From a virus, in the IMG/VR virus record IMGVR_UViG_3300027721_000016, positions 1 through 61,387 of that record: a DNA stretch of 61,387 bases; one strand, written 5' to 3'. Under the pieces are notes generated by a model, which ran no database searches, had not been told where the DNA came from, and saw nothing but the letters and a program-made list of their open reading frames with translations. Below, piece after piece: positions 1 through 61,387 of this stretch. The position numbers were made by a program, and so were the translations under genes. How positions within the stretch are numbered: position 1 is the stretch's first letter; every line of letters begins with the position of its first letter.

Positions 1-129
1 CCATCGCGGGTGTCTTATCGCACTTGCTAGATTCGATAGACGTTGCCAAGATGAGCAAAGGCGCGGTCACCACCGCGCATTCCGCAATAACCGCCACGGC
101 CACCAGCGCAGAAATCGATTGCCGAGGAT
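1..129. repeat. Terminal direct repeat, left copy
   Basis: Bases 4-129 are identical to 61262-61387 (126 bp). Only bases 1-3 (cca) differ from the corresponding agc at 61259-61261. One reading frame passes through both copies. This is what an assembler leaves when it linearises a circular or circularly permuted genome; a real short terminal repeat is the alternative. Confidence 0.9.
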
Positions 130-386
130 TCAATAGCCTGCTAATTCATTGGGTTTCCAACGCAACCGATAAAACCTGGGTAATCAGTATAACTGGGTCC
201 ACAGGAAGCGGTCTAACTTTCGTGCCATTGCTCGACAAAACGACGGGGCTTGCCGCAAGCGAAATCACCACCGACATAAGCGGCTTCTTTGTAATTAGCA
301 ATATACCAGACTACATCAAGATAGTGGCAACCGAAACCGATGATGGTGCAACCGTGACCTGCAAGGTGCAGCCGTTCAATAGTTGA
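3..386 (+). CDS. Virion surface/adhesin-like protein, C-terminal part (gene wraps the window ends)
   Basis: This is the 3' part of the gene that starts at 60913. The frame is the same across the 126-bp overlap, giving a joined protein of about 243 residues. This portion has no start of its own. It is a beta-rich, Thr/Ser/Ala-rich stretch ending in a compact jelly-roll-like pattern (alternating hydrophobic residues, a GSTGSG turn, closing TVTCKVQPF). The N-terminal part carries a GVMALGVRSD...GDYHPF...DANGAAW pattern that recurs in tail-fibre and appendage proteins of many tailed viruses. The next gene begins 8 bases downstream, so the two are likely co-translated. Function as a virion surface protein is inferred from this motif and its place beside the deacetylase. 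Confidence 0.75.
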   Translation: MAGVLSHLLDSIDVAKMSKGAVTTAHSAITATATSAEIDCRGFNSLLIHWVSNATDKTWVISITGSTGSGLTFVPLLDKTTGLAASEITTDISGFFVISNIPDYIKIVATETDDGATVTCKVQPFNS

Positions 387-393
387 GGGGCAT

Positions 394-1617
394 ATGGTCA
401 GATCAGCATTGCCACAAAACCATATCATCGATGTGCCTATCCAATATCTAGATTTCCCGGCTCATACAGGATGGACTGTGGATATTGGTGCGGCCTCCAC
501 CGACACGGTAAATTACATATCAGGCGGCTCCGCGATAAAATGTACGGTCACTGCCGCTGGGTCTTGGGGAGTAGCGCGTCGCAAATTGGTAGACCTGGGC
601 ATTCAATCACCAGGCGACTTAAATAATCAGGTTGGATATATATGGGTATATTTATATAATCAAGTCTCTGAATATTCTAAAATTGCAATATATTTCATGC
701 AAGCGGGCGTTGATAGCAATTATGCGATCCAAGAATTGCCATTGAGCGGTCTGGTCCCTGGCTGGAATCAAGTATATATCTCGCCGGATTCATGGAACTA
801 TTACGGCACGGCGTCTGCCGGTGCTGTATTTACCTATATAAAAGTAGGGTGCTTGGGGGCGACCGGGAAAACGCCATCAGCGACATTCGACGCGCTGTAT
901 TTCGGGCAGCGTGGGCGATCAAACTGCATCATCCAATTCGATGATGCATTAGAAACATCCTATACAGTGGGCTACCCTCTATTGGCCGCTGCTGGAATGG
1001 TCGGAACCATAAACGTCATCTCTGACCGGGTGGGCACGACTGGATATATGACGCTTGCCAAACTGCAAGAGCTATATGCTGCCGGTTGGTGCATCGCCAA
1101 CCATTCCAAGAGTCATGCCCATCCGAATGTTGATAATATCGTCGCTGAATTCACTGGCTGCCGAGATTACCTAATCGCAAACGGGATGCCCCGCGGTGCG
1201 TCATATTTCGCATACCCCTATACAGAATGGAGCGCGGCGATGAACACGCTGCTGGCCGCGCAGGGGTGCGTGGTTGCCCGCACTAGCACGAGTTCGCAGA
1301 GATATTTATCATACCCATTCAATACTTCCGGCTCTATGTATGTGCATGGGGTCGGTTATTATCTGTATGACGCAACGACAACGGCAGTGATAGACACCGC
1401 CATCACAAATGCTCTACGTGCTGGCAGATCTATTCTATTTTTTGCTCATGAAGTTGAGGCATCCCCGGCGGGCGGAAACTGCTCGACTGCCAATTTGCAG
1501 TATCTTGTGAATCTAATGATAGCGAAAAACATCAAAGCGATAACGTGGGACGAATGGTACAACGGTCTCGCTAATCCTCGATATAGGTCGCTATCGCCTA
1601 CCAGGACGCCACGATGA
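394..1617 (+). CDS. Virion-associated polysaccharide deacetylase (NodB-like) with N-terminal carbohydrate-binding-like domain
   Basis: The protein has 407 residues. Residues 1-170 form a beta-rich, aromatic domain resembling a carbohydrate-binding module. From about residue 178 comes a NodB-homology deacetylase: QFDDA (181-185, the TFDDG metal-binding/base motif), NHSKSH (236-241, metal-binding HxxxH) and YFAYPYTEW (271-279, the active-site groove motif). Family members remove N-acetyl groups from surface polysaccharides using a divalent metal. There is no signal peptide, and its position next to an adhesin-like gene fits a receptor-binding or depolymerising tail appendage. A GAGGGG ribosome-binding site lies 3 bases before the ATG. 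The substrate is unknown; an archaeal surface glycan is the natural guess. Confidence 0.8.
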   Translation: MVRSALPQNHIIDVPIQYLDFPAHTGWTVDIGAASTDTVNYISGGSAIKCTVTAAGSWGVARRKLVDLGIQSPGDLNNQVGYIWVYLYNQVSEYSKIAIYFMQAGVDSNYAIQELPLSGLVPGWNQVYISPDSWNYYGTASAGAVFTYIKVGCLGATGKTPSATFDALYFGQRGRSNCIIQFDDALETSYTVGYPLLAAAGMVGTINVISDRVGTTGYMTLAKLQELYAAGWCIANHSKSHAHPNVDNIVAEFTGCRDYLIANGMPRGASYFAYPYTEWSAAMNTLLAAQGCVVARTSTSSQRYLSYPFNTSGSMYVHGVGYYLYDATTTAVIDTAITNALRAGRSILFFAHEVEASPAGGNCSTANLQYLVNLMIAKNIKAITWDEWYNGLANPRYRSLSPTRTPR

Positions 1618-1727
1618 TCGCCGTCTATCTCGCTTGCACGGGTCACCTTCGGCCCGCCTTAGATGCAAAATTACCCAATGACAGGCAGAACGCAAGCTGC
1701 CTACGAGGACCACGAATAGGTGAGTAA
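1614..1727 (+). CDS. Possible 37-residue protein of unknown function
   Basis: A short frame overlaps the deacetylase stop by ATGA and ends 2 bases before the next start. This tiling is the pattern seen across the genome. The product (MIAVYLACTGHLRPALD...) shows no recognisable domain. It may instead be untranslated spacer. Confidence 0.35.
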   Translation: MIAVYLACTGHLRPALDAKLPNDRQNASCLRGPRIGE

Positions 1728-1729
1728 AT

Positions 1730-2140
1730 ATGTCAAATTTCGAAACTACATGCACTGTATGCGAAAATGACATTTCAATTACAGAACGGGAAATTAAACT
1801 TGCAATCCAGCACAAAGGAGACACCGGCGGCAAGATCCTGGTAAGCTGCCCGGAATGTTGTAGGGTGCTCGTGATGCCAGCCGACACGCCAGAAGGCAGC
1901 GACTTGGTGCAATGGATCACTGATGTCCAAGATGTGGTATGTGTCCCTATCCTGAATGATGACTATATCAGGATACCAGCCGGAAGAGAAACGTTGCTCG
2001 GAAAAACCAGCTACAAACCAGGCGGCGGTGATCGGTCGTTGGGTAAACGTGCATACATGTTCCGATATGGGATCAATCCCGAATGCGCTCTGGCAAAGAA
2101 CCCGAGCATGGGCGGAAAGCCGTTTAAAATCGGTGACTAA
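1730..2140 (+). CDS. Zinc-ribbon protein of unknown function
   Basis: 136 residues. The N-terminus carries two Cys pairs, CTVC (residues 8-11) and CPEC (40-43), spaced as in a treble-clef or zinc-ribbon fold. The rest is mixed alpha/beta and basic towards the C-terminus. It lies between the receptor-binding gene and the membrane/lysis genes, with a GGTGAG-type ribosome-binding site before the ATG. I cannot assign a role; a late virion or lysis accessory is possible from context only. Confidence 0.65.
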   Translation: MSNFETTCTVCENDISITEREIKLAIQHKGDTGGKILVSCPECCRVLVMPADTPEGSDLVQWITDVQDVVCVPILNDDYIRIPAGRETLLGKTSYKPGGGDRSLGKRAYMFRYGINPECALAKNPSMGGKPFKIGD

Positions 2141-2142
2141 TT

Positions 2143-2268
2143 ATGGCAGATCGGCAATGGAAAAAAGGCGGCGAAATGTTCAAAGAAAAGGACGGCAAAA
2201 AATATCAGCAAATGTGGACCAACAAGCCGCCCGGCCATCAGGAGCCTGTTTGGGTTGAGGTGAAATGA
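2143..2268 (+). CDS. 41-residue basic microprotein
   Basis: MADRQWKKGGEMFKEKDGKK... is a Lys/Trp-rich small protein ending with PVWVEVK. It starts 2 bases after the preceding stop, and its stop lies inside the start region of the next gene (ATGATGA), so it is translationally coupled. No domain recognised. Confidence 0.55.
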   Translation: MADRQWKKGGEMFKEKDGKKYQQMWTNKPPGHQEPVWVEVK

Positions 2269-2468
2269 TGCCTGATGACATATCCGTCTCAATGGCAGAA
2301 GGAAGCATCGATATCAATGGCTGGAAGGCAACCGGCGTAAGGCTCTATTCGCTCGCGCTGGTTGTGATTCTGGCATATGTGGCGGGATCGTTGTATGTAG
2401 GAGACATATCCGGCTTGAAAGAGATAGCGTTGATTGTAATTGCGTTTTTCTTCGGCAAAAAGGCTTGA
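2265..2468 (+). CDS. Small two-helix membrane protein, holin candidate
   Basis: 67 residues. The charged N-terminal 24 residues are followed by a clear transmembrane helix (about 26-46, VRLYSLALVVILAYVAG) and a second hydrophobic helix (about 52-64), ending in a basic GKKA tail. That is the layout of small holins. It lies immediately before the metacaspase-like gene and near two more membrane proteins, so a lysis cassette is plausible. Holin function is inference; no family match can be shown here. Confidence 0.6.
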   Translation: MMPDDISVSMAEGSIDINGWKATGVRLYSLALVVILAYVAGSLYVGDISGLKEIALIVIAFFFGKKA

Positions 2469-2474
2469 GGCAAC

Positions 2475-3170
2475 ATGAAAAAAGCATTCATCTTGGCTCC
2501 ACCCTACCAACCGCCCAACGACCTGCCACCTCATGACAACAATGTGGCCCTCTGGCAGGCCACCCTGGCGGCAAGAGGCTTTACATCGATTGTGACAAAA
2601 TCGACTGCTGAGGAAACCATATTGGCCGCCGTGAGATCCAACCTTCCGGCCTTCATGCGGTCGTTGGTCAAAGGTGATCGGTGGGCCATAATCCGCACCG
2701 GTCACGGTTATAGGCAGCTCGACCAAAATGGCGACGAACCGGACGGCTATGATGAGTGTTTGGCATGCAGTGACCTAGGGATGCTGGTAGATGATGGGAT
2801 GGCCACGTGGCTGGCGATGGCACCGGCGGGAACGGTTGGTGACCTGGTAGACGATTTCTGCTATGCAGGGACAGCGGACAAGGCACCGATGCGGAGCCCA
2901 ATACGAGATAGGGTAATTGTGGGATCAGGCACCAAAGCCGCCTATTACAGGTACTGGCAGGCATGTGAGGCGTGGCAAACTGCATGGTGGGGGTATTTTG
3001 GCAGCATGCCGTACACGGTTTTCACAAAATGTCTATGTGACGCATTGGCAGCTAATACATTTGCCCCTGCCACAACCATCTATCAGATCATGAAAAACCG
3101 CCTGACGAGCTTAGAACCGTCCCAGACACCGTTGCTGAGCGGCCCAAATCAGAACACCGTACCATTTTGA
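2475..3170 (+). CDS. Metacaspase/caspase-fold (C14-like) cysteine peptidase
   Basis: 231 residues. The p20-type core is visible: RTGHG with catalytic His77, followed by the metacaspase signature GDEPDGYDECL (residues 86-96), then LVDDFCYAGT with catalytic Cys129 at the position of the canonical DxCxSGT motif. Metacaspases cleave after Lys/Arg and are common in bacteria and protists but unusual in tailed viruses. The gene lies between a holin-like protein and a coiled-coil membrane protein. It may therefore serve as an endopeptidase for lysis or entry, or process host or virion proteins. There is no signal peptide. The fold assignment is strong; the biological role is open. Confidence 0.75.
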   Translation: MKKAFILAPPYQPPNDLPPHDNNVALWQATLAARGFTSIVTKSTAEETILAAVRSNLPAFMRSLVKGDRWAIIRTGHGYRQLDQNGDEPDGYDECLACSDLGMLVDDGMATWLAMAPAGTVGDLVDDFCYAGTADKAPMRSPIRDRVIVGSGTKAAYYRYWQACEAWQTAWWGYFGSMPYTVFTKCLCDALAANTFAPATTIYQIMKNRLTSLEPSQTPLLSGPNQNTVPF

Positions 3171-3176
3171 GGCTAC

Positions 3177-3539
3177 ATGAATGGGAATCAAGAAAATAAT
3201 GAAATCCTCCGGGCGATTGGGGACCTGGAGGGTACCGTAAAAAGTTTGGTCGAAAGCATCAATGATCAGCATGAAGACCTCAAGGGCGTGCGGGTGACAT
3301 GCCAACGATTTGAAGACTATCGAGAAGCTCGGAAGGATATTCCCACGCAAATAGCGGATCTTAAGGTCGTTGCAAGTGACTATGAAAACAGTAAAAGAGT
3401 GCGCGATGAAAAATATGCTAAGGTAGATTTTTTAGTCAATAATTATAAATTGGTACTTGCGGTAGGATCGGCCCTCTATTTCATTCTAGGACTCTTCGGC
3501 ATAGCGTTCTCGCGGGGGTGGATCAAATGGGGTTTGTAA
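3177..3539 (+). CDS. Coiled-coil protein with C-terminal membrane anchor (lysis-associated candidate)
   Basis: 120 residues. About 85 residues of heptad-rich, charged helix precede one transmembrane segment (about 92-113, LVLAVGSALYFILGLFGIAF). This resembles XhlA-like hemolysin/holin accessory proteins of phages in overall layout only. It starts 6 bases after the metacaspase stop and overlaps the next gene, so it is probably one transcription unit with the lysis candidates. Confidence 0.6.
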   Translation: MNGNQENNEILRAIGDLEGTVKSLVESINDQHEDLKGVRVTCQRFEDYREARKDIPTQIADLKVVASDYENSKRVRDEKYAKVDFLVNNYKLVLAVGSALYFILGLFGIAFSRGWIKWGL

Positions 3540-3853
3540 TCGATTGGGGGTGGGTGCAAGTCGTTTCTGTCTTGATCGCGTTTGCGGTAGCGGTCATTTT
3601 GCTTCGATACTTGCGAAAAATAAGCATGCTGATGAGGATAGGCATCGTATTGTTTCTGGCATGCCTCGCGATCGCAGACGAATACGCATCAGCCGGGCAG
3701 ACGCCGATCATAGCGCCACCATCAACCCAATTGCAACGGGCTTGCATGACTTTTTTGGATGCGATGGGGCAACCGGACTATGTGCTCTTCCTGTCGAATG
3801 ACTATTGGCCATGTCCATTGAATAATAGCAGTATAGGCAATTATACAGCATGA
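3527..3853 (+). CDS. Membrane protein of unknown function
   Basis: 108 residues from the ATG at 3527, which has a GGGGGTGG ribosome-binding site 4 bases upstream; a GTG three codons earlier is the alternative. Two hydrophobic helices (about 8-26 and 33-50) are followed by a Cys-containing, probably exposed tail (PPSTQLQRACMTF). It overlaps the previous gene by 13 bases. It is likely part of the same membrane/lysis cassette, perhaps a holin, antiholin or spanin-like partner. Confidence 0.55.
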   Translation: MGFVIDWGWVQVVSVLIAFAVAVILLRYLRKISMLMRIGIVLFLACLAIADEYASAGQTPIIAPPSTQLQRACMTFLDAMGQPDYVLFLSNDYWPCPLNNSSIGNYTA

Positions 3854-3859
3854 GGTAAT

Positions 3860-3985
3860 ATGCGACTTGTTGACGTCGATTTCAGAGAAATGCTGAATAC
3901 ATGGCCGGATGATGATATCAGATATCTAATAGATATCTGCAATGAAAAACTTTCGCAGTCACCTTTTAGGCGACAAGGTACATAA
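3860..3985 (+). CDS. 41-residue hypothetical protein
   Basis: MRLVDVDFREMLNTWPDDD... is an acidic, helical microprotein that follows the membrane gene after 6 bases with a GAGGTAAT ribosome-binding site. It is the last gene of the rightward late block that crosses the origin. No known family. Confidence 0.5.
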   Translation: MRLVDVDFREMLNTWPDDDIRYLIDICNEKLSQSPFRRQGT

Positions 3986-4008
3986 AAAGAGGGAAAGTCA
4001 CATGATCT

Positions 4009-4020
4009 AGGGCGGGCCCT
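4009..4020. terminator. Candidate hairpin between convergent genes
   Basis: An agggc-gg-gccct inverted repeat sits between the end of the rightward late genes (3985) and the end of the leftward microgene cluster (4048). The stem is only 5 bp with a 2-base turn, so it is a weak call based mainly on placement. Confidence 0.35.
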
Positions 4021-4047
4021 GTAATTGGCTATAGGCTCAGGCCCTTA

Positions 4048-4152
4048 TCATGTTTTTCTGTTGCCGTCCTCATAATCAGGGCAATGCCCATTTCTCCTAA
4101 ACATGGTCTCGCTTTTACATCGTCGGTTCTTCCTGCAATCTTTGCATTTCAT
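4048..4152 (-). CDS. 34-residue Cys-rich microprotein
   Basis: MKCKDCRKNRRCKSETMF... has CxxC and further Cys residues (C3, C6, C12, C24) and is strongly basic, like a small zinc-binding knuckle. Its ATG overlaps the stop of the upstream gene by ATGA, which fixes the start. It is the last gene of a leftward chain of six. Function unknown. Confidence 0.55.
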   Translation of the reverse strand: MKCKDCRKNRRCKSETMFRRNGHCPDYEDGNRKT

Positions 4153-4292
4153 ATCTTCCTCATCAGTTTGCCCGCCAACCGACCTATCCCTTTCCGGGCG
4201 ATTCTGCGACCTATGGCTTTCGGGCCGCGCTGGATGGCATTCAGGTCGTTGCTCCATGAAAGCAGTCGATAGATTAGGGATTTCAGTTTCAT
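4149..4292 (-). CDS. 47-residue basic microprotein
   Basis: MKLKSLIYRLLSWSND... ends in an Arg/Lys-rich tail (GRRIARKGIGRLAGKLMRKI). It is coupled by ATGA overlaps to both neighbours (4289-4292 and 4149-4152). The amphipathic, basic character would fit nucleic-acid or membrane binding; nothing more can be said. Confidence 0.5.
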   Translation of the reverse strand: MKLKSLIYRLLSWSNDLNAIQRGPKAIGRRIARKGIGRLAGKLMRKI

Positions 4293-4462
4293 GCAGAGTA
4301 CAACTCCTCCACGGCATCGTTTAATGCGATGCACGCCTTTCGCCACCCTTGCTCGTCGCGGGCATCGATCATTGCTTTGCATTCGCGGTATTTGTGATAT
4401 ACCGCTGCAAGAGCCGCGCGTTTCTCTCCTATGTCAGACATATTATACATGGGGTCTTTCAT
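4289..4462 (-). CDS. 57-residue helical protein of unknown function
   Basis: MKDPMYNMSDIGEKRAAL... is almost wholly helical and charged (YRECKAMIDARDEQGWRKACI). Start and stop each overlap the adjacent genes by 4 bases, giving strong operon evidence. No recognised domain. Confidence 0.6.
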   Translation of the reverse strand: MKDPMYNMSDIGEKRAALAAVYHKYRECKAMIDARDEQGWRKACIALNDAVEELYSA

Positions 4463-4629
4463 TCGTCCTCACCATCCGCCGGGCACTTGCCCTCATAAAT
4501 GCAATCACAGCATTCTTGGAAGTCGCTGCCATCCAATTGACAGCACCCGCATCTCTCTTCACCAAAACCGTTCGGATTATCGCAGTAGACTGCGCGGTAC
4601 AGGATGCCGTCGATTAGGAATTGATTCAT
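4459..4629 (-). CDS. 56-residue Cys-rich protein
   Basis: Seven Cys residues occur in patterns CGCC, CCDC and YEGKC, ending in an acidic PADGEDE tail. This suggests one or two zinc sites. It overlaps both neighbours by 4 bases. Similar Cys-rich microproteins occur elsewhere in this genome (22312, 35687, 46234, 46449). Function unknown. Confidence 0.6.
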   Translation of the reverse strand: MNQFLIDGILYRAVYCDNPNGFGEERCGCCQLDGSDFQECCDCIYEGKCPADGEDE

Positions 4630-4754
4630 TGTATCTCCTCATCGTGATTGATACGTTCAAGATTCACAACGGCATTCTTTCCAACTTCATACTGAACATT
4701 TGTTACCCGGAAAACATCACCCGGATTTACTGTTTCTAAGAAGTATGCCTTCAT
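4626..4754 (-). CDS. 42-residue beta-rich microprotein
   Basis: MKAYFLETVNPGDVFRVTN... reads like a single small SH3-like beta barrel (VNPGDVFRVTNVQYEVG). It overlaps both neighbours by ATGA and has a ggagatgag ribosome-binding site. Unknown function. Confidence 0.5.
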   Translation of the reverse strand: MKAYFLETVNPGDVFRVTNVQYEVGKNAVVNLERINHDEEIQ

Positions 4755-4891
4755 TGCTTCTCATCTCCTTTTGGTAGCCTGACATTAAACCCACAAACCG
4801 GGCAATGTGCATATCTTCTAGCTGGGTTGGGCGCGCGAGGGTTATAGTCCCAGGCGCGCGAGCAGGCGGGGCAGGTTAGGGAAATGGGCAT
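4751..4891 (-). CDS. 46-residue zinc-ribbon microprotein
   Basis: Two CPxC knuckles, CPAC (residues 7-10) and CPVC (residues 30-33), separated by 19 residues form a textbook zinc ribbon. The gene follows the 140-residue protein, whose stop overlaps its start. Possible nucleic-acid or protein-binding adaptor. Confidence 0.65.
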   Translation of the reverse strand: MPISLTCPACSRAWDYNPRAPNPARRYAHCPVCGFNVRLPKGDEKQ

Positions 4892-5313
4892 TAGACCGCC
4901 CCACCCACACCATCGTAGACATCATCCACGGATACTGGGTGTGCCTTCATCCATTCGGCGGCTATCCGCTCCGCTGGATGGCCGTTTCGGATGGTTCGGT
5001 CTTGCCCTGGTGCCCAAACCTTTCCGGCGGGATACCAATATCCCACCCGCTTCTCTCCAGCGGGTTTCTTGCTGTAGGGATACATGGGATCGTATATCCC
5101 AAAGAGTCCTACATGGGTCGTGGTCGGGCGTTCCAACCCCATGCCAGCGACTGCCTGATCCATCTCATCTATAGATGAGAAGTACATTACGTGAAACATT
5201 TCCTTGTTCCCGGCAACGTATGACTTGTTGCCGGAATTATCGATCACCAGGGCGAAGGATTCTATTTTCGCCCTTATGTCTTCTGGGAATTGCGATCCAA
5301 ATTCTGTTTTCAT
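4891..5313 (-). CDS. 140-residue protein of unknown function, first gene of leftward microgene operon
   Basis: The protein begins MKTEFGSQFPEDIRAK and is soluble, mixed alpha/beta, with a Gly/Tyr/Pro-rich centre (GIYDPMYPYSKKPAGEKRVGYWYP). It has a GGAGATG ribosome-binding site and an archaeal TATA box at 5349-5360, about 40 bases upstream. It leads six co-directional genes ending at 4048. No family recognised. Confidence 0.7.
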   Translation of the reverse strand: MKTEFGSQFPEDIRAKIESFALVIDNSGNKSYVAGNKEMFHVMYFSSIDEMDQAVAGMGLERPTTTHVGLFGIYDPMYPYSKKPAGEKRVGYWYPAGKVWAPGQDRTIRNGHPAERIAAEWMKAHPVSVDDVYDGVGGAV

Positions 5314-5340
5314 CTTAATACATCTCCAATACCCACTATG

Positions 5341-5362
5341 CTATATATCTATATATACTTAT
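5341..5362 (-). promoter_or_regulatory. TATA-rich promoter for the leftward microgene operon
   Basis: On the minus strand the sequence reads AAGTATATATAGATATATAG, a strong archaeal TATA box. Its best copy lies about 40 bases before the ATG at 5313. The run is nearly symmetric and could also serve the rightward structural genes that begin at 5467. Confidence 0.6.
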
Positions 5363-5466
5363 CCCTACCTAATAAACGACCCATTAAGGCCACAATTCCA
5401 GCCTACCAGTACAATTATGCCATCCATGTAGCGAAAGGCTGCCTACGAGGCGCTAGTGAGGTCAAT

Positions 5467-5811
5467 ATGTCGTCTATCCAACTTGTGAATCTAGGAGAAG
5501 TCCAAGCGGGCCTGAAAACGCGACTTGAAGAGATCACTGCGAATCAGGCCAAAGCCGCGAAGCAGATGGCCATCACTGCCAACCAGAACATTCAAGGTAA
5601 TTGCCGGGTCCAAACCGGCGCGTGGCAAAGGTCCTGGTCGGGGCGCGTTGAGGAGATCTCTGAGCTAGAGCATGAGGTAATTGTGGAAAGCAACGGAGCT
5701 GAGCGGTATTACTACCTACAGGAAGCCATAAATCACCCTGGCGCAATTGGATTTCACCAAAGCATCCCGGAAATGACTGAGATTTACAAGCGAAATATGG
5801 GCCTGAAATGA
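5467..5811 (+). CDS. HK97 gp10-like tail completion/minor structural protein
   Basis: 114 residues from the ATG at 5467, preceded by GTGAGGT; the frame extends upstream without a better start. The N-terminal half is a long helix (AGLKTRLEEITANQAKAAKQMAI). It is followed by VQTGAWQRSW and a beta segment with YYYLQEAIN, the pattern of HK97 gp10 and related tail-completion proteins (helix, TGxLxxS, then a Y-A-x-x-x-E segment). It overlaps the head-morphogenesis gene by ATGA. The call rests on layout and context. Confidence 0.6.
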   Translation: MSSIQLVNLGEVQAGLKTRLEEITANQAKAAKQMAITANQNIQGNCRVQTGAWQRSWSGRVEEISELEHEVIVESNGAERYYYLQEAINHPGAIGFHQSIPEMTEIYKRNMGLK

Positions 5812-6512
5812 CACCCGAGCAGCAAGTCCTTGAAATTCTACAATCTTGGTCGTCGGATGTCGTTGTATTGCTGAAGCGCGCAGGATACTTTTCGCCGTCC
5901 ATGTCGAAAGTCGCGAAAGAGGAGATCGCGGCCAAAATCGGCTTCGGTAAAGGCACACGGCTCTATAAGCAGCTAGCAACGATGTCAGAGGCGAAAAATT
6001 GGGAAGTAGCCAAGATCGTCCTAACAGAAGAAAACCTAATAGAGCTTAAGCAGGGCGCGCGGCAAGTCGCGAAAGAGCTTGGCGTTCCGTTTTCGGCCTA
6101 TGATTGGAACCCGATAGCTCAGGCCTACTTGAAAAGGGAAGGCTTCCGGCTAGTCAAGACGCTTACGGCAACTGATCTGAAACGACTTGAAGCACAAATG
6201 CAAGCACATTTTGGACTCAATGAGAAGACTTTTGAGAGGCGATTTAGGGAAAACTATCCATGCAGCCCACATAGGACGCGAACTATATTCAGGACTGAAA
6301 AGAATAATGCTCTAAACGGGGGCGCGCATTTAGAAGCGAAATCGGTCGATGCCAAAAAGAAGATTTGGCGGCATAGTCACGGACCTAACCCGCGCAAGGA
6401 TCACCTGGCGATGGACGGCCAAGTGAGAGACATAGATGAGCTTTTCAGCAACGGCAAGCAGTACCCGAATGGAGACCCGAATTGCAGGTGCCGGGCGGAT
6501 TACAAGTTTTAG
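5808..6512 (+). CDS. Mu gpF/SPP1 gp7-like head morphogenesis protein
   Basis: 234 residues. A helical N-terminal two thirds is followed by the diagnostic C-terminal module: KKKIWRHSHG, RKDHLAMDGQ and GDPNCRCRADY (about residues 180-232). Mu gpF-like minor head proteins carry exactly this RT/WR..H..R..H..lDG....P..P.NCRC arrangement. They sit near the portal and help capsid assembly and DNA injection. Here the gene is far from the terminase-portal block (about 17 kb along the circle), which is unusual. Confidence 0.8.
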   Translation: MTPEQQVLEILQSWSSDVVVLLKRAGYFSPSMSKVAKEEIAAKIGFGKGTRLYKQLATMSEAKNWEVAKIVLTEENLIELKQGARQVAKELGVPFSAYDWNPIAQAYLKREGFRLVKTLTATDLKRLEAQMQAHFGLNEKTFERRFRENYPCSPHRTRTIFRTEKNNALNGGAHLEAKSVDAKKKIWRHSHGPNPRKDHLAMDGQVRDIDELFSNGKQYPNGDPNCRCRADYKF

Positions 6513-6700
6513 ATATATGGTAGCAGTCCATAGATACCAACTACAAGCAATGAAAAGCTAATCAGTTCGATTACTTGCATTGCGCGAACATTACTGAATG
6601 CATCCCAATAGTCAGCGGTGATGAAATGGCCGCTTAGGAGGCCGAATATTATCCTGGATATTCCGGCTGTGAAACAGAGCCATGCTAAATCGAAATCCAT
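6509..6700 (-). CDS. Small membrane protein, antisense to the structural block
   Basis: 63 residues from the ATG at 6700, which overlaps the stop of the upstream minus-strand gene. Hydrophobic segments include LAWLCFTAGISRIIFGLLSG and VIELISFSLLVVGIYGLLPYI. Three minus-strand microgenes (6986 to 6509) form a cassette inserted between head and tail genes. Could act in superinfection exclusion or host modulation, but there is no direct evidence. Confidence 0.55.
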   Translation of the reverse strand: MDFDLAWLCFTAGISRIIFGLLSGHFITADYWDAFSNVRAMQVIELISFSLLVVGIYGLLPYI

Positions 6701-6843
6701 CACACCCGCCACCACCACGGCATATTATCATAGATGCTCCATGCTCTGCCCAACTTGCGCCACCCGCACCAGACATATTCGCGTGGCTTGATCACGATTT
6801 CGTAAACGGTTTCTTTCGCAATTGGATGTAAATCCATTGTCAT
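6700..6843 (-). CDS. 47-residue Trp-rich microprotein
   Basis: MTMDLHPIAKETVYEIVIKP... ends in NMPWWWRV with many Trp residues. Its stop overlaps the start of the membrane protein at 6700, and its own start overlaps the preceding gene's stop. No known family. Confidence 0.5.
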   Translation of the reverse strand: MTMDLHPIAKETVYEIVIKPREYVWCGWRKLGRAWSIYDNMPWWWRV

Positions 6844-6986
6844 CACCTGAATAGCTGGCTTCTTCCCCTGGTTTCCTTCATCCAGGCGTTTAGCGCCTTT
6901 TCCAGAGTTGAATGCTCGTGTTTCAGCTTGTATTCCGTCAGAAATCGGTGGTTTTCCGATTCAATTTCAGCTAATATTTTTGTCAC
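6843..6986 (-). CDS. 47-residue helical microprotein, GTG start
   Basis: The GTG at 6986 opens an all-helical charged protein (TKILAEIESENHRFLTEYKLK) ending SQLFR, resembling a short coiled coil. It heads the three-gene antisense cassette. Alternative starts are absent in frame. Unknown function. Confidence 0.5.
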   Translation of the reverse strand: MTKILAEIESENHRFLTEYKLKHEHSTLEKALNAWMKETRGRSQLFR

Positions 6987-7036
6987 ATGTTTATTAGGAT
7001 TCTAATTAGAGAAATAGTTTTCGATAGGAGGCAAAT

Positions 7037-7501
7037 ATGTCCAATCCGGCCAATTACATTGCGCTCGTCGTTCAATGTTTCCTAGAAGACGATGCGCTAT
7101 CGGCAAAATTCAACGGAAACATAATACCAGGATTTCAGAGAGTTCTGGCGGATGGTTATCTAAACTCAACGTCGAATCCAACCAAATGCTGCCTAGGAGT
7201 TAGCACCTTGAATCTAAACGAAAACGATTTGGGTGGATGTTCTTTTCATGGCCTATCGGAATACGACCAATTGATTGCGTTTGACTTGATTCACGTGTCT
7301 GACAATGACACCTACGCATGGAGCGCAGCTGCTGAAATCATGCGGCGATTGAAATCACCACTTACGAGCACCCTCGGAGGCGTGAGCTATTCGGTTACGA
7401 AAAAAGGAAACAGCTTGAAGTTTACGCAGGCCAAAGATCCTGCATTTCCAACTTGGATAGAACTTACGGCGACATGCAGACTCGGATATATTGACAGTTG
7501 A
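7037..7501 (+). CDS. Tail terminator-like protein
   Basis: 154 residues with a perfect AGGAGG ribosome-binding site 7 bases before the ATG. The layout is an N-terminal helix, then strands interrupted by FDLIHVSDNDTYAWSAAAEIMRRLK, as in gpU/DUF3168-like terminators that cap the tail tube. It is the first gene of the tail block and precedes the tube protein by one small gene. Assigned mainly by position and fold pattern. Confidence 0.5.
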   Translation: MSNPANYIALVVQCFLEDDALSAKFNGNIIPGFQRVLADGYLNSTSNPTKCCLGVSTLNLNENDLGGCSFHGLSEYDQLIAFDLIHVSDNDTYAWSAAAEIMRRLKSPLTSTLGGVSYSVTKKGNSLKFTQAKDPAFPTWIELTATCRLGYIDS

Positions 7502-7506
7502 TTAAT

Positions 7507-7701
7507 ATGAGACTAAAAATTAAAAACAACCTACCCCTTCCAGTAGCCACAATCTACCCGGAAGGCGGCGAACCTCTCTATGAAGAGGCAGGAACAGGCA
7601 TACGGCTAACGGCTCAGGATTTCGCGGCCAATGCTGGCTACGAAAGCACTAAGGAATTCTTGGCCGCACTAAAACCAACGGAGGTAACCACATATGGCTG
7701 A
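7507..7701 (+). CDS. Small tail-region protein of unknown function
   Basis: 64 residues from the ATG at 7507; a TTG at 7498 overlapping the previous stop is possible. The sequence contains NLPLPVATIYPEGGEPLYEE and a short helix near the C-terminus. Its end overlaps the tail tube gene start by 8 bases. It is conserved in position between terminator and tube genes, so it is probably structural. Confidence 0.5.
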   Translation: MRLKIKNNLPLPVATIYPEGGEPLYEEAGTGIRLTAQDFAANAGYESTKEFLAALKPTEVTTYG

Positions 7702-9022
7702 AGGACCACAGTCACTGACGACCGCGAGGTTTGCGTTGCAATTTGAAACAACCGGCATCAGGGGGACCACCCCAAGTATCTACATCATCGCGGGTGGAAA
7801 GGTCACACCGACATCGACCAAGGCAACCGACAAGCGGCGGGTGGCCGGCAACCGCGACCCAGTGCTTAGCACCCGAAAGCCAGAAACTTTCAAGTGCTCC
7901 ATGCCGATGCCTGCCCTCATTGAAAGCAATGGGTTGGGTGAGCTGCTTCTTGCCACGTTTGGCACGGATACCACCGGCTCACAGCTCGGATCATCTGATG
8001 CATACGATCACGTATTCACGGCCAACGACACCATAAAGAGCTTTACGCTGTGGATGTACAACACGCTGGCAACCCACAGCGCCAGGCTTTGCACCATCGA
8101 TCAGATGAAGATGGAGATCGACCGCGAGAAGGGCATTGAGTTCGTGTTTGACGTCACTGGGACGGACGTTGTAGTTGATACCAACTTCGGCAGTGCATCA
8201 TATGTTAATGTCGCAACCGATAAGCCAAAGCTCATTCCACCAGGTCAGACCATCCTTGAGTATGGCTCTCCACAGGCCAACGTACAAAACTATTGGGAAA
8301 AGATCACCATAACCAGCAAGGAGAACCCCAAGTACGGCGCACCCGGCAAGGCACCGGTTCCGGCGGGGGCAAGCTCTCCTAAGCTCGTTGTCAAGGGTGA
8401 TAGGGACACCGACATCACCATCGAGATGATAGACACCGATGGCATAGAGTACAAACGGTGGCGCGAAGGCGGCGATACGGTACCAACTGCAACCGCTCAG
8501 GCAGATGTCCAATCCCTCACCAAACTCCGGGTTAGGAGCTTCGGCACACAGACAAAGGCATCAACTGCCTATCCCTGGTATTATGCCCATCAGGCTAATG
8601 TGGGAGCGGTCACACTTGCGATGGGTGGCACGTATACCGCAGGACTGTCCAATACTCCTGCATTCTACGAGATCTACTGCACCACCGACGGCACGCCGGA
8701 TAAATTCAAGTGGCGCAAGAACGGCGGAGCGTGGTCAGCCGAGGTCGAAGTCACCGCAGGGGCAATGACGACCCTGGGAGACGGTTTGGAAGTGACTTTC
8801 TCATCCACAACCGGCATGACGGCAAACGATACGTATTATGTCTTCAGCCATTACCAGCGGATGATAGAATTTACTAGCCCAACCAATGTCATAGAGGATT
8901 TCAACTGGAAGGAATCGACCGACTTCTACAAAGGGACCATCAAGCTCTATGCAGAAGCGGCTCCGGCTGGCACAAAGCCATCCATGACTTTGAGAAATGT
9001 TAAGACATCTGCGTACAGTTAA
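7694..9022 (+). CDS. Major tail tube protein with an inserted beta domain
   Basis: 442 residues, long for a tube protein. The N-terminus (TTARFALQFETTGIRGTTP) and the segments DQMKMEIDREKGIEFVFDVTG and DYFYKGTIKLYAE-like end resemble tail tube proteins. Residues about 330-385 form an extra module, FKWRKNGGAWS...LGDGLEVTFSS, that also occurs in the hub protein at 13821. It lies between terminator and chaperone genes, as tube genes do. The tube assignment is by position, size class and beta-rich composition. Confidence 0.65.
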   Translation: MAEGPQSLTTARFALQFETTGIRGTTPSIYIIAGGKVTPTSTKATDKRRVAGNRDPVLSTRKPETFKCSMPMPALIESNGLGELLLATFGTDTTGSQLGSSDAYDHVFTANDTIKSFTLWMYNTLATHSARLCTIDQMKMEIDREKGIEFVFDVTGTDVVVDTNFGSASYVNVATDKPKLIPPGQTILEYGSPQANVQNYWEKITITSKENPKYGAPGKAPVPAGASSPKLVVKGDRDTDITIEMIDTDGIEYKRWREGGDTVPTATAQADVQSLTKLRVRSFGTQTKASTAYPWYYAHQANVGAVTLAMGGTYTAGLSNTPAFYEIYCTTDGTPDKFKWRKNGGAWSAEVEVTAGAMTTLGDGLEVTFSSTTGMTANDTYYVFSHYQRMIEFTSPTNVIEDFNWKESTDFYKGTIKLYAEAAPAGTKPSMTLRNVKTSAYS

Positions 9023-9024
9023 AT

Positions 9025-9035
9025 TCGTATAAATA
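9025..9035 (+). promoter_or_regulatory. TATA-like element after the tail tube gene
   Basis: The sequence cgtataaatag lies about 20-25 bases before the hairpin at 9046-9102 and about 100 bases before the next gene. It could start a separate transcript containing the hairpin. Sequence match only. Confidence 0.3.
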
Positions 9036-9045
9036 GTAACCACCA

Positions 9046-9102
9046 CGGCCAAACCTAGGGTAGCGCACCCGAAACTACGTTCCTGGGTAGCTGGTTTGGC
9101 CG
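9046..9102 (+). ncRNA. Hairpin element (terminator or small structured RNA)
   Basis: A perfect 10-bp inverted repeat (cggccaaacc / ggtttggccg) closes a 37-base loop. The loop itself contains cctaggg/ccc and cctgggtag partial pairings. It lies in the only sizeable gap in this stretch of tail genes, just after the tube gene. It has no poly-T tract after it, so attenuation, RNA processing or a small RNA are all possible. Confidence 0.5.
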
Positions 9103-9139
9103 ATATTCACAGGAATTTCATATACAGGAGATGAAAAAT

Positions 9140-9643
9140 ATGAGCAACATTGAAAACGATGTAATTGACCCAGAAGATCAGGCAGAACTCCTCATGGAGA
9201 TAACTGGAAAGAAGATTTCAGAAGAAGTAACAATTTTGAATCTGTTGCCAAAGTCCGACAAAGGAAGCGGCTACAGGGTCAAGGTCCGATACCTTCCAGC
9301 AAATGCCGCGTCTAACATGCAGTTTGACGACGGCTCTCCGATCAAGCAGGAAAAGAACCCCAAATTCAAGTATAAGAAAACGATGTCGGAATTTCTAAAG
9401 AAACTTAATGAGCTCTGCCTGAAAAACATAAAACTCATTGACGATTTGAGTTTCCCGGATCACGAATTTCAGAAAGGGGAAATTCGATTTTCTCATCTCG
9501 CGCCTGGTGAATGGACACGATTGAGAGATCTGTGCTTTCCCGGAGCAGATTTCGATACACCCGATAGCGAAATTGAAGATAATGCTCCTATTCGGAAGAG
9601 TGGGAAGGGTGTTCGGAAAGAGCCCGCTCCAGTTGGCGCATGA
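9140..9643 (+). CDS. Tail assembly chaperone-like protein (gpG position)
   Basis: 167 residues from the ATG at 9140. GGAG at 9127-9130 is optimally spaced to this start, not to the ATG at 9131. The protein is acidic and helical (DPEDQAELLMEITGKKI, SEFLKKLNELC) with no domain I can name. It sits between tube and tape measure and overlaps the following frame by about 70 bases. That is the arrangement of lambda G/GT tail chaperones, where a fraction of ribosomes shift frame. Confidence 0.55.
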   Translation: MSNIENDVIDPEDQAELLMEITGKKISEEVTILNLLPKSDKGSGYRVKVRYLPANAASNMQFDDGSPIKQEKNPKFKYKKTMSEFLKKLNELCLKNIKLIDDLSFPDHEFQKGEIRFSHLAPGEWTRLRDLCFPGADFDTPDSEIEDNAPIRKSGKGVRKEPAPVGA

Positions 9644-9857
9644 GTACGGCTTCGCATGCGATGATTTCTATGATGGGTTGTCACCTGAAACAAAAATATT
9701 GACTGACCATCATATTTTAAATCGTCTAATTGATGAGGAAAACAAAGCGCAAGAGGTCATGCGAAAAAAACAAAAAGATCAACATGATCATCCTGGCATG
9801 GAGCGGGATGAGTCGATTGATGTTTTTTGGGCCAGGACAGAAAGAGAGGATGATTGA
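9573..9857 (+). CDS. Tail assembly chaperone, downstream frame (gpT position)
   Basis: The frame has only TTG or GTG starts in the overlap (TTG 9573, GTG 9600, GTG 9609), and none has a ribosome-binding site. This suggests expression by frameshifting from the upstream gene; relative phase requires +1 or -2. The C-terminal part SPLQLAHEYGFACDDFYDGL and a long helix (RLIDEENKAQEVMRKKQKD) resemble the T-part of tail chaperones. The exact slip site is not identified. Confidence 0.5.
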   Translation: MKIMLLFGRVGRVFGKSPLQLAHEYGFACDDFYDGLSPETKILTDHHILNRLIDEENKAQEVMRKKQKDQHDHPGMERDESIDVFWARTEREDD

Positions 9858-9859
9858 GC

Positions 9860-10015
9860 CTATTTAAGCGAGTTTATCCTCATCATCGTGTCGATCATCA
9901 TGCGAATAATGGTTGGTGTTTCAACTCCATTCAATTTTTTGCTCCACGCGTCCATGTATTCCAACTGACTTAAGGTCAATTCGACCTCTATAACATTGGG
10001 GTTATTTTCCACCAT
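9860..10015 (-). CDS. 51-residue ribbon-helix-helix-like protein, antisense within tail operon
   Basis: MVENNPNVIEVELTLSQLEYMDAW begins with a strand-like stretch (VIEVELTLSQ) followed by two helices with PTIIRMMIDTMMR, the layout of MetJ/Arc-type ribbon-helix-helix DNA-binding proteins. It lies alone on the minus strand, filling the gap between chaperone and tape measure. Its product might regulate late genes; alternatively it is a moron. Confidence 0.55.
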   Translation of the reverse strand: MVENNPNVIEVELTLSQLEYMDAWSKKLNGVETPTIIRMMIDTMMRINSLK

Positions 10016-10053
10016 AATAAGTACTCATCATCATTTCTATAAAGAGGTTTCCC

Positions 10054-13000
10054 ATGTCCGATACAGAACTTATGTACAAGGCCTCTCTGGATGGATCAGG
10101 CTTTGCCAGCGGCGCGGCTCAAATCAATAGTCACCTGCACCAAATGGGCATCAATACGAGTGCTGCCTCCGCGAACCTGGGGGGATTGGGAACTCTGTTA
10201 GGTACGATGGCCAATCCGCTCACCGCAGTTGCGTTGGGCATTACCGCGGTCGGCGGCGCACTTGTGGGATCTGCGCAGGCCGCTGCTGCGTGGGAAAGCA
10301 GCATGACAGGGGTGGCGAAAACTACCGGCTTGGCCGGGCCGGAACTGGAAAAGCTATCCCAAGACCTTTTGCAGATGAGTACCACGGTACCGCTTGCAGC
10401 AAGTGAATTGGCATCCATCGCAGCCGCCGGTGGTTCGTTGGGCATCGCGAAAGATCAATTGGCAGGGTTCACCGAGGTTGCTGCTCAGATGGGAGTGGGC
10501 TTCGAAATGGGGGCCGACCAGGCAGCCACGGCTGGGGCAAAGATTCTCAATGCATTCGGCAAGGAGATGAGTGTCGATAATTTCAGATCGTTGGGGTCAG
10601 TAGTCAATACAATGGGCGATGCATTTGCCGCCACTGAGCCACAGGTTCTTGATTTTCTCAATAGGGCATCATTCCTGAATTCCACAATGGGCCAATCCAT
10701 CCCACAGGTGGCAGCGTTGGGCACAACCCTGATCTCAACCGGCTTAGAGGCTGAGGTCGCTGCAACCGGTATCAAGTCGATGCTCAACATGCTGACTTCG
10801 GAAACATCCAAGACCGGCGGCATGAACAATTGGGCTAAACTGATGGGGACCTCAGTAGAAGAATTGAAAACCATGGTCGCAACCGATCTTAATAGCACCC
10901 TCATTGAAACCGCCAACAAGATAGCCGCTATCGAAGATCCGGTAGAACGATTCCAGGCAGCGGTTCAATCGGCTGGTTCCGAGGGCGCACCGGCATTACT
11001 GAAGCTGGCAGGTCAGCAAGACAATTACGCCAAAGCCCTAGGAATGACGAATTCCGAATGGGAGAAGGCCAACAGCCTCCAGAAAACTTTCGATGCGCAG
11101 GCCGGAACCGTGAACAGCCAATGGACAATGTTCACAAATACACTTCAATTAGCAGCCACCCAATTGGGCACCGGGATGCTCCCTGCGTTGGGTCAGGCGT
11201 TGGGATTCATGACAGATTTGGCGAAAGTCGCCATCAAGGTTGGGGAAACCCTGGCTGACTTGGGCGCAGGGGACGTACTCGACACGATCTGGAAACTCAC
11301 GCCCGCTGGGATGTTAGCCAATTCTGAAACAGCACAAAGTGTATGGGGGGACATCAAGGAGTGGGCCGGAATCGGCACCGAACACGCCGAACAAATGGCA
11401 AAAGAGATAGAAGAAAGCGACAAGCTGCAAAAAGCAGGAGCCGAAGGTCTACAGGCCGGTATAGACGCCGGTGTCCTGAAAGACCCCGCCAAAAAGGCCG
11501 CACAAGAATTCAGCAAAGAGTTTGTTGCAGAATTCGAACTCGCGCAAGCAGACCGCGAGATAGCCAATATTCTTGCTGATAGCGCAAATGGCATGACTGC
11601 CCAAGACACGGATGAGGCCCTTCGCACTTTCGATTACCTTGGAGAACAGTTCGCTCTGAATATCCGGGCGCATACGGGCGCGGCTATTGGCGACTGGTAT
11701 ACATATTCTCTGAAAGCGGGCGATACCAGCCTCGTGAATGATCAGATCGGCACTGGGTACATTGACCCGTTGGCGGCATTCGAAATGGCCACCGGCCTGC
11801 CAGCACCGGCCAAAGGCACTGAAGCATATTACCGGCTATTGGGGGATAACATCGCCGCCGAAAAAGCGAAGCTGCAAGCACAATTAAAAGATCCGTTTGA
11901 TTACAGCGGCATAGGATCTGATTTGCTGCCCAGGATGGAAAATGAAGGTGCGGTAATTGGCAAGATCGGATCGGACCGGGCAAAAGACGCATACATTGCG
12001 TTCCTTGACAATTTCCGAGAACCGGCGGTCGAAAAACTGAGCGACGTGCTTCATGAGATCGAGGTGTTGGCAACTGAAAGGCCGCTCGCTGCTAGTGAAT
12101 ACCAGCTATTTGGTGAAAATTATAAAGACCGACTGTATGCCAGCATAACCGACATGAAGCCATATCTTAAAGGACTTTTTGGCGATCTTGGCGAAACTGG
12201 CACTAACGCATTTAGCGACCGTTTCTTCTCGGATGCCGAAAAACAAGACCTGCTTGGTATGAAACCATGGCTGGAATACTTGCAACAGAAATCACCAGAA
12301 GAGTTCGCTAAGGCCGGCGGAGATAGCTGGCTCAAATTCATTGACGCGATCGAGGCTGGCGCCTCATCGGCGGAACTGGAAAAGATGTTTGGTGATATGG
12401 GTGTAAAATCTGGTAAAGCCTTCACGGACGCGATAACCGGCGCCACCTTGGGCATGGGTGAAACCAGGACGCTCGTAGACATCCTGGGGGGGGATAGGTC
12501 AGAAATCACCGACCTGATTGAATGGAGAAAGAACACCTTCCAGCCAGCGCTTCAGATGGATTTCGATTTGATCTATAAGCAGGCCCAAAGTTATTATGCA
12601 GATGACGTTGAACTCATGCGCAACTGGTTTGACGAAAAAATTGAGTATGCTGAAAAGTATTCCGATGACTTCGAACAGTGGCAGCTCAATATCTTAGCAA
12701 TGGTCAAATCCAACGACCTAACCGAGATGCAAGCCGCTCAGTTGTGGTCAGGTGCTATCAAGAAATCAGAAGAGAGAATGGAGAAGCTGGCTAAAGATTC
12801 CGGGATGTTCTACGGAGAGCTGATAAATAACCAGGCCAAGTGGGAGGATTTCATCAATTCAGAGGGCGGATTCGTGGGACCAACTGCCTACTATGACGAT
12901 TACCGAGAAGCCACGGACCCAAACAAGCTGGTATCTCAGAAGATCAACGAGAAATATGGCATAGCCACATCAGGAAGCAATAGCATAGATTATACTTTGA

Positions 13001-13821
13001 ATATCGATACGACCACAACAGACTTCGGCCTATTGGCGGTAGACAAAAAGCTTGCGGACATAAAAACTTCTTTGGAAACTCCTTACAAGTTCGATCTTGA
13101 GTTCAATAAAGAAGAAATGGAAATCCTCAAAGACATGGAGGATTTCGTAACCAAGACCGGGAAGTATGACAACAAAAAGATACTGCTTGACACCGGGAAT
13201 CCAGATGAACCGGCATCGGACATCGGTGAGAGGTGGACTACCACACCGGCTGCAAAACCGTTCGTAATCACGGTGGATGATGCCATACTCGCTCTGGAAC
13301 GGGTGGATAAAGCTGCAATGCGTCCCGTAACAAAGCCTCTGAAAATAGACGATCTGGCTGCGATTGAGTCAATAAACCGGATTAACACTCTGGCAGCAGT
13401 GCCCGTATATAAAACGATCTATATAAACGAAGTCTCATCTGGATCTTACTCGGCGTCCTCTAGTGTCCAATCATCTGGGTACGATTGGAGCCAGAACCAA
13501 TTCCCGACCCTGTACGCAGGAGGCGGCTATGTGGATCGCCCAACGCTTGGTATCTTCGGAGAGGCTGGCGGCGAGTTCTTGGTCCCCGAGCACGACATGG
13601 CCTCACTGATCGAGTCCCTGACATCCAGAGCAAACGTGAACGTAGGCACGACCATAGACGACTCGGGAATCTCTGAGCAGCTATCAAGTGCTATCAGCAA
13701 GATAACGGTGCCACCGATCATGGTGCCAATTCAAGTAGAAGTAGACTCGGCACAGATCCAAGAAGCCGTCTCAAAAGCCATTGCGGTAGAGCTGTCTGGT
13801 GTCAGGGCAAGGAGGAGATAA
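10054..13821 (+). CDS. Tail tape measure protein
   Basis: 1255 residues, by far the longest gene here, as expected for a tape measure. The N-terminal 400 residues contain the TP901-like tape-measure core (ASELASIAAAGGSLGIAKDQ; AFGKEMSVDNFRSLGSVVNT) with hydrophobic Gly/Ala-rich helices. The middle is long helical. The C-terminus carries YAGGGYVDRPTLGIFGEAG and EFLVPEHDM, the GG-x-V-xxPT...GExGPE motif typical of tape-measure ends. It sets tail length and helps DNA entry. By the usual 1.5 angstrom per residue rule the tail would be around 190 nm, so a long-tailed (siphovirus) particle is likely. Confidence 0.92.
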   Translation: MSDTELMYKASLDGSGFASGAAQINSHLHQMGINTSAASANLGGLGTLLGTMANPLTAVALGITAVGGALVGSAQAAAAWESSMTGVAKTTGLAGPELEKLSQDLLQMSTTVPLAASELASIAAAGGSLGIAKDQLAGFTEVAAQMGVGFEMGADQAATAGAKILNAFGKEMSVDNFRSLGSVVNTMGDAFAATEPQVLDFLNRASFLNSTMGQSIPQVAALGTTLISTGLEAEVAATGIKSMLNMLTSETSKTGGMNNWAKLMGTSVEELKTMVATDLNSTLIETANKIAAIEDPVERFQAAVQSAGSEGAPALLKLAGQQDNYAKALGMTNSEWEKANSLQKTFDAQAGTVNSQWTMFTNTLQLAATQLGTGMLPALGQALGFMTDLAKVAIKVGETLADLGAGDVLDTIWKLTPAGMLANSETAQSVWGDIKEWAGIGTEHAEQMAKEIEESDKLQKAGAEGLQAGIDAGVLKDPAKKAAQEFSKEFVAEFELAQADREIANILADSANGMTAQDTDEALRTFDYLGEQFALNIRAHTGAAIGDWYTYSLKAGDTSLVNDQIGTGYIDPLAAFEMATGLPAPAKGTEAYYRLLGDNIAAEKAKLQAQLKDPFDYSGIGSDLLPRMENEGAVIGKIGSDRAKDAYIAFLDNFREPAVEKLSDVLHEIEVLATERPLAASEYQLFGENYKDRLYASITDMKPYLKGLFGDLGETGTNAFSDRFFSDAEKQDLLGMKPWLEYLQQKSPEEFAKAGGDSWLKFIDAIEAGASSAELEKMFGDMGVKSGKAFTDAITGATLGMGETRTLVDILGGDRSEITDLIEWRKNTFQPALQMDFDLIYKQAQSYYADDVELMRNWFDEKIEYAEKYSDDFEQWQLNILAMVKSNDLTEMQAAQLWSGAIKKSEERMEKLAKDSGMFYGELINNQAKWEDFINSEGGFVGPTAYYDDYREATDPNKLVSQKINEKYGIATSGSNSIDYTLNIDTTTTDFGLLAVDKKLADIKTSLETPYKFDLEFNKEEMEILKDMEDFVTKTGKYDNKKILLDTGNPDEPASDIGERWTTTPAAKPFVITVDDAILALERVDKAAMRPVTKPLKIDDLAAIESINRINTLAAVPVYKTIYINEVSSGSYSASSSVQSSGYDWSQNQFPTLYAGGGYVDRPTLGIFGEAGGEFLVPEHDMASLIESLTSRANVNVGTTIDDSGISEQLSSAISKITVPPIMVPIQVEVDSAQIQEAVSKAIAVELSGVRARRR

Positions 13822-16487
13822 TGGACGATGGCATCTATCAGGTAGTCCGGGCACCGTATGCCATAGCCGATTATGGGCCAGAACTGGTGCTGGAGGATGC
13901 CCCCATGGGAGTCACTGTTCGTACCTTCGATGCCGGATTTAGCACAGGATCGGTTTGGAGGGACCAGCGGCACGGCATGAACTTTGAGGTGCATCCTCCC
14001 AAAAATAGCAGGATCAATAAAATAGATGTCTATGTAGACTTCTATGGAAAGGATGGGGTGTTTTGGGGAAATCCCTCGGTGTACCCGAACCACAGCACCG
14101 ACTGGATTTTCTTCGCTCACGACTCTCTGGAAGGGAACTATTGGCCATGGTTAGGAGAGCCGGAAAGCACGTTATGGGGTATCACATGGTATCACCCACT
14201 AACTCCTCCGACTGGCTGCCTATTAACTCCGTTCGTCTGCGTGGATGGGGTCTTTTATTTCGGCTCGGCAACATCCCTTGGAAACGACTACACGACGAAA
14301 ATCAGCATATCATACTCATGGGCCCTTAATCCGGCCACGGGCGGTGCCTGGGAGCTTACGCCAACCTCGGACATTTTCTATGGGGTCAAAGTAACCACAC
14401 CGGACACATATACATGCGGGACGTACAGGATAGACAAATGCTATGCCAAGATCTATTACAATGAGCCGATAGCAGCAAGCAGCGTTTCATATAAGAAAAT
14501 AAACGCGATCCCAGACACCGAAGTTCTAACCCAGTACACCCAGGCACCAATCAAGGCAGATAACCTCAATTTCAGATTGCCGTACAGGAACTTCATACCA
14601 GACAGGACAGAATTAGCGTTAATCAAGAACGGCGTCCTGGTCTGGATGGGGCTATCATGGAATTCAAATGAGGTTCATGGCCAGGAAGTCGAAGTCTTGG
14701 CAAAATCCCAGCAGATTCTCTTAGATTACCGGCTGTTGGGGATGGAATATCTACAGTATCCGGCCACCCGCACTATAGACGACATGCTGTCAGATGACAC
14801 GCCGTTATTTATTCCTCCGGACCCCGGGCAAAGCGTTTGGTACTATTACGCCCCGTATAATTTTAGCTATCGTTATCTTGAGCGGACAATAACAGATGTA
14901 TATAATATTGGCTTTTTCTATTATCTCAATTCCTGGAAAGGCTCGTATGGTGTGAATTGGGATGCTATTAATCCGGCAATATTTTTGGCCGAGCCGTATT
15001 ACATGACTGAGTATAACACCTGGCCATTGAGCATTCTCGAAGACCACGAAGTCGATACTTTCATCCGGCCAGGCACAAACGACCTGGGCACCTATCATTT
15101 CACCACGCCGCCCGATCTGAAGGGCATGGCGTCAACAGTATTCAGTGACCTTTTCTCAAAGCTTGGTCAAGAAGTCCGATATAGGTATGAGATGGACGGG
15201 AATGTCTATCAGGACGCAGCGATAGAAATAGCGTCAGGATCGGCCACAAACCCGCTCATGTCGTTTGTCGATGGCCAGGATAACTGCCGGATAATCAAGA
15301 AGATCCCAAGCGACCCCGCGCCCTCGGCTGCCATTGGATTGGGAAACAACCCGAAAGTATCAACCCTCTGGAAGAAGGCGACAACCTGGTTTTCCAAAGT
15401 CTTCAGCACCTCCAGAACCGGCCCAGAACTGCAGGAATATCTCGATGTTCAGTTGGATGAGGATGCCATCACCTACGAAATCGAAACTCAAACAGCTATC
15501 TGGCATCTCAGGACAGGAGACTATATTTCAGTAGAGGTACCAGACGAAGGTGCTAAGGTGGTTCGCATAAGGCAGATCACTACAAGTCACGCGCGAACGA
15601 CGATAACGGCGGGCAAGCGGCTAACCGGACTCAATGAGCAGTTTGGCGTCTTCCGAGACGCAAGATATGCAAGCCACACGAAAACTCCGGTCCTGAAAAC
15701 CAGCATCGCCACAAGCAATGAACTGGCAACAAGCACTGCTTTTACGGTGACTTCTGTCAACTTGTCGGCGGGTGGATGGCAATGCGCCGCAAAAATCGAC
15801 TGGGGGTTCGTCATTGTCCCGATAGTCTACGGAAGCGACCGGGGAGAGGCATCTGATTATGCAGCAATTTATAAGCCAAACTCCAATCCGGTTGTTATAC
15901 ATGCTTATATCCAGGTAGCAGGCAATTTTTCGGACTATGGGCACCATGTTTATCAGTTTTATATAACAAGAAACATGACGGCATACAGGGACGTTCCAGG
16001 TGGGACGCCGCTCATAGTGACAATCGGGCAATTTAAGTGGAGAAAAGACAGTGGTGCGTGGAGTGAAGATACGGATGGATATGATATCTGGCATGAAACC
16101 ACGGAGTTCAATATAAACATGGGAGATGGCTTGGAGGGGCGGGTCATATTCAGTTGTGAGGTTCCAAACTTTCTCACTCAAGGAAGTACAAATGTCATAG
16201 GCAAGTCTGCGTATGTTTATGTCTGCCAAACCATAGATCTTTCGGAAATTGGCAAGGTGCTCATCTTGAAATTGGACGGCAAGGCCATCCCACCTGGCAG
16301 GTTCTTAGCGTTGGGCAATTCCGGGTCAATGGAAGTAGATATAACAGAATTTTGTGACGTGGCTGGGACATACACCCTGACGACTTCCCTGACCAATGGG
16401 CAGCCAAAATCAACGTCAAAAAATTTCTATCACACCTTGGGGGGAAGCATTGTGCAGTCTAAGTATGTTATCCCGTTGGAGGCCTGA
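13821..16487 (+). CDS. Tail hub/distal tail protein, paralogue 1
   Basis: 888 residues, overlapping the tape-measure stop by 1 base. Residues about 220-560 match the next protein in order: an APIKADNLNF segment, SQQILLDYRLL, a long insert, then LFSKLGQEVRYRYEMDG and RTGDYISVEVP. The ends also match (LDGKAIPPGRFLALG...EVDITEFC). An N-terminal beta-sandwich of about 220 residues and an FKWRKDSGAWS module near residue 735 are extra. Position after the tape measure fits a baseplate hub (gp27/gpD-like). No catalytic motif seen. Confidence 0.65.
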   Translation: MDDGIYQVVRAPYAIADYGPELVLEDAPMGVTVRTFDAGFSTGSVWRDQRHGMNFEVHPPKNSRINKIDVYVDFYGKDGVFWGNPSVYPNHSTDWIFFAHDSLEGNYWPWLGEPESTLWGITWYHPLTPPTGCLLTPFVCVDGVFYFGSATSLGNDYTTKISISYSWALNPATGGAWELTPTSDIFYGVKVTTPDTYTCGTYRIDKCYAKIYYNEPIAASSVSYKKINAIPDTEVLTQYTQAPIKADNLNFRLPYRNFIPDRTELALIKNGVLVWMGLSWNSNEVHGQEVEVLAKSQQILLDYRLLGMEYLQYPATRTIDDMLSDDTPLFIPPDPGQSVWYYYAPYNFSYRYLERTITDVYNIGFFYYLNSWKGSYGVNWDAINPAIFLAEPYYMTEYNTWPLSILEDHEVDTFIRPGTNDLGTYHFTTPPDLKGMASTVFSDLFSKLGQEVRYRYEMDGNVYQDAAIEIASGSATNPLMSFVDGQDNCRIIKKIPSDPAPSAAIGLGNNPKVSTLWKKATTWFSKVFSTSRTGPELQEYLDVQLDEDAITYEIETQTAIWHLRTGDYISVEVPDEGAKVVRIRQITTSHARTTITAGKRLTGLNEQFGVFRDARYASHTKTPVLKTSIATSNELATSTAFTVTSVNLSAGGWQCAAKIDWGFVIVPIVYGSDRGEASDYAAIYKPNSNPVVIHAYIQVAGNFSDYGHHVYQFYITRNMTAYRDVPGGTPLIVTIGQFKWRKDSGAWSEDTDGYDIWHETTEFNINMGDGLEGRVIFSCEVPNFLTQGSTNVIGKSAYVYVCQTIDLSEIGKVLILKLDGKAIPPGRFLALGNSGSMEVDITEFCDVAGTYTLTTSLTNGQPKSTSKNFYHTLGGSIVQSKYVIPLEA

Positions 16488-18134
16488 ATGCTAGACACCG
16501 GATTCTATTTTTATGATGGCACGAAATACGAGAAATTTGCCGCTCAGTTGCAGGAGTTAAAGCAGTGCATCCAGACACCGATTCAAGCAGATGAGCTGGT
16601 TGTAACGGTGGATGCCAGCACCCCTCGGCCACCGTTCAAAGAGGTTATTTTTGTCGTTGATGGCACGCATATTTTCCATGGTATCATCACGAAGATAGAG
16701 GACTTTGGCAACAGTTATGATCTAACCTGCAAAAGTATGCAGTATCTCCTCGATTACAGGATCATTCCAGAAAATATATATCATGATGTGGATATAGATA
16801 CTATTCTATCTTCTGATATCCCAGAGACCGTAATGGGCGTCGTTTTCCTGGTCAACGCTTTCATTCCGAACGGCAAATGGGTCTACCATAGTGCCACGGT
16901 CAGCAAGCTATTGGGCGGCGGGCTGAAGTCGTGCTTCGGCACGCTCCCTCTTTATGCCTCGACGAGTTATCCAAATGCTGGGTCAATAGACTCCTGTGAT
17001 GGAATAGCGACGCTGGCAGACGCCGGAGCCGTGCCTACCTCGGCAAACAAGTATTACCGGACGGTGGACGATCTCTATATCCGGTTCGGTGATGGGTCAT
17101 ACAGAGAGAATGCCTATCTGGTGGCCGCGCATAGGTGGGCCGATACCAGGATAAGATATCATTCATGTGACATAGGAACCTACCAGAGCCCGGCAGACTT
17201 CTCTCTAGTCGGCCAGGCATCGATGGTTTTGGACGACTTTGCTCAGAAGCTGGGCCGGGAAGTCGAGTTCTTGCCGTGGCATGACGGAACATTGCGGTAC
17301 ATCTTGGCCTCCGAAGTTCCGGGCAGGAGCAGCGAAAGTAATCCTGTTAGGACCTACCGGGACGGCGAGAATGATGCAAGGATAGTCATAAATGATCAGG
17401 ATATCCCAGACGTGCAGGCAGCCATAAGCTACAGCTCCAAGCCAGACGAAATCCCGCAGATAGTGACGGAATGGAGCCCATGCGGCGTGCAGCTTATGAA
17501 GGGCTACGAGAATCCAGGCTCACCAAAAGAAGATGTTCTGATCTCCCTGCAATCGATCATAGCAAACAACGAAGACACTGCGAAAGTAGTAACCAAGAAC
17601 GTGGATTATTATCTCAGGCCGGGTGATTGGGTCGGACTCTATAGAGAGGATAAAGGATCGTTCGCGTTAAGGATCAAAGAGAAAACAATAACCAACGGAT
17701 CAATGACATTATCCATGGGCAAAAGGATAGTGGCACCATCAACCGTCTTCGGCTCATATCTCCGGGGAGAAATAGTAGATATGGACATGCCAAGGGCTAT
17801 CACACAACTCTACGAAAGCGGGGAAACCTTCACGGTTTCTTCAGATAATTATGCTCTTGGTGGCCTGAAAGTATATTATGAAGAGACTCTTTCAATTCTC
17901 GCAGGAGTGGCAGTTTCTCCCATATCATTTTTGGTACTGAAGATAAACGGGGATGTCATAGCACCGGGCAGGATAAAGCTGTCTAGTAGCTCAACGAGCA
18001 TAAAACTCGATATTACCGATTGGTGTACCATGCCAGGAACTAATACAGTAGATGCAGACCTATATGCAACCGGATGGGCACGTGGGAACCGATACGTCAA
18101 GCAATACCTGGGAGTCCAATTCTTTGCACCCTGA
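16488..18134 (+). CDS. Tail hub/distal tail protein, paralogue 2
   Basis: 548 residues starting immediately after paralogue 1. It shares TPIQADELVV, SMQYLLDYRII, DFAQKLGREVEFLPWHDG, LRPGDWVGLY and the C-terminal LKINGDVIAPGRIKL...KLDITDWC with its neighbour, but lacks the large N-terminal domain. The pair most likely arose by tandem duplication and may assemble together at the tail tip. No enzyme motif is visible. Confidence 0.65.
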   Translation: MLDTGFYFYDGTKYEKFAAQLQELKQCIQTPIQADELVVTVDASTPRPPFKEVIFVVDGTHIFHGIITKIEDFGNSYDLTCKSMQYLLDYRIIPENIYHDVDIDTILSSDIPETVMGVVFLVNAFIPNGKWVYHSATVSKLLGGGLKSCFGTLPLYASTSYPNAGSIDSCDGIATLADAGAVPTSANKYYRTVDDLYIRFGDGSYRENAYLVAAHRWADTRIRYHSCDIGTYQSPADFSLVGQASMVLDDFAQKLGREVEFLPWHDGTLRYILASEVPGRSSESNPVRTYRDGENDARIVINDQDIPDVQAAISYSSKPDEIPQIVTEWSPCGVQLMKGYENPGSPKEDVLISLQSIIANNEDTAKVVTKNVDYYLRPGDWVGLYREDKGSFALRIKEKTITNGSMTLSMGKRIVAPSTVFGSYLRGEIVDMDMPRAITQLYESGETFTVSSDNYALGGLKVYYEETLSILAGVAVSPISFLVLKINGDVIAPGRIKLSSSSTSIKLDITDWCTMPGTNTVDADLYATGWARGNRYVKQYLGVQFFAP

Positions 18135-18143
18135 AGGTAGTCT

Positions 18144-18200
18144 ATGCAAAAATATAAAGCAGATACATTGAGAACAGACGACATGAGGTACGTAGAATGA
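18144..18200 (+). CDS. Possible 18-residue leader peptide
   Basis: MQKYKADTLRTDDMRYVE ends in an ATGA overlap with the next gene, which would couple their translation. Very short; it may be chance. Confidence 0.25.
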   Translation: MQKYKADTLRTDDMRYVE

Positions 18201-19987
18201 GTCAGACTATCCAGTTGGGGACGATGAGCCTATTTGGCGATGCCTACGGCCCGTTTACGCTGTCTGGGGGGTATTTCGAGGTCAAGCAAGTCGGGGCCAC
18301 CTCGCTCAGGACCGGCGCGTGCAAGGGCGATCCAAAGGGGTCGTCAGTCAAATTGGCCGTAGTGTTTGCGTCGGCGGCAGAAGCATCTGCTTTTCTGGCT
18401 TATATCGCCCCATTCGATCCGGATGACCCCAATTTTTCGGAAGAAGATGGCGCCAACATACCGCTATACATCCGAGACGCGGATTGGCATTATAATGTTT
18501 ATGCAGTTGTAGCCAGGCCGGAACCAATATCACGCAATCCGATGGACTATATACAATATAGCTACGAGGTCGTCTGCTATCTATATTCACCCTACAGCGA
18601 GGCAGCAACGCCGCAGACATTTGCACCGGCCTTGACGAAAATCAGAGTAACCGCAAACGGCACGCTTTACGCTCTCGATGCAAACGGTATAGTGCATACA
18701 TATTCGGCGGGATGGGCTCCATTAACAGGAGAACAGCCAGCTGCATTCATTCAGATTACCGCAAATAATAGCTCTCTGTTGGCCATCACGGCGGCGGGAG
18801 CGGCGTATAGCTATTCCGCTGGCACGTGGTCAGCCGCGTTGGGAGGCGCGACTGGTCTAAAGGACATTTCAATAGCATCGGATGGGACGATTTACGCCAC
18901 CGATTCATCAAACAAGCTGCGACGGTGGAATGGTGCGACCTTAGACGATCTGACGGGGGAATGTTATCAGATTGCTGCAATTGATTCGACACATTGTTAT
19001 GTCCGGGGAGGAGATTATAACCTGTGGCGGAATAATGGCACTTCGGGCGATTGGACCCAAATAACGACATCAGCAGACACGCATGGCATACAGGTTGCAA
19101 GCGATGCAGCCGTGTATGGTATATCCACAACAGATAACGCCGTGAAGCTGTCAGGTTCGACTTGGGTCAGCCTCGCGAAAACCGTCATATCGGCGTCTCC
19201 GAAATCGTCAACAGAAGCGTACTATATCGCAAGCGACGGTAGCGCCTGGAAGTACGCCACGACATGGAGTCAGCCAATGGGGTCCCCGTCACTCGATAAT
19301 TCGGACGGCCATATATCAAGTTCGCCAGATGTTGAAATTACTTGCGGCTACCTGAGTGGCAATGCAGAAGATGTAACCGTGTCGATCGCCGATGGCCTGA
19401 GCCTGATATTGTGCGATGTGGCACTGAGTGACGAAATTTTGGAGTTAGTAGGCAACGAGAATAAGCTATTCCAGACCTATGAGGATACGATAACTGCGGG
19501 CACCGTATGGGGTCATGATTGGACTGGCGACGGCACGTTTGATACGGATCACATGGAGCTAGACGATGAAGAAGAAGCCTATATCCTACTGAGCGGGCCG
19601 CACCAGATCCGGACGCCGATCAAGATGACGGCAGATCTCTCGCTGGATTCGGGCGGCGCTACCAATGAGGCATATGTGCAGATCAGCCCGGATGGCGTAG
19701 CATGGGAAACGGTGCTTGACCAGGATGATTTTGAGTCCGGGTCGGCAGAATACGCCCTGCAAGGCTCGACGTACATGACGGATTGCTACGTCAGACTCTA
19801 CTGCGCGTCGGGGACATCCGGAAAAAATCTCAATATCGGCGCGATCAAATTCGAGGTCGAGCGATGGATTGAATACGGTGCTGTGCCGGTTGTCGCTGCT
19901 GGGGCGGCAAAGGTCATGACAATATCGGCCACTGGGGGGTCGATCACGGTGATCGGCACTTTTGCGCCACGGCATAAGTTCATCTAA
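18197..19987 (+). CDS. Distal tail protein with beta-propeller repeats
   Basis: 596 residues. The N-terminal 130 residues (IQLGTMSLFGDAYGPFTLSGG) resemble a distal-tail (Dit-like) beta-sandwich. Residues about 140-370 contain five to six repeats of the form ITANGTLYALD..G-x-x-x-YS-x-G-x-W-x-x-L, a tectonin/TECPR-like propeller pattern. The C-terminal part is another beta-rich, probably carbohydrate-binding domain (YVQISPDGVAWETVLDQDDF). Propellers of this kind bind sugars or lipids, so host recognition at the tail tip is plausible. It is the last tail gene. Confidence 0.65.
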   Translation: MSQTIQLGTMSLFGDAYGPFTLSGGYFEVKQVGATSLRTGACKGDPKGSSVKLAVVFASAAEASAFLAYIAPFDPDDPNFSEEDGANIPLYIRDADWHYNVYAVVARPEPISRNPMDYIQYSYEVVCYLYSPYSEAATPQTFAPALTKIRVTANGTLYALDANGIVHTYSAGWAPLTGEQPAAFIQITANNSSLLAITAAGAAYSYSAGTWSAALGGATGLKDISIASDGTIYATDSSNKLRRWNGATLDDLTGECYQIAAIDSTHCYVRGGDYNLWRNNGTSGDWTQITTSADTHGIQVASDAAVYGISTTDNAVKLSGSTWVSLAKTVISASPKSSTEAYYIASDGSAWKYATTWSQPMGSPSLDNSDGHISSSPDVEITCGYLSGNAEDVTVSIADGLSLILCDVALSDEILELVGNENKLFQTYEDTITAGTVWGHDWTGDGTFDTDHMELDDEEEAYILLSGPHQIRTPIKMTADLSLDSGGATNEAYVQISPDGVAWETVLDQDDFESGSAEYALQGSTYMTDCYVRLYCASGTSGKNLNIGAIKFEVERWIEYGAVPVVAAGAAKVMTISATGGSITVIGTFAPRHKFI

Positions 19988-20040
19988 GCGACATTTCAAT
20001 CGTATATTTTTTATCGACTTTTTTCCTTATCCAGCGTCAG

Positions 20041-20049
20041 TTTTAAGTA
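20041..20049 (+). promoter_or_regulatory. TATA-like element before the regulator cluster
   Basis: TTTTAAGTA lies 24-32 bases before the ATG at 20073, the spacing of leaderless archaeal promoters. A second A/T-rich run, cgtatatttttta at 20001-20013, is further upstream and precedes a T-tract that could end the tail transcript. Confidence 0.4.
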
Positions 20050-20072
20050 GTCATGCGGCATACCTCATATCA

Positions 20073-20306
20073 ATGAGACGATCTAAAATGGAAATGAAGA
20101 TAGCTATCTTGCAGGAGCTTTCCAAGAAGGACCACCTGCAAACCCAGCTATCTGATAAGCTGAAAATCAATCCGACTACAACCAAGACATGTCTGCTTGA
20201 GATGCGAAAGGCGGGGCTGCTGTCTAAAGCTGGCTGGATATACAGCATCAGGCAAGATGGTCTGGATTTGGTAGAAAAATTGAGCAATGTGGAGAAATTG
20301 GGATGA
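20073..20306 (+). CDS. Winged helix-turn-helix regulator
   Basis: 77 residues from the ATG at 20073 (20088 is an alternative). The sequence ILQELSKKDHLQTQLSDKLKINPTTTK...MRKAGLLSKAGWIYSIRQ is a typical archaeal winged HTH: recognition helix, then a wing with GW-Y-S. It overlaps the next regulator gene by 4 bases. It probably controls viral transcription; the target is unknown. Confidence 0.65.
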   Translation: MRRSKMEMKIAILQELSKKDHLQTQLSDKLKINPTTTKTCLLEMRKAGLLSKAGWIYSIRQDGLDLVEKLSNVEKLG

Positions 20307-20956
20307 GGATACTACTCAGTGAAGAAGAATCTAGAGAATGGCAAGAGACAAAGGCCCGTGAGAAGATTCTAGAAGAGACTTCCAGGTTCCCGCCTGGCAT
20401 GAAGCTTCCAGATGGGTGCAAGCTGACCAAGATGCCCCTTATTAGGCTATCCAAGGAGCAAAAAGCCGAGATCTTGCGATTGGCGGCAGATGGCCTCAGC
20501 ACGCCGGACATCGCGACCACGTTGCGAATCAATGGTCGTCAGGTGGTGGGTGTGATCCAGGGGCATAAGCATCCCATTTCGGCCAATCTCCATGCTGCCC
20601 GCCAGAAGCCAAAGGTCGAAGGATTGCAGCCCATGAAGCCACTGGTCGTGCATGCGGTAGAAACCCCCGCAAACAAGCCCACATGCAGCTCTTGCGGCAA
20701 GCCGCTCAGTCATAACAAGGTTGCGATCGGCGGCAAGCTATATTGTTGCCGGCAGTGCGCACCAAAAAAGGTGCCTGTCATGGTGACGAAAAAGCCAAAA
20801 CCGATACGTAGCAATGTGGATATCGATAATCTCATTGTGGATATGGCATCCAAGCCGCAAATCGAGATAGCGGATGAGATCAATCGAAAGTTTGGCGGTG
20901 CGTGGCTACCCGCCGATGTCGAAAAACGACTTGCCGATCTGAGGGCACATGATTGA
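20303..20956 (+). CDS. HTH and zinc-ribbon protein, putative transcription regulator
   Basis: 217 residues. Residues 50-80 form a helix-turn-helix of resolvase/sigma-70 region 4 type (LSKEQKAEILRLAADGLST). A zinc ribbon follows: CSSCGK at about 129-134 and CCRQC at about 149-153. The C-terminal part is a second small helical domain. It overlaps the preceding wHTH gene by ATGA. Likely a DNA-binding regulator; not matched to a named family. Confidence 0.6.
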   Translation: MRILLSEEESREWQETKAREKILEETSRFPPGMKLPDGCKLTKMPLIRLSKEQKAEILRLAADGLSTPDIATTLRINGRQVVGVIQGHKHPISANLHAARQKPKVEGLQPMKPLVVHAVETPANKPTCSSCGKPLSHNKVAIGGKLYCCRQCAPKKVPVMVTKKPKPIRSNVDIDNLIVDMASKPQIEIADEINRKFGGAWLPADVEKRLADLRAHD

Positions 20957-21038
20957 GGTCTTCCTGGCGATCGGGCTGCTTGTCGCGGTTCCGGTGTGGT
21001 GGGTGTGGCTGTATATGCATCCGGAGGCAGGACTATGA
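20949..21038 (+). CDS. 29-residue single-pass membrane peptide
   Basis: MIEVFLAIGLLVAVPVWWVW is one hydrophobic helix followed by LYMHPEAGL. It overlaps both neighbours (ATGATTGA at its start, CTATGA at its end), so translation is coupled. Possible small membrane regulator. Confidence 0.45.
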   Translation: MIEVFLAIGLLVAVPVWWVWLYMHPEAGL

Positions 21039-21136
21039 ACGATTTCTTCCTTCTCAATTTTGGCTTGATGGTCGTATTTATTTTATTAGCAGCAATCGCG
21101 ATCACATTCAGTCGGATATGTCGGAGGATCATATGA
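21035..21136 (+). CDS. 33-residue single-pass membrane peptide
   Basis: MNDFFLLNFGLMVVFILLAA is a single transmembrane helix with a basic tail SRICRRII. Coupled by ATGA overlaps to both neighbours. Its pairing with the preceding 29-residue membrane peptide is notable. Confidence 0.45.
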   Translation: MNDFFLLNFGLMVVFILLAAIAITFSRICRRII

Positions 21137-21441
21137 GGATTAGGGCACGCAAGTATCCTGGCAGGGATATATCGACCGTCACCGCGTGCATGTGGCCGAA
21201 GTCGCGATATTGGCTATGTGGTCCGCACATGGCAAAGAACTGGAATAGCAAATACGCAGATCGCGATCGACAAGAGGTGATTGCGTATATTGCCCAAAAT
21301 GGGCCGAGTTCTTGTTACGACGTAGAATTGTGCTGCCACATGGAGAAAAAGGCCGCCACGCGGATTCTGGTGGCTCTGGAAGGGCAGCACGTCATAGAGA
21401 GATGTTATTTTGGCGGCGAGAAATGGAGGGCGATAAAATGA
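21133..21441 (+). CDS. Winged-helix-like protein
   Basis: 102 residues from the ATG at 21133, which overlaps the previous stop. The C-terminal half reads as a winged helix (VIAYIAQNGPSSCYDVELC, then ILVALEGQHVIERCYFGGEKWR), similar to archaeal transcriptional regulators. The N-terminal half is basic with Cys and Trp residues (CMWPKSRYWLCG). DNA-binding role inferred. Confidence 0.55.
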   Translation: MRIRARKYPGRDISTVTACMWPKSRYWLCGPHMAKNWNSKYADRDRQEVIAYIAQNGPSSCYDVELCCHMEKKAATRILVALEGQHVIERCYFGGEKWRAIK

Positions 21442-21451
21442 AGGTGAAAAC

Positions 21452-21784
21452 ATGACCGTGTTTATCTATACCACCGGGTCTCAATGTGCTCGCTGCAATA
21501 CGCTCAAGGCCGCCTTCCAGACGGCACAGATAGCTTATGAGGAGAAGCCGCTAGATGCCATCGCAATAGCAGACTGCCTATGTGATACCGGTGAGCTGGT
21601 CAACGCCGCGCCTCTTGTCAAAGACGGTGCGATGTGGTTCCTGGCAGATGACCTTTTCTACAATGGCAATCTCGTTGCCAATTGGCAGCAAGTGCTGAAG
21701 GGCGTTCGGCCACGCACGGAGTTCACTGGCAAAGCGACAACAGAGGCAAAGACACATAAATGCGACAAAATATGGAAGGAATGA
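21452..21784 (+). CDS. Glutaredoxin/NrdH-like thioredoxin-fold protein
   Basis: 110 residues. TVFIYTTGSQCARCNTLKAAF carries a CxxC redox motif (Cys11, Cys14) after the first strand, followed by KPLDAIAIAD and a PLV-KDG cis-Pro region (about 51-56), as in glutaredoxins and NrdH redoxins. These proteins pass electrons to reductases, and the PAPS-reductase-like proteins of this genome are possible partners, though they lie on the other strand. The C-terminal 25 residues are a basic extension. Confidence 0.7.
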   Translation: MTVFIYTTGSQCARCNTLKAAFQTAQIAYEEKPLDAIAIADCLCDTGELVNAAPLVKDGAMWFLADDLFYNGNLVANWQQVLKGVRPRTEFTGKATTEAKTHKCDKIWKE

Positions 21785-21785
21785 C

Positions 21786-21926
21786 ATGATAAGAATTACA
21801 GTCGAAATTCCAGACGCACCGGATGAGGATTATATGGACGTATCGAGATGCTATGGGGATATTTTGGAAGAAGCTCCTTATAATCATCTATTTCGGTCAG
21901 AACTTGTAACAGAGGTTTCACGATGA
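21786..21926 (+). CDS. 46-residue acidic hypothetical protein
   Basis: MIRITVEIPDAPDEDYMDVS... is acidic and mixed alpha/beta. It starts 1 base after the glutaredoxin stop and overlaps the next microgene by ATGA. No domain recognised. Confidence 0.5.
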   Translation: MIRITVEIPDAPDEDYMDVSRCYGDILEEAPYNHLFRSELVTEVSR

Positions 21927-21985
21927 TATACCGAACGCCAATCGAGATACTGATGTATATTTTCTATCGGATGGGCAGGCCATGA
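21923..21985 (+). CDS. Possible 20-residue peptide
   Basis: MIYRTPIEILMYIFYRMGRP is linked by ATGA overlaps on both sides. It may be real or may only serve to couple translation of the flanking genes. Confidence 0.35.
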   Translation: MIYRTPIEILMYIFYRMGRP

Positions 21986-22143
21986 AAACCATAAATGGCA
22001 TCCTACGTGAATTTCAGGTAACGGACTCCCTGAAGGCCCGTGGCTACATCTCATCCGAGATGTATGAAAAATACAAGCAGGACACCGCGAGCAAGTTGCT
22101 GCTTGCCAGTAAAGAAAAACGTTCTTGGTGGCGCATATGGTGA
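21982..22143 (+). CDS. 53-residue helical microprotein
   Basis: MKTINGILREFQVTDSLKAR... is charged and helical, ending KRSWWRIW. It overlaps the neighbouring genes by 4-7 bases. Unknown function. Confidence 0.5.
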   Translation: MKTINGILREFQVTDSLKARGYISSEMYEKYKQDTASKLLLASKEKRSWWRIW

Positions 22144-22331
22144 GGTTGCTTATCATCTTTTTGCTGCTATCATTGGCGGTGGGTAGTGACATGTCGATGT
22201 ATGTGGCTGGAAACTTCACAGGAAGCGGATTCAATGAATCCGTGATTGCAGCACCAAACGCAAACGTTACAGGAAATAATAGCATTTGGCTGATTACATG
22301 GAATGATACCGATGACAGAAACGATCTATAA
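22137..22331 (+). CDS. Small secreted protein with signal peptide and N-glycosylation sequons
   Basis: 64 residues from the ATG at 22137. The first 16-18 residues form a signal peptide (MVRLLIIFLLLSLAVGS). The mature part has Asn-x-Ser/Thr sequons (NFT, NES, NVT, NNS, NDT), which archaea glycosylate on exported proteins. It may be displayed on the host surface, for example for superinfection exclusion. That role is inference. Confidence 0.55.
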   Translation: MVRLLIIFLLLSLAVGSDMSMYVAGNFTGSGFNESVIAAPNANVTGNNSIWLITWNDTDDRNDL

Positions 22332-22500
22332 AGGCCACTGCCAGCATTGCAAATGGGGCCGAGGGATGTTAGGATGTATGCCGAATCGCATGGCGGCTAA
22401 CGGGGGCAATTGCAAAGACTGGCAACCCAGGAAGCTATCCAGGGTGAAAAAACTGAAGACTAAGCGATTGGCGGCCAATGGTGGGAGAGGAGGCGCATAG
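22312..22500 (+). CDS. Cys-rich zinc-binding-like microprotein
   Basis: 62 residues from the ATG at 22312. CQHCKWG, GMLGC and GNCKDW supply at least four Cys residues. The sequence AANGG occurs twice (RMAANGGNCK, RLAANGGRGG), suggesting an internal duplication. It has a basic C-terminus. Likely a small zinc finger; target unknown. Confidence 0.5.
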   Translation: MTETIYKGHCQHCKWGRGMLGCMPNRMAANGGNCKDWQPRKLSRVKKLKTKRLAANGGRGGA

Positions 22501-22501
22501 G

Positions 22502-22675
22502 ATGCTAGTGGCAAAATGGGTGGCATGGTTAGAAAATAAACTTTTTGGACATGAATGCAGTAATTGTGACAAATTCTATGAAGACGTTCCAGGATGTGAA
22601 ATAGGAAAATGTGAATATATCAATAAAAAAGCTAGACGATGGCAATACTGCTGTTGCTGGAGGCCGAAAAAATGA
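22502..22675 (+). CDS. 57-residue Cys-rich protein
   Basis: The start at 22502 has GAGGAGG upstream. HECSNCDKFYEDVPGCEIGKC is a knuckle with four Cys residues, followed by a basic stretch and CCCW near the end. It ends overlapping the Ntn-hydrolase start. Probably zinc-binding. Confidence 0.55.
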   Translation: MLVAKWVAWLENKLFGHECSNCDKFYEDVPGCEIGKCEYINKKARRWQYCCCWRPKK

Positions 22676-23208
22676 CCTGCATAATCGGCCTGAAACGAGA
22701 CGGCAAAGTCTACATGGGCGCGGATAGTCGCTATCTGGATGGGTGGCACATAAACAGATCGCCAAACCGCAAGATATTCCGAGCGGGCGAGATGCTGATA
22801 GGCACCAGCGGCAACCTTCGTGTCTCTGACATTTTGCAATACAATCTCGATGTTCCGTCGTTGGGCGGACTGGATCCTGCCAATTACACGGCGCAAGCCG
22901 TTATACCGGCCATCAGGCAGGCTCTGACAGAACATGGCGCTATTGGCCTCATGCCAGATTCGGCCATTATGATTGCCTATCAGGGCTGCCTGTTTATTAT
23001 TGGAGAAGATTTCTCATTGAGCGAAATTGCTGAATATGAGGCGATTGGGGCCGGGGCGAAATACGCATTGGGCAGCATGTATATGTGGGCGTGCGCACAA
23101 CCGCTCGGAGAAAAAGGCGATCCCATGATGCAGATTGAGGCGGCGTTGGCCTGCGCGGCTTACTTCAGCGCGAGCTGCGCCGGGCCGTTTGTAGTTGAAA
23201 AATTGTAG
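22672..23208 (+). CDS. Ntn-hydrolase of proteasome-beta/HslV type
   Basis: 178 residues from the ATG at 22672. MTCIIGLKRDGKVYMGADSR gives an N-terminal Thr2 (the nucleophile after Met removal) and the GADSR strand with the Asp17 equivalent. NRKIFR supplies the Lys33-like residue, followed by IGTSG and GAGAKYALGSMY, as in proteasome beta subunits and HslV. Similar Ntn hydrolases recur in bacteriophages without known function. It might degrade or process proteins during assembly or takeover. It is the last rightward gene before the leftward CRISPR/CysH block. Confidence 0.75.
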   Translation: MTCIIGLKRDGKVYMGADSRYLDGWHINRSPNRKIFRAGEMLIGTSGNLRVSDILQYNLDVPSLGGLDPANYTAQAVIPAIRQALTEHGAIGLMPDSAIMIAYQGCLFIIGEDFSLSEIAEYEAIGAGAKYALGSMYMWACAQPLGEKGDPMMQIEAALACAAYFSASCAGPFVVEKL

Positions 23209-23225
23209 GATGTAAGCTTCATACA

Positions 23226-23918
23226 TCATAAATTTTTAAATCCTGGCATTAATACGCCATCTATATTGTTTGATCCAAGTTTATAAAATTCCGGGTCAAA
23301 CAGCGTCGACATTCTTGTATTCTCAATTCCCAATAACGCACCATATCGGTCATAGTGGCTGCAATATGGCAAATCGTTGCTGACTATATAGGTCCAAACG
23401 TCGCGGGCCGTGAGGTTCATCAATGGGTAACATTCCAACATTTTACCATTCCAACGGAATGGTTCAGATGCTTTGCGTTTGCGTTTTCCGGATTCTTCTC
23501 GGCGGAGGCCAATGAATGCCAGATCGTATCCTTTTGATATCAGATCGGGTTGCACCCGGCCAAACATCTCGGGAAAATAGATGTTTTTGGAAGTTCTGCC
23601 AGCGAGATCATATTTGCTGGATGTGTCCACCCGGATATTCTTTGCCCCAATTGTTCCCGCGATGCCCAATATCTCAGTTTCCAACCCCATCGGAAAATAA
23701 TATTTCCCGAAATAGAAATGTTCAACTAAGACCTCAGGACAGACACGTAGAACCATATGAAGCATAACCAGGCTATCTTTGCCACCTGAGTATGCGATGT
23801 ATGGTTTATTTGCCCGATCGAGGGCCTCTGCAATGAGTCCTTGAGATGCTTCGATCCGGTCTTTGTAATCATCTAATTCAGCATGCATTTGGAAGGCAGC
23901 CTTTTCAATCGGTGTCAT
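23226..23918 (-). CDS. cysH: CysH-like PAPS reductase-family protein
   Basis: 230 residues. YIAYSGGKDSLVMLHMV (about residues 41-57) is the PP-loop (SGGKDS) of adenine-nucleotide alpha hydrolases; FIGLRREESGKRKRK and CYPLMNLTARDVWTYI are the following PAPS-reductase landmarks. No Fe-S Cys pair or C-terminal ECGLH motif is visible, so sulfonucleotide reduction is doubtful. Many PP-loop relatives instead work on nucleic acids (DndC, tRNA thiolation). A CysH-like gene is the known companion of type IV-B CRISPR loci, and here the csf genes lie upstream in the same leftward transcription unit. Last gene of the block. Confidence 0.8.
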   Translation of the reverse strand: MTPIEKAAFQMHAELDDYKDRIEASQGLIAEALDRANKPYIAYSGGKDSLVMLHMVLRVCPEVLVEHFYFGKYYFPMGLETEILGIAGTIGAKNIRVDTSSKYDLAGRTSKNIYFPEMFGRVQPDLISKGYDLAFIGLRREESGKRKRKASEPFRWNGKMLECYPLMNLTARDVWTYIVSNDLPYCSHYDRYGALLGIENTRMSTLFDPEFYKLGSNNIDGVLMPGFKNL

Positions 23919-24102
23919 TGAAATCGTTTAGACTCCTGTCCATACATGGTTTTTTCCCATGAATCTTACCATGAATCTGTTCATATTCTTCTCGGAACGA
24001 TCTTTTAGATGGCTTCTGGTAGCATGTATAGCAGACAGGTCCAACGCCGGATACCGTCATCTTGCCATCCAGGTCAGATGTACCGCATAGTCTACATTTC
24101 AT
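23905..24102 (-). CDS. Zinc-ribbon protein between CysH and glycosyltransferase-like genes
   Basis: 65 residues from the ATG at 24102. CRLCGTSD and CYTCYQK provide a CxxC...CxxC zinc ribbon, followed by a basic, helical tail (KRSFREEYEQIHGKIHGKK). It overlaps both neighbours by 11-14 bases. May be a nucleic-acid-binding accessory for the downstream CysH-like enzyme; inference only. Confidence 0.6.
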   Translation of the reverse strand: MKCRLCGTSDLDGKMTVSGVGPVCYTCYQKPSKRSFREEYEQIHGKIHGKKPCMDRSLNDFNDTD

Positions 24103-24676
24103 AAGTCGTGCTCCTTCTAGGATTTCCAAAACAGTTAGCAGAATGACGCACTAGAGACGGTAGAATATCCGTTGCATGGTCAACTAAGTTAGGTAGGCAG
24201 ATCCAAACAGGCTCCTTTTTGGCCCGAAGGAACATCTGCAATTGCTCATCATGCCAAATTCGATTAGCCAAACGACCGTTATCTAACCAATTAAGATAAT
24301 CATCAAGCAAATCGTGTCTCATTATAACTGCTTCTTCTCCTAAAAACGAGGACGGTGCGGAACGTTCCCATTTTTTCCCCTTTTCGAATGCCAGCCGCGC
24401 GGTTTTTCTGGGACTATACAGAGAAATGAACCGCTTTCCATCACATGTGTCTAACCGCGAAACAAGCTGGTTAATAAAATCTTGGCAAAGACGCACGTCA
24501 TCATGAATTACCATGCCCCAATCATCACCGCGCACTGCATGCCACGCAAGTTCATGTCCATCTGACAATTTCAAATCGGGCCGCTCAATAATGATCAGAT
24601 CACCGGGCAAAAATGGAATTATGTGTTCTTCTGCATATGTCCGCCTCGGTGGCATCAAAGAAAGCGCAATCTTCAT
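24092..24676 (-). CDS. Glycosyltransferase-like protein (GT-A fold candidate)
   Basis: 194 residues from the ATG at 24676, overlapping the DUF3440 stop by ATGA. DDWGMVIHDDVRL (about 50-62) looks like the strand plus DxD-type motif of GT-A transferases. The end, WHDEQLQMFLRAKKEPVWIC then LPNLVDHATDILPS, matches the acceptor-side pattern of GT25/GT32-like enzymes (Pro-x-Leu-Val-x-His). It might glycosylate DNA, a tail protein or a host glycan. Its presence among DNA-modification genes makes base modification worth testing. Confidence 0.55.
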   Translation of the reverse strand: MKIALSLMPPRRTYAEEHIIPFLPGDLIIIERPDLKLSDGHELAWHAVRGDDWGMVIHDDVRLCQDFINQLVSRLDTCDGKRFISLYSPRKTARLAFEKGKKWERSAPSSFLGEEAVIMRHDLLDDYLNWLDNGRLANRIWHDEQLQMFLRAKKEPVWICLPNLVDHATDILPSLVRHSANCFGNPRRSTTYEM

Positions 24677-25746
24677 AGTATTGCCCTCCACCTTTCAAGC
24701 TTATCATTTTTCGGCTTCTTGGTAATTGAGATATTATTTTCCCAATCATTGATTAGAAGTTGCTTACATTGTTGCCGGAAAGTATATTCATCTTTCGGCT
24801 GATCCGCAAATCGCTTCACGAATCTGTATCGCTTCTCAGTTGGTATAGTCGCTAGCAGATAATCGCGATATTCCAGCCACTTTTTGAATGCGTTGGGCAA
24901 TTTCCCGTTGCTGTAGATCATATTTTCTTTAGCATACAAGGCGGCACAATGTGTGCCCTTTATTCGCTTTATGACTTTTTCAAACGTGTCTGGTTCAAGA
25001 ACCTGCAAGTCCGTCAGACACTTGAAAGATTTTTCGTGTATCAGGTTGCTGACACGCATTTTGTTATAGATGCTGGTCCCGTTCATAAAAATTTTGTTGT
25101 AGATATCGTTATAGGAAAACTGGTTATCATATATGTATTTCCAGACATCGCCCATGCCCCAGTCATAAATAGGGTACATTTTGTACGATTTTGAGTTACT
25201 TGATTTGGTGCTCCACTTGATGCCCTTGTATCCAGGATATTTGGTAACTGCCCGATACCGGGTTATTCCCTCCTCTGCTCGGAGGCCTACCAAAAACGCA
25301 CTTCCATCCGGTTGCCAAGCTTCAAACCAGTTAAAGAATTTATAGAATCTTTGGGGGTAGGGATCACTTATAGATTTTATCGAGATGTCCTCTTTTGGCC
25401 TCAGCCATTCGGCTCCTTCCGACCATGCATAGAGCATGTCCTCTTCATAGCTGGTTGAATTCGTCATGTAGATCGGCACTTGATACCACATTGGCACCAC
25501 GTTTGGATGTGCCATCATGGTTCGCACGACATCGATAGTTGCAGCATACTCAACTTCTTGGTCAAGGTAGAACAAATTGATTTTTCTGTCCCTCTTAATC
25601 GCTTCTTCCAGTGCCAGATGATACAAAGCAGTTGAATCCTTTCCACCGCTAACCGATACATATATGTGTTCAAATGTATCAAATATGAACGCAATTCGTT
25701 CGCGGGCGGCTTCAAGGACATTTTTCCCCAAATATTTACGCTTCAT
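24673..25746 (-). CDS. DUF3440-type PAPS reductase-like protein (IbrA-like)
   Basis: 357 residues from the ATG at 25746. IYVSVSGGKDSTALYHLALE (about 28-47) is a PP-loop; LFYLDQEVEYAATIDVVR is the second strand typical of PAPS reductases; FLVGLRAEEGITRYRAV and KMYPIYDWGMGDVWKYI follow. The long C-terminal region with KSFKCLTDLQVLEPDTFEKV is characteristic of the DUF3440/IbrA group. IbrA is usually partnered with the ParB-like IbrB, and a ParB-like gene lies two genes upstream here. It probably uses ATP to activate or transfer sulfur or another group; the substrate is unknown. Confidence 0.8.
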   Translation of the reverse strand: MKRKYLGKNVLEAARERIAFIFDTFEHIYVSVSGGKDSTALYHLALEEAIKRDRKINLFYLDQEVEYAATIDVVRTMMAHPNVVPMWYQVPIYMTNSTSYEEDMLYAWSEGAEWLRPKEDISIKSISDPYPQRFYKFFNWFEAWQPDGSAFLVGLRAEEGITRYRAVTKYPGYKGIKWSTKSSNSKSYKMYPIYDWGMGDVWKYIYDNQFSYNDIYNKIFMNGTSIYNKMRVSNLIHEKSFKCLTDLQVLEPDTFEKVIKRIKGTHCAALYAKENMIYSNGKLPNAFKKWLEYRDYLLATIPTEKRYRFVKRFADQPKDEYTFRQQCKQLLINDWENNISITKKPKNDKLERWRAIL

Positions 25747-26569
25747 AAAGAGCCTCTGTAAGGTCGTTTGTCTCAGATACAATTCGTTCTATTTCGGATC
25801 GCAGATAGAGATCTACCTTCAGGTCGGTGACGTGAAACGTCATCTCTTCCCTTATGTTATAGAGTTTTTTCATGTCGGAGAAGATATTTCGCTCAGGGCA
25901 GATAGATTTTGCATAATCAGTTAGTCCCTTTATGATGCTCTTGATATTGGTTTTGGTATCAAAAAGCTCTTCTTTCAGAACATAGTATTCTTCTTGTTGC
26001 TCATCGGTTACATGATGCTCATCGAAGTTGATTTCGAAGTCGAAGAACTTCTGGTAATGCATCTTAGTATGTTCTCCGACTTTCGAAACTATCCAAGGTA
26101 CCTGTAAAGGTCTTTCTGCCAATCGGCCATCTTGCCAGGCACGATAAGCAGATTCCGCCGCGAATGAATGGTTATACTCCATAATAGTGGTTCGGAGTAA
26201 ACTATAAGGCCACATGATACGCCAGATTTCATCTTTGAAAGGCACGGTATCGATCGAGTACTTGCAACCATATTTGGAATAGTTAAATGCATACTCATAT
26301 CTCTGATCGCACCGGTTGGCAGGAGTCATCATATCGCTTATTCCGAGCACCACCAAAGCATTATTCTCATTATCCTGTAGCACTTCCTTGGTACTCGATC
26401 CATAGTTTTCAAAATCTATGAACGCGATGTCTGGCAATGCTAGAAGCGATGGATCGAATAATGGACTTTTAGACGTATATAGGCAATGAACCTCATTGAA
26501 TCCCGTAATGCCTGTCAAGATACCAGGAACATCCGCCGGATTCTTAGTGAAATGGCATCTGCCGATCAT
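25736..26569 (-). CDS. Conserved-context protein of unknown function between ParB-like and DUF3440
   Basis: 277 residues, soluble. The N-terminal half is alpha/beta (VHCLYTSKSPLF, DIAFIDFENYG, ALVVLGISDM) and the C-terminal half is mostly helical coiled segments (EEYYVLKEELFDTKTNIKSI; LRSEIERIVSETNDL). I cannot name a family. Its 4-base and 11-base overlaps with the ParB-like and DUF3440 genes imply a stoichiometric partner in that module. Confidence 0.6.
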   Translation of the reverse strand: MIGRCHFTKNPADVPGILTGITGFNEVHCLYTSKSPLFDPSLLALPDIAFIDFENYGSSTKEVLQDNENNALVVLGISDMMTPANRCDQRYEYAFNYSKYGCKYSIDTVPFKDEIWRIMWPYSLLRTTIMEYNHSFAAESAYRAWQDGRLAERPLQVPWIVSKVGEHTKMHYQKFFDFEINFDEHHVTDEQQEEYYVLKEELFDTKTNIKSIIKGLTDYAKSICPERNIFSDMKKLYNIREEMTFHVTDLKVDLYLRSEIERIVSETNDLTEALYEA

Positions 26570-27177
26570 TCTTCAACCCCCCACGCCTCCGCATATTCGT
26601 TCGCCCTAAGCATCTTGGCTGCCCCGGCTGTCTGCTTGAGTCTCAACAGCTCTTCAGTGGTCATGCCTAGATGAGCCGCGATCTGTTCATCCGATTCTCC
26701 GGACGACATTCGCTTAACAAGTTCGCCCATGAGATCGACTTGGTGACGGCCCCGCGCGCGATTATGCCTAACCGTTGAAGCATATCGTTCTTCGACCGTT
26801 TTGTTGATCTTTGTTATGGGAAGGTATCCGTAAATCCTCGCTTTGATATCCGGGTTTTGTTCGGGTATCTGCGATCTATGAAACCCATCGACCACTGTGT
26901 TTTTGTCGCCATCTCGACACGATACGATCGGCTGAGTAATACCGTCTTCGCGAATCGAAATCGCCAACAGCTTCATTTCCGGTTTTGCGACTTTGTTGGG
27001 ATTGTAGTCGTTTCTTACCACGGTGCTTGCCTGAACCCACACAACCAAGTCTACAGGCTCGTTTTTGAATGGACTGATTTCATGCAGCGCGGTTCTCATC
27101 TCATTCAAGGCATCTACCTTTTCCGCTAAAGGCAGTGCGTCGATGTGTTTCAACACATCCACCATTCCAGGAATCAT
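26566..27177 (-). CDS. ParB/Srx-fold protein (IbrB-like)
   Basis: 203 residues from the ATG at 27177, which overlaps the csf3 stop by ATGA. The ParB core is visible: WVQASTVVRNDYNPNKV, then LLAISIREDGITQPIV and VVDGFHRSQI (the GxHR motif that binds nucleotide in ParB/Srx folds). A C-terminal helix-turn-helix (EQIAAHLGMTTEELLRLKQ) follows. In the IbrAB pair this fold accompanies a DUF3440 PAPS reductase; it may bind CTP/ATP or DNA. Position directly after csf3 suggests joint expression with the CRISPR complex. Confidence 0.78.
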   Translation of the reverse strand: MIPGMVDVLKHIDALPLAEKVDALNEMRTALHEISPFKNEPVDLVVWVQASTVVRNDYNPNKVAKPEMKLLAISIREDGITQPIVSCRDGDKNTVVDGFHRSQIPEQNPDIKARIYGYLPITKINKTVEERYASTVRHNRARGRHQVDLMGELVKRMSSGESDEQIAAHLGMTTEELLRLKQTAGAAKMLRANEYAEAWGVEE

Positions 27178-27872
27178 ATCTCGCATCTCCCCCCAGGAGC
27201 AACACACATAGCCACATTCTCTGGTGCCCATCCAGGGAACGTATAAGCTAATCGCATCACTCGGATATTCTCAAACGATTTCAGCATGTTACATGGGATA
27301 GATCGCATCGCGATACCGTCTTTCGTGATGCTCCAATCAGTCGGTAATTCAGATATCGCGAAGCCGCAAACTTCGCCCCCACCAACTGCCCGCTTCTTCC
27401 CAAGATGCCTGATAGGAGATAGCAACCTCTTCAGTTCTTCCAGATTTCCGTTCATGTAGAATTTCACCGTCTTGCTGGCGGAATACGGGAATTTCATCAT
27501 ATAGTCCCTCATCATGCCGCTATTTCGCCGTATCCTGGTTTTGGTTTTCAGGTCCGCCGCCTCATGAAAACGCTTGTAGAGGACGGTTGTGTGCATCTCA
27601 TCAGTATCAAGAATTGATGCACTTGCGTGATAGATCAGACCCGTTTTTTGCAGGGGCAATCTCAGGAATTTCGATACTGGCAGCGGCTCTTTGGTGGGCA
27701 AGTTGTAGAACTCATCTCCTAGCATATCTTCCATCAGCATTCTAGCTACCAGCGCATCGCCAAAAATCCAAGGGAAGGCCATCATAAGCGGTGTTGCCAA
27801 CGAGAATGTTATCTCACATGGCTGGAAATCGGCAGGCGGGTTGTATGCCGCTAACCGATCTAATACAGTCAT
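27174..27872 (-). CDS. csf3: Type IV CRISPR Csf3 (Cas5-like) protein
   Basis: 232 residues. The N-terminal strand CEITFSLATPLMMAFPWIF and the switch to LDALLA-like ALVARMLMED match the RAMP start of Csf3. KRAVGGGEVCGFAISEL is the Gly-rich loop of RAMP proteins, and DGIAMRSIPCNML is the Csf3 G-x-x-x-R-P-I-P-like ending. Cas5-family proteins cap the 5' handle end of the guide RNA. Coupled by ATGA to csf2 upstream and to the ParB-like gene downstream. Family assignment is by motif reading; a profile search would settle it. Confidence 0.82.
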   Translation of the reverse strand: MTVLDRLAAYNPPADFQPCEITFSLATPLMMAFPWIFGDALVARMLMEDMLGDEFYNLPTKEPLPVSKFLRLPLQKTGLIYHASASILDTDEMHTTVLYKRFHEAADLKTKTRIRRNSGMMRDYMMKFPYSASKTVKFYMNGNLEELKRLLSPIRHLGKKRAVGGGEVCGFAISELPTDWSITKDGIAMRSIPCNMLKSFENIRVMRLAYTFPGWAPENVAMCVAPGGRCEI

Positions 27873-28699
27873 CCCTGCTCCAATGTCTGCAACATCTTCA
27901 GCATGTCGTCTTTGTTGGCCTCTACAAAATCAAGGTACGGCTTCGCGTCAGGCTTCGCGGGATAATCTAGCCGGACTTCTGCGTTTCCAGTTCCAGATTT
28001 CGCACCAAGGCGGGGTCTGAGCATCCACAGATCAATCATTCTGCCCAGGCACGCGGCTTCGATCTCGGACGGATTTTGCAGCACAAACCCATGCTGAAAT
28101 ACCGTTGCCGGTGGGATGTACCACCAGGTATGGAGCATCTGCGAGGAATCGCCGCCTTCGGCTTTTGCGTCCTGGCTCATTTCGTCTCTCCTGGTATTGA
28201 ATGTCTGTTTTTGCAGATCACCAATGCTTGCCGTTATCGTCTCAGGATTTCGCAGAATGCCTGCCAGCTCCTTGCATCTAGGCACGGCATAGGCTACATC
28301 CAGCTTTCCCTCTAGCATCTGGTTCCTCATTGCAGTTCCGAGCAACGCGACCGGCGGCAACAAGCCACGGATTTGCTTTTTCAACGCCAGATCTATGTAC
28401 CCGCTGTCCTTCTCATCTACTTGCTCCAAGGTCCCGCCCGCGAAAAGGCTGTGATAAAGCCGCACTTGGCCTTTAGCATCGGCTGGCTGGAATCCCACCA
28501 GATCAATGAGATCTGCCATGATTAGGCGACGTAGAACGCCTCTGATGGCATTGCCGGAGACGACAGGCACCTCTTCCGGTCCGGTTGGCAGGTTGTAAAT
28601 TATTGTCCGAAGTCCTTTGTCATTTCCATTGTTCTCATCCGATCCGCTATGGATCGGGCTAAGGGCAGTTATTGTGCCCGGCACATCTAATATCTTCAT
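27869..28699 (-). CDS. csf2: Type IV CRISPR Csf2 (Cas7-like) backbone protein
   Basis: 276 residues. SPIHSGSDENNGNDKG (about 14-29) and VVSGNAIRGVLRRLI (about 45-59) are the classic Cas7/RAMP N-terminal motifs. LYHSLFAGGTLEQ, then PPVALLGTAMRNQMLEGKLD (about 114-133) correspond to the FsGG.l...P.lslfGsa..n.ml.GkL pattern of Csf2. Cas7 proteins polymerise along guide RNA. It overlaps cas11 upstream and csf3 downstream by ATGA, so the subunits are tightly coupled. Confidence 0.88.
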   Translation of the reverse strand: MKILDVPGTITALSPIHSGSDENNGNDKGLRTIIYNLPTGPEEVPVVSGNAIRGVLRRLIMADLIDLVGFQPADAKGQVRLYHSLFAGGTLEQVDEKDSGYIDLALKKQIRGLLPPVALLGTAMRNQMLEGKLDVAYAVPRCKELAGILRNPETITASIGDLQKQTFNTRRDEMSQDAKAEGGDSSQMLHTWWYIPPATVFQHGFVLQNPSEIEAACLGRMIDLWMLRPRLGAKSGTGNAEVRLDYPAKPDAKPYLDFVEANKDDMLKMLQTLEQG

Positions 28700-29070
28700 A
28701 CAAATTTCTCCAATGATGCATTACCGTTCAAGGTCTTTTTTTCTTTTGCAAGTTTCGCGACCAAGAGAGCGATATATATGCTCTCGTTTCGCATTCGCCT
28801 GAGAACTTCAGGAGTTTCCTTTTCTAGATCCAAAAGTAGATCAGGATCGTATTCGAATGCAGTTGCCGTTCCGCCACGGGCTTGAAGCGGACATTTGGCG
28901 GCGATCGTCTCAAGTGCCGCCGCCACAGTGCGCTCATGGCCACCGATACGGATTCTACCTGCCATGAAATCATATGCCGACTTGGCGCCTGCTTTCTTCC
29001 AATCGATACTTCTGTAGCAATTGGCTAGAGTTTCGGCCAACTTCCTATAGATTTCATCTGGAAATTCCAT
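28696..29070 (-). CDS. cas11: Cas11-like small subunit of type IV-B complex (candidate)
   Basis: 124 residues, almost all alpha-helical (YRKLAETLANCYRSIDWKKAG; VLRRMRNESIYIALLVAKL). Size, helical content and position immediately before csf2 match the Cas11 small subunit of type IV-B loci (order csf1-cas11-csf2-csf3). Sequence conservation of Cas11 is low, so this rests on context and composition. Its start overlaps the end of a 54-residue gene by 17 bases. Confidence 0.65.
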   Translation of the reverse strand: MEFPDEIYRKLAETLANCYRSIDWKKAGAKSAYDFMAGRIRIGGHERTVAAALETIAAKCPLQARGGTATAFEYDPDLLLDLEKETPEVLRRMRNESIYIALLVAKLAKEKKTLNGNASLEKFV

Positions 29071-29218
29071 ATTTCTCCCCCCATAGTTTCAATGCTTCTG
29101 ATCCGGCGGCGGTGAGATCGCCGCGTTTGATTTTTCGCCCTAAGCGCCGTTCTAGGACGGCATGGAATAGGGCATTCTCTTCATCCGAGATCGAGAAAAA
29201 GATGCCTTTGGCGGGCAT
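29054..29218 (-). CDS. 54-residue helical protein between csf1 and cas11
   Basis: MPAKGIFFSISDEENALFHA... has a short strand, then two helices (LFHAVLERRLGRKIKRGDLT; GSEALKLWGEKYG), a layout compatible with a ribbon-helix-helix or small HTH. It starts 1 base before the previous gene ends and overlaps cas11. Could regulate the operon or be an extra complex subunit. Not recognised. Confidence 0.5.
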   Translation of the reverse strand: MPAKGIFFSISDEENALFHAVLERRLGRKIKRGDLTAAGSEALKLWGEKYGISR

Positions 29219-29512
29219 TTAGGCCCTCAGTTCGTCGTTCATCTCGACGATTGCGATACGATCTTCTATCATCTCATCGAGCCAATCTTTCCCGATGAAG
29301 GGACTTCTCCATTCATCGCTGATATGGATTTCGTACTGGCTGGATGGAATGTTTTCAAACCAGCTGCCGCTTGTGTCCCTGTAGAGAATCTGTTTTAGTT
29401 CTCCTGTTATTCTATCTACGAAAAAGGAGTTTCCTTTTCCGCCTCTCTTTCTCATGTAGCTCATCATTGCCCGGCGGGCGTCCGTGTTCGGTCTTGCGAT
29501 CTCAGTTGCCAT
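29219..29512 (-). CDS. 97-residue protein, first gene after the internal csf promoter
   Basis: MATEIARPNTDARRAMMSYM... has a basic N-terminal helix (RRAMMSYMRKRGGKGN) followed by a beta-rich centre (SFFVDRITGELKQILYRD) and an acidic end. No known family. It lies right behind the TATA box at 29534-29549, which makes it the leader gene of the unit that includes cas11, csf2 and csf3. Confidence 0.6.
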   Translation of the reverse strand: MATEIARPNTDARRAMMSYMRKRGGKGNSFFVDRITGELKQILYRDTSGSWFENIPSSQYEIHISDEWRSPFIGKDWLDEMIEDRIAIVEMNDELRA

Positions 29513-29533
29513 AATACTAGCTAGTCTAGCTAT

Positions 29534-29549
29534 CTATATATACCTTTCG
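29534..29549 (-). promoter_or_regulatory. BRE/TATA promoter of the cas11-csf2-csf3 unit
   Basis: Read on the minus strand: CGAAAGGTATATATAG. The purine-rich GAAAGG (BRE) directly before TATATATAG is the canonical archaeal core promoter. The TATA centre lies about 26 bases before the ATG at 29512, so the mRNA may be leaderless. It falls in the 42-base gap after csf1. Confidence 0.75.
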
Positions 29550-29554
29550 CCTGC

Positions 29555-30310
29555 CTAGCTCACAAACACCGCCATGCACCATGCAGGATCTGCCGCGCGG
29601 TGCCGCAAATCGCTAAGCACCGACGGCACGTCAAACCCAGCGTCGATCAGCTTCGCGACTCCGCCTGCACCCACATGGCCGCTTTCCAGCTCAGCTTTCG
29701 ACAACAGCACTTTGCCTGGTCGACTAGGATCAATACGCAGCATATCTATCAGCTTCAAGTCTAGATGCAACTTGGCTCGATCGATATAAGTTGGCTCATA
29801 GTCACATCCTGCCAAGAAGTACTCGCGGGAAGTGCTCACACCGCCGTTCAATCTGATCATTGCCTGCCAGGTCGTCTTTTTGTAGGTTCTGGTTAGGGAA
29901 ACCACAAACGGCGGCTCTGGTGGGTCGGTCAGTATGGAGCGCGGCGTTCTTTCGGGTAATGAGAATACTTCCGAAAGATCCCTTGCCACTAGCTGCTTGT
30001 CACCTGGCTTAGGCTCTCTTTTCGGGAAGCGAATGACACCGACGCCTTCAGAGGTCGCGTACCACGCATTGCTCCTGTAGAGCTTGCCCGCGCTCTGTTT
30101 TGCGCCGGGGATCTCTGCCGTCATCAGGTGGTGGCAGTTGGGACAGATCACGTTGCCGCCTGATAGCAGTGGCGCATTACAAAAGCTGTCACTGAAAATG
30201 GGAGGATGGCCTTCTGGGGTGGGTTCACCACAGAAAACGCAATTTCCTGTCATATTGCCATGCACCGGATCGATCTTCCGAGCCATCACGACCAATTCAG
30301 ATAGGTTCAT
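29555..30310 (-). CDS. csf1: Type IV CRISPR Csf1 (large-subunit-like, zinc-binding) protein
   Basis: 251 residues. The N-terminus has CVFCGEPTPEGH (Cys23, Cys26) and, after about 27 residues, CPNCHHLM (Cys56, Cys59), forming the zinc finger typical of Csf1. In the middle, PPEPPFVVSLTRTYKKTTWQ corresponds to the PPFV...KH-type segment of Csf1. The C-terminus is helical with a Gly-rich turn. Csf1 is the Cas8-like subunit of type IV effectors. It follows PCNA after 9 bases and is separated from the other csf genes by a promoter and two small genes. Confidence 0.78.
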   Translation of the reverse strand: MNLSELVVMARKIDPVHGNMTGNCVFCGEPTPEGHPPIFSDSFCNAPLLSGGNVICPNCHHLMTAEIPGAKQSAGKLYRSNAWYATSEGVGVIRFPKREPKPGDKQLVARDLSEVFSLPERTPRSILTDPPEPPFVVSLTRTYKKTTWQAMIRLNGGVSTSREYFLAGCDYEPTYIDRAKLHLDLKLIDMLRIDPSRPGKVLLSKAELESGHVGAGGVAKLIDAGFDVPSVLSDLRHRAADPAWCMAVFVS

Positions 30311-30319
30311 GTATCTTCC

Positions 30320-31042
30320 TCAATTTTGTTCGATCCTGGGGGCCAAAAGATAGCTAACGGCTATGTCCTTTCCCACCGAAAACATTATGCGGCTCGGATA
30401 ATCCACCCCGGTTTCCACAGTCGTCTCATTGCCGGATGCTACTTTTGCAATGTCTTCCAAGTATTCCAGAGAAAACAGAGACCTACTTATCCCCTGCCGG
30501 ATGCCGCTCAGTTCCGACAAGACGAAGTCGGCCCGGAACGAGTCTACGCCGGACTCGGAGACTATCGAAAACGTGTCCTCGTTTTGCTCTAAGGTAGCTG
30601 CTTCGCAGACTTTAACGGCGTTTTTCACAGCGGTGTATAGGTCGCTTCCCGCTATGGTCACAGCACATGGCAGATCGATAGATGGTATCCTCGGATTGGC
30701 CTTCAGGCTGGAAGGGTCAATCAGGGACATGATGAACGAGGATCGGCCCTGCTTGATTCGGAGCTTATGGTTGGCCTCATCTAGCTCCATGCTGATAGGC
30801 TCGCCTTTGCCGATCATGCTGCCCAATTTATCAATGTCCACCGCGATTTCGCAGTTGGTAGCTTCGAAGTGCTCAAATGCGTCCTTGCCAGCGACCAGCG
30901 ACACCATAGCCACGTTGGCCGGGTCGACGGTCTCTATTCGCAGGCCGTCAGGCGAAATGCCCATTCGGATTTCGGTTTGGATGCTGCTTATAGAGGCTAT
31001 GATGCTGTTTAGGGATTCGGGTTTTATGACTGCTTTAAACAA
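30320..31042 (-). CDS. pcn: PCNA sliding clamp
   Basis: 240 residues, the usual archaeal/eukaryotic PCNA length. MFKAVIKPESLNSIIASISSI, the strand GISPDGLRIETVDPANVAMVSL (about 28-49, the D-x-x-x-VDP-x-x-V pattern), SMELDEANHKLRIKQG and SIDLPCAVTIAGSDLYTAV (interdomain region) are all PCNA landmarks. It would form a trimeric ring tethering polymerase, nucleases and ligase to DNA. No viral DNA polymerase was recognised, so it probably recruits host enzymes. It is followed after 9 bases by csf1, so clamp and CRISPR subunit are co-transcribed. Confidence 0.92.
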   Translation of the reverse strand: MFKAVIKPESLNSIIASISSIQTEIRMGISPDGLRIETVDPANVAMVSLVAGKDAFEHFEATNCEIAVDIDKLGSMIGKGEPISMELDEANHKLRIKQGRSSFIMSLIDPSSLKANPRIPSIDLPCAVTIAGSDLYTAVKNAVKVCEAATLEQNEDTFSIVSESGVDSFRADFVLSELSGIRQGISRSLFSLEYLEDIAKVASGNETTVETGVDYPSRIMFSVGKDIAVSYLLAPRIEQN

Positions 31043-31043
31043 G

Positions 31044-31295
31044 TTAAATCACCTTCAATTCAAATGTTAGGTCGTTGTCGATCATGATTTTTTCCAGCGT
31101 GGCGGGTAGCGATTTCTGCACCGCGCGTTCGATCAACGAACCTACCTCGCGATCTACCCGGTCTTTCACAGATTCGACTATGCTGGTATAGTCGTAACCC
31201 AGTCTTTCGCCGCAATCGTCGCAGATACGCAGTTTGGCATAACGCTTGAAGTGCTTCGATATGCAGCGTTCCTTTTCACAGAGTTTACAGAACAT
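31044..31295 (-). CDS. Zinc-ribbon protein upstream of PCNA
   Basis: 83 residues. CKLCEKERC and CDDCGERLGY form a CxxC...CxxC zinc ribbon in the first 32 residues. The remainder is an amphipathic helical region (VDREVGSLIERAVQKSLPATLEK). One base separates it from the PCNA gene. Possibly a nucleic-acid-binding or clamp-linked factor. Confidence 0.6.
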   Translation of the reverse strand: MFCKLCEKERCISKHFKRYAKLRICDDCGERLGYDYTSIVESVKDRVDREVGSLIERAVQKSLPATLEKIMIDNDLTFELKVI

Positions 31296-31305
31296 GTTTT
31301 ACACC

Positions 31306-31683
31306 TCAGTTTTCTATTTCTGCATAACTGTTCTCGTTTTCGTAGACTCTGACACGGATAACGTTCATATCTCTTCTGAGCATATCTAAAATATGAACCG
31401 CAATATTTTCAGCCGTCGGGTTAGCATCCAACCCCATGACATGTGTTTTCATAAACAACAATTCAAACATGGGATCTGCTTTGTTTAAGATTGTGGTATG
31501 GTCTAGCATGCCAATTTTTTCCTTGACGTCGAAGAAATCTACCAGCATGCCAAAGCGATCTTGTTTCATTCCTTCAAGCCATACTTCTGCTATGAACCCA
31601 TGTCCGTGGAGGTTTTGGCATTTTCCGGGATACTCAAAAAGCCTATGCGCTGCATCAAATTTCACTTTCGTGTGTATGATCAT
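31306..31683 (-). CDS. queD: QueD/6-pyruvoyl-tetrahydropterin synthase family (7-deazaguanine pathway)
   Basis: 125 residues from the ATG at 31683, overlapping the DpdA-like stop by ATGA. KFDAAHRLF (zinc His), KCQNLHGHGF (catalytic Cys and the zinc HGH pair), LVDFFDVKEKI, LDHTTILNK and PTAENIAVHI with YENENSYAE are all diagnostic. QueD makes 6-carboxy-tetrahydropterin, an early precursor of preQ0. Only this pathway enzyme is virus-borne; the host, which needs preQ0 for archaeosine, would supply the rest. Confidence 0.88.
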   Translation of the reverse strand: MIIHTKVKFDAAHRLFEYPGKCQNLHGHGFIAEVWLEGMKQDRFGMLVDFFDVKEKIGMLDHTTILNKADPMFELLFMKTHVMGLDANPTAENIAVHILDMLRRDMNVIRVRVYENENSYAEIEN

Positions 31684-32459
31684 AAAGAACACTCCTTGGA
31701 TAAATATCTATAGTAATTAGTCAAATTCAAGGCGCAAAGCGTCATGAATGGCGCATAACCAGAACCTGGCAATGCCACCATGCGCTTAACTACATTTTCT
31801 TCTGGCGCTACAAATGGACTCCAGTAGATCTTTTTGATTGTATGGGTGGATATGAAAGAGCTATCCATGCTAACTACGTGGTCCCGTGCGGCTTTGAAGT
31901 TTGCTACCTGCTCTTTTGGATTCCCGCCTAACAAATGGAGCTTTACGTCGTATTCCAGGTAGCTTGTCATTGGTATAGGCTTGGATTTTCCGAATGCCTC
32001 GCCGTTGGGCCTGCCAACGATCCACCCTGGTTTCAGGACGTTTACGATTTCCTTCAATCCCCTTTCGCTTTTTGGTATCAATATAACTTTTTCACAATAC
32101 TTATTAGCATCCTCCGCAAATGATACGATTTCATCTAATGGGTGATATTTCAGTCCGATCTCCCGGCATTGCTCTTCCGAGAAATAATCTACCACCGATG
32201 TCGTTTTGGGATGGTATTTTTCCAATGCATCCAAATGCTTCGCATGATCGTAGTTCATGAAATCATTATCTATGAACTGGATTTTGTCATTCTGGCATTT
32301 GAAAGTCTTATCTGATCGCATTCCCAATTTGAAGCCGAAGGCAGTCGCCAAACAGCACATCGGCATTTTCAGAGGTATGCTACCACAGATAAAAATATCT
32401 ATATCCGGTAGCTTATACTCAGTTTTTCCGGCAGGCTCGCCGGTCAAGCTCGTTTGCAT
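31680..32459 (-). CDS. dpdA: DpdA/TGT-like 7-deazaguanine DNA insertion protein
   Basis: 259 residues. GFKLGMRSDKTFKCQNDKIQ, IDNDFMNYDHAKHLDAL, VILIPKSERG and GWIVGRPNGEAFG are strands of a TIM barrel like tRNA-guanine transglycosylase. LHLLGGNPKEQVANF and VVSMDSSF match the H-x-LG-x-g...D-S end of TGT/DpdA proteins. DpdA-like proteins exchange guanine in DNA for preQ0-type bases in phages and archaeal viruses. Direct coupling to queD supports this. It is shorter than tRNA TGTs and lacks the PUA domain, as expected for the DNA-acting group. The exact subgroup is uncertain. Confidence 0.72.
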   Translation of the reverse strand: MQTSLTGEPAGKTEYKLPDIDIFICGSIPLKMPMCCLATAFGFKLGMRSDKTFKCQNDKIQFIDNDFMNYDHAKHLDALEKYHPKTTSVVDYFSEEQCREIGLKYHPLDEIVSFAEDANKYCEKVILIPKSERGLKEIVNVLKPGWIVGRPNGEAFGKSKPIPMTSYLEYDVKLHLLGGNPKEQVANFKAARDHVVSMDSSFISTHTIKKIYWSPFVAPEENVVKRMVALPGSGYAPFMTLCALNLTNYYRYLSKECSL

Positions 32460-34675
32460 GGTTCAAACCTCGCTGTAAACATATCAAGTCCTATCTGTTT
32501 TGGTTTTTTGCTCTCTGATGCAGCTCTTTCCAGATTCAACGCCGCTTGTGTGTAATAGCTTTCCTTCAGCTCAAATCCAATGAACTTTCTGTCATTGAGC
32601 AAAGCAACGTGCCCAGTGCTACCTATGCCCGCGAATGGGTCTAGGACCGTATCTCCCGGATTTGTCCATAGATCAATAGCTCTCTTGATTACTGGGAGCT
32701 GGAGGGGACAAATGTGGCGGTCGTCTTCTTCCGCCCTGGCTGATCTATATTGCAGGGTATCGCCCGCGTCTATATCCGTCCAGATTGGACTGGCGTAGTG
32801 TTGCCAAACCGCTACCGGGAAGCTCTCGTTGGTATGTTCAACTGGTTCCGGGTTGGTTCCTGGTTTCACAAAGGTTACCAGGTAATCGGCTATGCCTTGC
32901 CGGCATCTACAAGAGTCCTTTTTCAGTTGTTTATGGAGCAGTCCAAGGGCTTTAGTTCTCTGCATAGCGGTTACTGGATCTTTCCAGATGCAAACCTCGG
33001 AATGATATATGAATCCGGCTGCTTGAAATATCCTGATCAGGTCTCCTCTAAAGTCCTTGATTCCTATGTAGCCATCGCGTTCTTTTGTAGTTGGCAAGTT
33101 CATACAGTGGACCGACATTAAGCGACCTGGCATCAATACTCGAAAAAGATCGGGCGCTAGGTATCCGAAATGTGCATAGAACTCTTCGCTGTTTTGGCAA
33201 TTTCCCAAATCAGAAGGTGAGTTTGTGTATGTGTATAACGACTGGAATGGCGGAGAATATACGCTAAAGTGTATGGAATTATCGGCAATGGTTTTGATTT
33301 CATTACAGCTATCCCCGAGTCTCAATTCCCACCCATCGCCTTTCGATGTCTCATTTCGCAGGGTTTCCGTCACCCTCTCAGAGCTTTTCAGGTTTTCTTT
33401 GGCAATTTCCTGGGTTTCAGATATCATTCCTTTTAACATAATTCCAAACTCCTTTTCCTTTCGCTTGATGTTCTTGACTACCGCGCCTTCCGCTTCTGAG
33501 GTGACTACATAAACTTGAACTGGATACTGTTGACCGAATCGCCAGCACCGGCGCACTGCCTGGTAATATTGCTCGAAGCTATCCGACAGTCCGGTGAATA
33601 TCATTTTATGGCAGCATTGGAAATTTAACCCAAATCCAAAAATTGAAGACTTGGATATTAGCACTTTGATCTTTCCAGCGGCAAAATCTCTAGCAGCTTG
33701 TGCTTTTTTCTCATGATCATCAGAGCCACGTATTTCTATAGATCCTGGTATGGCCTTCTTCAAAGCATCAGCTTCAACATTCAGATCGCACCAAACCAGC
33801 CACGGGCCATCCGATGCATTCACGATATCTGCAACCCTCGATACCCGCATATCAAGGCTATTTCGCCGCGCTCCTCTGCGATCTTGTAAAGTCAGAGCCT
33901 CTTTCACTATATAACCGGTCTTATCCACCACAATCTGTTCTATAGTCAATGGCGGCAGCTTGAAGCCATTGTCTTCATATCCGAGATCGCTCGGCATCTG
34001 AAGCATAACAGCCCATGATGCCACCCATTGCCAGAAAGCTCCTTTGGCGTGCCCTTTGAGTCTCCATTTTGATGTATCGCTCCCATCATGCAGGAAATAC
34101 ATACTAAGCATTTCGGTTCTTGTCATGATGTTCAAGAATTCTGCATGATTGCCTAGCTCCATGTGGTCATTTGGGGCGGGCGTCGCGGTGCAAGCCAGCC
34201 TGTAAGGTGTCTCTCGAAATGCTTCTATGATTTGCGTCCTTACTTTTCCCTCAAAACTTTTTAAGATGCTGGATTCGTCTAATACGATGCCAGTAAACGA
34301 TTTTGCATCAAAATGGTCTAGCATTTCGTAGTTGGTGATATTGATCCCTGGCAAAACATCTGATTGACTCCGGCAAATATTGACTTTTATGTCAAACTTG
34401 CCGCCTTCGTTGGCCGTTTGTTGGACCACAGCCAACGGCGCGAGGATTAGCACATCGCCGCCTGAATGCTTGCAAACTTGATCGGCCCATGATAACTGAA
34501 TAGCGGTCTTGCCTAATCCGGTCCCTGCGAACACCGCTGCCTTGCCTTTCTTGCAGGCCCATTTTGTAATATCTGCTTGAAATGGAAAGAGCTTATCGCT
34601 TATGCCTTCTGCTTGAAATCCGGATGGGATGGCCTTAAATTGCTTAGATGCCAGGAATTCGTTATAGTCCTGCAT
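32444..34675 (-). CDS. SNF2-like helicase fused to DNA methyltransferase
   Basis: 743 residues in two parts. Residues 1-440: SF2/SNF2-type ATPase with Walker A GTGLGKT (51-57), DESS box (133-136), CTATPAPNDH motif III and a C-terminal helicase lobe (SKSSIFGFGLNFQCC; YYQAVRRCWRFGQ). Residues about 470-743: beta-class amino-methyltransferase with catalytic SPPF and the AdoMet-binding DPFAGIGSTG near residue 681, ending FIGFELKESYY. Such fusions occur in phages and mobile elements and probably methylate adenine-N6 or cytosine-N4 of viral DNA. No endonuclease domain is visible, so it is likely protective. Confidence 0.85.
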   Translation of the reverse strand: MQDYNEFLASKQFKAIPSGFQAEGISDKLFPFQADITKWACKKGKAAVFAGTGLGKTAIQLSWADQVCKHSGGDVLILAPLAVVQQTANEGGKFDIKVNICRSQSDVLPGINITNYEMLDHFDAKSFTGIVLDESSILKSFEGKVRTQIIEAFRETPYRLACTATPAPNDHMELGNHAEFLNIMTRTEMLSMYFLHDGSDTSKWRLKGHAKGAFWQWVASWAVMLQMPSDLGYEDNGFKLPPLTIEQIVVDKTGYIVKEALTLQDRRGARRNSLDMRVSRVADIVNASDGPWLVWCDLNVEADALKKAIPGSIEIRGSDDHEKKAQAARDFAAGKIKVLISKSSIFGFGLNFQCCHKMIFTGLSDSFEQYYQAVRRCWRFGQQYPVQVYVVTSEAEGAVVKNIKRKEKEFGIMLKGMISETQEIAKENLKSSERVTETLRNETSKGDGWELRLGDSCNEIKTIADNSIHFSVYSPPFQSLYTYTNSPSDLGNCQNSEEFYAHFGYLAPDLFRVLMPGRLMSVHCMNLPTTKERDGYIGIKDFRGDLIRIFQAAGFIYHSEVCIWKDPVTAMQRTKALGLLHKQLKKDSCRCRQGIADYLVTFVKPGTNPEPVEHTNESFPVAVWQHYASPIWTDIDAGDTLQYRSARAEEDDRHICPLQLPVIKRAIDLWTNPGDTVLDPFAGIGSTGHVALLNDRKFIGFELKESYYTQAALNLERAASESKKPKQIGLDMFTARFEPCKRA

Positions 34676-34811
34676 TGAAGTACCTCTGGCAAAATTCTAG
34701 CAATTTGCCTTTGCACTCTCCTTCTTCTTGGTTATCGAAAGAACTCGGAGTAAATTGCCTGCAATCGGCGCATCCGAGATGGTCGGTGTCTTTGAAAGAT
34801 AACATCCTCAT
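34662..34811 (-). CDS. 49-residue Cys-containing microprotein
   Basis: MRMLSFKDTDHLGCADCRQF... has Cys at CADC, ECK and FCQ, matching a small zinc site. It overlaps the MazG stop by ATGA and runs 14 bases into the helicase-methylase gene, so it is translationally coupled to both. Confidence 0.55.
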   Translation of the reverse strand: MRMLSFKDTDHLGCADCRQFTPSSFDNQEEGECKGKLLEFCQRYFNAGL

Positions 34812-35164
34812 AGCTCTTCCGCCCTCCTACAATTCCCTTTAGCCTTCTCAATCGGATACCGTTGGCCGTTGATGGCTATTTTTTTCCTGGTAGATGCCAA
34901 CAAATCTATCCCCATCTTATCGCAGAACTGGAGAAGGTAAATAAACACATCGGCGACTTCATCAGACAACTGATCATGGAGGGCATTGGGGCAATTCTTC
35001 CATGACAGGTTATCATTTTCCCATTGGAAGGCTTGAAGCAATTCGTTGGCTTCTAAGCTAATAGAGATCGCGAGGTTTTTTGGGGTGTGGAATTTCTGCC
35101 AATCGCGATCTGAAGCGAATTTGGCAAGATCCATCTCCAGTTGGCCTATTTCAGTTAGGGGCAT
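34808..35164 (-). CDS. MazG-like nucleotide pyrophosphohydrolase
   Basis: 118 residues. RDWQKFHTPKNLAISISLEANELLQAFQWE and LSDEVADVFIYLLQFCDKMG match the two helices of RS21-C6/MazG-like enzymes. They carry the metal-binding ExxE...ExxD residues (EANE and DEVAD) and the typical W-x-K-H/F-x-x-P-K-N-L start. Such enzymes hydrolyse (d)NTPs to monophosphates and shape the nucleotide pool or remove modified nucleotides. Viral copies are common. Confidence 0.85.
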   Translation of the reverse strand: MPLTEIGQLEMDLAKFASDRDWQKFHTPKNLAISISLEANELLQAFQWENDNLSWKNCPNALHDQLSDEVADVFIYLLQFCDKMGIDLLASTRKKIAINGQRYPIEKAKGNCRRAEEL

Positions 35165-35302
35165 TTATTCTTCCTCACATTCATGGCTATCCACATAATG
35201 ATTTAGAGCCTCATCTTCGCTGGCAAATGGGCCTTCTGATTCAGAGTCTATATCCCAATACCAGCCTTCTGGTAGTTGGTATGTCTTGGGGATAAGGTTC
35301 AT
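35165..35302 (-). CDS. 45-residue acidic hypothetical protein
   Basis: MNLIPKTYQLPEGWYWDIDS... is acidic with a short beta core (GWYWDIDSESEGPFASEDEAL), resembling fragments of the small DUF-type proteins found in phages. ATG at 35302 overlaps the upstream stop. Stop adjoins the MazG start. Unknown role. Confidence 0.5.
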   Translation of the reverse strand: MNLIPKTYQLPEGWYWDIDSESEGPFASEDEALNHYVDSHECEEE

Positions 35303-35442
35303 GCTTTTCCTCCATAGAAGGCCATCAGCTTCTCGTAGTTCATCCTTTCCCATCGATCCATTGGCATGGTCCTAAGTTGCTGATGAATTTGGCCATAGGC
35401 TTTCGCCCTGGCTACTTCTTCTTGGATTGTCATTTTTCGCAT
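35299..35442 (-). CDS. 47-residue helical microprotein, first gene of the leftward early block
   Basis: MRKMTIQEEVARAKAYGQIH... is helical and charged and ends FYGGKA. Starting at the ATG at 35442 puts a TATA box (35464-35473) 22-31 bases upstream. It leads the unit that runs through MazG, methylase, DpdA, QueD, PCNA and csf1. Confidence 0.5.
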   Translation of the reverse strand: MRKMTIQEEVARAKAYGQIHQQLRTMPMDRWERMNYEKLMAFYGGKA

Positions 35443-35463
35443 ACCCCTTATAGGTATTTCATA

Positions 35464-35473
35464 GCATATAAAC
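35464..35473 (-). promoter_or_regulatory. TATA box for the leftward block (MazG to csf1)
   Basis: GTTTATATGC on the minus strand, centred about 27 bases before the ATG at 35442, as for a leaderless or near-leaderless archaeal transcript. Confidence 0.55.
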
Positions 35474-35487
35474 GTATCTACGAAAAC

Positions 35488-35494
35488 TTTATAA
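35488..35494 (+). promoter_or_regulatory. TATA box for the AbrB-primase-helicase operon
   Basis: TTTATAA preceded by GAAAAC (BRE-like) ends 25 bases before the ATG at 35519, and no Shine-Dalgarno sequence follows. This points to a leaderless mRNA. It is back to back with the leftward promoter at 35464-35473. Confidence 0.65.
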
Positions 35495-35518
35495 CCTAAC
35501 AAAACAATACTTCTAACC

Positions 35519-35677
35519 ATGAAAGACTATCATGTCCCACTGAAAATAATAGCTGGTGGAAGGGTGACTATACCAGAAGAGGTACGGCGAAAGCTGAAGG
35601 TGACGGTTGGGGATGTCGTAGATGTGACGTTCGCGGCAGAAGAAAAGAAGGATGCTCTCGCAGACACGAGAGCGTAG
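35519..35677 (+). CDS. AbrB/SpoVT-family transcription regulator
   Basis: 52 residues. YHVPLKIIAGGRVTIPEEVR then KLKVTVGDVVDVTF is the swapped-hairpin AbrB fold (GRVTIPxxVRxxLxxxxGD). It is the first gene of the replication operon, read from a leaderless-type promoter that it may autoregulate. A small inverted repeat (ctctcg cagacac gagag) lies at its 3' end. Alternatively it is the antitoxin half of a toxin-antitoxin pair, but no toxin follows. Confidence 0.75.
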   Translation: MKDYHVPLKIIAGGRVTIPEEVRRKLKVTVGDVVDVTFAAEEKKDALADTRA

Positions 35678-35686
35678 GTGATTCAA

Positions 35687-35812
35687 ATGGCCAATAAGAA
35701 GAATGCCACCTATCCTATAAATAAGCATCGATGCGCTAAGAAAGGATGCTTGACTGATCCGGTTTTGTGCAAGCCGGGCATGTGTCCGGATTATACGAGG
35801 CGGTCTGGATGA
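35687..35812 (+). CDS. 41-residue Cys-rich microprotein
   Basis: Cys residues occur at HRCAKKGC, VLCKPGMC and basic residues are frequent (MANKKNATYPINKHRCAKK). Probably binds zinc. Its stop overlaps the CoiA-like gene start by ATGA. Confidence 0.55.
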   Translation: MANKKNATYPINKHRCAKKGCLTDPVLCKPGMCPDYTRRSG

Positions 35813-36546
35813 TGCTTGCCTTGGATCAAGAAGAGGCGCGTATTCAAGCCGAACCGGGGTTAAAAGGAACCTGCCCGGTATGCAAGACCGATGTAATACC
35901 CAAATGTGGCGAAATCAAGACGTGGCATTGGGCGCACAAGTCTCTAAGAGACTGCGATACATGGAGCGAACCCGAAAGCGATTGGCATTATAACTGGAAG
36001 ATGGAAGCAGGGCTTGAAAACACCGAAATTGTCATCCAAAAAGACGGCAAAGTCCACCGGGCCGATATTAAAACCACGCGAGGACTGGTTATAGAGCTTC
36101 AGCATTCTCCATTGTCGCCACAAGAAGTCCGAGAACGGGAAGAATTCTATGGAAACATGGTATGGGTCATTGATGGAGACGAAGTTTGCCCCGGATTCAT
36201 ATTTGAGCAAAACGTTTCCAGAGAGGAGAGTCTGTACTTTAAGCACGGTGGAATTAAAAAAGCATGGGTAAACGAGATTACTAAGCCATGTTTTATTCAT
36301 TTCTCGGAAAGAAGATATGATACATATTATTATTACAACGAGTTTAAACTTTACGAAGGGATATTAAACAAAAGTCTTAGGAAAGACGTTGTGCAAGGCG
36401 GAACAAAACAGCTAACGGATGTCATGATACACCTACACAACTGGGTTAAAAATAAAAGATATTGTAGCTTGATGTCCAAGAGCGATTTCATCACAAAATT
36501 CATTCCAGTGGCACCGCGACGCCAAAAATCATTATTCGCGTTCTGA
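35809..36546 (+). CDS. CoiA-like nuclease with N-terminal zinc finger
   Basis: 245 residues from the ATG at 35809. CPVCKTDVIPKCG, with WHWAHKSLRDCD, forms the N-terminal zinc knuckle seen in CoiA. HRADIKTTRGLVIELQHSPL carries the PD-(D/E)xK-type core (D...E-x-Q) and is followed by REREEFYGNMVWVIDG, the standard CoiA continuation. CoiA proteins act in recombination and competence. Here, next to the primase, it may process replication or recombination intermediates, or degrade host DNA. Confidence 0.78.
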   Translation: MMLALDQEEARIQAEPGLKGTCPVCKTDVIPKCGEIKTWHWAHKSLRDCDTWSEPESDWHYNWKMEAGLENTEIVIQKDGKVHRADIKTTRGLVIELQHSPLSPQEVREREEFYGNMVWVIDGDEVCPGFIFEQNVSREESLYFKHGGIKKAWVNEITKPCFIHFSERRYDTYYYYNEFKLYEGILNKSLRKDVVQGGTKQLTDVMIHLHNWVKNKRYCSLMSKSDFITKFIPVAPRRQKSLFAF

Positions 36547-36555
36547 GGTGTGAAA

Positions 36556-37506
36556 ATGGAAAAAATATTAGCACGAGGATTGGACAGAATACCAGAACAG
36601 CTCAGAAAGACAGATTTCAGATTTGTAAGAATCGATATTGGCAGCAAGAAGACTTTTGAGAAATCTTGGAATGTCCCAGGCAGCAAAACCAATTATTCTA
36701 TAGATGATCCTAAATTCTTGTCATGGATTGGATCTAATCAGAACTATGGGGTGGTTGCCGGTGTTGGCGGCCTGATTGTCTTTGATGCCGATGGCCTGAC
36801 GAGGTTGACAGAGCTGGGAGTCATTGCCGAACTACCAGACACTTTCACTGTCAGAACCGGCGGGGGCGGATTACATCTCTATTACCTGTCAGATCTTGAT
36901 CAGAAAATAATCATGTATGATAGGTTGCTACTGGATGAAGGCAAGCCGCTACACCTCGGAGAAGTCCAATCAAGAGGGTTTCAAGCCGTTTGCCCCGGAT
37001 CGATCCACCCAAACGGCAAAGCCTACACCATTGAAAGAGACCTGCCCATAGCGTCCTTAGATTCAACTATATTGAAAGGCATTCTTTCCAAATATGTAGA
37101 TTATGGATTTGATGAGGCCGTGCCGGAAAAGAAGCGACTTAAGGTGGTTATGGTTGACCCAAACATCAGAGATCCTTTCGATGGCGTCAGAGTAGAAGAT
37201 ATTTTGTATCCAAACAAGGCGAAAAAATCGCCGGGCCAAATCAAGGGTGCGCACCCCATCCATGGTTCCGTTGGTGGCAACAACCTGATAATTGACCTCA
37301 AAGACAACTCATGGCATTGCTGGAGATGTTGCTCTGGGGGCGGCCCAGCGCTGGCGATAGCGGTAAAAGAAGGCATTGTCCGATGTGATCAGGCGCGCTC
37401 GGGTGTGCTCAGAGGCGATCTATTCAAGCAGACGGTAGACATTGCCAGGGCAAAGGGATATACTGATAAAAAATCGACCAATTGCAGAGTCGAGCGGGTG
37501 GTGTAA
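36556..37506 (+). CDS. Primase-polymerase (PrimPol, AEP superfamily)
   Basis: 316 residues from the ATG at 36556, which has GAGGTG 5 bases upstream; GTG at 36550 is the alternative. The N-terminal AEP core is evident: NYGVVAGVGGLIVFDADGL with the metal-binding D-x-D (77-79), TGGGGLHLYY with catalytic His107, and SRGFQAVCPGSIHPNG. The C-terminus holds a zinc-binding region (HSMAHC-like SWHCWRCCSGGGP) preceding a helical tail. It would make primers, perhaps also extend DNA. Stop overlaps the helicase start (TAATG). Confidence 0.85.
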   Translation: MEKILARGLDRIPEQLRKTDFRFVRIDIGSKKTFEKSWNVPGSKTNYSIDDPKFLSWIGSNQNYGVVAGVGGLIVFDADGLTRLTELGVIAELPDTFTVRTGGGGLHLYYLSDLDQKIIMYDRLLLDEGKPLHLGEVQSRGFQAVCPGSIHPNGKAYTIERDLPIASLDSTILKGILSKYVDYGFDEAVPEKKRLKVVMVDPNIRDPFDGVRVEDILYPNKAKKSPGQIKGAHPIHGSVGGNNLIIDLKDNSWHCWRCCSGGGPALAIAVKEGIVRCDQARSGVLRGDLFKQTVDIARAKGYTDKKSTNCRVERVV

Positions 37507-39356
37507 TGCCAACGGTTCGCGAGTATAAGATGATTCTAGAAGACGGGTCTTTATATGCCAGATTAGACGATAAAAATATGTGGTTTTGTGAGATAAAAGG
37601 AGCATCAAAATGGTTTGCAATAATACGAAATAACGAACCGGTTTGGGTGTCTTGTCGCAAATGGGATGGATTGCCGAAGGTATTCAATATTGATGAAGCG
37701 GCCTGGAATGAGTTTAGGCAGGGAGTTCAACAGAAAGAAGAATCTATACAAGACGATCATAAAAAAAGCATGGAAGATGAAGAGGGCATAACAAATGAGA
37801 TCAAGGAAAAGGCAAACGGGATTTTGAAAAGCGGCCATCCAATCAAATTCTTCCTAGATACTTATAACAAAATTCATGTAGGGGATCGCGATCTGGGGCA
37901 TTTACTAATGTATTGCACAGGCAGCCAGCTTAATAAAACCAGCAACGGCCTGCACCCGAAGCTTTCAGGAGAATCTGGCATGGGGAAGTCAGACGCCGTT
38001 GAGACGTTTTTGCATTGCCTGCCGAAATGCGCATACATTAAGACATCGCTATCAAGCAAAGCGATATTCTATCATGACATAAAACCAGGAACTATTATAT
38101 TTCTGGATGATTATAAGCAAAACGATGATCTGGATGCCATAATCAAGCAGACATCAAGCAGATTTCATGAACCATATCAGCACATGACGATAGACAAGGA
38201 CCGGGAAGCTCAGATTATGGTGGCCCCTCCAGAAATCGTGTGGGCCATAACGTCAGTAGACAGCAGCCAAGATATTCAAGTGCTGAATAGGCAAGTAGGA
38301 CTCGATGTAGATGGCTCCGAAGACCAAACCAAAGCTGTCATAGAACACTTGTTATCGCAGGCTGAAACCGGCGAGGAGCGGTTCCCTATTACAGAAGATG
38401 TTCTGATATGCCGGGCGATGGTTTTGGAGCTAAAGAAGCACAATTTCAAGGTTGTTATTCCTTTTGCAAAACGTATTAAGTGGGAGGATTTTAGTAGCCG
38501 TCGCAATCCCTCAATATTCTTGGACTTGGTCAGGGCAAATGCTGTCTGGCATTTCATGCAGCGAATTGTATTGGACGATGAGTATCTTTCAGCTACTGAG
38601 CAGGATTTTACTGATGCAAAGTCATTGTACTTGGGCAGGGCAGATACCCTAATCGACAAGCTATCGAAGCCGGAGAGGCGGCTTGCTGAGGCAATATTAC
38701 AAAACGGGGGGGAGATGTATAGAGAGGAAGCGGCGGAAAAGCTGAAAGTGTCGGTGAATAGGATCAGCCAGTTAGTACATGGTGAGAATGGCAAAACCGG
38801 CCTGTTGCAAAAGCTGCCGGGTTTTAATGTCGATAAAGTGATGCTAAAAGACGACGTAAGAAATATTAGCAAAATTATGTTAACATTGGTAGGATACAAT
38901 AGGTTTAATGGATTCGATACAATCGTTATGCTGGAGCCGTGTAAGGAGGATAAGGACGGTGTAAGTGACGAACTTACACCCAAAACCGTAAGCGGTGATA
39001 TAAGTAGTAAGTTAGTAAGTTATAATAATAATATATGTAAGGGTAATTTACATACGTCCAAAGACACAAAGTTAAATTCTACATTGAACCCCAAAAATGC
39101 CTTACAAAGCTTACTACGACAACAGGAGGCGCATTCAGCTCCTTACGGCCAACCTAACACCGTGCTTACCGACGAGGAGAAAATGTTAAAATCGATAGCA
39201 GACCAAGAAAGAGAAGAGCATTTCAGAACACCGCTGAAGTGTGAAGAATGTGGCGATCGTGTTACTAAGCTATATGACATTGGTGAAGGCGAGTTTGTGA
39301 TGAGGTTTTGCAAGAGCTGCTATGATGTATATATGGAGGATATTAGCGGCATCTGA
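37506..39356 (+). CDS. Replicative helicase-like P-loop ATPase
   Basis: 616 residues from the ATG at 37506. Walker A GESGMGKS (155-162), Walker B TIIFLDDYK (196-204) and a sensor-like VWAITSVDSS (about 237-246) indicate an AAA+/SF3-like ATPase. Downstream are a winged HTH (AILQNGGEMYREEAAEKLKV), a low-complexity linker, and a C-terminal zinc ribbon (CEECGD...CKSC). Order primase-polymerase then helicase is standard for viral replication modules. The exact helicase family is not certain. The DNA for the linker holds a cluster of GTAAG/CTTAC motifs (38941-39169). Confidence 0.72.
   Translation: MPTVREYKMILEDGSLYARLDDKNMWFCEIKGASKWFAIIRNNEPVWVSCRKWDGLPKVFNIDEAAWNEFRQGVQQKEESIQDDHKKSMEDEEGITNEIKEKANGILKSGHPIKFFLDTYNKIHVGDRDLGHLLMYCTGSQLNKTSNGLHPKLSGESGMGKSDAVETFLHCLPKCAYIKTSLSSKAIFYHDIKPGTIIFLDDYKQNDDLDAIIKQTSSRFHEPYQHMTIDKDREAQIMVAPPEIVWAITSVDSSQDIQVLNRQVGLDVDGSEDQTKAVIEHLLSQAETGEERFPITEDVLICRAMVLELKKHNFKVVIPFAKRIKWEDFSSRRNPSIFLDLVRANAVWHFMQRIVLDDEYLSATEQDFTDAKSLYLGRADTLIDKLSKPERRLAEAILQNGGEMYREEAAEKLKVSVNRISQLVHGENGKTGLLQKLPGFNVDKVMLKDDVRNISKIMLTLVGYNRFNGFDTIVMLEPCKEDKDGVSDELTPKTVSGDISSKLVSYNNNICKGNLHTSKDTKLNSTLNPKNALQSLLRQQEAHSAPYGQPNTVLTDEEKMLKSIADQEREEHFRTPLKCEECGDRVTKLYDIGEGEFVMRFCKSCYDVYMEDISGI
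38941..39169. other. GTAAG/CTTAC motif cluster, candidate replication origin
   Basis: Six GTAAG (38941, 38961, 38988, 39007, 39015, 39037) and five CTTAC (38973, 39101, 39110, 39142, 39165) copies lie within 229 bases; about 0.5 would be expected by chance. Two of them form a perfect 9-bp inverted repeat, ggtgtaagt-gacga-acttacacc (38958-38980). The encoded peptide is not repetitive, so the constraint is on DNA. Location in the helicase gene's linker suits an origin or a protein-binding array. Confidence 0.5.
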
Positions 39357-39374
39357 GTACATCTATAACCTGAC

Positions 39375-39480
39375 ACTTATATAATCATCCAGCGATAGGT
39401 AGCGCATGAATGTATATACAAAAGATGTAAACTATATAGAGACAATATTTTTGCCCATTATCTATATAGACTATATACAA
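39375..39480 (+). promoter_or_regulatory. Multiple TATA elements in the gap after the helicase gene
   Basis: Three A/T boxes occur: cttatataatc (39376-39386), aactatatagag (39429-39440) and gactatatacaa (39469-39480). The first lies about 25 bases before the ATG at 39406, and the last about 38 bases before the ATG at 39512. The 155-base gap could also be part of the origin region. Confidence 0.5.
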
Positions 39481-39549
39481 TACATGGGGCTAATAAAAGG
39501 AGATATGATACATGCCATATGGACAAGTGTCGCGGTCTGGCGCAAATAA
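39406..39549 (+). CDS. Possible 47-residue leaderless gene
   Basis: MNVYTKDVNYIETIFLPIIY... begins at the expected transcription start of the TATA box at 39376-39386. It is hydrophobic and Ile/Tyr-rich, but it runs over the promoter elements and start of the next gene, so it may be fortuitous. Confidence 0.3.
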   Translation: MNVYTKDVNYIETIFLPIIYIDYIQYMGLIKGDMIHAIWTSVAVWRK

Positions 39550-39730
39550 AAGATGGCGTGAGAAGCATCCGGAATACAGACGCGGCGAGCATAACAGAGA
39601 AAAAGAGAAAGCCAGGATCGCGTTAATTGATGCCGCAATCAACCCCTGCTATCTAAAAGAAGCCCGTGCCATGCTGGAGGGGAAGAATACCAGAGGGAAA
39701 AACAAATGCGTCAAGCTGGCAGGCGATTAG
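39512..39730 (+). CDS. 72-residue highly basic protein
   Basis: MPYGQVSRSGANKRWREKHPEYRRGEHNRE... is rich in Arg/Lys with an RWREKHPEY motif of a kind seen in small DNA-binding or HNH-adjacent phage proteins. AGGAGAT precedes the start. It is followed by the hairpin at 39729-39747. Likely DNA-binding; function unknown. Confidence 0.6.
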   Translation: MPYGQVSRSGANKRWREKHPEYRRGEHNREKEKARIALIDAAINPCYLKEARAMLEGKNTRGKNKCVKLAGD

Positions 39731-39760
39731 GCCGCATTAGACGGCCTTTCATCCTTTTCT
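39729..39760. terminator. Hairpin plus T-rich tract between convergent operons
   Basis: aggccg-cattaga-cggcct forms a perfect 6-bp stem with a 7-base loop directly after the stop at 39730, followed by ttcatccttttct. It is positioned to end the rightward replication transcript, facing the leftward genes that end at 39830. Confidence 0.6.
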
Positions 39761-39829
39761 ACGTATCATTTCAGCCCGGATGCTACATCTCATGTCATTG
39801 GGGCTCTGGTGGGCTAAAAAAAGGATACG

Positions 39830-40255
39830 CTACGTGTCACCTGCCCGGATCTTGGCCAAGGCTTCCCGTGCTTCTTCTTCCGTCCAAAACCGTGTCAGAA
39901 CGGCCAAATCCACGAATTCTTTCTCAAGGCGATCTAGGTGGCTCGCTTCTTGGCTGATCTGCAAATCCAGCTCATTGGCAGCCTCTTGCATGTGCCTCTC
40001 CTTCAGCCTATCGGCTTCTTCTAGCGTCGCTACATCGTACATGTCGTCTCCGGCGTGGGCGAAATATAGGACTTTGGCGCGTTCGTCTATCGCGATTGCC
40101 CGCCATTTGGCGGTCTCTTTCATCAGTCCCGCGATACCATCATCTTGTCGCTTGACCTCGTTTATTGCTTCTCGGAGCAATCCAGCATACAGATACGCGT
40201 TGCCATTTCCATCTGCGAGTGCCGTTTCGGCTCTCTCTATGAGATCGTCACTCAT
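39830..40255 (-). CDS. Coiled-coil-like protein of unknown function
   Basis: 141 residues from the ATG at 40255 (ATGs at 40261 and 40264 are possible). Entirely helical and charged (LLREAINEVKRQDDGIAGLMKE; EEADRLKERHMQEAANELD). Resembles the generic coiled-coil early proteins of phages. Last gene of a leftward five-gene unit. Confidence 0.6.
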   Translation of the reverse strand: MSDDLIERAETALADGNGNAYLYAGLLREAINEVKRQDDGIAGLMKETAKWRAIAIDERAKVLYFAHAGDDMYDVATLEEADRLKERHMQEAANELDLQISQEASHLDRLEKEFVDLAVLTRFWTEEEAREALAKIRAGDT

Positions 40256-40364
40256 CGGCATCATCTCGATACTTGATTAGTTGATAGTACAATATATCAG
40301 ATTTGCAATAAATAATATCATGCGACACCGCAAATGCGGCAATAAAGCAATCTTCTTTCATCAT
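40248..40364 (-). CDS. 38-residue microprotein
   Basis: MMKEDCFIAAFAVSHDIIYC... bridges its neighbours: ATGA overlap with the upstream stop and an 8-base overlap with the next start. No domain visible. Confidence 0.45.
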   Translation of the reverse strand: MMKEDCFIAAFAVSHDIIYCKSDILYYQLIKYRDDADE

Positions 40365-40720
40365 GACTCCTCCCAGTCAATCTCAGGCAGTTCGCGGGCC
40401 AACTGATCACGAGCCACTTGTTTAAGATAATCGAACGCAGGGCATCGCGTGGGATCGTCCACGCAATAACAATCGTGTTCACCCGGAAATCGATTATCTG
40501 GGACAATGCACTCATCGGCACCACCAACGACAAAATGCCATGCACGTTCTTTGCAGAGGGCCGCTTTTAGGGCGGCAATCTGTTTATCTCGCGAATCAAT
40601 ATGCGAAAGCAACATCGGAAGCATTGCAAAGGCGTTCATGATTTCGCGCTGCGGCACTTCTTCCTTGTATTCATTGAAACATTTTCGCACAAGTTCTCTA
40701 GCTTCCTCGATGGCATTCAT
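40361..40720 (-). CDS. 119-residue hypothetical protein with Cys cluster
   Basis: Helical N-terminus (IEEARELVRKCFNEYKEE) followed by a Cys/His-containing segment: ECIVPDNRFPGEHDCYCVDD and PTRCPAFDY, which could bind zinc. It overlaps both neighbours by ATGA. Family unknown. Confidence 0.6.
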   Translation of the reverse strand: MNAIEEARELVRKCFNEYKEEVPQREIMNAFAMLPMLLSHIDSRDKQIAALKAALCKERAWHFVVGGADECIVPDNRFPGEHDCYCVDDPTRCPAFDYLKQVARDQLARELPEIDWEES

Positions 40721-40995
40721 TTCCTTTCCGCCTCCATTTGGGCCGCGATCGCTTGATAGCGGCGCACAACCTTCTTAGCGATATCTATTTCAGGATCGGC
40801 ATTATCATTCGGATCATCACATAGATATTCTTGGATGAAATCTAGAATATCTGCATCGCCTGGCCGGATCTCTCCCATGACATCGAGCATGGCGGACAAA
40901 TCGTCATGCGCCGCGTTCATTAGCTGCACCATCGGCACAAACGGATTATCGCGCAGCTTCTTAAGCTCGGCCACTCGATCTATCATATTTGTCAT
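40717..40995 (-). CDS. 92-residue acidic hypothetical protein
   Basis: MTNMIDRVAELKKLRDNPFV... is helical and acidic (IQEYLCDDPNDNADPEIDIA). ATGA overlaps on both sides place it in the leftward unit. No recognised domain. Confidence 0.6.
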   Translation of the reverse strand: MTNMIDRVAELKKLRDNPFVPMVQLMNAAHDDLSAMLDVMGEIRPGDADILDFIQEYLCDDPNDNADPEIDIAKKVVRRYQAIAAQMEAERK

Positions 40996-41261
40996 CTATG
41001 CATCTCCTCGATTTTTGCAAGTGTCGCGACGTGTTGTGCGATTTGCCTTTCGAGCTTGCCGATCGCTTCTTTCTCGCGATCTACCAGGAAGTCTTTGGCT
41101 TCTTGCCAGGTGTCGAAATAATTCATGTAGTTGGACCGCTTCATCTCGCGGCGATGCTTTCCATCAAACGCTACTGCTTCTAGCGTGACGTATTTTTCGG
41201 TTTCACTTATCACTTCGATCTCTTCAATCTCGTGATCATACCGATTGCGAAATTTCTTCAT
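40992..41261 (-). CDS. 89-residue hypothetical protein
   Basis: An N-terminal beta hairpin region (EIEEIEVISETEKYVTLEAVAFD) precedes a long charged helix (WQEAKDFLVDREKEAIGKLERQI). Coupled by ATGA to both neighbours. The pattern is common in phage early genes, but no function can be given. Confidence 0.6.
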   Translation of the reverse strand: MKKFRNRYDHEIEEIEVISETEKYVTLEAVAFDGKHRREMKRSNYMNYFDTWQEAKDFLVDREKEAIGKLERQIAQHVATLAKIEEMHR

Positions 41262-41485
41262 GCTTTATTCTTCTCCTGATATCGTTTCTTCTGCTTCTCG
41301 CGAATGCTATCCTTCGCGACCTTGCAGAGCGATATGAATTCTTCTGGCAATGGCTCTGCAATCATCTTTTCCATCGCATACAGGAATAGCCTTCCCTTGT
41401 CGCGATGGTCCAATTGGCTGAATGCTAGGGCTTCGTTCACTCTGGCATTTAGAGCCCCTGGTATCTCTATAGATATTCTACTCAT
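41258..41485 (-). CDS. Ribbon-helix-helix-like DNA-binding protein
   Basis: 75 residues from the ATG at 41485. SRISIEIPGALNARVNEALA is the strand plus helix A of a ribbon-helix-helix fold (x-I-x-I-x-I-P at the start), followed by helix B around KGRLFLYAMEKMI. A TATA box lies 25-31 bases before the start, implying a leaderless mRNA. As first gene of the unit it may autoregulate the divergent promoter pair. Confidence 0.6.
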   Translation of the reverse strand: MSRISIEIPGALNARVNEALAFSQLDHRDKGRLFLYAMEKMIAEPLPEEFISLCKVAKDSIREKQKKRYQEKNKA

Positions 41486-41509
41486 TAGGGTACCTTTTAT
41501 ACTCATTGG

Positions 41510-41516
41510 TATTTAA
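41510..41516 (-). promoter_or_regulatory. TATA box of the leftward five-gene unit
   Basis: TTAAATA on the minus strand is 25-31 bases before the ATG at 41485. The immediate upstream bases GGC are not a strong BRE. Confidence 0.5.
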
Positions 41517-41571
41517 GCCTTTCTGATATCTAGGATGCCTATAATATCGCTAGAGCGCAAACTATATATAC

Positions 41572-41580
41572 TCACAAACT
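41572..41580 (+). promoter_or_regulatory. TATA box of the rightward early operon
   Basis: CTATATATA preceded by GCAAA lies about 35-43 bases before the ATG at 41615. A GGAG ribosome-binding site sits between them, so this transcript has a short leader. Confidence 0.6.
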
Positions 41581-41614
41581 AAGGTAAGGTACAGAGCAAA
41601 AGGAGTGATACGAA

Positions 41615-41893
41615 ATGACATTCAGAGATGACAAGGACCAAATCGATGCTTCGCAGGAAGCATGGGATCGCGCTCATGTGGGCGTTTTTGAGGCATATGC
41701 GAAAAGGGGCATACTCTTGGCAGCATACCATCTGTGGGAAGATGGCTTTTGCCAGGGGGATGCGACAGATGAAGAGATGGAGATTGATGCCCTTTCCTTG
41801 GGCGTCGATGTGAGCGAAGAAGGCTGGGAAGATAGATTATTTGAATTGCTAGATGCTGAGTTTCTCAGTATCTACGCTGGGGGGGTGGCCTGA
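41615..41893 (+). CDS. 92-residue acidic hypothetical protein
   Basis: MTFRDDKDQIDASQEAWDRA... is helical and very acidic; AAGGAGTGAT ribosome-binding site. First gene of the early operon. Acidic charge might suit DNA mimicry or protein binding, but there is no direct support. Confidence 0.6.
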   Translation: MTFRDDKDQIDASQEAWDRAHVGVFEAYAKRGILLAAYHLWEDGFCQGDATDEEMEIDALSLGVDVSEEGWEDRLFELLDAEFLSIYAGGVA

Positions 41894-42165
41894 TGGCCAT
41901 CTTCGTCTCCCTATCAGGTGACCAGATCAAGGTCACAGGCGACACCTATCCAATCAATCGAGTCTTAGGCCAATCCGGCCTGAAATTCAAGTTCAACAAG
42001 GACAGAAAAGAGTGGCGTGGGCCGGTCAGCCTCAAGGCGCTCAAGGAGCTCTCTGAGCGATCCGGTGTTATCATGTCGTCTGATGTGGTTGAAGAGATGG
42101 CGAGATTCGAGAAGGCCGCCGAGAAGCGCGCGGCCTACCTGGCTAAGAAGAAAGGAGGTGCCTGA
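41893..42165 (+). CDS. Small alpha/beta protein with DUF5710/HARP-like motif
   Basis: 90 residues. VTGDTYPINRVLGQSGLKFKFNKDRKEWRGPV fits the short module in which a G-x-T-Y-x-I...L-x-x-x-GxKFxxxxKxW sequence forms a compact fold found in HARP/DUF5710 and other DNA-processing proteins. A charged helical tail follows. Starts on the last base of the previous stop. Role unknown. Confidence 0.6.
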   Translation: MAIFVSLSGDQIKVTGDTYPINRVLGQSGLKFKFNKDRKEWRGPVSLKALKELSERSGVIMSSDVVEEMARFEKAAEKRAAYLAKKKGGA

Positions 42166-42166
42166 T

Positions 42167-42340
42167 ATGGGCACCATCGCGAGTCGCGTGGCCTTCTATC
42201 CTCGCGACCAACCGCCCTATGCCATCGCATATACGGCATTTAGCATAGGCGAGCTGCAAGACAAGTGGCGCAAGAGGCTAGATCCGTTGGGTGGCGAATT
42301 TGCTCCAGGAACCACCTATCGCACATGGCAGGTGGAGTAG
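42167..42340 (+). CDS. 57-residue hypothetical protein
   Basis: MGTIASRVAFYPRDQPPYAI... starts 1 base after the preceding stop, with AGGAGGTG upstream. It contains an aromatic beta core and a WRKRLDPLGGEF helix. It reads directly into the next ATG (42341). Function unknown. Confidence 0.6.
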   Translation: MGTIASRVAFYPRDQPPYAIAYTAFSIGELQDKWRKRLDPLGGEFAPGTTYRTWQVE

Positions 42341-42583
42341 ATGTCATGGATAGCGGACAGCACGCCGGAATTCTCATCGGTGAGAATCCAACGAGAAATT
42401 CTCGATCCAAGCGGCATCGAATATCGCATCCGATATGGTTCCGGGATGATCGAGGTGGAGCTAACGAATACGAAAGCGTGGCGATTTGCTCATGATGTCG
42501 CTGAAGATATGAGATCTCAGGGAATCGACGCAGAGGTAATTGAAACCGCGCGCGGTTTCATAATACAGAGGAAGGCTGCATAA
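42341..42583 (+). CDS. 80-residue alpha/beta protein
   Basis: IRYGSGMIEVELTNTKAWRF and SQGIDAEVIETARGFIIQRK suggest a beta-alpha-beta-beta fold. Immediately abuts the previous stop. Ends before the 318-base gap. No known family. Confidence 0.6.
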   Translation: MSWIADSTPEFSSVRIQREILDPSGIEYRIRYGSGMIEVELTNTKAWRFAHDVAEDMRSQGIDAEVIETARGFIIQRKAA

Positions 42584-42901
42584 TCATGATTATCCTACGT
42601 TCGATGGGGGTGGTCGCGAAATCGATATCATAGGCCGTTTTGTATCTTCCTTCATACGGAACCGCACACGGTGACGCTTTGCGTTTGGGATTCGACTTCC
42701 CTAAGCGGTTTTGCCAGGTACCGTTTCCAGCACTCCTTTCCGGCACCTGGCTATCACCCCATGAGCAACTTTTCGGTCAATACTTGAGAGGTCACTGTTG
42801 GCTGGAAAGTGTCTTTATTTTTTGGCAGGTCGTAACCTATAAATACTATGACTAACCTATAATAGCCTATGTTAAAAAATCCTAATAGGAAGGTGTTAAG
42901 C
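42584..42901. other. 318-base intergenic region with palindrome, hairpin and promoter repeats
   Basis: I see no convincing gene. It holds an 8-10 bp palindrome (aatcatgatt near 42584-42593), a gccaggt...acctggc inverted repeat (about 42713-42751), and the TATA/repeat block at 42834-42862. The hairpin could terminate the preceding operon; the rest is a promoter. Confidence 0.5.
42834..42862 (+). promoter_or_regulatory. Repeated TATA/operator block before AbrB-like gene
   Basis: aacctataa occurs twice, at 42834-42842 and 42854-42862, spaced two helical turns apart. The second copy is about 40 bases before the ATG at 42902. A TATA box with a duplicated flank suggests a promoter combined with a repressor site, possibly for the AbrB-like product that follows. 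Confidence 0.5.
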
Positions 42902-43027
42902 ATGGGAAAAAACGGCCTATGCATAACGCTTCCGATGGAATGGACCAATGAGAACCAAATAAAGAAAGGCGATCTCATAAGGCTGACAGAAGAGCCCGCC
43001 GGGCTACTTTTGTCGAAGGTGATTTGA
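42902..43027 (+). CDS. AbrB-like mini-regulator
   Basis: 41 residues. GLCITLPMEWTNENQIKKGDLIRLTEEPAGLLLSKV follows the AbrB pattern (short strand ending in xLPxxW, charged turn, KGDxIRL strand). AAGGTG ribosome-binding site. It overlaps the next gene. Likely autoregulates the repeated promoter upstream. Confidence 0.6.
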   Translation: MGKNGLCITLPMEWTNENQIKKGDLIRLTEEPAGLLLSKVI

Positions 43028-43230
43028 TGAAGGACATTGCAAAAATGATCGGAAAACGCATTGAGGCCCGTATCATGCAGGGCTCGCCATTCGATGTGAC
43101 CATATTGGAAGCGGATGCTGATGAAATCCGATGCCATGATGATGATGGGCAGGAATACCAGATACGCCGCGATGCCGTCATAATGTGGCGGGAAAAGCCG
43201 ATTAAGGCGAAAAAGACGAAGGTGGATTGA
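43027..43230 (+). CDS. 67-residue beta-rich protein
   Basis: MKDIAKMIGKRIEARIMQGS... then FDVTILEADADEIRCHDDDGQEYQIRRD reads as an Sm/SH3-like small beta barrel, with a basic tail (KPIKAKKTKVD). ATG overlaps the previous stop. May bind nucleic acid; unproven. Confidence 0.55.
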   Translation: MKDIAKMIGKRIEARIMQGSPFDVTILEADADEIRCHDDDGQEYQIRRDAVIMWREKPIKAKKTKVD

Positions 43231-43231
43231 A

Positions 43232-43708
43232 ATGGATATCAAAGATGCAAGAATCGATATGCGGGTCCGTGCAGACGATGGCCGGATGGGTCGGGTAGTA
43301 TCGCTGTTTTCCGATGGCGAAATGCGGATATGTTTTGGTCCGGGGCAAGATAGCTATGTGCTGATCCGGGCCGATCGAGTGGAGCCCATTGCCCCGGATG
43401 CATGCGAATCTAAGCGATTGTATGACAAGATCAACCGGCAGGCATCGGAGATTACCCGCCTGGTGGGCAGGATCTCAGATATGCGGGCAGAATGTGAGAA
43501 GGAAAAGGAGCAATTGCGCCGAGATCGCGATCATTGGTGGCGTTTGGCGGAGGGATATAAGCGAAATGCTGCATATTGGCGCGAGGAGCTTGACAAGCTG
43601 CAAAAAGAAGCCCTGGGGGACACAGCGCCGTTGTCTGATGCGGCAAAGATCTACATCCAGGTATCGCCAGAGAGGCTGGTAAAGATCATAGCAGAAAGGG
43701 AGGAATGA
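43232..43708 (+). CDS. Beta-barrel plus coiled-coil protein
   Basis: 158 residues. Residues 1-50 form an SH3-like unit (MRVRADDGRMGRVVSLFSDG). Residues 60-130 are a heptad-rich coiled coil (EITRLVGRISDMRAECEKEK). The end carries a short beta/alpha motif (YIQVSPERLVKII). Precedes recT by 3 bases; may assist recombination. Unknown family. Confidence 0.6.
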   Translation: MDIKDARIDMRVRADDGRMGRVVSLFSDGEMRICFGPGQDSYVLIRADRVEPIAPDACESKRLYDKINRQASEITRLVGRISDMRAECEKEKEQLRRDRDHWWRLAEGYKRNAAYWREELDKLQKEALGDTAPLSDAAKIYIQVSPERLVKIIAEREE

Positions 43709-43711
43709 ATT

Positions 43712-44560
43712 GTGGCAAGGGAACTTAGAAAACAAGAAGTGGCCGATGCAGTCAAAGCATTTGCTGCTATGAACGGATTGGAGACTTCAATCAACGACGC
43801 TGGCGGATTTACAATCCTAAAAGGCGGCGAACTTGGCACTGATATACAGGTTGGCTGTAATGGCGGCAAGCTGGTATGTTCTGACGACCATCTGAGGGAG
43901 AAGCTATCCGAGATTATTATGGAGATGCCTGTAGAGGCCAAGGCAGGCAGATTGCCAGAGAATAAGTCGATTATGCCTAAAGGGGATAGATCGTCTGATG
44001 GCGGGCAAATGGTGCCGGTTAGTTCAGTCCTCACGCTTGAAAAGGTACGGGATTATTTCTGCAAGTCAGCCACTGATGAGGAATGCCAGTTCGCGTTAGA
44101 AGTTTGTGCAATCCGGGGATTGAATCCTTTCAAAAGAGATTGCTTTTTCGTGAAGTATGGCGGCTCAGATCCTAAACTGGAAATCATAGTCGCAAAAGAT
44201 TACTTCATGAAGAAGGCCATGAGTCATCCTGACTTTCAGTATTTCAAAGCAGGCGTCACGGTACAGAAAGGAGAAGAGGTCAAAAACGTAGATCGCTACT
44301 ATGCGTATCCGGGCGAAACTTTGCTCGGTGGTTGGGCGGAAGCAAAGAGAAAAAGCATCGAAGTGCCATTCCGGGCCGAAATACCACTATCGGGGTTTGT
44401 CAAAGACAACAAGTTCTGGAGAGCACAACCGGGGCCGGGCCACATGATCAGAAAATGTGCAGGTTCGACTGTGCTGAGGGAAGCCTACCCGGAGGAGTTT
44501 GGCGGATTGTATGATGAAGCCGAACTTGGTATAGATCCATCTAAGGAGGTGCCACAATGA
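43712..44560 (+). CDS. recT: RecT/Bet-family single-strand annealing protein
   Basis: 282 residues from a GTG start with GGGAGG 10 bases upstream. From about residue 105, LTLEKVRDYFCKSATDEECQ, LEVCAIRGLNPFKRDCFFVK, EIIVAKDYFMKKAMSHPDFQ and the G-x-x-V pattern match the Redbeta/RecT core. The C-terminal half with GHMIRKCAGSTVLREAYPEE is the typical RecT end (K-x-A...LR-x-AFP). It anneals complementary strands during viral recombination. No partner exonuclease of lambda type is visible; the XPF-like nuclease lies 2 kb downstream. Confidence 0.85.
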   Translation: MARELRKQEVADAVKAFAAMNGLETSINDAGGFTILKGGELGTDIQVGCNGGKLVCSDDHLREKLSEIIMEMPVEAKAGRLPENKSIMPKGDRSSDGGQMVPVSSVLTLEKVRDYFCKSATDEECQFALEVCAIRGLNPFKRDCFFVKYGGSDPKLEIIVAKDYFMKKAMSHPDFQYFKAGVTVQKGEEVKNVDRYYAYPGETLLGGWAEAKRKSIEVPFRAEIPLSGFVKDNKFWRAQPGPGHMIRKCAGSTVLREAYPEEFGGLYDEAELGIDPSKEVPQ

Positions 44561-45474
44561 CTCCTCCTCCTCTTTCCATAGGCAGCCTGGTAGATGTAAC
44601 CGGCCCGGATTGTAATGGCGATACGTCTGCCATGAATTGCCGTATTAAGGTCACGCAAAAGTGGGAATCCCGCAACTGGTATTCTGCGCGTGGCTACCAA
44701 TGGTATCCTGCCAGCAGCCTGCGATTGGTGGAAGAGCTGAAGATAGGCGATTGGGTGGAGGTGGTTGGTCCAACTCGGACCGGTGGAAATCATGATATTG
44801 GAGGTCTATTCAGAATATCAGCCAAAACACTTTCTGGAGAATATGAGGGAGCAAACGATTGGTCTGGAAAAAACTTCGGCTGGTATCCAACCAAGAACCT
44901 GCGAAAGCTCACACCGGAAGAGGTCAAGCGGCATACTAGTGAGAATATTAGAGACATTACGGCGACCTTAAAGCTAGATACTTCGGAATTTGGGGAAGCG
45001 ATGAAGAAAGTAGAATCTTATGAGAGTCCTGCAACAAAGGAATTGCGTCGTCGCATTCATGATTTGGAGATGTCCCTAAACGGGTTCACCAACGGTCCCG
45101 GGCCCGAATACGTGCCCGGAATTTCGTATGTAAAGCATCCTGTCAGGGATAGGTTAGATGCCATTGAATCCCGTCTCGACAACATCGGCTCCTCTCACGC
45201 CGAACTCATGACAGATGTCGAAGCATTGGCTGAAAGGGCAGGCGCTATGCAAAAAAGCATCGATATCTTGGAAGGCATCCAGCGAGGTGAGGAGCCGGAA
45301 GTATGCGAAGGCAAGCGCACATGTGATGAGGAAGATTGCCGACCATTTCCCTACAAGATCAACGTTTCGATTTGGGTCGGAGAGGAGGCGCACACGAACG
45401 AATCGACGTGCCCCAACGAGTTGATAGATTGGTGCGAAAAGGTGCTAAATGCAATGCGAAACGGCGGTGCATAG
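44557..45474 (+). CDS. Tandem SH3-like repeat protein with coiled coil
   Basis: 305 residues. Two related modules occur at about 8-57 (GSLVDVTGPDCNG...YQWYPASSLRLV) and 61-121 (GDWVEVVGPTRTG...FGWYPTKNLRKL), a duplicated beta barrel ending in the WYP-x-x-x-LR motif. A long helical region and a C-terminal Cys-rich stretch (CEGKRTCDEEDC) follow. Coupled to recT by ATGA. Role unknown; may bind protein or DNA at the replication fork. Confidence 0.6.
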   Translation: MTPPPLSIGSLVDVTGPDCNGDTSAMNCRIKVTQKWESRNWYSARGYQWYPASSLRLVEELKIGDWVEVVGPTRTGGNHDIGGLFRISAKTLSGEYEGANDWSGKNFGWYPTKNLRKLTPEEVKRHTSENIRDITATLKLDTSEFGEAMKKVESYESPATKELRRRIHDLEMSLNGFTNGPGPEYVPGISYVKHPVRDRLDAIESRLDNIGSSHAELMTDVEALAERAGAMQKSIDILEGIQRGEEPEVCEGKRTCDEEDCRPFPYKINVSIWVGEEAHTNESTCPNELIDWCEKVLNAMRNGGA

Positions 45475-45508
45475 CGGTGCTGGATAGCATGAGGGAGGGA
45501 TAAAGGAC

Positions 45509-45943
45509 ATGTCTACATACGATTACGCAAAATCCGAGCTAGAAAGGGCGAAATATTTCGACGGCGATATGAACCAAGCAATGGCCGAAGATATCTTACA
45601 GCTAATCAAAGTGTTCGGAGAGCAAGGACACTCTGGATTTTCTGCACCGTTCTGCATCAAGTTATTTACTCGACTGGCATCGCATAAGCCAATGAGTCCA
45701 TTGACCGGGGAAGACGATGAGTGGGCGGAAGTTGGTGATGGTGTTTGGCAAAACAAACGATATTCTGCTGTATTCAAGGACAAAGACCATGCGTATAACG
45801 TCGAAGGCAAGATCTTCATAGACCCAGACGGAACCACATGGACGAACCCGGATAGCAGAACTGGTGTGGTGTTCCCATATACGGTATGCGATCCGGTGGT
45901 CGTCAATCGTGATGAAGCCGGTAATGTGATCGAGGCGGTCTAA
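45509..45943 (+). CDS. Conserved phage protein of unknown function
   Basis: 144 residues. GEQGHSGFSAPFCIKLFTRLASHKPMSPLTGEDDEW and FIDPDGTTWTNPDSRTGVVFPY correspond to a small protein that recurs in many tailed-phage genomes (G-E-x-GHSG...LTGEDDEW...SR-x-x-V-x-FPY). Its role has not been established. It stands 34 bases after the SH3-like protein gene. Confidence 0.72.
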   Translation: MSTYDYAKSELERAKYFDGDMNQAMAEDILQLIKVFGEQGHSGFSAPFCIKLFTRLASHKPMSPLTGEDDEWAEVGDGVWQNKRYSAVFKDKDHAYNVEGKIFIDPDGTTWTNPDSRTGVVFPYTVCDPVVVNRDEAGNVIEAV

Positions 45944-45944
45944 A

Positions 45945-46088
45945 ATGACTGCCCCGAAGATCGAACCCCGGAATTACAGCCCCGTCCGCCGCAAACAGAA
46001 GCGACAGCAGGAACCTAACAAGCAGTATAGGCCATCTGATTACGATGGTGCCGAGGGCAGCGAACCTATAGAGGTGACAGAAGAATGA
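45945..46088 (+). CDS. 47-residue basic/disordered microprotein
   Basis: MTAPKIEPRNYSPVRRKQKR... is basic in the first half and acidic at the end (SEPIEVTEE), probably disordered. Starts one base after the previous stop and overlaps the next gene by ATGA. Confidence 0.5.
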   Translation: MTAPKIEPRNYSPVRRKQKRQQEPNKQYRPSDYDGAEGSEPIEVTEE

Positions 46089-46237
46089 TAACAGTGGTGC
46101 AATTGGCCAACGAACTGCTAGATCAAGCATACGAACTGGAAGATGCGGCCAGCCGTGATGATTTGGGAGATATGGGCATGGCGTTAGACCATATTTCGGA
46201 ACTTGTGGAAAAGTTGCTCTCGATGGTGGAACAATGA
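46085..46237 (+). CDS. 50-residue acidic helical microprotein
   Basis: MITVVQLANELLDQAYELED... is one or two amphipathic helices, similar to a dimerising helical hairpin. ATGA overlaps at both ends. Confidence 0.5.
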   Translation: MITVVQLANELLDQAYELEDAASRDDLGDMGMALDHISELVEKLLSMVEQ

Positions 46238-46449
46238 CCGATGTCAGATGCATTCTCCGTGATGCTATCAAAGCCGCGGGTGGCAATGCTCTCTGCAATC
46301 CAGACCAGGAATGGGGGTGCGATCTAGACGACCAGGCACCCGGTGATTGCTTGAATCTGGATGAATGCCACATAGGAAAGTGCATGAAACCGGAGCCTGA
46401 CTCTCATGAGATGTTTGCTTATGGGCCGGAATATTATCAGGTGATCTAA
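46234..46449 (+). CDS. 71-residue Cys-rich protein
   Basis: Five Cys residues: RCILR, LCNPDQEWGCDLDD, DCLNLDECHIGKC. Acidic overall. Overlaps the gene before (ATGA) and the gene after by 1 base. It parallels the Cys-rich microproteins at 4459 and 35687; likely metal-binding. Confidence 0.55.
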   Translation: MTDVRCILRDAIKAAGGNALCNPDQEWGCDLDDQAPGDCLNLDECHIGKCMKPEPDSHEMFAYGPEYYQVI

Positions 46450-46607
46450 TGCCACTGATATCATGTATGTGGATGAGGCTATCCACAGAGGCGGCCCTTC
46501 TCGGAAAGGCTGCCATCTTTTGCACTTATGACGATTGCAGAGGAAGCGGGCTTTGTTTGGAGATGTGGAAGGCGGATGGTTGTCCGTGTAAGGATGAGAT
46601 CATATGA
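46449..46607 (+). CDS. 52-residue Cys-rich protein
   Basis: MPLISCMWMRLSTEAALLGK... then FCTYDDCRGSGLCLEMWKADGCPCKDE gives six Cys residues in pairs. It overlaps the XPF-like gene by ATGA. Probably a small zinc-binding partner. Confidence 0.5.
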   Translation: MPLISCMWMRLSTEAALLGKAAIFCTYDDCRGSGLCLEMWKADGCPCKDEII

Positions 46608-47419
46608 ACAAAATTCAAATTTTTATGGCACCGGGCGAACGCGACAGGGAGCAATCTATGCGATCTGTCCTTTCACACGACACGCGATTTGAGCCGCTGC
46701 AAATCGATCCGTCCATTCCAGTAGACTTGCAATTTAAGTCAGTTGAGCATATCGGGCATGATCTACTAGGAGAGGAGTATTGCGAGAAGATCCTACACAT
46801 CGAGCTAAAAGAGCCCCAGGACTTCGTACAATCGGTTTTGAATGGGCATCTATACGACCAGACCTTATCTATCAGGGAATCTGGCTATAATGGATGTACG
46901 GTCATTCTAGGCACCTTAGATGAGATCTATGCAGCCATCGATGAGTCGAATGAGAAAAGGATAATTGATCAGCCAGGCGGAAAGAAAAAGTTCAAATTCT
47001 TAAACCAGGACGATAGATCTAATGCGAATGCATCAACTTGGCTAAGGCTCAAATCCTTCAAGAAAAGATCCACATTGAACGGGGTTCCTATCTTCTGGAA
47101 GGGGGATGATTCTGGTTTTTTCGATGGAGAGGACCAATGGAAGGATATCTTGGAGCTTGCAGTAGATTACCTGACAGACGGTTCAATGTTTGGGTTTGCT
47201 ATTCGGCCAGCAGAAGGAGAACGGGAAATTACAGCGGCTTCTTTTCTGGTGCCCGGCTGCGGTCCATCTGTAATGTCCACCGTCCTGAAAGAATATCGCT
47301 TGGCCCTGGTCCCAAAAGGTCTCTATGCAAAGCAACCCATTGAGATGAAGGGCATAGGAGAAAAGCGGGCAAAGGATATAGACAAGCTTATAGTAATGTA
47401 CTATGGAGCGAACCAATGA
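46604..47419 (+). CDS. XPF/ERCC4-type structure-specific nuclease
   Basis: 271 residues. The ERCC4 nuclease core shows as MAPGERDREQSMRSVL (degenerate V-D-x-R-E start), VDLQF, HIELKEPQDFVQSVLNGHLYDQ (the ERK...DLxxSIxxGRLxxQ motif, with E-L-K for E-R-K), and GCTVILG. A helix-hairpin-helix (MKGIGEKRAKDIDKL) ends the protein, as in archaeal XPF. These enzymes cut flaps, forks and Holliday-like junctions and often bind PCNA, which the virus also encodes. The first catalytic residues are weakly conserved, so activity should be tested. Confidence 0.75.
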   Translation: MNKIQIFMAPGERDREQSMRSVLSHDTRFEPLQIDPSIPVDLQFKSVEHIGHDLLGEEYCEKILHIELKEPQDFVQSVLNGHLYDQTLSIRESGYNGCTVILGTLDEIYAAIDESNEKRIIDQPGGKKKFKFLNQDDRSNANASTWLRLKSFKKRSTLNGVPIFWKGDDSGFFDGEDQWKDILELAVDYLTDGSMFGFAIRPAEGEREITAASFLVPGCGPSVMSTVLKEYRLALVPKGLYAKQPIEMKGIGEKRAKDIDKLIVMYYGANQ

Positions 47420-47694
47420 CTGCCTACAATGCCAGCGACGCGACCGGCAGGACGTTTCGAATCGATCTTACAACTGTCGCAGCTTCTACAGATACGACGG
47501 TCGCTGACGTTGAATATTCAATGGAAAAACTATGCGGGATAACGCAAAGAATTGATTTCAGGAGCGTCGTGTCTGGATTGGAATCGCTCAATTTCACAAT
47601 CGAGGAGCAAAAGCGAAAGCAAAAAGCCATAGATCGCATAGCCTGGAAAGCGGAGGATAAGCAGCGATATCAGAAAGGGGGGCACTGGAAATGA
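47416..47694 (+). CDS. 92-residue basic hypothetical protein
   Basis: TFRIDLTTVAASTDTTVADVE-type start is beta/Thr-rich, then a charged helix (IEEQKRKQKAIDRIAWKAED). ATGA overlap with the nuclease stop. Not recognised. Confidence 0.55.
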   Translation: MTAYNASDATGRTFRIDLTTVAASTDTTVADVEYSMEKLCGITQRIDFRSVVSGLESLNFTIEEQKRKQKAIDRIAWKAEDKQRYQKGGHWK

Positions 47695-47780
47695 TATTTT
47701 ATGAAGAAAGAGTTATACTATTTGCAATATGGTCCATTATCACATTCGGTCTGGGGTTTGTTTTGGGGAGATCCATTTGA
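47691..47780 (+). CDS. 29-residue membrane peptide
   Basis: MIFYEERVILFAIWSIITFG is one transmembrane helix followed by GLGFVLGRSI. ATGA overlap upstream; the TTG of the next frame overlaps its stop. Confidence 0.4.
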   Translation: MIFYEERVILFAIWSIITFGLGFVLGRSI

Positions 47781-47890
47781 AAAAATCTGAAATGCAAGCC
47801 ACAATCGACCTGCTAATCCAGGAAAACCAGCAACTCAAAGAGCAACTAATCAAATACAAGCGATCCGAATGCATAGGAGACGACCGATGA
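47777..47890 (+). CDS. 37-residue coiled-coil microprotein (TTG start)
   Basis: The TTG at 47777 overlaps the preceding TGA; an ATG at 47792 is the alternative. KKSEMQATIDLLIQENQQLKEQ is a leucine-zipper-like heptad. May dimerise. Confidence 0.4.
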   Translation: MKKSEMQATIDLLIQENQQLKEQLIKYKRSECIGDDR

Positions 47891-48024
47891 TTAGATTTCA
47901 TCGCAATTGGCCGCCACACCATGTAGCCTTTCCTATCCACCCCAGGGTTTGGCGATCTACCAGGGACGCGGGCAAGAGTACATGTGAGAAGTTGAAGGAG
48001 GAGCATGATAGAACCAACCGCTAG
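47887..48024 (+). CDS. 45-residue basic microprotein
   Basis: MIRFHRNWPPHHVAFPIHPR... is rich in His/Arg/Pro and basic. It overlaps the previous stop by ATGA and runs 20 bases into the next gene. Weak support. Confidence 0.4.
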   Translation: MIRFHRNWPPHHVAFPIHPRVWRSTRDAGKSTCEKLKEEHDRTNR

Positions 48025-48295
48025 ACTTTTGCATTCAATCGAGAAAGACGGCCAAACACCGGAGCTGCGAACTCTGATATTACAAAAGGAAATCGCGCAG
48101 GTTGGGTATCGATTGGTCCGATCACATCGAACACCACAAGACGCGGCTGCTTACATGGCTGATATAGGCCTGGAAATAGGACACGCGATGGTACAGCTCG
48201 AAATGCTTGCATTGGACCTTGGCCTTGTTCCTGAGGATTGCAAACGCACGGGGCTACAAACCACATACGAGAGATTCAAGGAGTTTTGGCCATGA
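48005..48295 (+). CDS. Helical MazG-like/unknown early protein
   Basis: 96 residues. TLILQKEIAQVGYRLVRSHR and AYMADIGLEIGHAMVQLEMLALDLGL form two long helices reminiscent of four-helix MazG-type pyrophosphohydrolases, but metal-binding residues are not clear. AAGGAGGAG before the start. Function uncertain. Confidence 0.5.
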   Translation: MIEPTARLLHSIEKDGQTPELRTLILQKEIAQVGYRLVRSHRTPQDAAAYMADIGLEIGHAMVQLEMLALDLGLVPEDCKRTGLQTTYERFKEFWP

Positions 48296-48474
48296 TCGGC
48301 ACACAAATCCTATGCATCCTGCGAACCTTCGGCCCGCTGCCATCCAGCGAGTTCGTGAACCACCTAGGAATGAAAAAGTCGACCGTGATAAACGACCTAT
48401 GCCGAATGAAAAAATATCGAGAGGTTAGATGCATCCCTGGCTACCAAAAACGCAACCTATGGGAGGCGGTATGA
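48292..48474 (+). CDS. Winged helix-turn-helix regulator
   Basis: 60 residues from the ATG at 48292. ILRTFGPLPSSEFVNHLGMKKSTVINDLCRMKKYREVR is a MarR/ArsR-like winged HTH. ATGA overlap upstream, coupled downstream by ATGATG. May regulate the late switch, given that the terminase follows. Confidence 0.6.
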   Translation: MIGTQILCILRTFGPLPSSEFVNHLGMKKSTVINDLCRMKKYREVRCIPGYQKRNLWEAV

Positions 48475-48659
48475 TGTACAAAGTCAAAGCCAGGGGCCGC
48501 AAGCCTGGCGAAGGCAATCTGAATGTCCCGCGCGCGGCATACGCTGGAATAGTGCTGCTATCGGAAATTTTTGATTGGACCAACTACGACATAGGCCGCT
48601 TATGGGGCATCGGGCCTGGTAGTGTGAGGACTATTATCAGGAGATGGAAAGCGGAATAA
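48471..48659 (+). CDS. Small HTH protein
   Basis: 62 residues starting MMYKVKARGRKPGEGN. LSEIFDWTNYDIGRLWGIGPGSVRTIIRRW is a clear helix-turn-helix (DIGRLWGIGPGSVRTII), preceded by a basic arm. Overlaps the previous stop. Likely DNA binding; possibly late regulator. Confidence 0.6.
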   Translation: MMYKVKARGRKPGEGNLNVPRAAYAGIVLLSEIFDWTNYDIGRLWGIGPGSVRTIIRRWKAE

Positions 48660-48662
48660 GAG

Positions 48663-49010
48663 GTGCGTAGGTTGCCAGAAATGATACCGCAAGCGGCCCG
48701 GTTGGGCTCACGGCCCGCCAGGAACACTGGAGAGAACCCGTTCGGCCAACGCGCTGATGGCAATTTCGAAGAAATAATCGATAAACGCGGGGTCCTGATC
48801 GACGTAAAATACGACAAGATTGCTTGTCGGGCATGCGGAAAAATCGGATACATCCACAATGCCGAAAATGGATTGAAAGTGTGCATGGCATGTTCCGTGA
48901 TTCAAAACGATGGCGTTCCGGAAGGGAGGCGAGAACTTAGTAAGACCAAAAAGAAAAAAATGCTTCGCGATTTTACAATGTCGTTAGGAAACGGAGATGA
49001 TAAACTTTAA
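48663..49010 (+). CDS. Zinc-ribbon protein upstream of the terminase region
   Basis: 115 residues from a GTG at 48663; an ATG at 48681 is possible. CRACGKIGYIHNAENGLKVCMAC is a zinc ribbon with CxxC pairs. Basic N-terminus (RLGSRPARNTG) and Lys-rich end (KTKKKKMLRDF). May be a TFIIB/TFIIS-like transcription accessory, but no longer homology is visible. Confidence 0.55.
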   Translation: MRRLPEMIPQAARLGSRPARNTGENPFGQRADGNFEEIIDKRGVLIDVKYDKIACRACGKIGYIHNAENGLKVCMACSVIQNDGVPEGRRELSKTKKKKMLRDFTMSLGNGDDKL

Positions 49011-49095
49011 ATAGTATTGAGTGCATAGAGGTGCATGAATACTCTGGCAGCTCCAGAGAATTGTTTATGCTTTATCTACTTTTTGCGGTGTTTAT

Positions 49096-49245
49096 ATGTT
49101 CGAACCGCCTTCTGACAACTTCGAAAACTGCAAACCATCCTTACGCGATTTTTCCGAAGACGGGTGCGGTCCATGCAAACCACATGATGCGGCTACCAAC
49201 CACAGGTCGTTTTTGAATCTGAATAAATTGCTCGGATTGTTATAA
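49096..49245 (+). CDS. 49-residue Cys-containing microprotein
   Basis: MFEPPSDNFENCKPSLRDFS... with CGPCKP gives three Cys residues. It lies alone in the gap before the structured region and ends in a Leu-rich helix. No ribosome-binding site is obvious; an A/T-rich stretch precedes it. Confidence 0.45.
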   Translation: MFEPPSDNFENCKPSLRDFSEDGCGPCKPHDAATNHRSFLNLNKLLGLL

Positions 49246-49600
49246 TAAGTAGCGAAAAGGATAAATAGGTAGGATGCATAGGTAGTGTGTCCTATCACAT
49301 GCCGCCCGGTCGGGCCTCAACGTTTGGTCGCAGAGAGACCCGACTTCGGCCAAGTCTTTTCCCGCTCGGCTCCGAAGCGGTATATTCGGGCATTTCCTAG
49401 TTACCATGCAGCATGCTCTCTGCATGTGACATGTCTGAGCACCTCATACACTCCCTGCCTTGGCCCGCGGCGGAATTAATAGCGGGCCTATATTCTTGTT
49501 ACGGCTACGCGGTGACCTTTGAGCAACCTAAGAAACCTGATCCATTCCAAGAGACTGAGTGAGACGGTCTCATATTTCCTATTATGCGGTGTTACCTCCC
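49246..49600. other. Hairpin-rich non-coding region before the terminase genes
   Basis: No convincing gene. Perfect short hairpins: gcccg-gt-cgggc (49304-49315), catgcag...ctgcatg (49405-49426), ggcccgc...gcgggcc (49462-49488) and gagac-g-gtctc (about 49561-49571). A TATA box at 49261-49267 lies upstream of all of them. Location just before terS suggests a packaging (pac/cos) site, a structured mRNA leader or a small RNA. Confidence 0.55.
49254..49267 (+). promoter_or_regulatory. BRE/TATA promoter upstream of the structured leader and terminase
   Basis: GAAAAGG immediately precedes ATAAATA, a good archaeal BRE-TATA pair. Transcription would begin near 49290, giving about a 310-base leader before terS that contains the hairpins. 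Confidence 0.65.
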
Positions 49601-50140
49601 ATGCCCACCCGAACCGCCCGAACCGAATACTGCAAAACCTGCAAGTACCTCCGGGCGCACCCCAAATGCGGCCTGAGCACCATGATTTTAGAGGGAACCT
49701 CATATGCAGATGTGGCTAAGAGGTTCCGGTCCAAGGACGGCAAGTGGCGAGCGGGCAACTACCTGACCATCAAGAAGCATTGGGAAGCGCAACACATGGT
49801 GAGCAGGCAACTTTTGGCGGCGAAGGATATTAAGGATAGGAAGAAGGGGCTCGACTTGATGGAATGCGCGAGAGAGATCTATAATGATTGCAAGGATAAT
49901 GCTACAAAATCGAAGGGAAAGGCAGAATCGTCTCGCGATTTCAGAGACGCCTCTGGCTGTTGGGACCCGGCCACAAAGGCATTAGGACTTCTGAAGGTGG
50001 AAGAAAAGCCACAATTGAGTCAAACAACCACCATAAACAACTTTTCCAAATTGACGGATGAAGAGCTAAAAACCTATGAACTACTTGGTCGGAAGCTGGA
50101 AGGAAGCGAGGAAGGAGAGAGCGAGAAGACATCTACTTGA
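49601..50140 (+). CDS. terS: Putative terminase small subunit
   Basis: 179 residues from the ATG at 49601. The N-terminus has CKTCKYLRAHPKC, a Cys cluster, followed by SYADVAKRFRSKDGKWRAGN, a region compatible with an HTH DNA-binding domain, then charged helices. It directly precedes and overlaps the large terminase by 65 bases, the usual terS place. TerS proteins recognise the packaging site and load TerL. Sequence conservation is poor, so the call rests on context. Confidence 0.6.
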   Translation: MPTRTARTEYCKTCKYLRAHPKCGLSTMILEGTSYADVAKRFRSKDGKWRAGNYLTIKKHWEAQHMVSRQLLAAKDIKDRKKGLDLMECAREIYNDCKDNATKSKGKAESSRDFRDASGCWDPATKALGLLKVEEKPQLSQTTTINNFSKLTDEELKTYELLGRKLEGSEEGESEKTST

Positions 50141-51608
50141 TTTTATTCTTTACACCAAGCCAGATTATCAAGTCAACTGGCACCACAAAGTAATCTGCGA
50201 TTACTATGAGCGTTGGGCCTTCGGTGACATCGACCGCCTGATGCTTTTTATGCCGCCTCAGAACGGCAAGACTGAGATAGTCAGTCGGAGAGGCCCGGCA
50301 TGGGTGTTGGGCAAGAATCCTGATGCCAAATTCGTTTCATGTTCTTATGCTGCCGATTATGCTTCTGGCATTAACCGCGACGTTCAACGTATAATCGATT
50401 CGCCAGAATACAAAGAAATCTTTCCTGGAACAAAACTCAACGAGAAAAACATAAGAACATCAGCACATGGCAATTATGTCCGAAATAATGATTTATTTGA
50501 GATAGTCGGGCACCAGGGCCGGTACTTCTGCGCAGGCAGGGGTGGCGGCATTTCCGGCAACCCAATGAGTCACGGAAATATAGATGACATCTTAAAAGGA
50601 CGCCAAGAGGCAGATTCTCCTGCCATTATGAAGGAGTTCAGGGGATGGTTTAGCGGTGAGTTCTTTGCCAGACAGGGGAAACAGGCAAAGATCCTCATCA
50701 CCGCCACCAGGTGGACAGAAGACGACGCACCCGGTTATCTGCTCAAGCTGGCCGAGGAAGATCCAGACGCACCACAATGGACCGTGGTATCTTTTCCAGC
50801 CATCGCGGTTGAGCCAATCGCTCCATATGATCCTAGGAAACCGGGCGATGCTCTATGGCCTGAAAGATATCCGCTATCGCACCTAAGGCAGGTGCGCGCG
50901 CTGTCTGAGTTTGATTGGGCGGCACTCTACCAACAGAATCCTCATAATTCGCAGTTTGCTATTTTCAATACTGAGAAGATATCTAAGGTCAATCCGGGCG
51001 AATGGCAGGAGAAAATCAATGAAGGCAAAATTAAAACCTATGGTAGTCTCGATCTCTCCAAGGGCGGGAATGACTTCGCCGCCCTGGTTACAATCGCCAT
51101 CCTGCCAGATGGGCGATGGCTCGTTTGGGAATGCGATTTATCGGTTGATGTGCAAAGCAAAAGCATAACCAAGTTGATTGAAGCACAATCTCAGTATAAT
51201 TATCAATCTGTCTGGATAGAAGCCAATTCGCTAGAAATAGCAAAATCTGCATGGGACAAAGGACAAAGAAGCAATTTCGAAATATTGCTCAGGCAGGAAC
51301 AGCAAAAGGCGGGCGTGGCCGTTCCTTATATCCTGGTATGGCATACTAAGCCCAAAGTAGATAGGATCAGATCGCTAGAGGGGCATTTTGGTAATGGGCA
51401 ACTTTGCTTTAGGGAAGATTGGGCCAAGGTCTATCGAGAGCTGATTAATCAGTTTAGGATCTTTCCAGACAAGAACGCTCATGATGATGGACCTGACAGC
51501 ATAGAGTGCCTTGTGGCTGGATTGCAAACACATCAAGCCGAACCTTCCCAATGGATACCACCAGAAAAAGCAATCGGTGGATCTGAATGCTACCAAGGCA
51601 TATATTGA
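50076..51608 (+). CDS. terL: Terminase large subunit
   Basis: 510 residues. The ATPase half has MPPQNGKTEIVSRRGPAW (Walker-A-like, about 59-76), NIDDILKGRQEA (Walker B acidic pair) and ITATRWTEDDAPGY (coupling motif). The nuclease half has YGSLDLSKGGNDFAALV (RNase H-fold first Asp), WIEANSLEIAK and AHDDGPDSIECLVAG (final Asp residues). TerL pumps DNA into the capsid and cuts concatemers. The start overlaps terS by 65 bases; a shorter start is possible. Confidence 0.93.
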   Translation: MNYLVGSWKEARKERARRHLLDFILYTKPDYQVNWHHKVICDYYERWAFGDIDRLMLFMPPQNGKTEIVSRRGPAWVLGKNPDAKFVSCSYAADYASGINRDVQRIIDSPEYKEIFPGTKLNEKNIRTSAHGNYVRNNDLFEIVGHQGRYFCAGRGGGISGNPMSHGNIDDILKGRQEADSPAIMKEFRGWFSGEFFARQGKQAKILITATRWTEDDAPGYLLKLAEEDPDAPQWTVVSFPAIAVEPIAPYDPRKPGDALWPERYPLSHLRQVRALSEFDWAALYQQNPHNSQFAIFNTEKISKVNPGEWQEKINEGKIKTYGSLDLSKGGNDFAALVTIAILPDGRWLVWECDLSVDVQSKSITKLIEAQSQYNYQSVWIEANSLEIAKSAWDKGQRSNFEILLRQEQQKAGVAVPYILVWHTKPKVDRIRSLEGHFGNGQLCFREDWAKVYRELINQFRIFPDKNAHDDGPDSIECLVAGLQTHQAEPSQWIPPEKAIGGSECYQGIY

Positions 51609-51623
51609 TTTTGGAGTTATTAC

Positions 51624-52991
51624 ATGTTGAAAAATCTAAGGCAATCATTGGCGGCTAAAATAGCTCCAGAATTGAAGACCAACGCCGCAAAAATTGATCC
51701 GGCCAGCATGCCGTATCCTTATGATTCCACTGCATATGATTTCAGGCTAACGGCTGAAAATCTGCTTAAGGTTCTGGAAGCCGGGCATGTGGATAGGATT
51801 CTCATGCAAATATTTATGCTCGTGCTTAATGGCCGCGACATAAAAATCATAACTCCTGAAGACCAAGACTCCGAAGTCCTGGCCGACAAATCCAACGAAG
51901 CCCGAAAGATGCTTTGGCGTCTGGATAAGTCTTACGGCACTGAAACCCTCATGGCCCAAACGGGCCTCGATTGCATGGGATTTGGCAGTGGCCTTGTGGA
52001 ATTGGGGGTATCTGATCGCCCCGATGGCACTTATTCGTTTCCAAAAACCGATATGGGCTGGAATGCTCCTCAGTGGCTCCAGTACCTAGATGCGTATTCC
52101 CTGGCAGAATCATCCTCCAGCACAAACAATACATCGGCATTTGTCCCTGGTAGGATTTTGAAGGGCATTGCCTATGATATCCAAAACAAGCAGATGCAAT
52201 ACTGGCAGACACAAGCAGAGGGGGCCAATCCCATCCAGCTTCCCACGGCAAGAATCCTCCATATCCGGGATAAGAAATCTAGGTATCCTGATGGCAAGAG
52301 CTACCTGGCTGGCATAGCACCCACTGTGCTGCAACTCGAATTTGTCAGAAAAGCTTTCATGCAGAATGTGAACTACAAAGGCGTGGGCAGGTGCGTAGTA
52401 AAGGTTAATGAGGTCCGGGACGCACAAGGTAAGATACTTGAAACTCCAACAGGCACGGGTAAACGGTGGGAAAGGGCATATGCTGCGGCGGTTGATTTTG
52501 TCAAAAACTATGGCAATAATAACGTAGGGGTCTTGTGGGGTGCCGATCACGAAGTAATTTTCCCGAACTTAGGAAACGTTGGTGACGTAGTTCCTGTAGA
52601 TCAGTATCTTAAAGCAGAAATTCTTCAACATTTGATTCCTAGAGATTTTGTAGAGCAAACCAACCAATCGATAAGCGCAACCGGAACCCCATTATTAGAA
52701 CTTTTGATGATGGTCGTGCGCGGTTGGCGTGAAATTATTGCCGCGCCGTTCGCCGATCTCTATACCGAAATACTGGAAGCCAATGGTTTCGAAGATTGGG
52801 CCGTGGAGTTTACATTTAAGGACCCATCTTTCACAGACAAGGCACAAATACGACAATTGGCAGTTCAAGTCTATATAAATGGTGGCCTATCCGAGGATCG
52901 GCTCTATGATATCATGGAGTGGCAGCCAATGCGCGAAGAAGAAAGGATCGCGTTGGCCGAAAAGAAAGCCGCATCAGGTGGTATGTTTTAG
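51624..52991 (+). CDS. Portal protein (DUF935/Mu gp29-like)
   Basis: 455 residues. RLTAENLLKVLEAGHVDRIL, then CMGFGSGLVELGV, NAPQWLQYLDAYSLA and ILHIRDKKSRYPDGKSYL, and a helical C-terminus with PTEARILQHLIPRDFVEQTN-like segment, match DUF935-type portals that form the 12-mer ring at the capsid vertex. Position directly after TerL supports it. No fusion to a nuclease or protease. Confidence 0.85.
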   Translation: MLKNLRQSLAAKIAPELKTNAAKIDPASMPYPYDSTAYDFRLTAENLLKVLEAGHVDRILMQIFMLVLNGRDIKIITPEDQDSEVLADKSNEARKMLWRLDKSYGTETLMAQTGLDCMGFGSGLVELGVSDRPDGTYSFPKTDMGWNAPQWLQYLDAYSLAESSSSTNNTSAFVPGRILKGIAYDIQNKQMQYWQTQAEGANPIQLPTARILHIRDKKSRYPDGKSYLAGIAPTVLQLEFVRKAFMQNVNYKGVGRCVVKVNEVRDAQGKILETPTGTGKRWERAYAAAVDFVKNYGNNNVGVLWGADHEVIFPNLGNVGDVVPVDQYLKAEILQHLIPRDFVEQTNQSISATGTPLLELLMMVVRGWREIIAAPFADLYTEILEANGFEDWAVEFTFKDPSFTDKAQIRQLAVQVYINGGLSEDRLYDIMEWQPMREEERIALAEKKAASGGMF

Positions 52992-53125
52992 GTAGTAGAA
53001 ACTCTTAAATACCTTCGCGTCTATTGATCATGTGCTGGATAACCCGACGGGGCAACAAACCACTTTCGCGGGTGGCTTTCCAGCTTACACGATTCCGCGA
53101 AAATACGACGCGAGGTATATTTAGC

Positions 53126-53947
53126 ATGAAGCTCTATCAAGACGAAGCATGGCTTAGGCATCAATATATTGAGCTTGGACATAATATAAAGATCATGGGG
53201 GAAGAATGTGGTGTTGCTTGGTCAACTATTGCGATTTGGCTTAAGCATTTCGATATCCCAAGAAGACCTTCCGCATATGAAGGGCAACACGAAATAACTA
53301 AAGAATTTCTTGAAACTTATTATATCGATCGTGGTTGGTCTATTAAGAAATGCGCTTCCGTTGTAGGATGTGGTGAGCACGCAATTCACGATCGTCTCAT
53401 AAAATTTGAAATACCTAGACGAAAGTCGAAGGTGCCTAGTGTTATTCTATCCAAAGAATGGCTCGAACTGCATTATGTTACCAAGCAATTAACTACTGAG
53501 GAATGTGCATTAATCGCGAACTGTGGACGTAGTACAATTCACAGACGGTTACAAGAATTTGGAATTTCAACCCGATTAAGTGCATCTGAGATAGCCGCTT
53601 CTGGTGTTTATTGCGGCCCGGACCACCCATCTTGGAAAGGCGGTTTATCTAAACTTCCGTATTGTTTCAAGTTCAATGAAGAATTTAAAGAGCATATTCG
53701 CGAGAAGTTTAACAGAAAGTGCTATATTTGTCCCAAAACGGAAGCTGAAAACAAAAGAAAACTCGCGGTTCATCACATAGATTACAATAAGAACTCCATT
53801 TGCAACGGGAAAGAATGGGCGTTTGTGCCGATATGCACAAAGCATCACAGCGAAACAAATGGAAATCGTTGGTACTGGTTTAATCTCTTAATCAACTATT
53901 GGGCAGCAAATCCTGAAATACGTTTGGATAATGGGGTGATGTTATAA
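53126..53947 (+). CDS. HNH homing endonuclease-like protein
   Basis: 273 residues from the ATG at 53126. Three repeated HTH-like units (about 10-45, 57-92, 106-140; each with W-L-x-x-x-Y...C...G-x-x-x-I-x-x-L-x-x-x-x-I/F-x-x-R) precede an HNH domain: CYICPKTEAENKRKLAVHHI, DYNKNS and CTKHHSETNG. Such arrays of DNA-recognition repeats plus HNH typify free-standing homing endonucleases. It interrupts portal and head genes and differs in AT content from its neighbours, so it is probably a mobile insertion. Confidence 0.8.
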   Translation: MKLYQDEAWLRHQYIELGHNIKIMGEECGVAWSTIAIWLKHFDIPRRPSAYEGQHEITKEFLETYYIDRGWSIKKCASVVGCGEHAIHDRLIKFEIPRRKSKVPSVILSKEWLELHYVTKQLTTEECALIANCGRSTIHRRLQEFGISTRLSASEIAASGVYCGPDHPSWKGGLSKLPYCFKFNEEFKEHIREKFNRKCYICPKTEAENKRKLAVHHIDYNKNSICNGKEWAFVPICTKHHSETNGNRWYWFNLLINYWAANPEIRLDNGVML

Positions 53948-53970
53948 CAGTTTCCGACGCGAATATAATT

Positions 53971-54450
53971 TTGGCAATTCAATCATTTACAGCGTTTTCA
54001 GTTCAATCTTCTGCTGAAAATACGGCGGGCGCGAACTTAACCGCTAACATATTGTATTCATCGGCATCCCGGACTCAGGCCGCCTACACCGTCCTGAAAG
54101 CCTATGCCATAGATCAGCTTGCCATTGACTTAGAAAAAATAGGCAAGACCGCCACGGATGCACAATCAGAGAAAGCCCTAGCATATCTGATAGCCGCCTA
54201 TTATGAGCAAAAAGATCCTGATGTATTCGCTAAGAGCGTTTCATTTGATGGCTATTCCGTGTCTAGGGACGGTATGTCAGGCTACCAGAAAGCCTACCAG
54301 GCATTGCTTGATGCCCTGCCATTGGCAGATTCCGGGGCAATCGCTGCCCTGCAAGATTCCGATGGCTTGATTCATGTACGCGACCATGATAATTATCCTG
54401 GGGCTTGGAGAATGACGGGGCTTGACCAAACTTCAATTGATCCATTTTGA
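53971..54450 (+). CDS. Head-tail connector-like protein, start uncertain (TTG)
   Basis: 159 residues. The frame is open back into the end of the HNH gene, but has no ATG or GTG; TTG at 53971 is the first candidate start. Upstream residues (ITVSDANIILAIQSF) look like real protein, so the true start may have been altered by the HNH insertion. Helical core SEKALAYLIAAYYEQKDPDV and C-terminal PGAWRMTGLDQTSIDPF. Lies between portal and protease genes; role by position only. Confidence 0.55.
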   Translation: MAIQSFTAFSVQSSAENTAGANLTANILYSSASRTQAAYTVLKAYAIDQLAIDLEKIGKTATDAQSEKALAYLIAAYYEQKDPDVFAKSVSFDGYSVSRDGMSGYQKAYQALLDALPLADSGAIAALQDSDGLIHVRDHDNYPGAWRMTGLDQTSIDPF

Positions 54451-54456
54451 GGTCTT

Positions 54457-55011
54457 ATGCCATTCCCACATGCCAAATTAGTAGATCCGGCGAGCCTTGT
54501 CACCAAGGCTGCCCATAGCCTCTATAATGCGGCTTCGGCGAGTACCTTGACATTGACCGGCACACTGCCAACGATCTCCTTTAGGTGCTCTGTGAGGCTC
54601 TACACGGCAGCGGGAAAGACCGATTGTGCAGGGCGGGTTACGGTCGGATCTGAGAATTTGGACTTTCTGATAGCTGGCAAGAAGACCACTGCCACGCTAT
54701 TAACCGCCTTGCCCACAATCACGACCGCGAATCTTTCTTGCATGATTGAAATCCTTGCCCTCGATTCCGGTGGTGCCGAAATCCAAAAGGAAACCGTCAC
54801 CTCGATAGACATCAAGTTCAAAGATGAGGCAGAATACTATTCGCAGTCCATTGGCGGATTCGTAAAACGGCCTGCGCATTGTACCACAGATGAGACATCA
54901 AGCGCAGTCGGTGACATAATCCGGTATGCTGGAATAGATCATGTGATAAAGGCCATCCACACAATTGATGGCAGGCACGGACTGGAAATAAAAAGGAAGC
55001 TAGAGTTCTGA
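54457..55011 (+). CDS. Beta-rich structural protein of unknown role
   Basis: 184 residues with a Thr/Ser/Ala-rich, mainly beta sequence (ASTLTLTGTLPTISFRCSVR; TKFKDEAEYYSQSIGGF-like end). No family recognised. It occupies the place of head-tail joining or capsid accessory genes, 6 bases after the previous stop and 1 base before the protease gene. Confidence 0.55.
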   Translation: MPFPHAKLVDPASLVTKAAHSLYNAASASTLTLTGTLPTISFRCSVRLYTAAGKTDCAGRVTVGSENLDFLIAGKKTTATLLTALPTITTANLSCMIEILALDSGGAEIQKETVTSIDIKFKDEAEYYSQSIGGFVKRPAHCTTDETSSAVGDIIRYAGIDHVIKAIHTIDGRHGLEIKRKLEF

Positions 55012-55012
55012 G

Positions 55013-56401
55013 GTGGTCCATATCCCTATCAAAACGTGCTCCGAAGACGGCAAGGCTGGCTTCAAATGGGGCGATCAAGGTAAATGCTATTTACACGACG
55101 GTTCTGATGAGAGCATAAAAGCCGCGAAGGGCAAGGCAGTCAAACAGGGTCTTGCCGAAGGCGGCGGTGAACTTGACGAAATTGAGATCACCAAGATAAA
55201 TGCGTCTGAGCCAACCTACGAATACCTGAAAAAAATATGGGAACTTCTCAAAGAGCATCCTTCGGTATTCGATCAGATCAAAGAGGCTGCCCATAAGACC
55301 GCCAGGGCGAGCGCGGGCGGGCAAATGAAGGCCAAGTATGCGAAAGAGGCGATTGATAGCGAAATGAAAACCAACGCTTCGAGCATGGGCGGCAAAGTCA
55401 TAGAGGAAACTGATGAGATAACGGTAATCCCGGCTGTCCTCATGGCAGAAGGCGTGAGGAACAAGGGGCTGCATAGGTATGAAGATTTCTCACGAGATGT
55501 CAGATGGTTTGAAGGCGTGCCGATTGTGCCGCCACATTTCGCGAGCGATCCTAGTGCAAGCCTGGTGACTCAGAAAACAAGCAAATTGGGCCAAATCCGA
55601 AACGTGAAACTCAACGCCGAAAAGCGAAGAGTGGAAGCGGAGGCAGTCCTTTTCAATCACAAATTTGATCCTGATGATTTAGCACGCATAAAAACCGGTG
55701 AGGCGTTTGGCGGTAGTATAGGATTTTGGGCAGATGACGAGCGTCTGCCAGAAACGCAAACATGGTCGGACGGCAAAGAATACAATCGCATTGAGAAAAA
55801 CTTTTTTGGAAACCATTTCTCAATTGTGGCCGATCCTGCCTGCCCGCTCGGAACATGCGGATTTAACGTAAATGAGGCTAATGAAATGACTGAAACTCCC
55901 AAACCAGCAGAAACCCCAAAGGTCAATGCTGACGACGAGGCCAAGGAGATCATAGAGGCTCCCAAGGTCAACGTAGAAAATCATATCGATCTTTCTACCG
56001 TATTGAATAAACTGGATGCTCTGGCAGGAGACTTTGCCACCTTCAAGACTAACGCCGAAGCAGATAAGGCAGAAATTGCCAGGCTCAAGGCAGCTGAAGA
56101 TGTTCGTATAAATGCTCAGAAGAATGCCGAGGATGCTTTGGTTCTGTCCACACTCACAAGCATGCTCCTCCCTGCCTTCAAGGATAAGAATGCTGAGTAT
56201 TTCCCTGCATTCAAGGGCAACGCTGCTCTGTTCATAGCTCAGAACCCGGATAAGATCGATCTGGCAGCATTTGCTAAGGTACCGGTAATCAGTCCCACCG
56301 GGCAGGCATTTGTCCCTCATGTCAATTCCAGTGATGAAGACCCCTACGAGGCAGCCGGTGCTAAGGCAGCCGAGAACATGCTTCCGAAGAAGGTGGCTTA
56401 G
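55013..56401 (+). CDS. Prohead protease (DUF2213-like) fused to scaffold region
   Basis: 462 residues, GTG start. Residues 1-55 are a Cys-bearing arm (CSEDGKAGFKWGDQGKCYLH). Residues about 135-285 form the protease region: VIPAVLMAEGVRNKGLHRYE, GVPIVPPHF, GQIRNVKLNAEKRRVEAEAV, AFGGSIGFWADD and NHFSIVADPACPLGTCG, matching DUF2213/S78-like head maturation proteins. The C-terminal 170 residues are Glu/Lys/Ala-rich helices typical of a scaffold. It would cut itself and trim the capsid during maturation. Confidence 0.75.
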   Translation: MVHIPIKTCSEDGKAGFKWGDQGKCYLHDGSDESIKAAKGKAVKQGLAEGGGELDEIEITKINASEPTYEYLKKIWELLKEHPSVFDQIKEAAHKTARASAGGQMKAKYAKEAIDSEMKTNASSMGGKVIEETDEITVIPAVLMAEGVRNKGLHRYEDFSRDVRWFEGVPIVPPHFASDPSASLVTQKTSKLGQIRNVKLNAEKRRVEAEAVLFNHKFDPDDLARIKTGEAFGGSIGFWADDERLPETQTWSDGKEYNRIEKNFFGNHFSIVADPACPLGTCGFNVNEANEMTETPKPAETPKVNADDEAKEIIEAPKVNVENHIDLSTVLNKLDALAGDFATFKTNAEADKAEIARLKAAEDVRINAQKNAEDALVLSTLTSMLLPAFKDKNAEYFPAFKGNAALFIAQNPDKIDLAAFAKVPVISPTGQAFVPHVNSSDEDPYEAAGAKAAENMLPKKVA

Positions 56402-56827
56402 ATGTCTGCTGAAGAGAGAATCCAGACCGGCCCGTTCGCCGCCGTTGCATTGAAGGAAGGCGAAGCTCTGATCATATCCAGTCAGGTGCTTACTCAATCC
56501 ACCACCGTTAACGATACTGTAGTGGGTGTAACCGCAATGGCCACGGTAGACGATACCGGCACGGCCCTTACTCTGACATCGGGCGATTTCAGAGAGTATT
56601 ATCCGCTCGGATGCAATGAGGTAGTTAATTGTCTATCTCTGACTGCGCAGACTTGGAGGTTCGGGGCGATCGTTTACAACGCGCAGACAGCTTCCGCTGA
56701 TGGCCGTGTAGAGACTTCCAGCTCAAATTCTGCCACCAAAATTGGCCGATATGTCGGGCCTGACAACGTAGCGACTTCTGGAGAAACCCTCATCAGAGTA
56801 CTGCTCTGCTTTGCACCGATAGGATGA
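56402..56827 (+). CDS. Head decoration/stabilisation-like protein
   Basis: 141 residues, beta-rich (VAVKEGEALIISSQVLTQS-like start; GVTAMATVDDTGTALTLTSG). Small Ser/Thr/Ala-rich protein between the protease-scaffold and capsid genes is the usual place of gpD-like decoration proteins. No named family visible. ATG immediately follows the protease stop. Confidence 0.6.
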   Translation: MSAEERIQTGPFAAVALKEGEALIISSQVLTQSTTVNDTVVGVTAMATVDDTGTALTLTSGDFREYYPLGCNEVVNCLSLTAQTWRFGAIVYNAQTASADGRVETSSSNSATKIGRYVGPDNVATSGETLIRVLLCFAPIG

Positions 56828-56840
56828 GGAGGATAAAAAA

Positions 56841-57824
56841 ATGACTAATGTTCAGCCAAAAATGGGGCCAATGACCACAGAGCAGCTCGGATCTTTCGTT
56901 AAGGGATTCGTTAAGAAACTGCCCACTGTCATCGATCAGTATCTATACCAGCAGCCTGCTGGGCTCTTGAAAGCTTTCCCGGTTGACCGGCTCGACACTC
57001 AGACCCTCGAACTGTCCACCCGCACATGGGCAGGCGGTGAGATGGACCAGGCACTCGACGGGGCACCGGATTCTTCCAGGTGGAAATATATCCGATCCTA
57101 TAAGGATCTGACCAACTCATGGGACAAGCAGGACTTCTTCATCTTTGACAGCGCCACCACGATGGCCGCTGCAAATCGGTTAGCCTCCGATGGTCAGAGA
57201 GATGTCCAGAACTACTTCACCGCGACCAGGGTCTATAAGATGCTTCGGGAACTGAAGGCAGGCAATGTCTCTGGCAACACCCATGCAGCCGGCACCGCTG
57301 GTGGTGGTTCTGCATCTGTTTGGGGCGCGGCAGGCACCGGAGACGCAGAAGCCGACATAGCCAAGGCCATAACCACCATAGTGGGCGGCACCGGCATAGA
57401 TGTCAGCAAGACCACATTCGGAGTAGCATATCCATCCGAAGTCATGGATGAGTTCATGCAGCTTGATCTGATCAATCAAGTCACTCAGAGATTACAGGAT
57501 TACCTCAAGACTGCCTGGAATGTCAACCTGTATGCGGTCACTCCCTGGAAGGATGGTGAGGGCAATGCGTATATCAGCAACAGGCCAGTAACCTCATCCG
57601 ATGCCCTTGGCACTTCCGCTCTGGTGTTCGTGGAAGGCCCGCAGACCATGCTCGGAGGCGAATACCGGCCCAATGATATCATGCTCTCGGAGACTGAAAG
57701 AGTCTATGGTACTGGATACCGCACTTTGATGAAACAGTGCGTTGAATATCTGGTTGTACCAACGGATGCTACCGCAAACGGTGACAGCTCTCTGATCTAT
57801 GAGATCACTTCGGTTACGACCTAG
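56841..57824 (+). CDS. Major capsid protein (HK97-fold candidate)
   Basis: 327 residues, GAGGAGGA ribosome-binding site. Sequence MTTEQLGSFVKGFVKKLPTVIDQYL, long N-arm helix, WDKQDFFIFDSATTMAAANRL, then a Gly-rich loop and a C-terminal beta/alpha domain (VAYPSEVMDEFMQLDLINQVT; TLMKQCVEYLVVPTD) fit an HK97-fold capsid. It has the right size, high expression signals and the place directly after protease and decoration genes. Confidence 0.75.
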   Translation: MTNVQPKMGPMTTEQLGSFVKGFVKKLPTVIDQYLYQQPAGLLKAFPVDRLDTQTLELSTRTWAGGEMDQALDGAPDSSRWKYIRSYKDLTNSWDKQDFFIFDSATTMAAANRLASDGQRDVQNYFTATRVYKMLRELKAGNVSGNTHAAGTAGGGSASVWGAAGTGDAEADIAKAITTIVGGTGIDVSKTTFGVAYPSEVMDEFMQLDLINQVTQRLQDYLKTAWNVNLYAVTPWKDGEGNAYISNRPVTSSDALGTSALVFVEGPQTMLGGEYRPNDIMLSETERVYGTGYRTLMKQCVEYLVVPTDATANGDSSLIYEITSVTT

Positions 57825-57850
57825 ATCGTAACCCTTTTAGGAGGTATAAG

Positions 57851-59755
57851 ATGAAAAAAATTCTAATAGTCACCATGCTCCTAATGCTGCTCATGCCGTT
57901 TGCGTTGGCCATCCCCGACCCCTACGATATGCTCAGGGGCAAGCAGATGATCCCCGTCGGCGGTCCGTGGATTGCAGATAATCAGTATATATATTTTGGC
58001 GACGATAAAGATTCGTACATAAAATACGATACCGCAACTGGCTATCTGGTCCTGAGCGGTGTTGCCGCTACATCACTGACAGCGGGCGGCACAGTGGGCG
58101 CAAACAACCACCTGACTTGTGCTGCAGGCTCTTCTAAGCTCGATTTCCAGCTAGGAACCGGCACAACCGATACCACAACGGGAATCAATACCCTGCATGG
58201 CGATGTCTCAATTTCGGACGGAAAAGATTTCGCGATGGTCGGAGCAGGAACTTTTGCGACCGGCACTGGCGCGGTTAGTCTTCTCGGCCCTACCACGATA
58301 GCGGACCTCGCTGCGATTACCGCCGGATCTGGGTCGGCTGCGTATGATCTTTCAGCCAGCACTGGGGCATTCACCACCTCATCCGGCGCAAATACTCTGA
58401 GCGGCGATACGACCATATCAGGCAGCAAAAACTTTACAACTGGCACTGGCACAACCGCCTTGAATGGCAATGTCACTCTTGCCGCAACAAAAGGATTCAC
58501 CAAAACGGCGGGCGTGGGCGATTTCGATTATAGCCTTGGAACCGGCGCATTCAAAACCGCGACAGGCACAAATACAATAGGCGGCGCGGTTGTGTTTGCG
58601 GCTGACAAGGGAGTCACAGTCAATGCCGGAACTGGCGCGTTTGACTTCTCCGGCGGATCTGGCCTCTTCAAAACATCTGCAGGCGCAGTCACAATCGGCC
58701 CAGGCGCAACCGGGTTGACCGGGGCAACCACCATAAGCAACCTTGCCGCAATCACCGCTGGATCGGGCTCGGCTGCCTACAACCTGGCTGCAAGCTCTGG
58801 TGCATTCGCTACCAGCACGGGAACGAATACCCTTAGCGGTGATACTGTAATCTCTGGTTCCAAGACATTCACCACCGGAACCGGGGCAGTGGCGATCAAT
58901 GGAGATACCACAATCGCAGCCACCAAAGGCATAACCAAGACCGCTGGTGCAGGAAACTTTGATTTCTCAGCTGGTTCGGGCACATTCAAGACATCTTACG
59001 GAATCAATACCCTGAGCGGTGATGTCTCCATAGCAGACGGAAAAGATTTCGCGATGGTCGGAGCAGGAACTTTTGCGACCGGCACTGGCGATGTCAGTCT
59101 AAACGGCGCTGTAACCATTGCCGCCAATAAGGATCTGTCCTTATCAGGAACGGGTGATGTCACTTCCGCCGCGACCATTCAAGGCGAGCAGGTAACGAGC
59201 ACGGATGATATGAACGTCACAGATACGCTCTATGTCGCTGATATTGTCCAATCCAACGATGCTGCTTTCACAAACGTAGATATCACTGGAACGCTTGATA
59301 TCGATACTCCAACGACCACTATCCGAAATGTGACGCTTGATGCCGATAAGACGTTAGCAGTAACCACAGCGGATAAGCTGACCGTTGGCGGCAACATCAT
59401 CCCACAGGAAATGGCTATTCCATTCACCTATACAGCTTCTTCTGTGGATGTTGGTGTATTCTCTGCTAAAGGTGCATGGAATATTACCGCTGTCGAGCTC
59501 GTGCCGAGGGTGGTTGGCGGGGATGCTGGAGCCGTAAACGTAACTGTCAAGGTATGTGACAGTGGCGAAGCTCCTGCGTCTGGTGTGGCTGCTCTGAGCG
59601 CGGTCTTAGACTTGAAGGGTACAGCAGATACTACCCAGGCCGGATCACTTAGCGCAACTGTTGCATGTACGGCTGCTCAGTACATCGCTCTGGATTTCAC
59701 GGGCACAATGACCGACGCGGTTGGATCGGGTACGATATGGGTTAAGAGAGTCTAA
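57851..59755 (+). CDS. Secreted or surface repeat-rich protein with signal peptide
   Basis: 634 residues. Residues 1-21 (MKKILIVTMLLMLLMPFALA) are a Sec signal peptide. A beta-rich middle (about 70-440) repeats GSGSAAYDLSASTGAFTTSS-GANTLSGDTTISGSK-type units at least six times, at DNA level including an exact 55-base duplicate (58217-58271 = 59036-59090). The C-terminal domain (FTYTASSVDVGVFSAKGAWN onward) resembles a beta-sandwich trimerisation or receptor-binding domain. Signal peptides are unusual for tail fibres; it may be a host-surface or exported protein. GAGG ribosome-binding site. Confidence 0.65.
   Translation: MKKILIVTMLLMLLMPFALAIPDPYDMLRGKQMIPVGGPWIADNQYIYFGDDKDSYIKYDTATGYLVLSGVAATSLTAGGTVGANNHLTCAAGSSKLDFQLGTGTTDTTTGINTLHGDVSISDGKDFAMVGAGTFATGTGAVSLLGPTTIADLAAITAGSGSAAYDLSASTGAFTTSSGANTLSGDTTISGSKNFTTGTGTTALNGNVTLAATKGFTKTAGVGDFDYSLGTGAFKTATGTNTIGGAVVFAADKGVTVNAGTGAFDFSGGSGLFKTSAGAVTIGPGATGLTGATTISNLAAITAGSGSAAYNLAASSGAFATSTGTNTLSGDTVISGSKTFTTGTGAVAINGDTTIAATKGITKTAGAGNFDFSAGSGTFKTSYGINTLSGDVSIADGKDFAMVGAGTFATGTGDVSLNGAVTIAANKDLSLSGTGDVTSAATIQGEQVTSTDDMNVTDTLYVADIVQSNDAAFTNVDITGTLDIDTPTTTIRNVTLDADKTLAVTTADKLTVGGNIIPQEMAIPFTYTASSVDVGVFSAKGAWNITAVELVPRVVGGDAGAVNVTVKVCDSGEAPASGVAALSAVLDLKGTADTTQAGSLSATVACTAAQYIALDFTGTMTDAVGSGTIWVKRV
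58217..58271 (+). repeat. 55-base exact repeat, copy 1
   Basis: Identical to 59036-59090. Both lie in the repetitive secreted protein and encode GKDFAMVGAGTFATGTG. Recent duplication or gene conversion is implied because synonymous sites are also identical. Confidence 0.9.
59036..59090 (+). repeat. 55-base exact repeat, copy 2
   Basis: Second copy, identical to 58217-58271, within the same gene and about 820 bases downstream. Confidence 0.9.
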
Positions 59756-59786
59756 GTGACTCTCTATTATTTTTAGGGTGTTAATG

Positions 59787-60485
59787 ATGAGAATAATAGC
59801 TTTGTTGTTTGCAGTGGCCCTCATCGGCATTTCGTCTGGTCACAACGAACTGTCGGAGTCTGCGCCACGGTTCCCGGCAGATTTGGTGATCGGAGATGCC
59901 GCCACTGATAATATTCGCATAGATCCTGACACCGGCATAACCTTCACAGGAGATGCTAAATGCCGTCTATCGATGAGGCCATTCATCGAGATTGGAGATA
60001 TCGCAGTCCAAGAAAAGCCCACGGTGGTCTCTTATGGAGCTACTAAAGGCTATTCCCTTCCACTTTATGCAGCCAACGAAGAAATATTCTTCTCGGAGTA
60101 CATAGCTGGCAGGTGGGACGGGGCAAGTAACATAACCATATCAGTCATTGGTTATCTCGATACGGCGGAAACCGCAGACGACGATTTCAACCTATCGCTC
60201 CAATGGCAGAACAAAGCGACAAGTAGCGGCGTGGTGCCCATCGCGGTAAATACTATCTATCAAGTTACAAACTGTCCAACGGGGCGAAATGTTCAGTATT
60301 CGATCTATAAAGTGGATTTCCCGATAGATTGGGACCTTCCCGCTACTGATCTAGCAGCGTCTGACTATTTCGCTGGGCGGCTGTATAGATCGGCGGTTGG
60401 AGCTGGTAATGTGGAGATCGCCGGCGAATTTGTGGTCACCATGATTGTAATTACTTATCAAGTTGACAAAGTTTTCAAAATATAA
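59787..60485 (+). CDS. Secreted beta-rich protein with signal peptide
   Basis: 232 residues from the ATG at 59787 (59784 and GTG 59778 are alternatives; GGGTG at 59776-59780 best suits 59787). Residues 1-17 (MRIIALLFAVALIGISS) form a signal peptide. The rest is beta-rich (KGYSLPLYAANEEIFFSEYI) and shares the DLVIGDAATDNIRIDPDTG style with the preceding protein. Likely surface-exposed. Confidence 0.6.
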   Translation: MRIIALLFAVALIGISSGHNELSESAPRFPADLVIGDAATDNIRIDPDTGITFTGDAKCRLSMRPFIEIGDIAVQEKPTVVSYGATKGYSLPLYAANEEIFFSEYIAGRWDGASNITISVIGYLDTAETADDDFNLSLQWQNKATSSGVVPIAVNTIYQVTNCPTGRNVQYSIYKVDFPIDWDLPATDLAASDYFAGRLYRSAVGAGNVEIAGEFVVTMIVITYQVDKVFKI

Positions 60486-60496
60486 GAGGAACTGAA

Positions 60497-60850
60497 ATGA
60501 TGAAACACTCTAAGAAGTCTAAAGGGGCCGCCATCTTGGAGCCCGATATACAGGCCCCAAATGTATTCGATAACGTAGATAAAATGATATCAGAAATCAC
60601 TGAGGAAAAACTTGAGCCCGAAGAGGTTGGCATTAAGATCTATGTCTTCCTGCCCAAACATAGCAAATCTGCCAGGAAGCTTGCCGCAAAGCAGTTTTCC
60701 GAAGGCATATCAGAGAAAGGCACTATCAAGCTACCCGACGGGCAGACGATCAAGTTTGGCGGAACCTGCAAGACCGAAATGAGGCCGGAACTGAAGGCCA
60801 TGCTTAGAGATGGTGTCTTTCTGGCGGGCAAAGCGCCTCGGAAATCTTAG
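60497..60850 (+). CDS. 117-residue hypothetical protein
   Basis: MMKHSKKSKGAAILEPDIQA... with a KIYVFLPKHSKSARKLAAKQ helix and GTIKLPDGQTIKFGGTCKTE beta part. Starts 11 bases after the preceding stop with AGAGGAA. No known family. It lies between secreted-protein and adhesin genes. Confidence 0.6.
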   Translation: MMKHSKKSKGAAILEPDIQAPNVFDNVDKMISEITEEKLEPEEVGIKIYVFLPKHSKSARKLAAKQFSEGISEKGTIKLPDGQTIKFGGTCKTEMRPELKAMLRDGVFLAGKAPRKS

Positions 60851-60912
60851 CTTTTGAACAATACTCTGTCGTTGCAAAGCGATGTTAGAGAAATCTAATG
60901 GAGTTGATATTG
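60851..60912. other. Short spacer before the origin-spanning gene
   Basis: 62 bases with no gene. It ends with the GGAG ribosome-binding site (60900-60903), 9 bases before the ATG at 60913. An in-frame ATG at 60898 lacks a ribosome-binding site. Confidence 0.5.
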
Positions 60913-61387
60913 ATGAGTAAAACATGGAAAACGATAGCACAAGAATTTAAGGGCCTCATAGGCGAAGTCCAAGCCACCCCGACCAGCAACACTCTTTTAG
61001 CGCGGCTAAAAGACGCGGTGACACATCTCGCCACATTGGCGGGGGCGATATCGGCTGGCAAGATGCAGGCAGATTTGCCATCTGGTGCCGCGTCTGCAAC
61101 AAACCAGACTGATATCATCAAGGTGGAAGATGCCGCTCATGTGTCGGGCGATAAAGGGGTCATGGCGCTTGGTGTCCGGTCGGATGCTGCCACACCGTTA
61201 GCATCTGCTGGGGATTATCACCCATTTCTTTTCGACGCGAATGGCGCTGCCTGGGTACAGCTCGCGGGTGTCTTATCGCACTTGCTAGATTCGATAGACG
61301 TTGCCAAGATGAGCAAAGGCGCGGTCACCACCGCGCATTCCGCAATAACCGCCACGGCCACCAGCGCAGAAATCGATTGCCGAGGAT
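60913..61387 (+). CDS. Virion surface/adhesin-like protein, N-terminal part (continues at 3-386)
   Basis: Starts at 60913 with GGAG 9 bases upstream. Residues 1-50 are helical (AQEFKGLIGEVQATPTSNTL). Residues about 50-116 (TDIIKVEDAAHVSGDKGVMA; LGVRSD; DANGAAWVQL) carry the motif recurring in tailed-virus appendage proteins. It runs off the right end and joins 3-386 for a total of about 243 residues; the residue at the join is Leu in this copy (61261-61263) and Ile in the left copy (3-5). Confidence 0.8.
   Translation, partial: MSKTWKTIAQEFKGLIGEVQATPTSNTLLARLKDAVTHLATLAGAISAGKMQADLPSGAASATNQTDIIKVEDAAHVSGDKGVMALGVRSDAATPLASAGDYHPFLFDANGAAWVQLAGVLSHLLDSIDVAKMSKGAVTTAHSAITATATSAEIDCRG
61262..61387. 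repeat. Terminal direct repeat, right copy
   Basis: 126 bases identical to 4-129. See the left copy. Removing one copy gives a circle of about 61,258 bp. Confidence 0.9.

Follow-up and report, generated by a model that had tools for sequence, protein, structure and literature searches.

The window, by which the whole stretch of viral DNA analysed here is meant (61,387 nucleotides, IMG/VR record IMGVR_UViG_3300027721_000016), carries on its plus strand an intact open reading frame at 2475-3170, which starts with ATG and encodes a putative metacaspase-like (C14) peptidase of 231 amino acids. It is embedded in a tight row of genes for small membrane proteins. The gene six bases upstream (2265-2468, plus strand) encodes a protein of 67 amino acids with two predicted transmembrane (TM) segments, whereas the gene six bases downstream (3177-3539, plus strand) encodes a 120-residue coiled-coil protein with one C-terminal TM segment, a layout that appears to be XhlA-like. 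The latter overlaps by 22 bases with a further gene (3518-3853, plus strand), the 111-residue product of which has two predicted TM segments, the second being signal-like and followed by a probable exterior tail. The motif TGAGG, a ribosome-binding site, precedes both the metacaspase gene and the coiled-coil gene. The flanking holin-like and coiled-coil proteins described in the initial annotation are thus both present, but the upstream neighbour is holin-like by its shape, that is, by two hydrophobic segments, and a holin function is suggested by TM prediction. Further upstream, a paired-CxxC protein resembling a Zn-ribbon (1730-2140, plus strand) is an uncertain member of the cassette; similar-looking CxxC proteins were recognised by eye upstream in contigs L040 and L104. 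The row is preceded by genes for a probable tail protein (24-386, plus strand), the module of which is 83% identical in L040 and approximately 50% identical in L100, and for a polysaccharide deacetylase (PF01522, 1.8e-9; 394-1617, plus strand) that is possibly associated with, or modifies, the virion or envelope. The cassette lies inside the morphogenesis region and not at its end.

Parts of this arrangement recur in diverged viral contigs. A homologue of the holin-like protein occupies the same place beside the metacaspase in L056/L101 (1e-9 to 4e-11), with an analogous two-TM protein in L040, and the coiled-coil protein recurs directly downstream of the metacaspase in L040/L102 and L080 (1e-9 to 1e-11). 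The homologue of the 3518-3853 protein in L080 is weak (about 1e-3 to 1e-5); its layout is also seen in L040 and L101, and in L104 with one TM segment. In L038/L104 small membrane proteins are arranged in a comparable way, with no detectable similarity to the window cassette. The metacaspases of L040, L056 and L080, which share parts of the cassette, and of L038, which shares the layout, are 24-37% identical to that of the window.

The juxtaposition of a small TM protein, a lytic enzyme and a coiled-coil TM protein is found in the holin-endolysin cassettes of tailed phages, including XhlA-XhlB-XlyA of PBSX. The window shares this layout and has the adjacent small multi-TM protein (2265-2468), but its enzyme would be a caspase-fold protease and not a peptidoglycan or pseudomurein hydrolase; no such hydrolase, nor any other lysin, was recognised among the scanned window proteins.

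The metacaspase and its predicted fold

The catalytic dyad is formed by His77 (2703-2705) within TGHG and Cys129 (2859-2861) within DDFCYAGT, accompanied by GDEPDGYDE at residues 86-94 and a C-terminal QTP motif. A chance motif match was rejected as a reading of this gene, as was a pseudogene; the DNA pattern GHG-N24-DExDxxDE is matched once in the window and in 0 of 100 shuffles. Searched against the PDB with phmmer, the protein matched GSU0716 (7.7e-9) and plant metacaspase-4 (2.4e-6), and a profile of 46 viral sequences matched yeast Mca1 at 4.9e-58. The AlphaFold model (pLDDT 84, pTM 0.84, with residues 132-153 poorly modelled) retrieved metacaspases first among PDB entries in Foldseek, including AtMCA9 (1e-13) and GSU0716 (5e-13), and comprises a caspase fold of a p20 and a p10-like C-terminal part. 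His77, Cys129, Asp87, Glu88, Asp90, Asp93, Glu94, Asp106, Asp127, Gln217 and Pro219 are invariant across the 46 aligned viral relatives. On sequence and model together, the product of 2475-3170 is a metacaspase, and the initial proposal of such a peptidase with a His77-Cys129 dyad is borne out by motifs, invariance, phmmer matches and fold alike.

The protein has no match in Pfam (including the Peptidase_C14 model), PHROGs or NCBIfam, so that it would normally be left as "hypothetical". Its relative in L002 matches PF00656 at 4e-26, and the missing Pfam match therefore reflects divergence and not a lack of kinship. Like the prokaryotic metacaspases and orthocaspases (MEROPS C14; GSU0716, PDB 3bij), the window enzyme has the His-Cys dyad, the caspase fold with a C-terminal part, and the DExDGxDE and QxPxL motifs; it differs from them in being encoded by a tailed virus, within a membrane-protein cassette, and in its altered residues 20, 23 and 75. 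All fold matches in a viral structure library at E<=1e-3 (25/25) were proteins of eukaryotic viruses, nearly all of them giant viruses. The metacaspases of Fadolivirus, Clandestinovirus and Medusavirus share the fold, but their hosts are eukaryotic, and they are not known to have a holin/endolysin cassette.

To call the motifs near-perfect, as had been done initially, was too strong, for although the dyad and GDEPDGYDE are present, three near-invariant positions of the 46-sequence alignment are altered (C20 to H, D23 to N, S75 to T). The closest relative, that of L056 (37% identity over its full length), deviates at the same sites, the changes in the pair being C20 to H/T, D23 to N and S75 to T/L. 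The S1 pocket of TbMCA2, which accepts Arg/Lys, is made up of Cys92, Asp95, Ser156 and Asp211, and mapping by alignment places H20, N23 and T75 of the window protein where the presumed counterparts would be C, D and S, with D127 kept. Owing to these alterations, the substrate of the window enzyme may differ, and its cleavage preference may no longer be for Arg/Lys (for the effect of TbMCA2 Cys92, see PMC5756287). Asp106 and Asp107 are conserved, which is compatible with calcium-dependent proteolysis. A signal peptide is absent from the protein.

A tailed virus of a probable archaeal host

Approximately 126 bases are shared between the two ends of the window, and the junction is spanned by another contig, L001 (99.8-100% identical); the genome thus closes, being either circularly closed or terminally redundant, and a host fragment was rejected as a reading of the window. 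A terminase (phrog_38), a tape-measure protein (PhageMin_Tail) and a Mu-F-like head protein (Phage_Mu_F), found together with an archaeal replication protein, point to a tailed archaeal virus (Caudoviricetes). The replication protein is an archaeal-type PCNA sliding clamp (30320-31042, minus strand), nearest to that of Haloferax (1.5e-37) and to those encoded by haloviruses and by a Methanomicrobiales virus. The same Methanomicrobiales virus, vir524, has the closest terminase (51% identity over 56% of the length). A host search via the conserved tail protein (24-386) returned only a contig binned as Syntrophomonas, and the host was accordingly deduced from the PCNA and terminase: probably an archaeon of the Halobacteriota, of a methanogen-type lineage without peptidoglycan. 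The archaeal assignment made initially is supported by these relatives; the other metacaspase contigs yielded no PCNA. In the Syntrophomonas-binned phage contig L100, the tail-protein relative is followed by an amidase-like ORF, recognised by sequence inspection, and a three-TM ORF, so that this bacterial relative appears to have an ordinary lysis pair in the region.

Other features of the genome may be mentioned here. On the minus strand within 23226-30310, PADLOC identified type IV CRISPR effectors, namely Csf1 (29555-30310), Cas11 (28696-29070), Csf2/Cas7 (27869-28699; 1e-55) and Csf3/Cas5 (27174-27872; 1e-46), close to two CysH/PAPS-reductase-like genes (23226-23918 and 24673-25782), which is also the case in type IV-B; viruses of Bathyarchaeia are known to carry a set of that type (PMC10848311). 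One of the 34 proteins in 21884-49007 matches the type I Thoeris inhibitor Tad3 (PF25185, 1.1e-37), and other family matches among them are PTPS, RecT, Prim-Pol, MazG-like, ParB-N and CoiA. Two diverged direct repeats of 101 bases (58181-58281 and 59000-59100; 83-89% identity) lie within the gene at 57851-59755.

Phage metacaspases and their lysis neighbours

A motif scan of IMG/VR yielded 94 contigs, about 92 of which carry real metacaspases, the matches in L061 and L074 being due to chance; protein- and alignment-based searches for relatives had recovered at most ten viral loci. No match to the window protein was obtained by tblastn among 50,697 GenBank phages, and three relatives used as queries returned only an uncultured megaphage, a partial match in a faecal phage and a Salmonella genome record (ICE-like protease). 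Judging from these four queries, metacaspases are nearly absent from the GenBank phages.

Lysins from roughly ten families are among the neighbours of these phage metacaspases: GH25 (L032, L045, L060), Amidase_2 (L073), Amidase_3 (L018, L079), muramidase (L058), phage lysozyme (L067), GH108 (L019), CHAP (L049), NlpC/P60 (L091), SLT (L006) and a PGRP-type amidase (L034). The association was examined in 47 contigs searched whole with five lysin families. Stand-alone wall hydrolases lay within 2 kb of the metacaspase in 9 of the 14 contigs with a stand-alone hit (1.3 expected, P=5e-7) and within 5 kb in 10 of 14 (P=4e-5), values that are optimistic because some of the families had been picked after the neighbours had been read, with L032 found blind. 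Small TM proteins are likewise enriched within two genes of the metacaspase (45/200 versus 29/411, P=1e-7), also when the relatives of the window are left out (P=9e-6). Several of the enzymes carry TM anchors of their own, N-terminal in L018 and L067 and C-terminal in L045 and L078, while those of L059 and L063 have lipobox-like N-termini (LTGCSS, VSGCVS); these features suggest that some phage metacaspases are placed at the envelope. Tails that look amphipathic by eye are found in L060 and L072.

Clear relatives of the window metacaspase occur in phages with bacterial-type peptidoglycan hydrolases; the metacaspase is not specific to archaeal viruses. The lysis-cassette context that had been proposed gains support from the recurrence of cassette parts in other viral contigs and from the linkage to wall hydrolases. 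No lysis neighbour is in view for the metacaspases of L066, L039 and L026. Those of L066, L084 and L099 form a group surrounded by sugar/glycosyltransferase-like genes, no lysis gene being visible nearby, which counts against one universal role of phage metacaspases.

Virus egress and competing roles

The intact dyad and predicted fold, the tight operon, its recurrence, the linkage to hydrolases, the enrichment of small TM proteins, the anchors, the lack of another recognised lysin and the archaeal host together argue for a part in lysis. Peptidoglycan hydrolases would not work in such a host, which supports a protease as the lysin. The window metacaspase is probably part of a lysis cassette, whatever its role there; the narrower proposal, by which it would serve as the lytic protease in a cassette for late lysis (egress), has about even chances. 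Against it stand the missing signal peptide, the three altered sites, the position of the cassette inside the morphogenesis region and the copies that lack lysis neighbours. The initial annotation had named lysis, entry and manipulation of host death side by side; the context favours lysis, but it is a choice that sequence cannot settle.

It is rather unlikely that the metacaspase is an accessory gene which came to lie beside lysis genes at a boundary that accepts insertions, and which encodes a protease manipulating the host in defence, cell death or superinfection. Prokaryotic caspase-like proteases are discussed in the context of cell death and immunity (for example in PMC8195603 and PMC12805718), the contexts of the phage metacaspases vary, some not being beside lysis genes, and the hydrolase linkage could be due in part to a hot spot of accessory genes at the edge of the lysis module. 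Insertion of this kind accords poorly, however, with cassette parts that recur in several diverged viruses, with six-base gaps on either side of a metacaspase held between holin-like and coiled-coil membrane genes, and with the membrane anchors or lipobox-like signals that several of the phage enzymes carry and that suggest action at the envelope; PADLOC, moreover, gave no defence match for the window metacaspase. Action on the way into the cell, by a virion-associated peptidase cutting the S-layer or sheath, would suit the location of the cassette among structural genes, near the probable tail protein and the polysaccharide deacetylase. It is nevertheless improbable, given that in the window the enzyme is not fused to any tail protein or virion-targeting domain, that membrane proteins lie on both sides of the metacaspase, and that the phage relatives adjoin stand-alone lysins, some with TM anchors of their own. 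Equally improbable is a processing protease for late viral proteins, which might, for example, activate the adjoining membrane proteins or parts of the virion. Metacaspases are enzymes of limited proteolysis and the exposed tails of the neighbours could be substrates, but the virus has a separate match to a head-maturation-protease-type family (phrog_530), and processing alone would not explain the linkage to wall hydrolases.

Should lysis indeed be the role, the two-TM protein (2265-2468) would permeabilise the membrane late in infection in the manner of a holin, and the metacaspase, synthesised as a cytoplasmic protein that lacks a signal, would then be released or exposed. The higher calcium outside would possibly switch it on. 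Calcium is needed by eukaryotic metacaspases, but not by p20-only orthocaspases (PMC5756287), and since the enzyme of the window includes a p10-like part, such a switch upon membrane opening is an attractive, if unproven, idea. The activated enzyme would cut the protein part of the envelope, be it the S-layer, the sheath or their anchors, and so allow the virions to exit, with the flanking coiled-coil/TM and two-TM proteins serving as holin partner, envelope tether or regulators.

Cysteine peptidases have been proposed for archaeal virus egress before, namely the pseudomurein endoisopeptidases PeiW and PeiP of methanogen viruses (PMC4456609, PMC2989375). They belong to another family, however, and target pseudomurein, which Methanomicrobiales-type hosts lack; no PeiW/PeiP-type domain was found in the window. 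The sheath-like (SH) egress proteins in viruses of sheathed archaea are comparable as candidates for breaching the protein envelope of a methanogen, but work by structural interference and not by proteolysis as proposed here, proteases being mentioned there only as one possible way of breaching sheaths (PMC11576556). Holins and S-layer-degrading proteases were put forward for archaeal virus lysis in a 2015 review, when no such enzyme was known (PMC4456609). A 2025 survey of prokaryotic viral lytic proteins covered 129 archaeal dsDNA viruses and detected such proteins in no more than 10.9% of them, and the word caspase is absent from its main text (PMC12596118). Metacaspases are already known from bacteria, eukaryotes and giant viruses; among the papers searched for metacaspases in connection with phages, endolysins or the lysis of archaea by viruses, none describes a cassette of the present kind.

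The data are best read as a division in which the metacaspase replaces the endolysin in archaeal viruses and is accessory in bacterial phages. By extension, and with somewhat less than even confidence, caspase-fold proteases are proposed as an unrecognised class of viral lysis enzymes, acting as the main lysin in tailed viruses of S-layered or sheathed archaea and as helpers beside endolysins in uncultivated bacterial phages. The question addressed is how tailed viruses leave protein-walled archaea, for which the finding offers a concrete gene pair. If true, caspase-fold enzymes would acquire a part, on the side of the virus, in the death of prokaryotic cells, and they could also yield proteases that act on the S-layers or sheaths of archaea.
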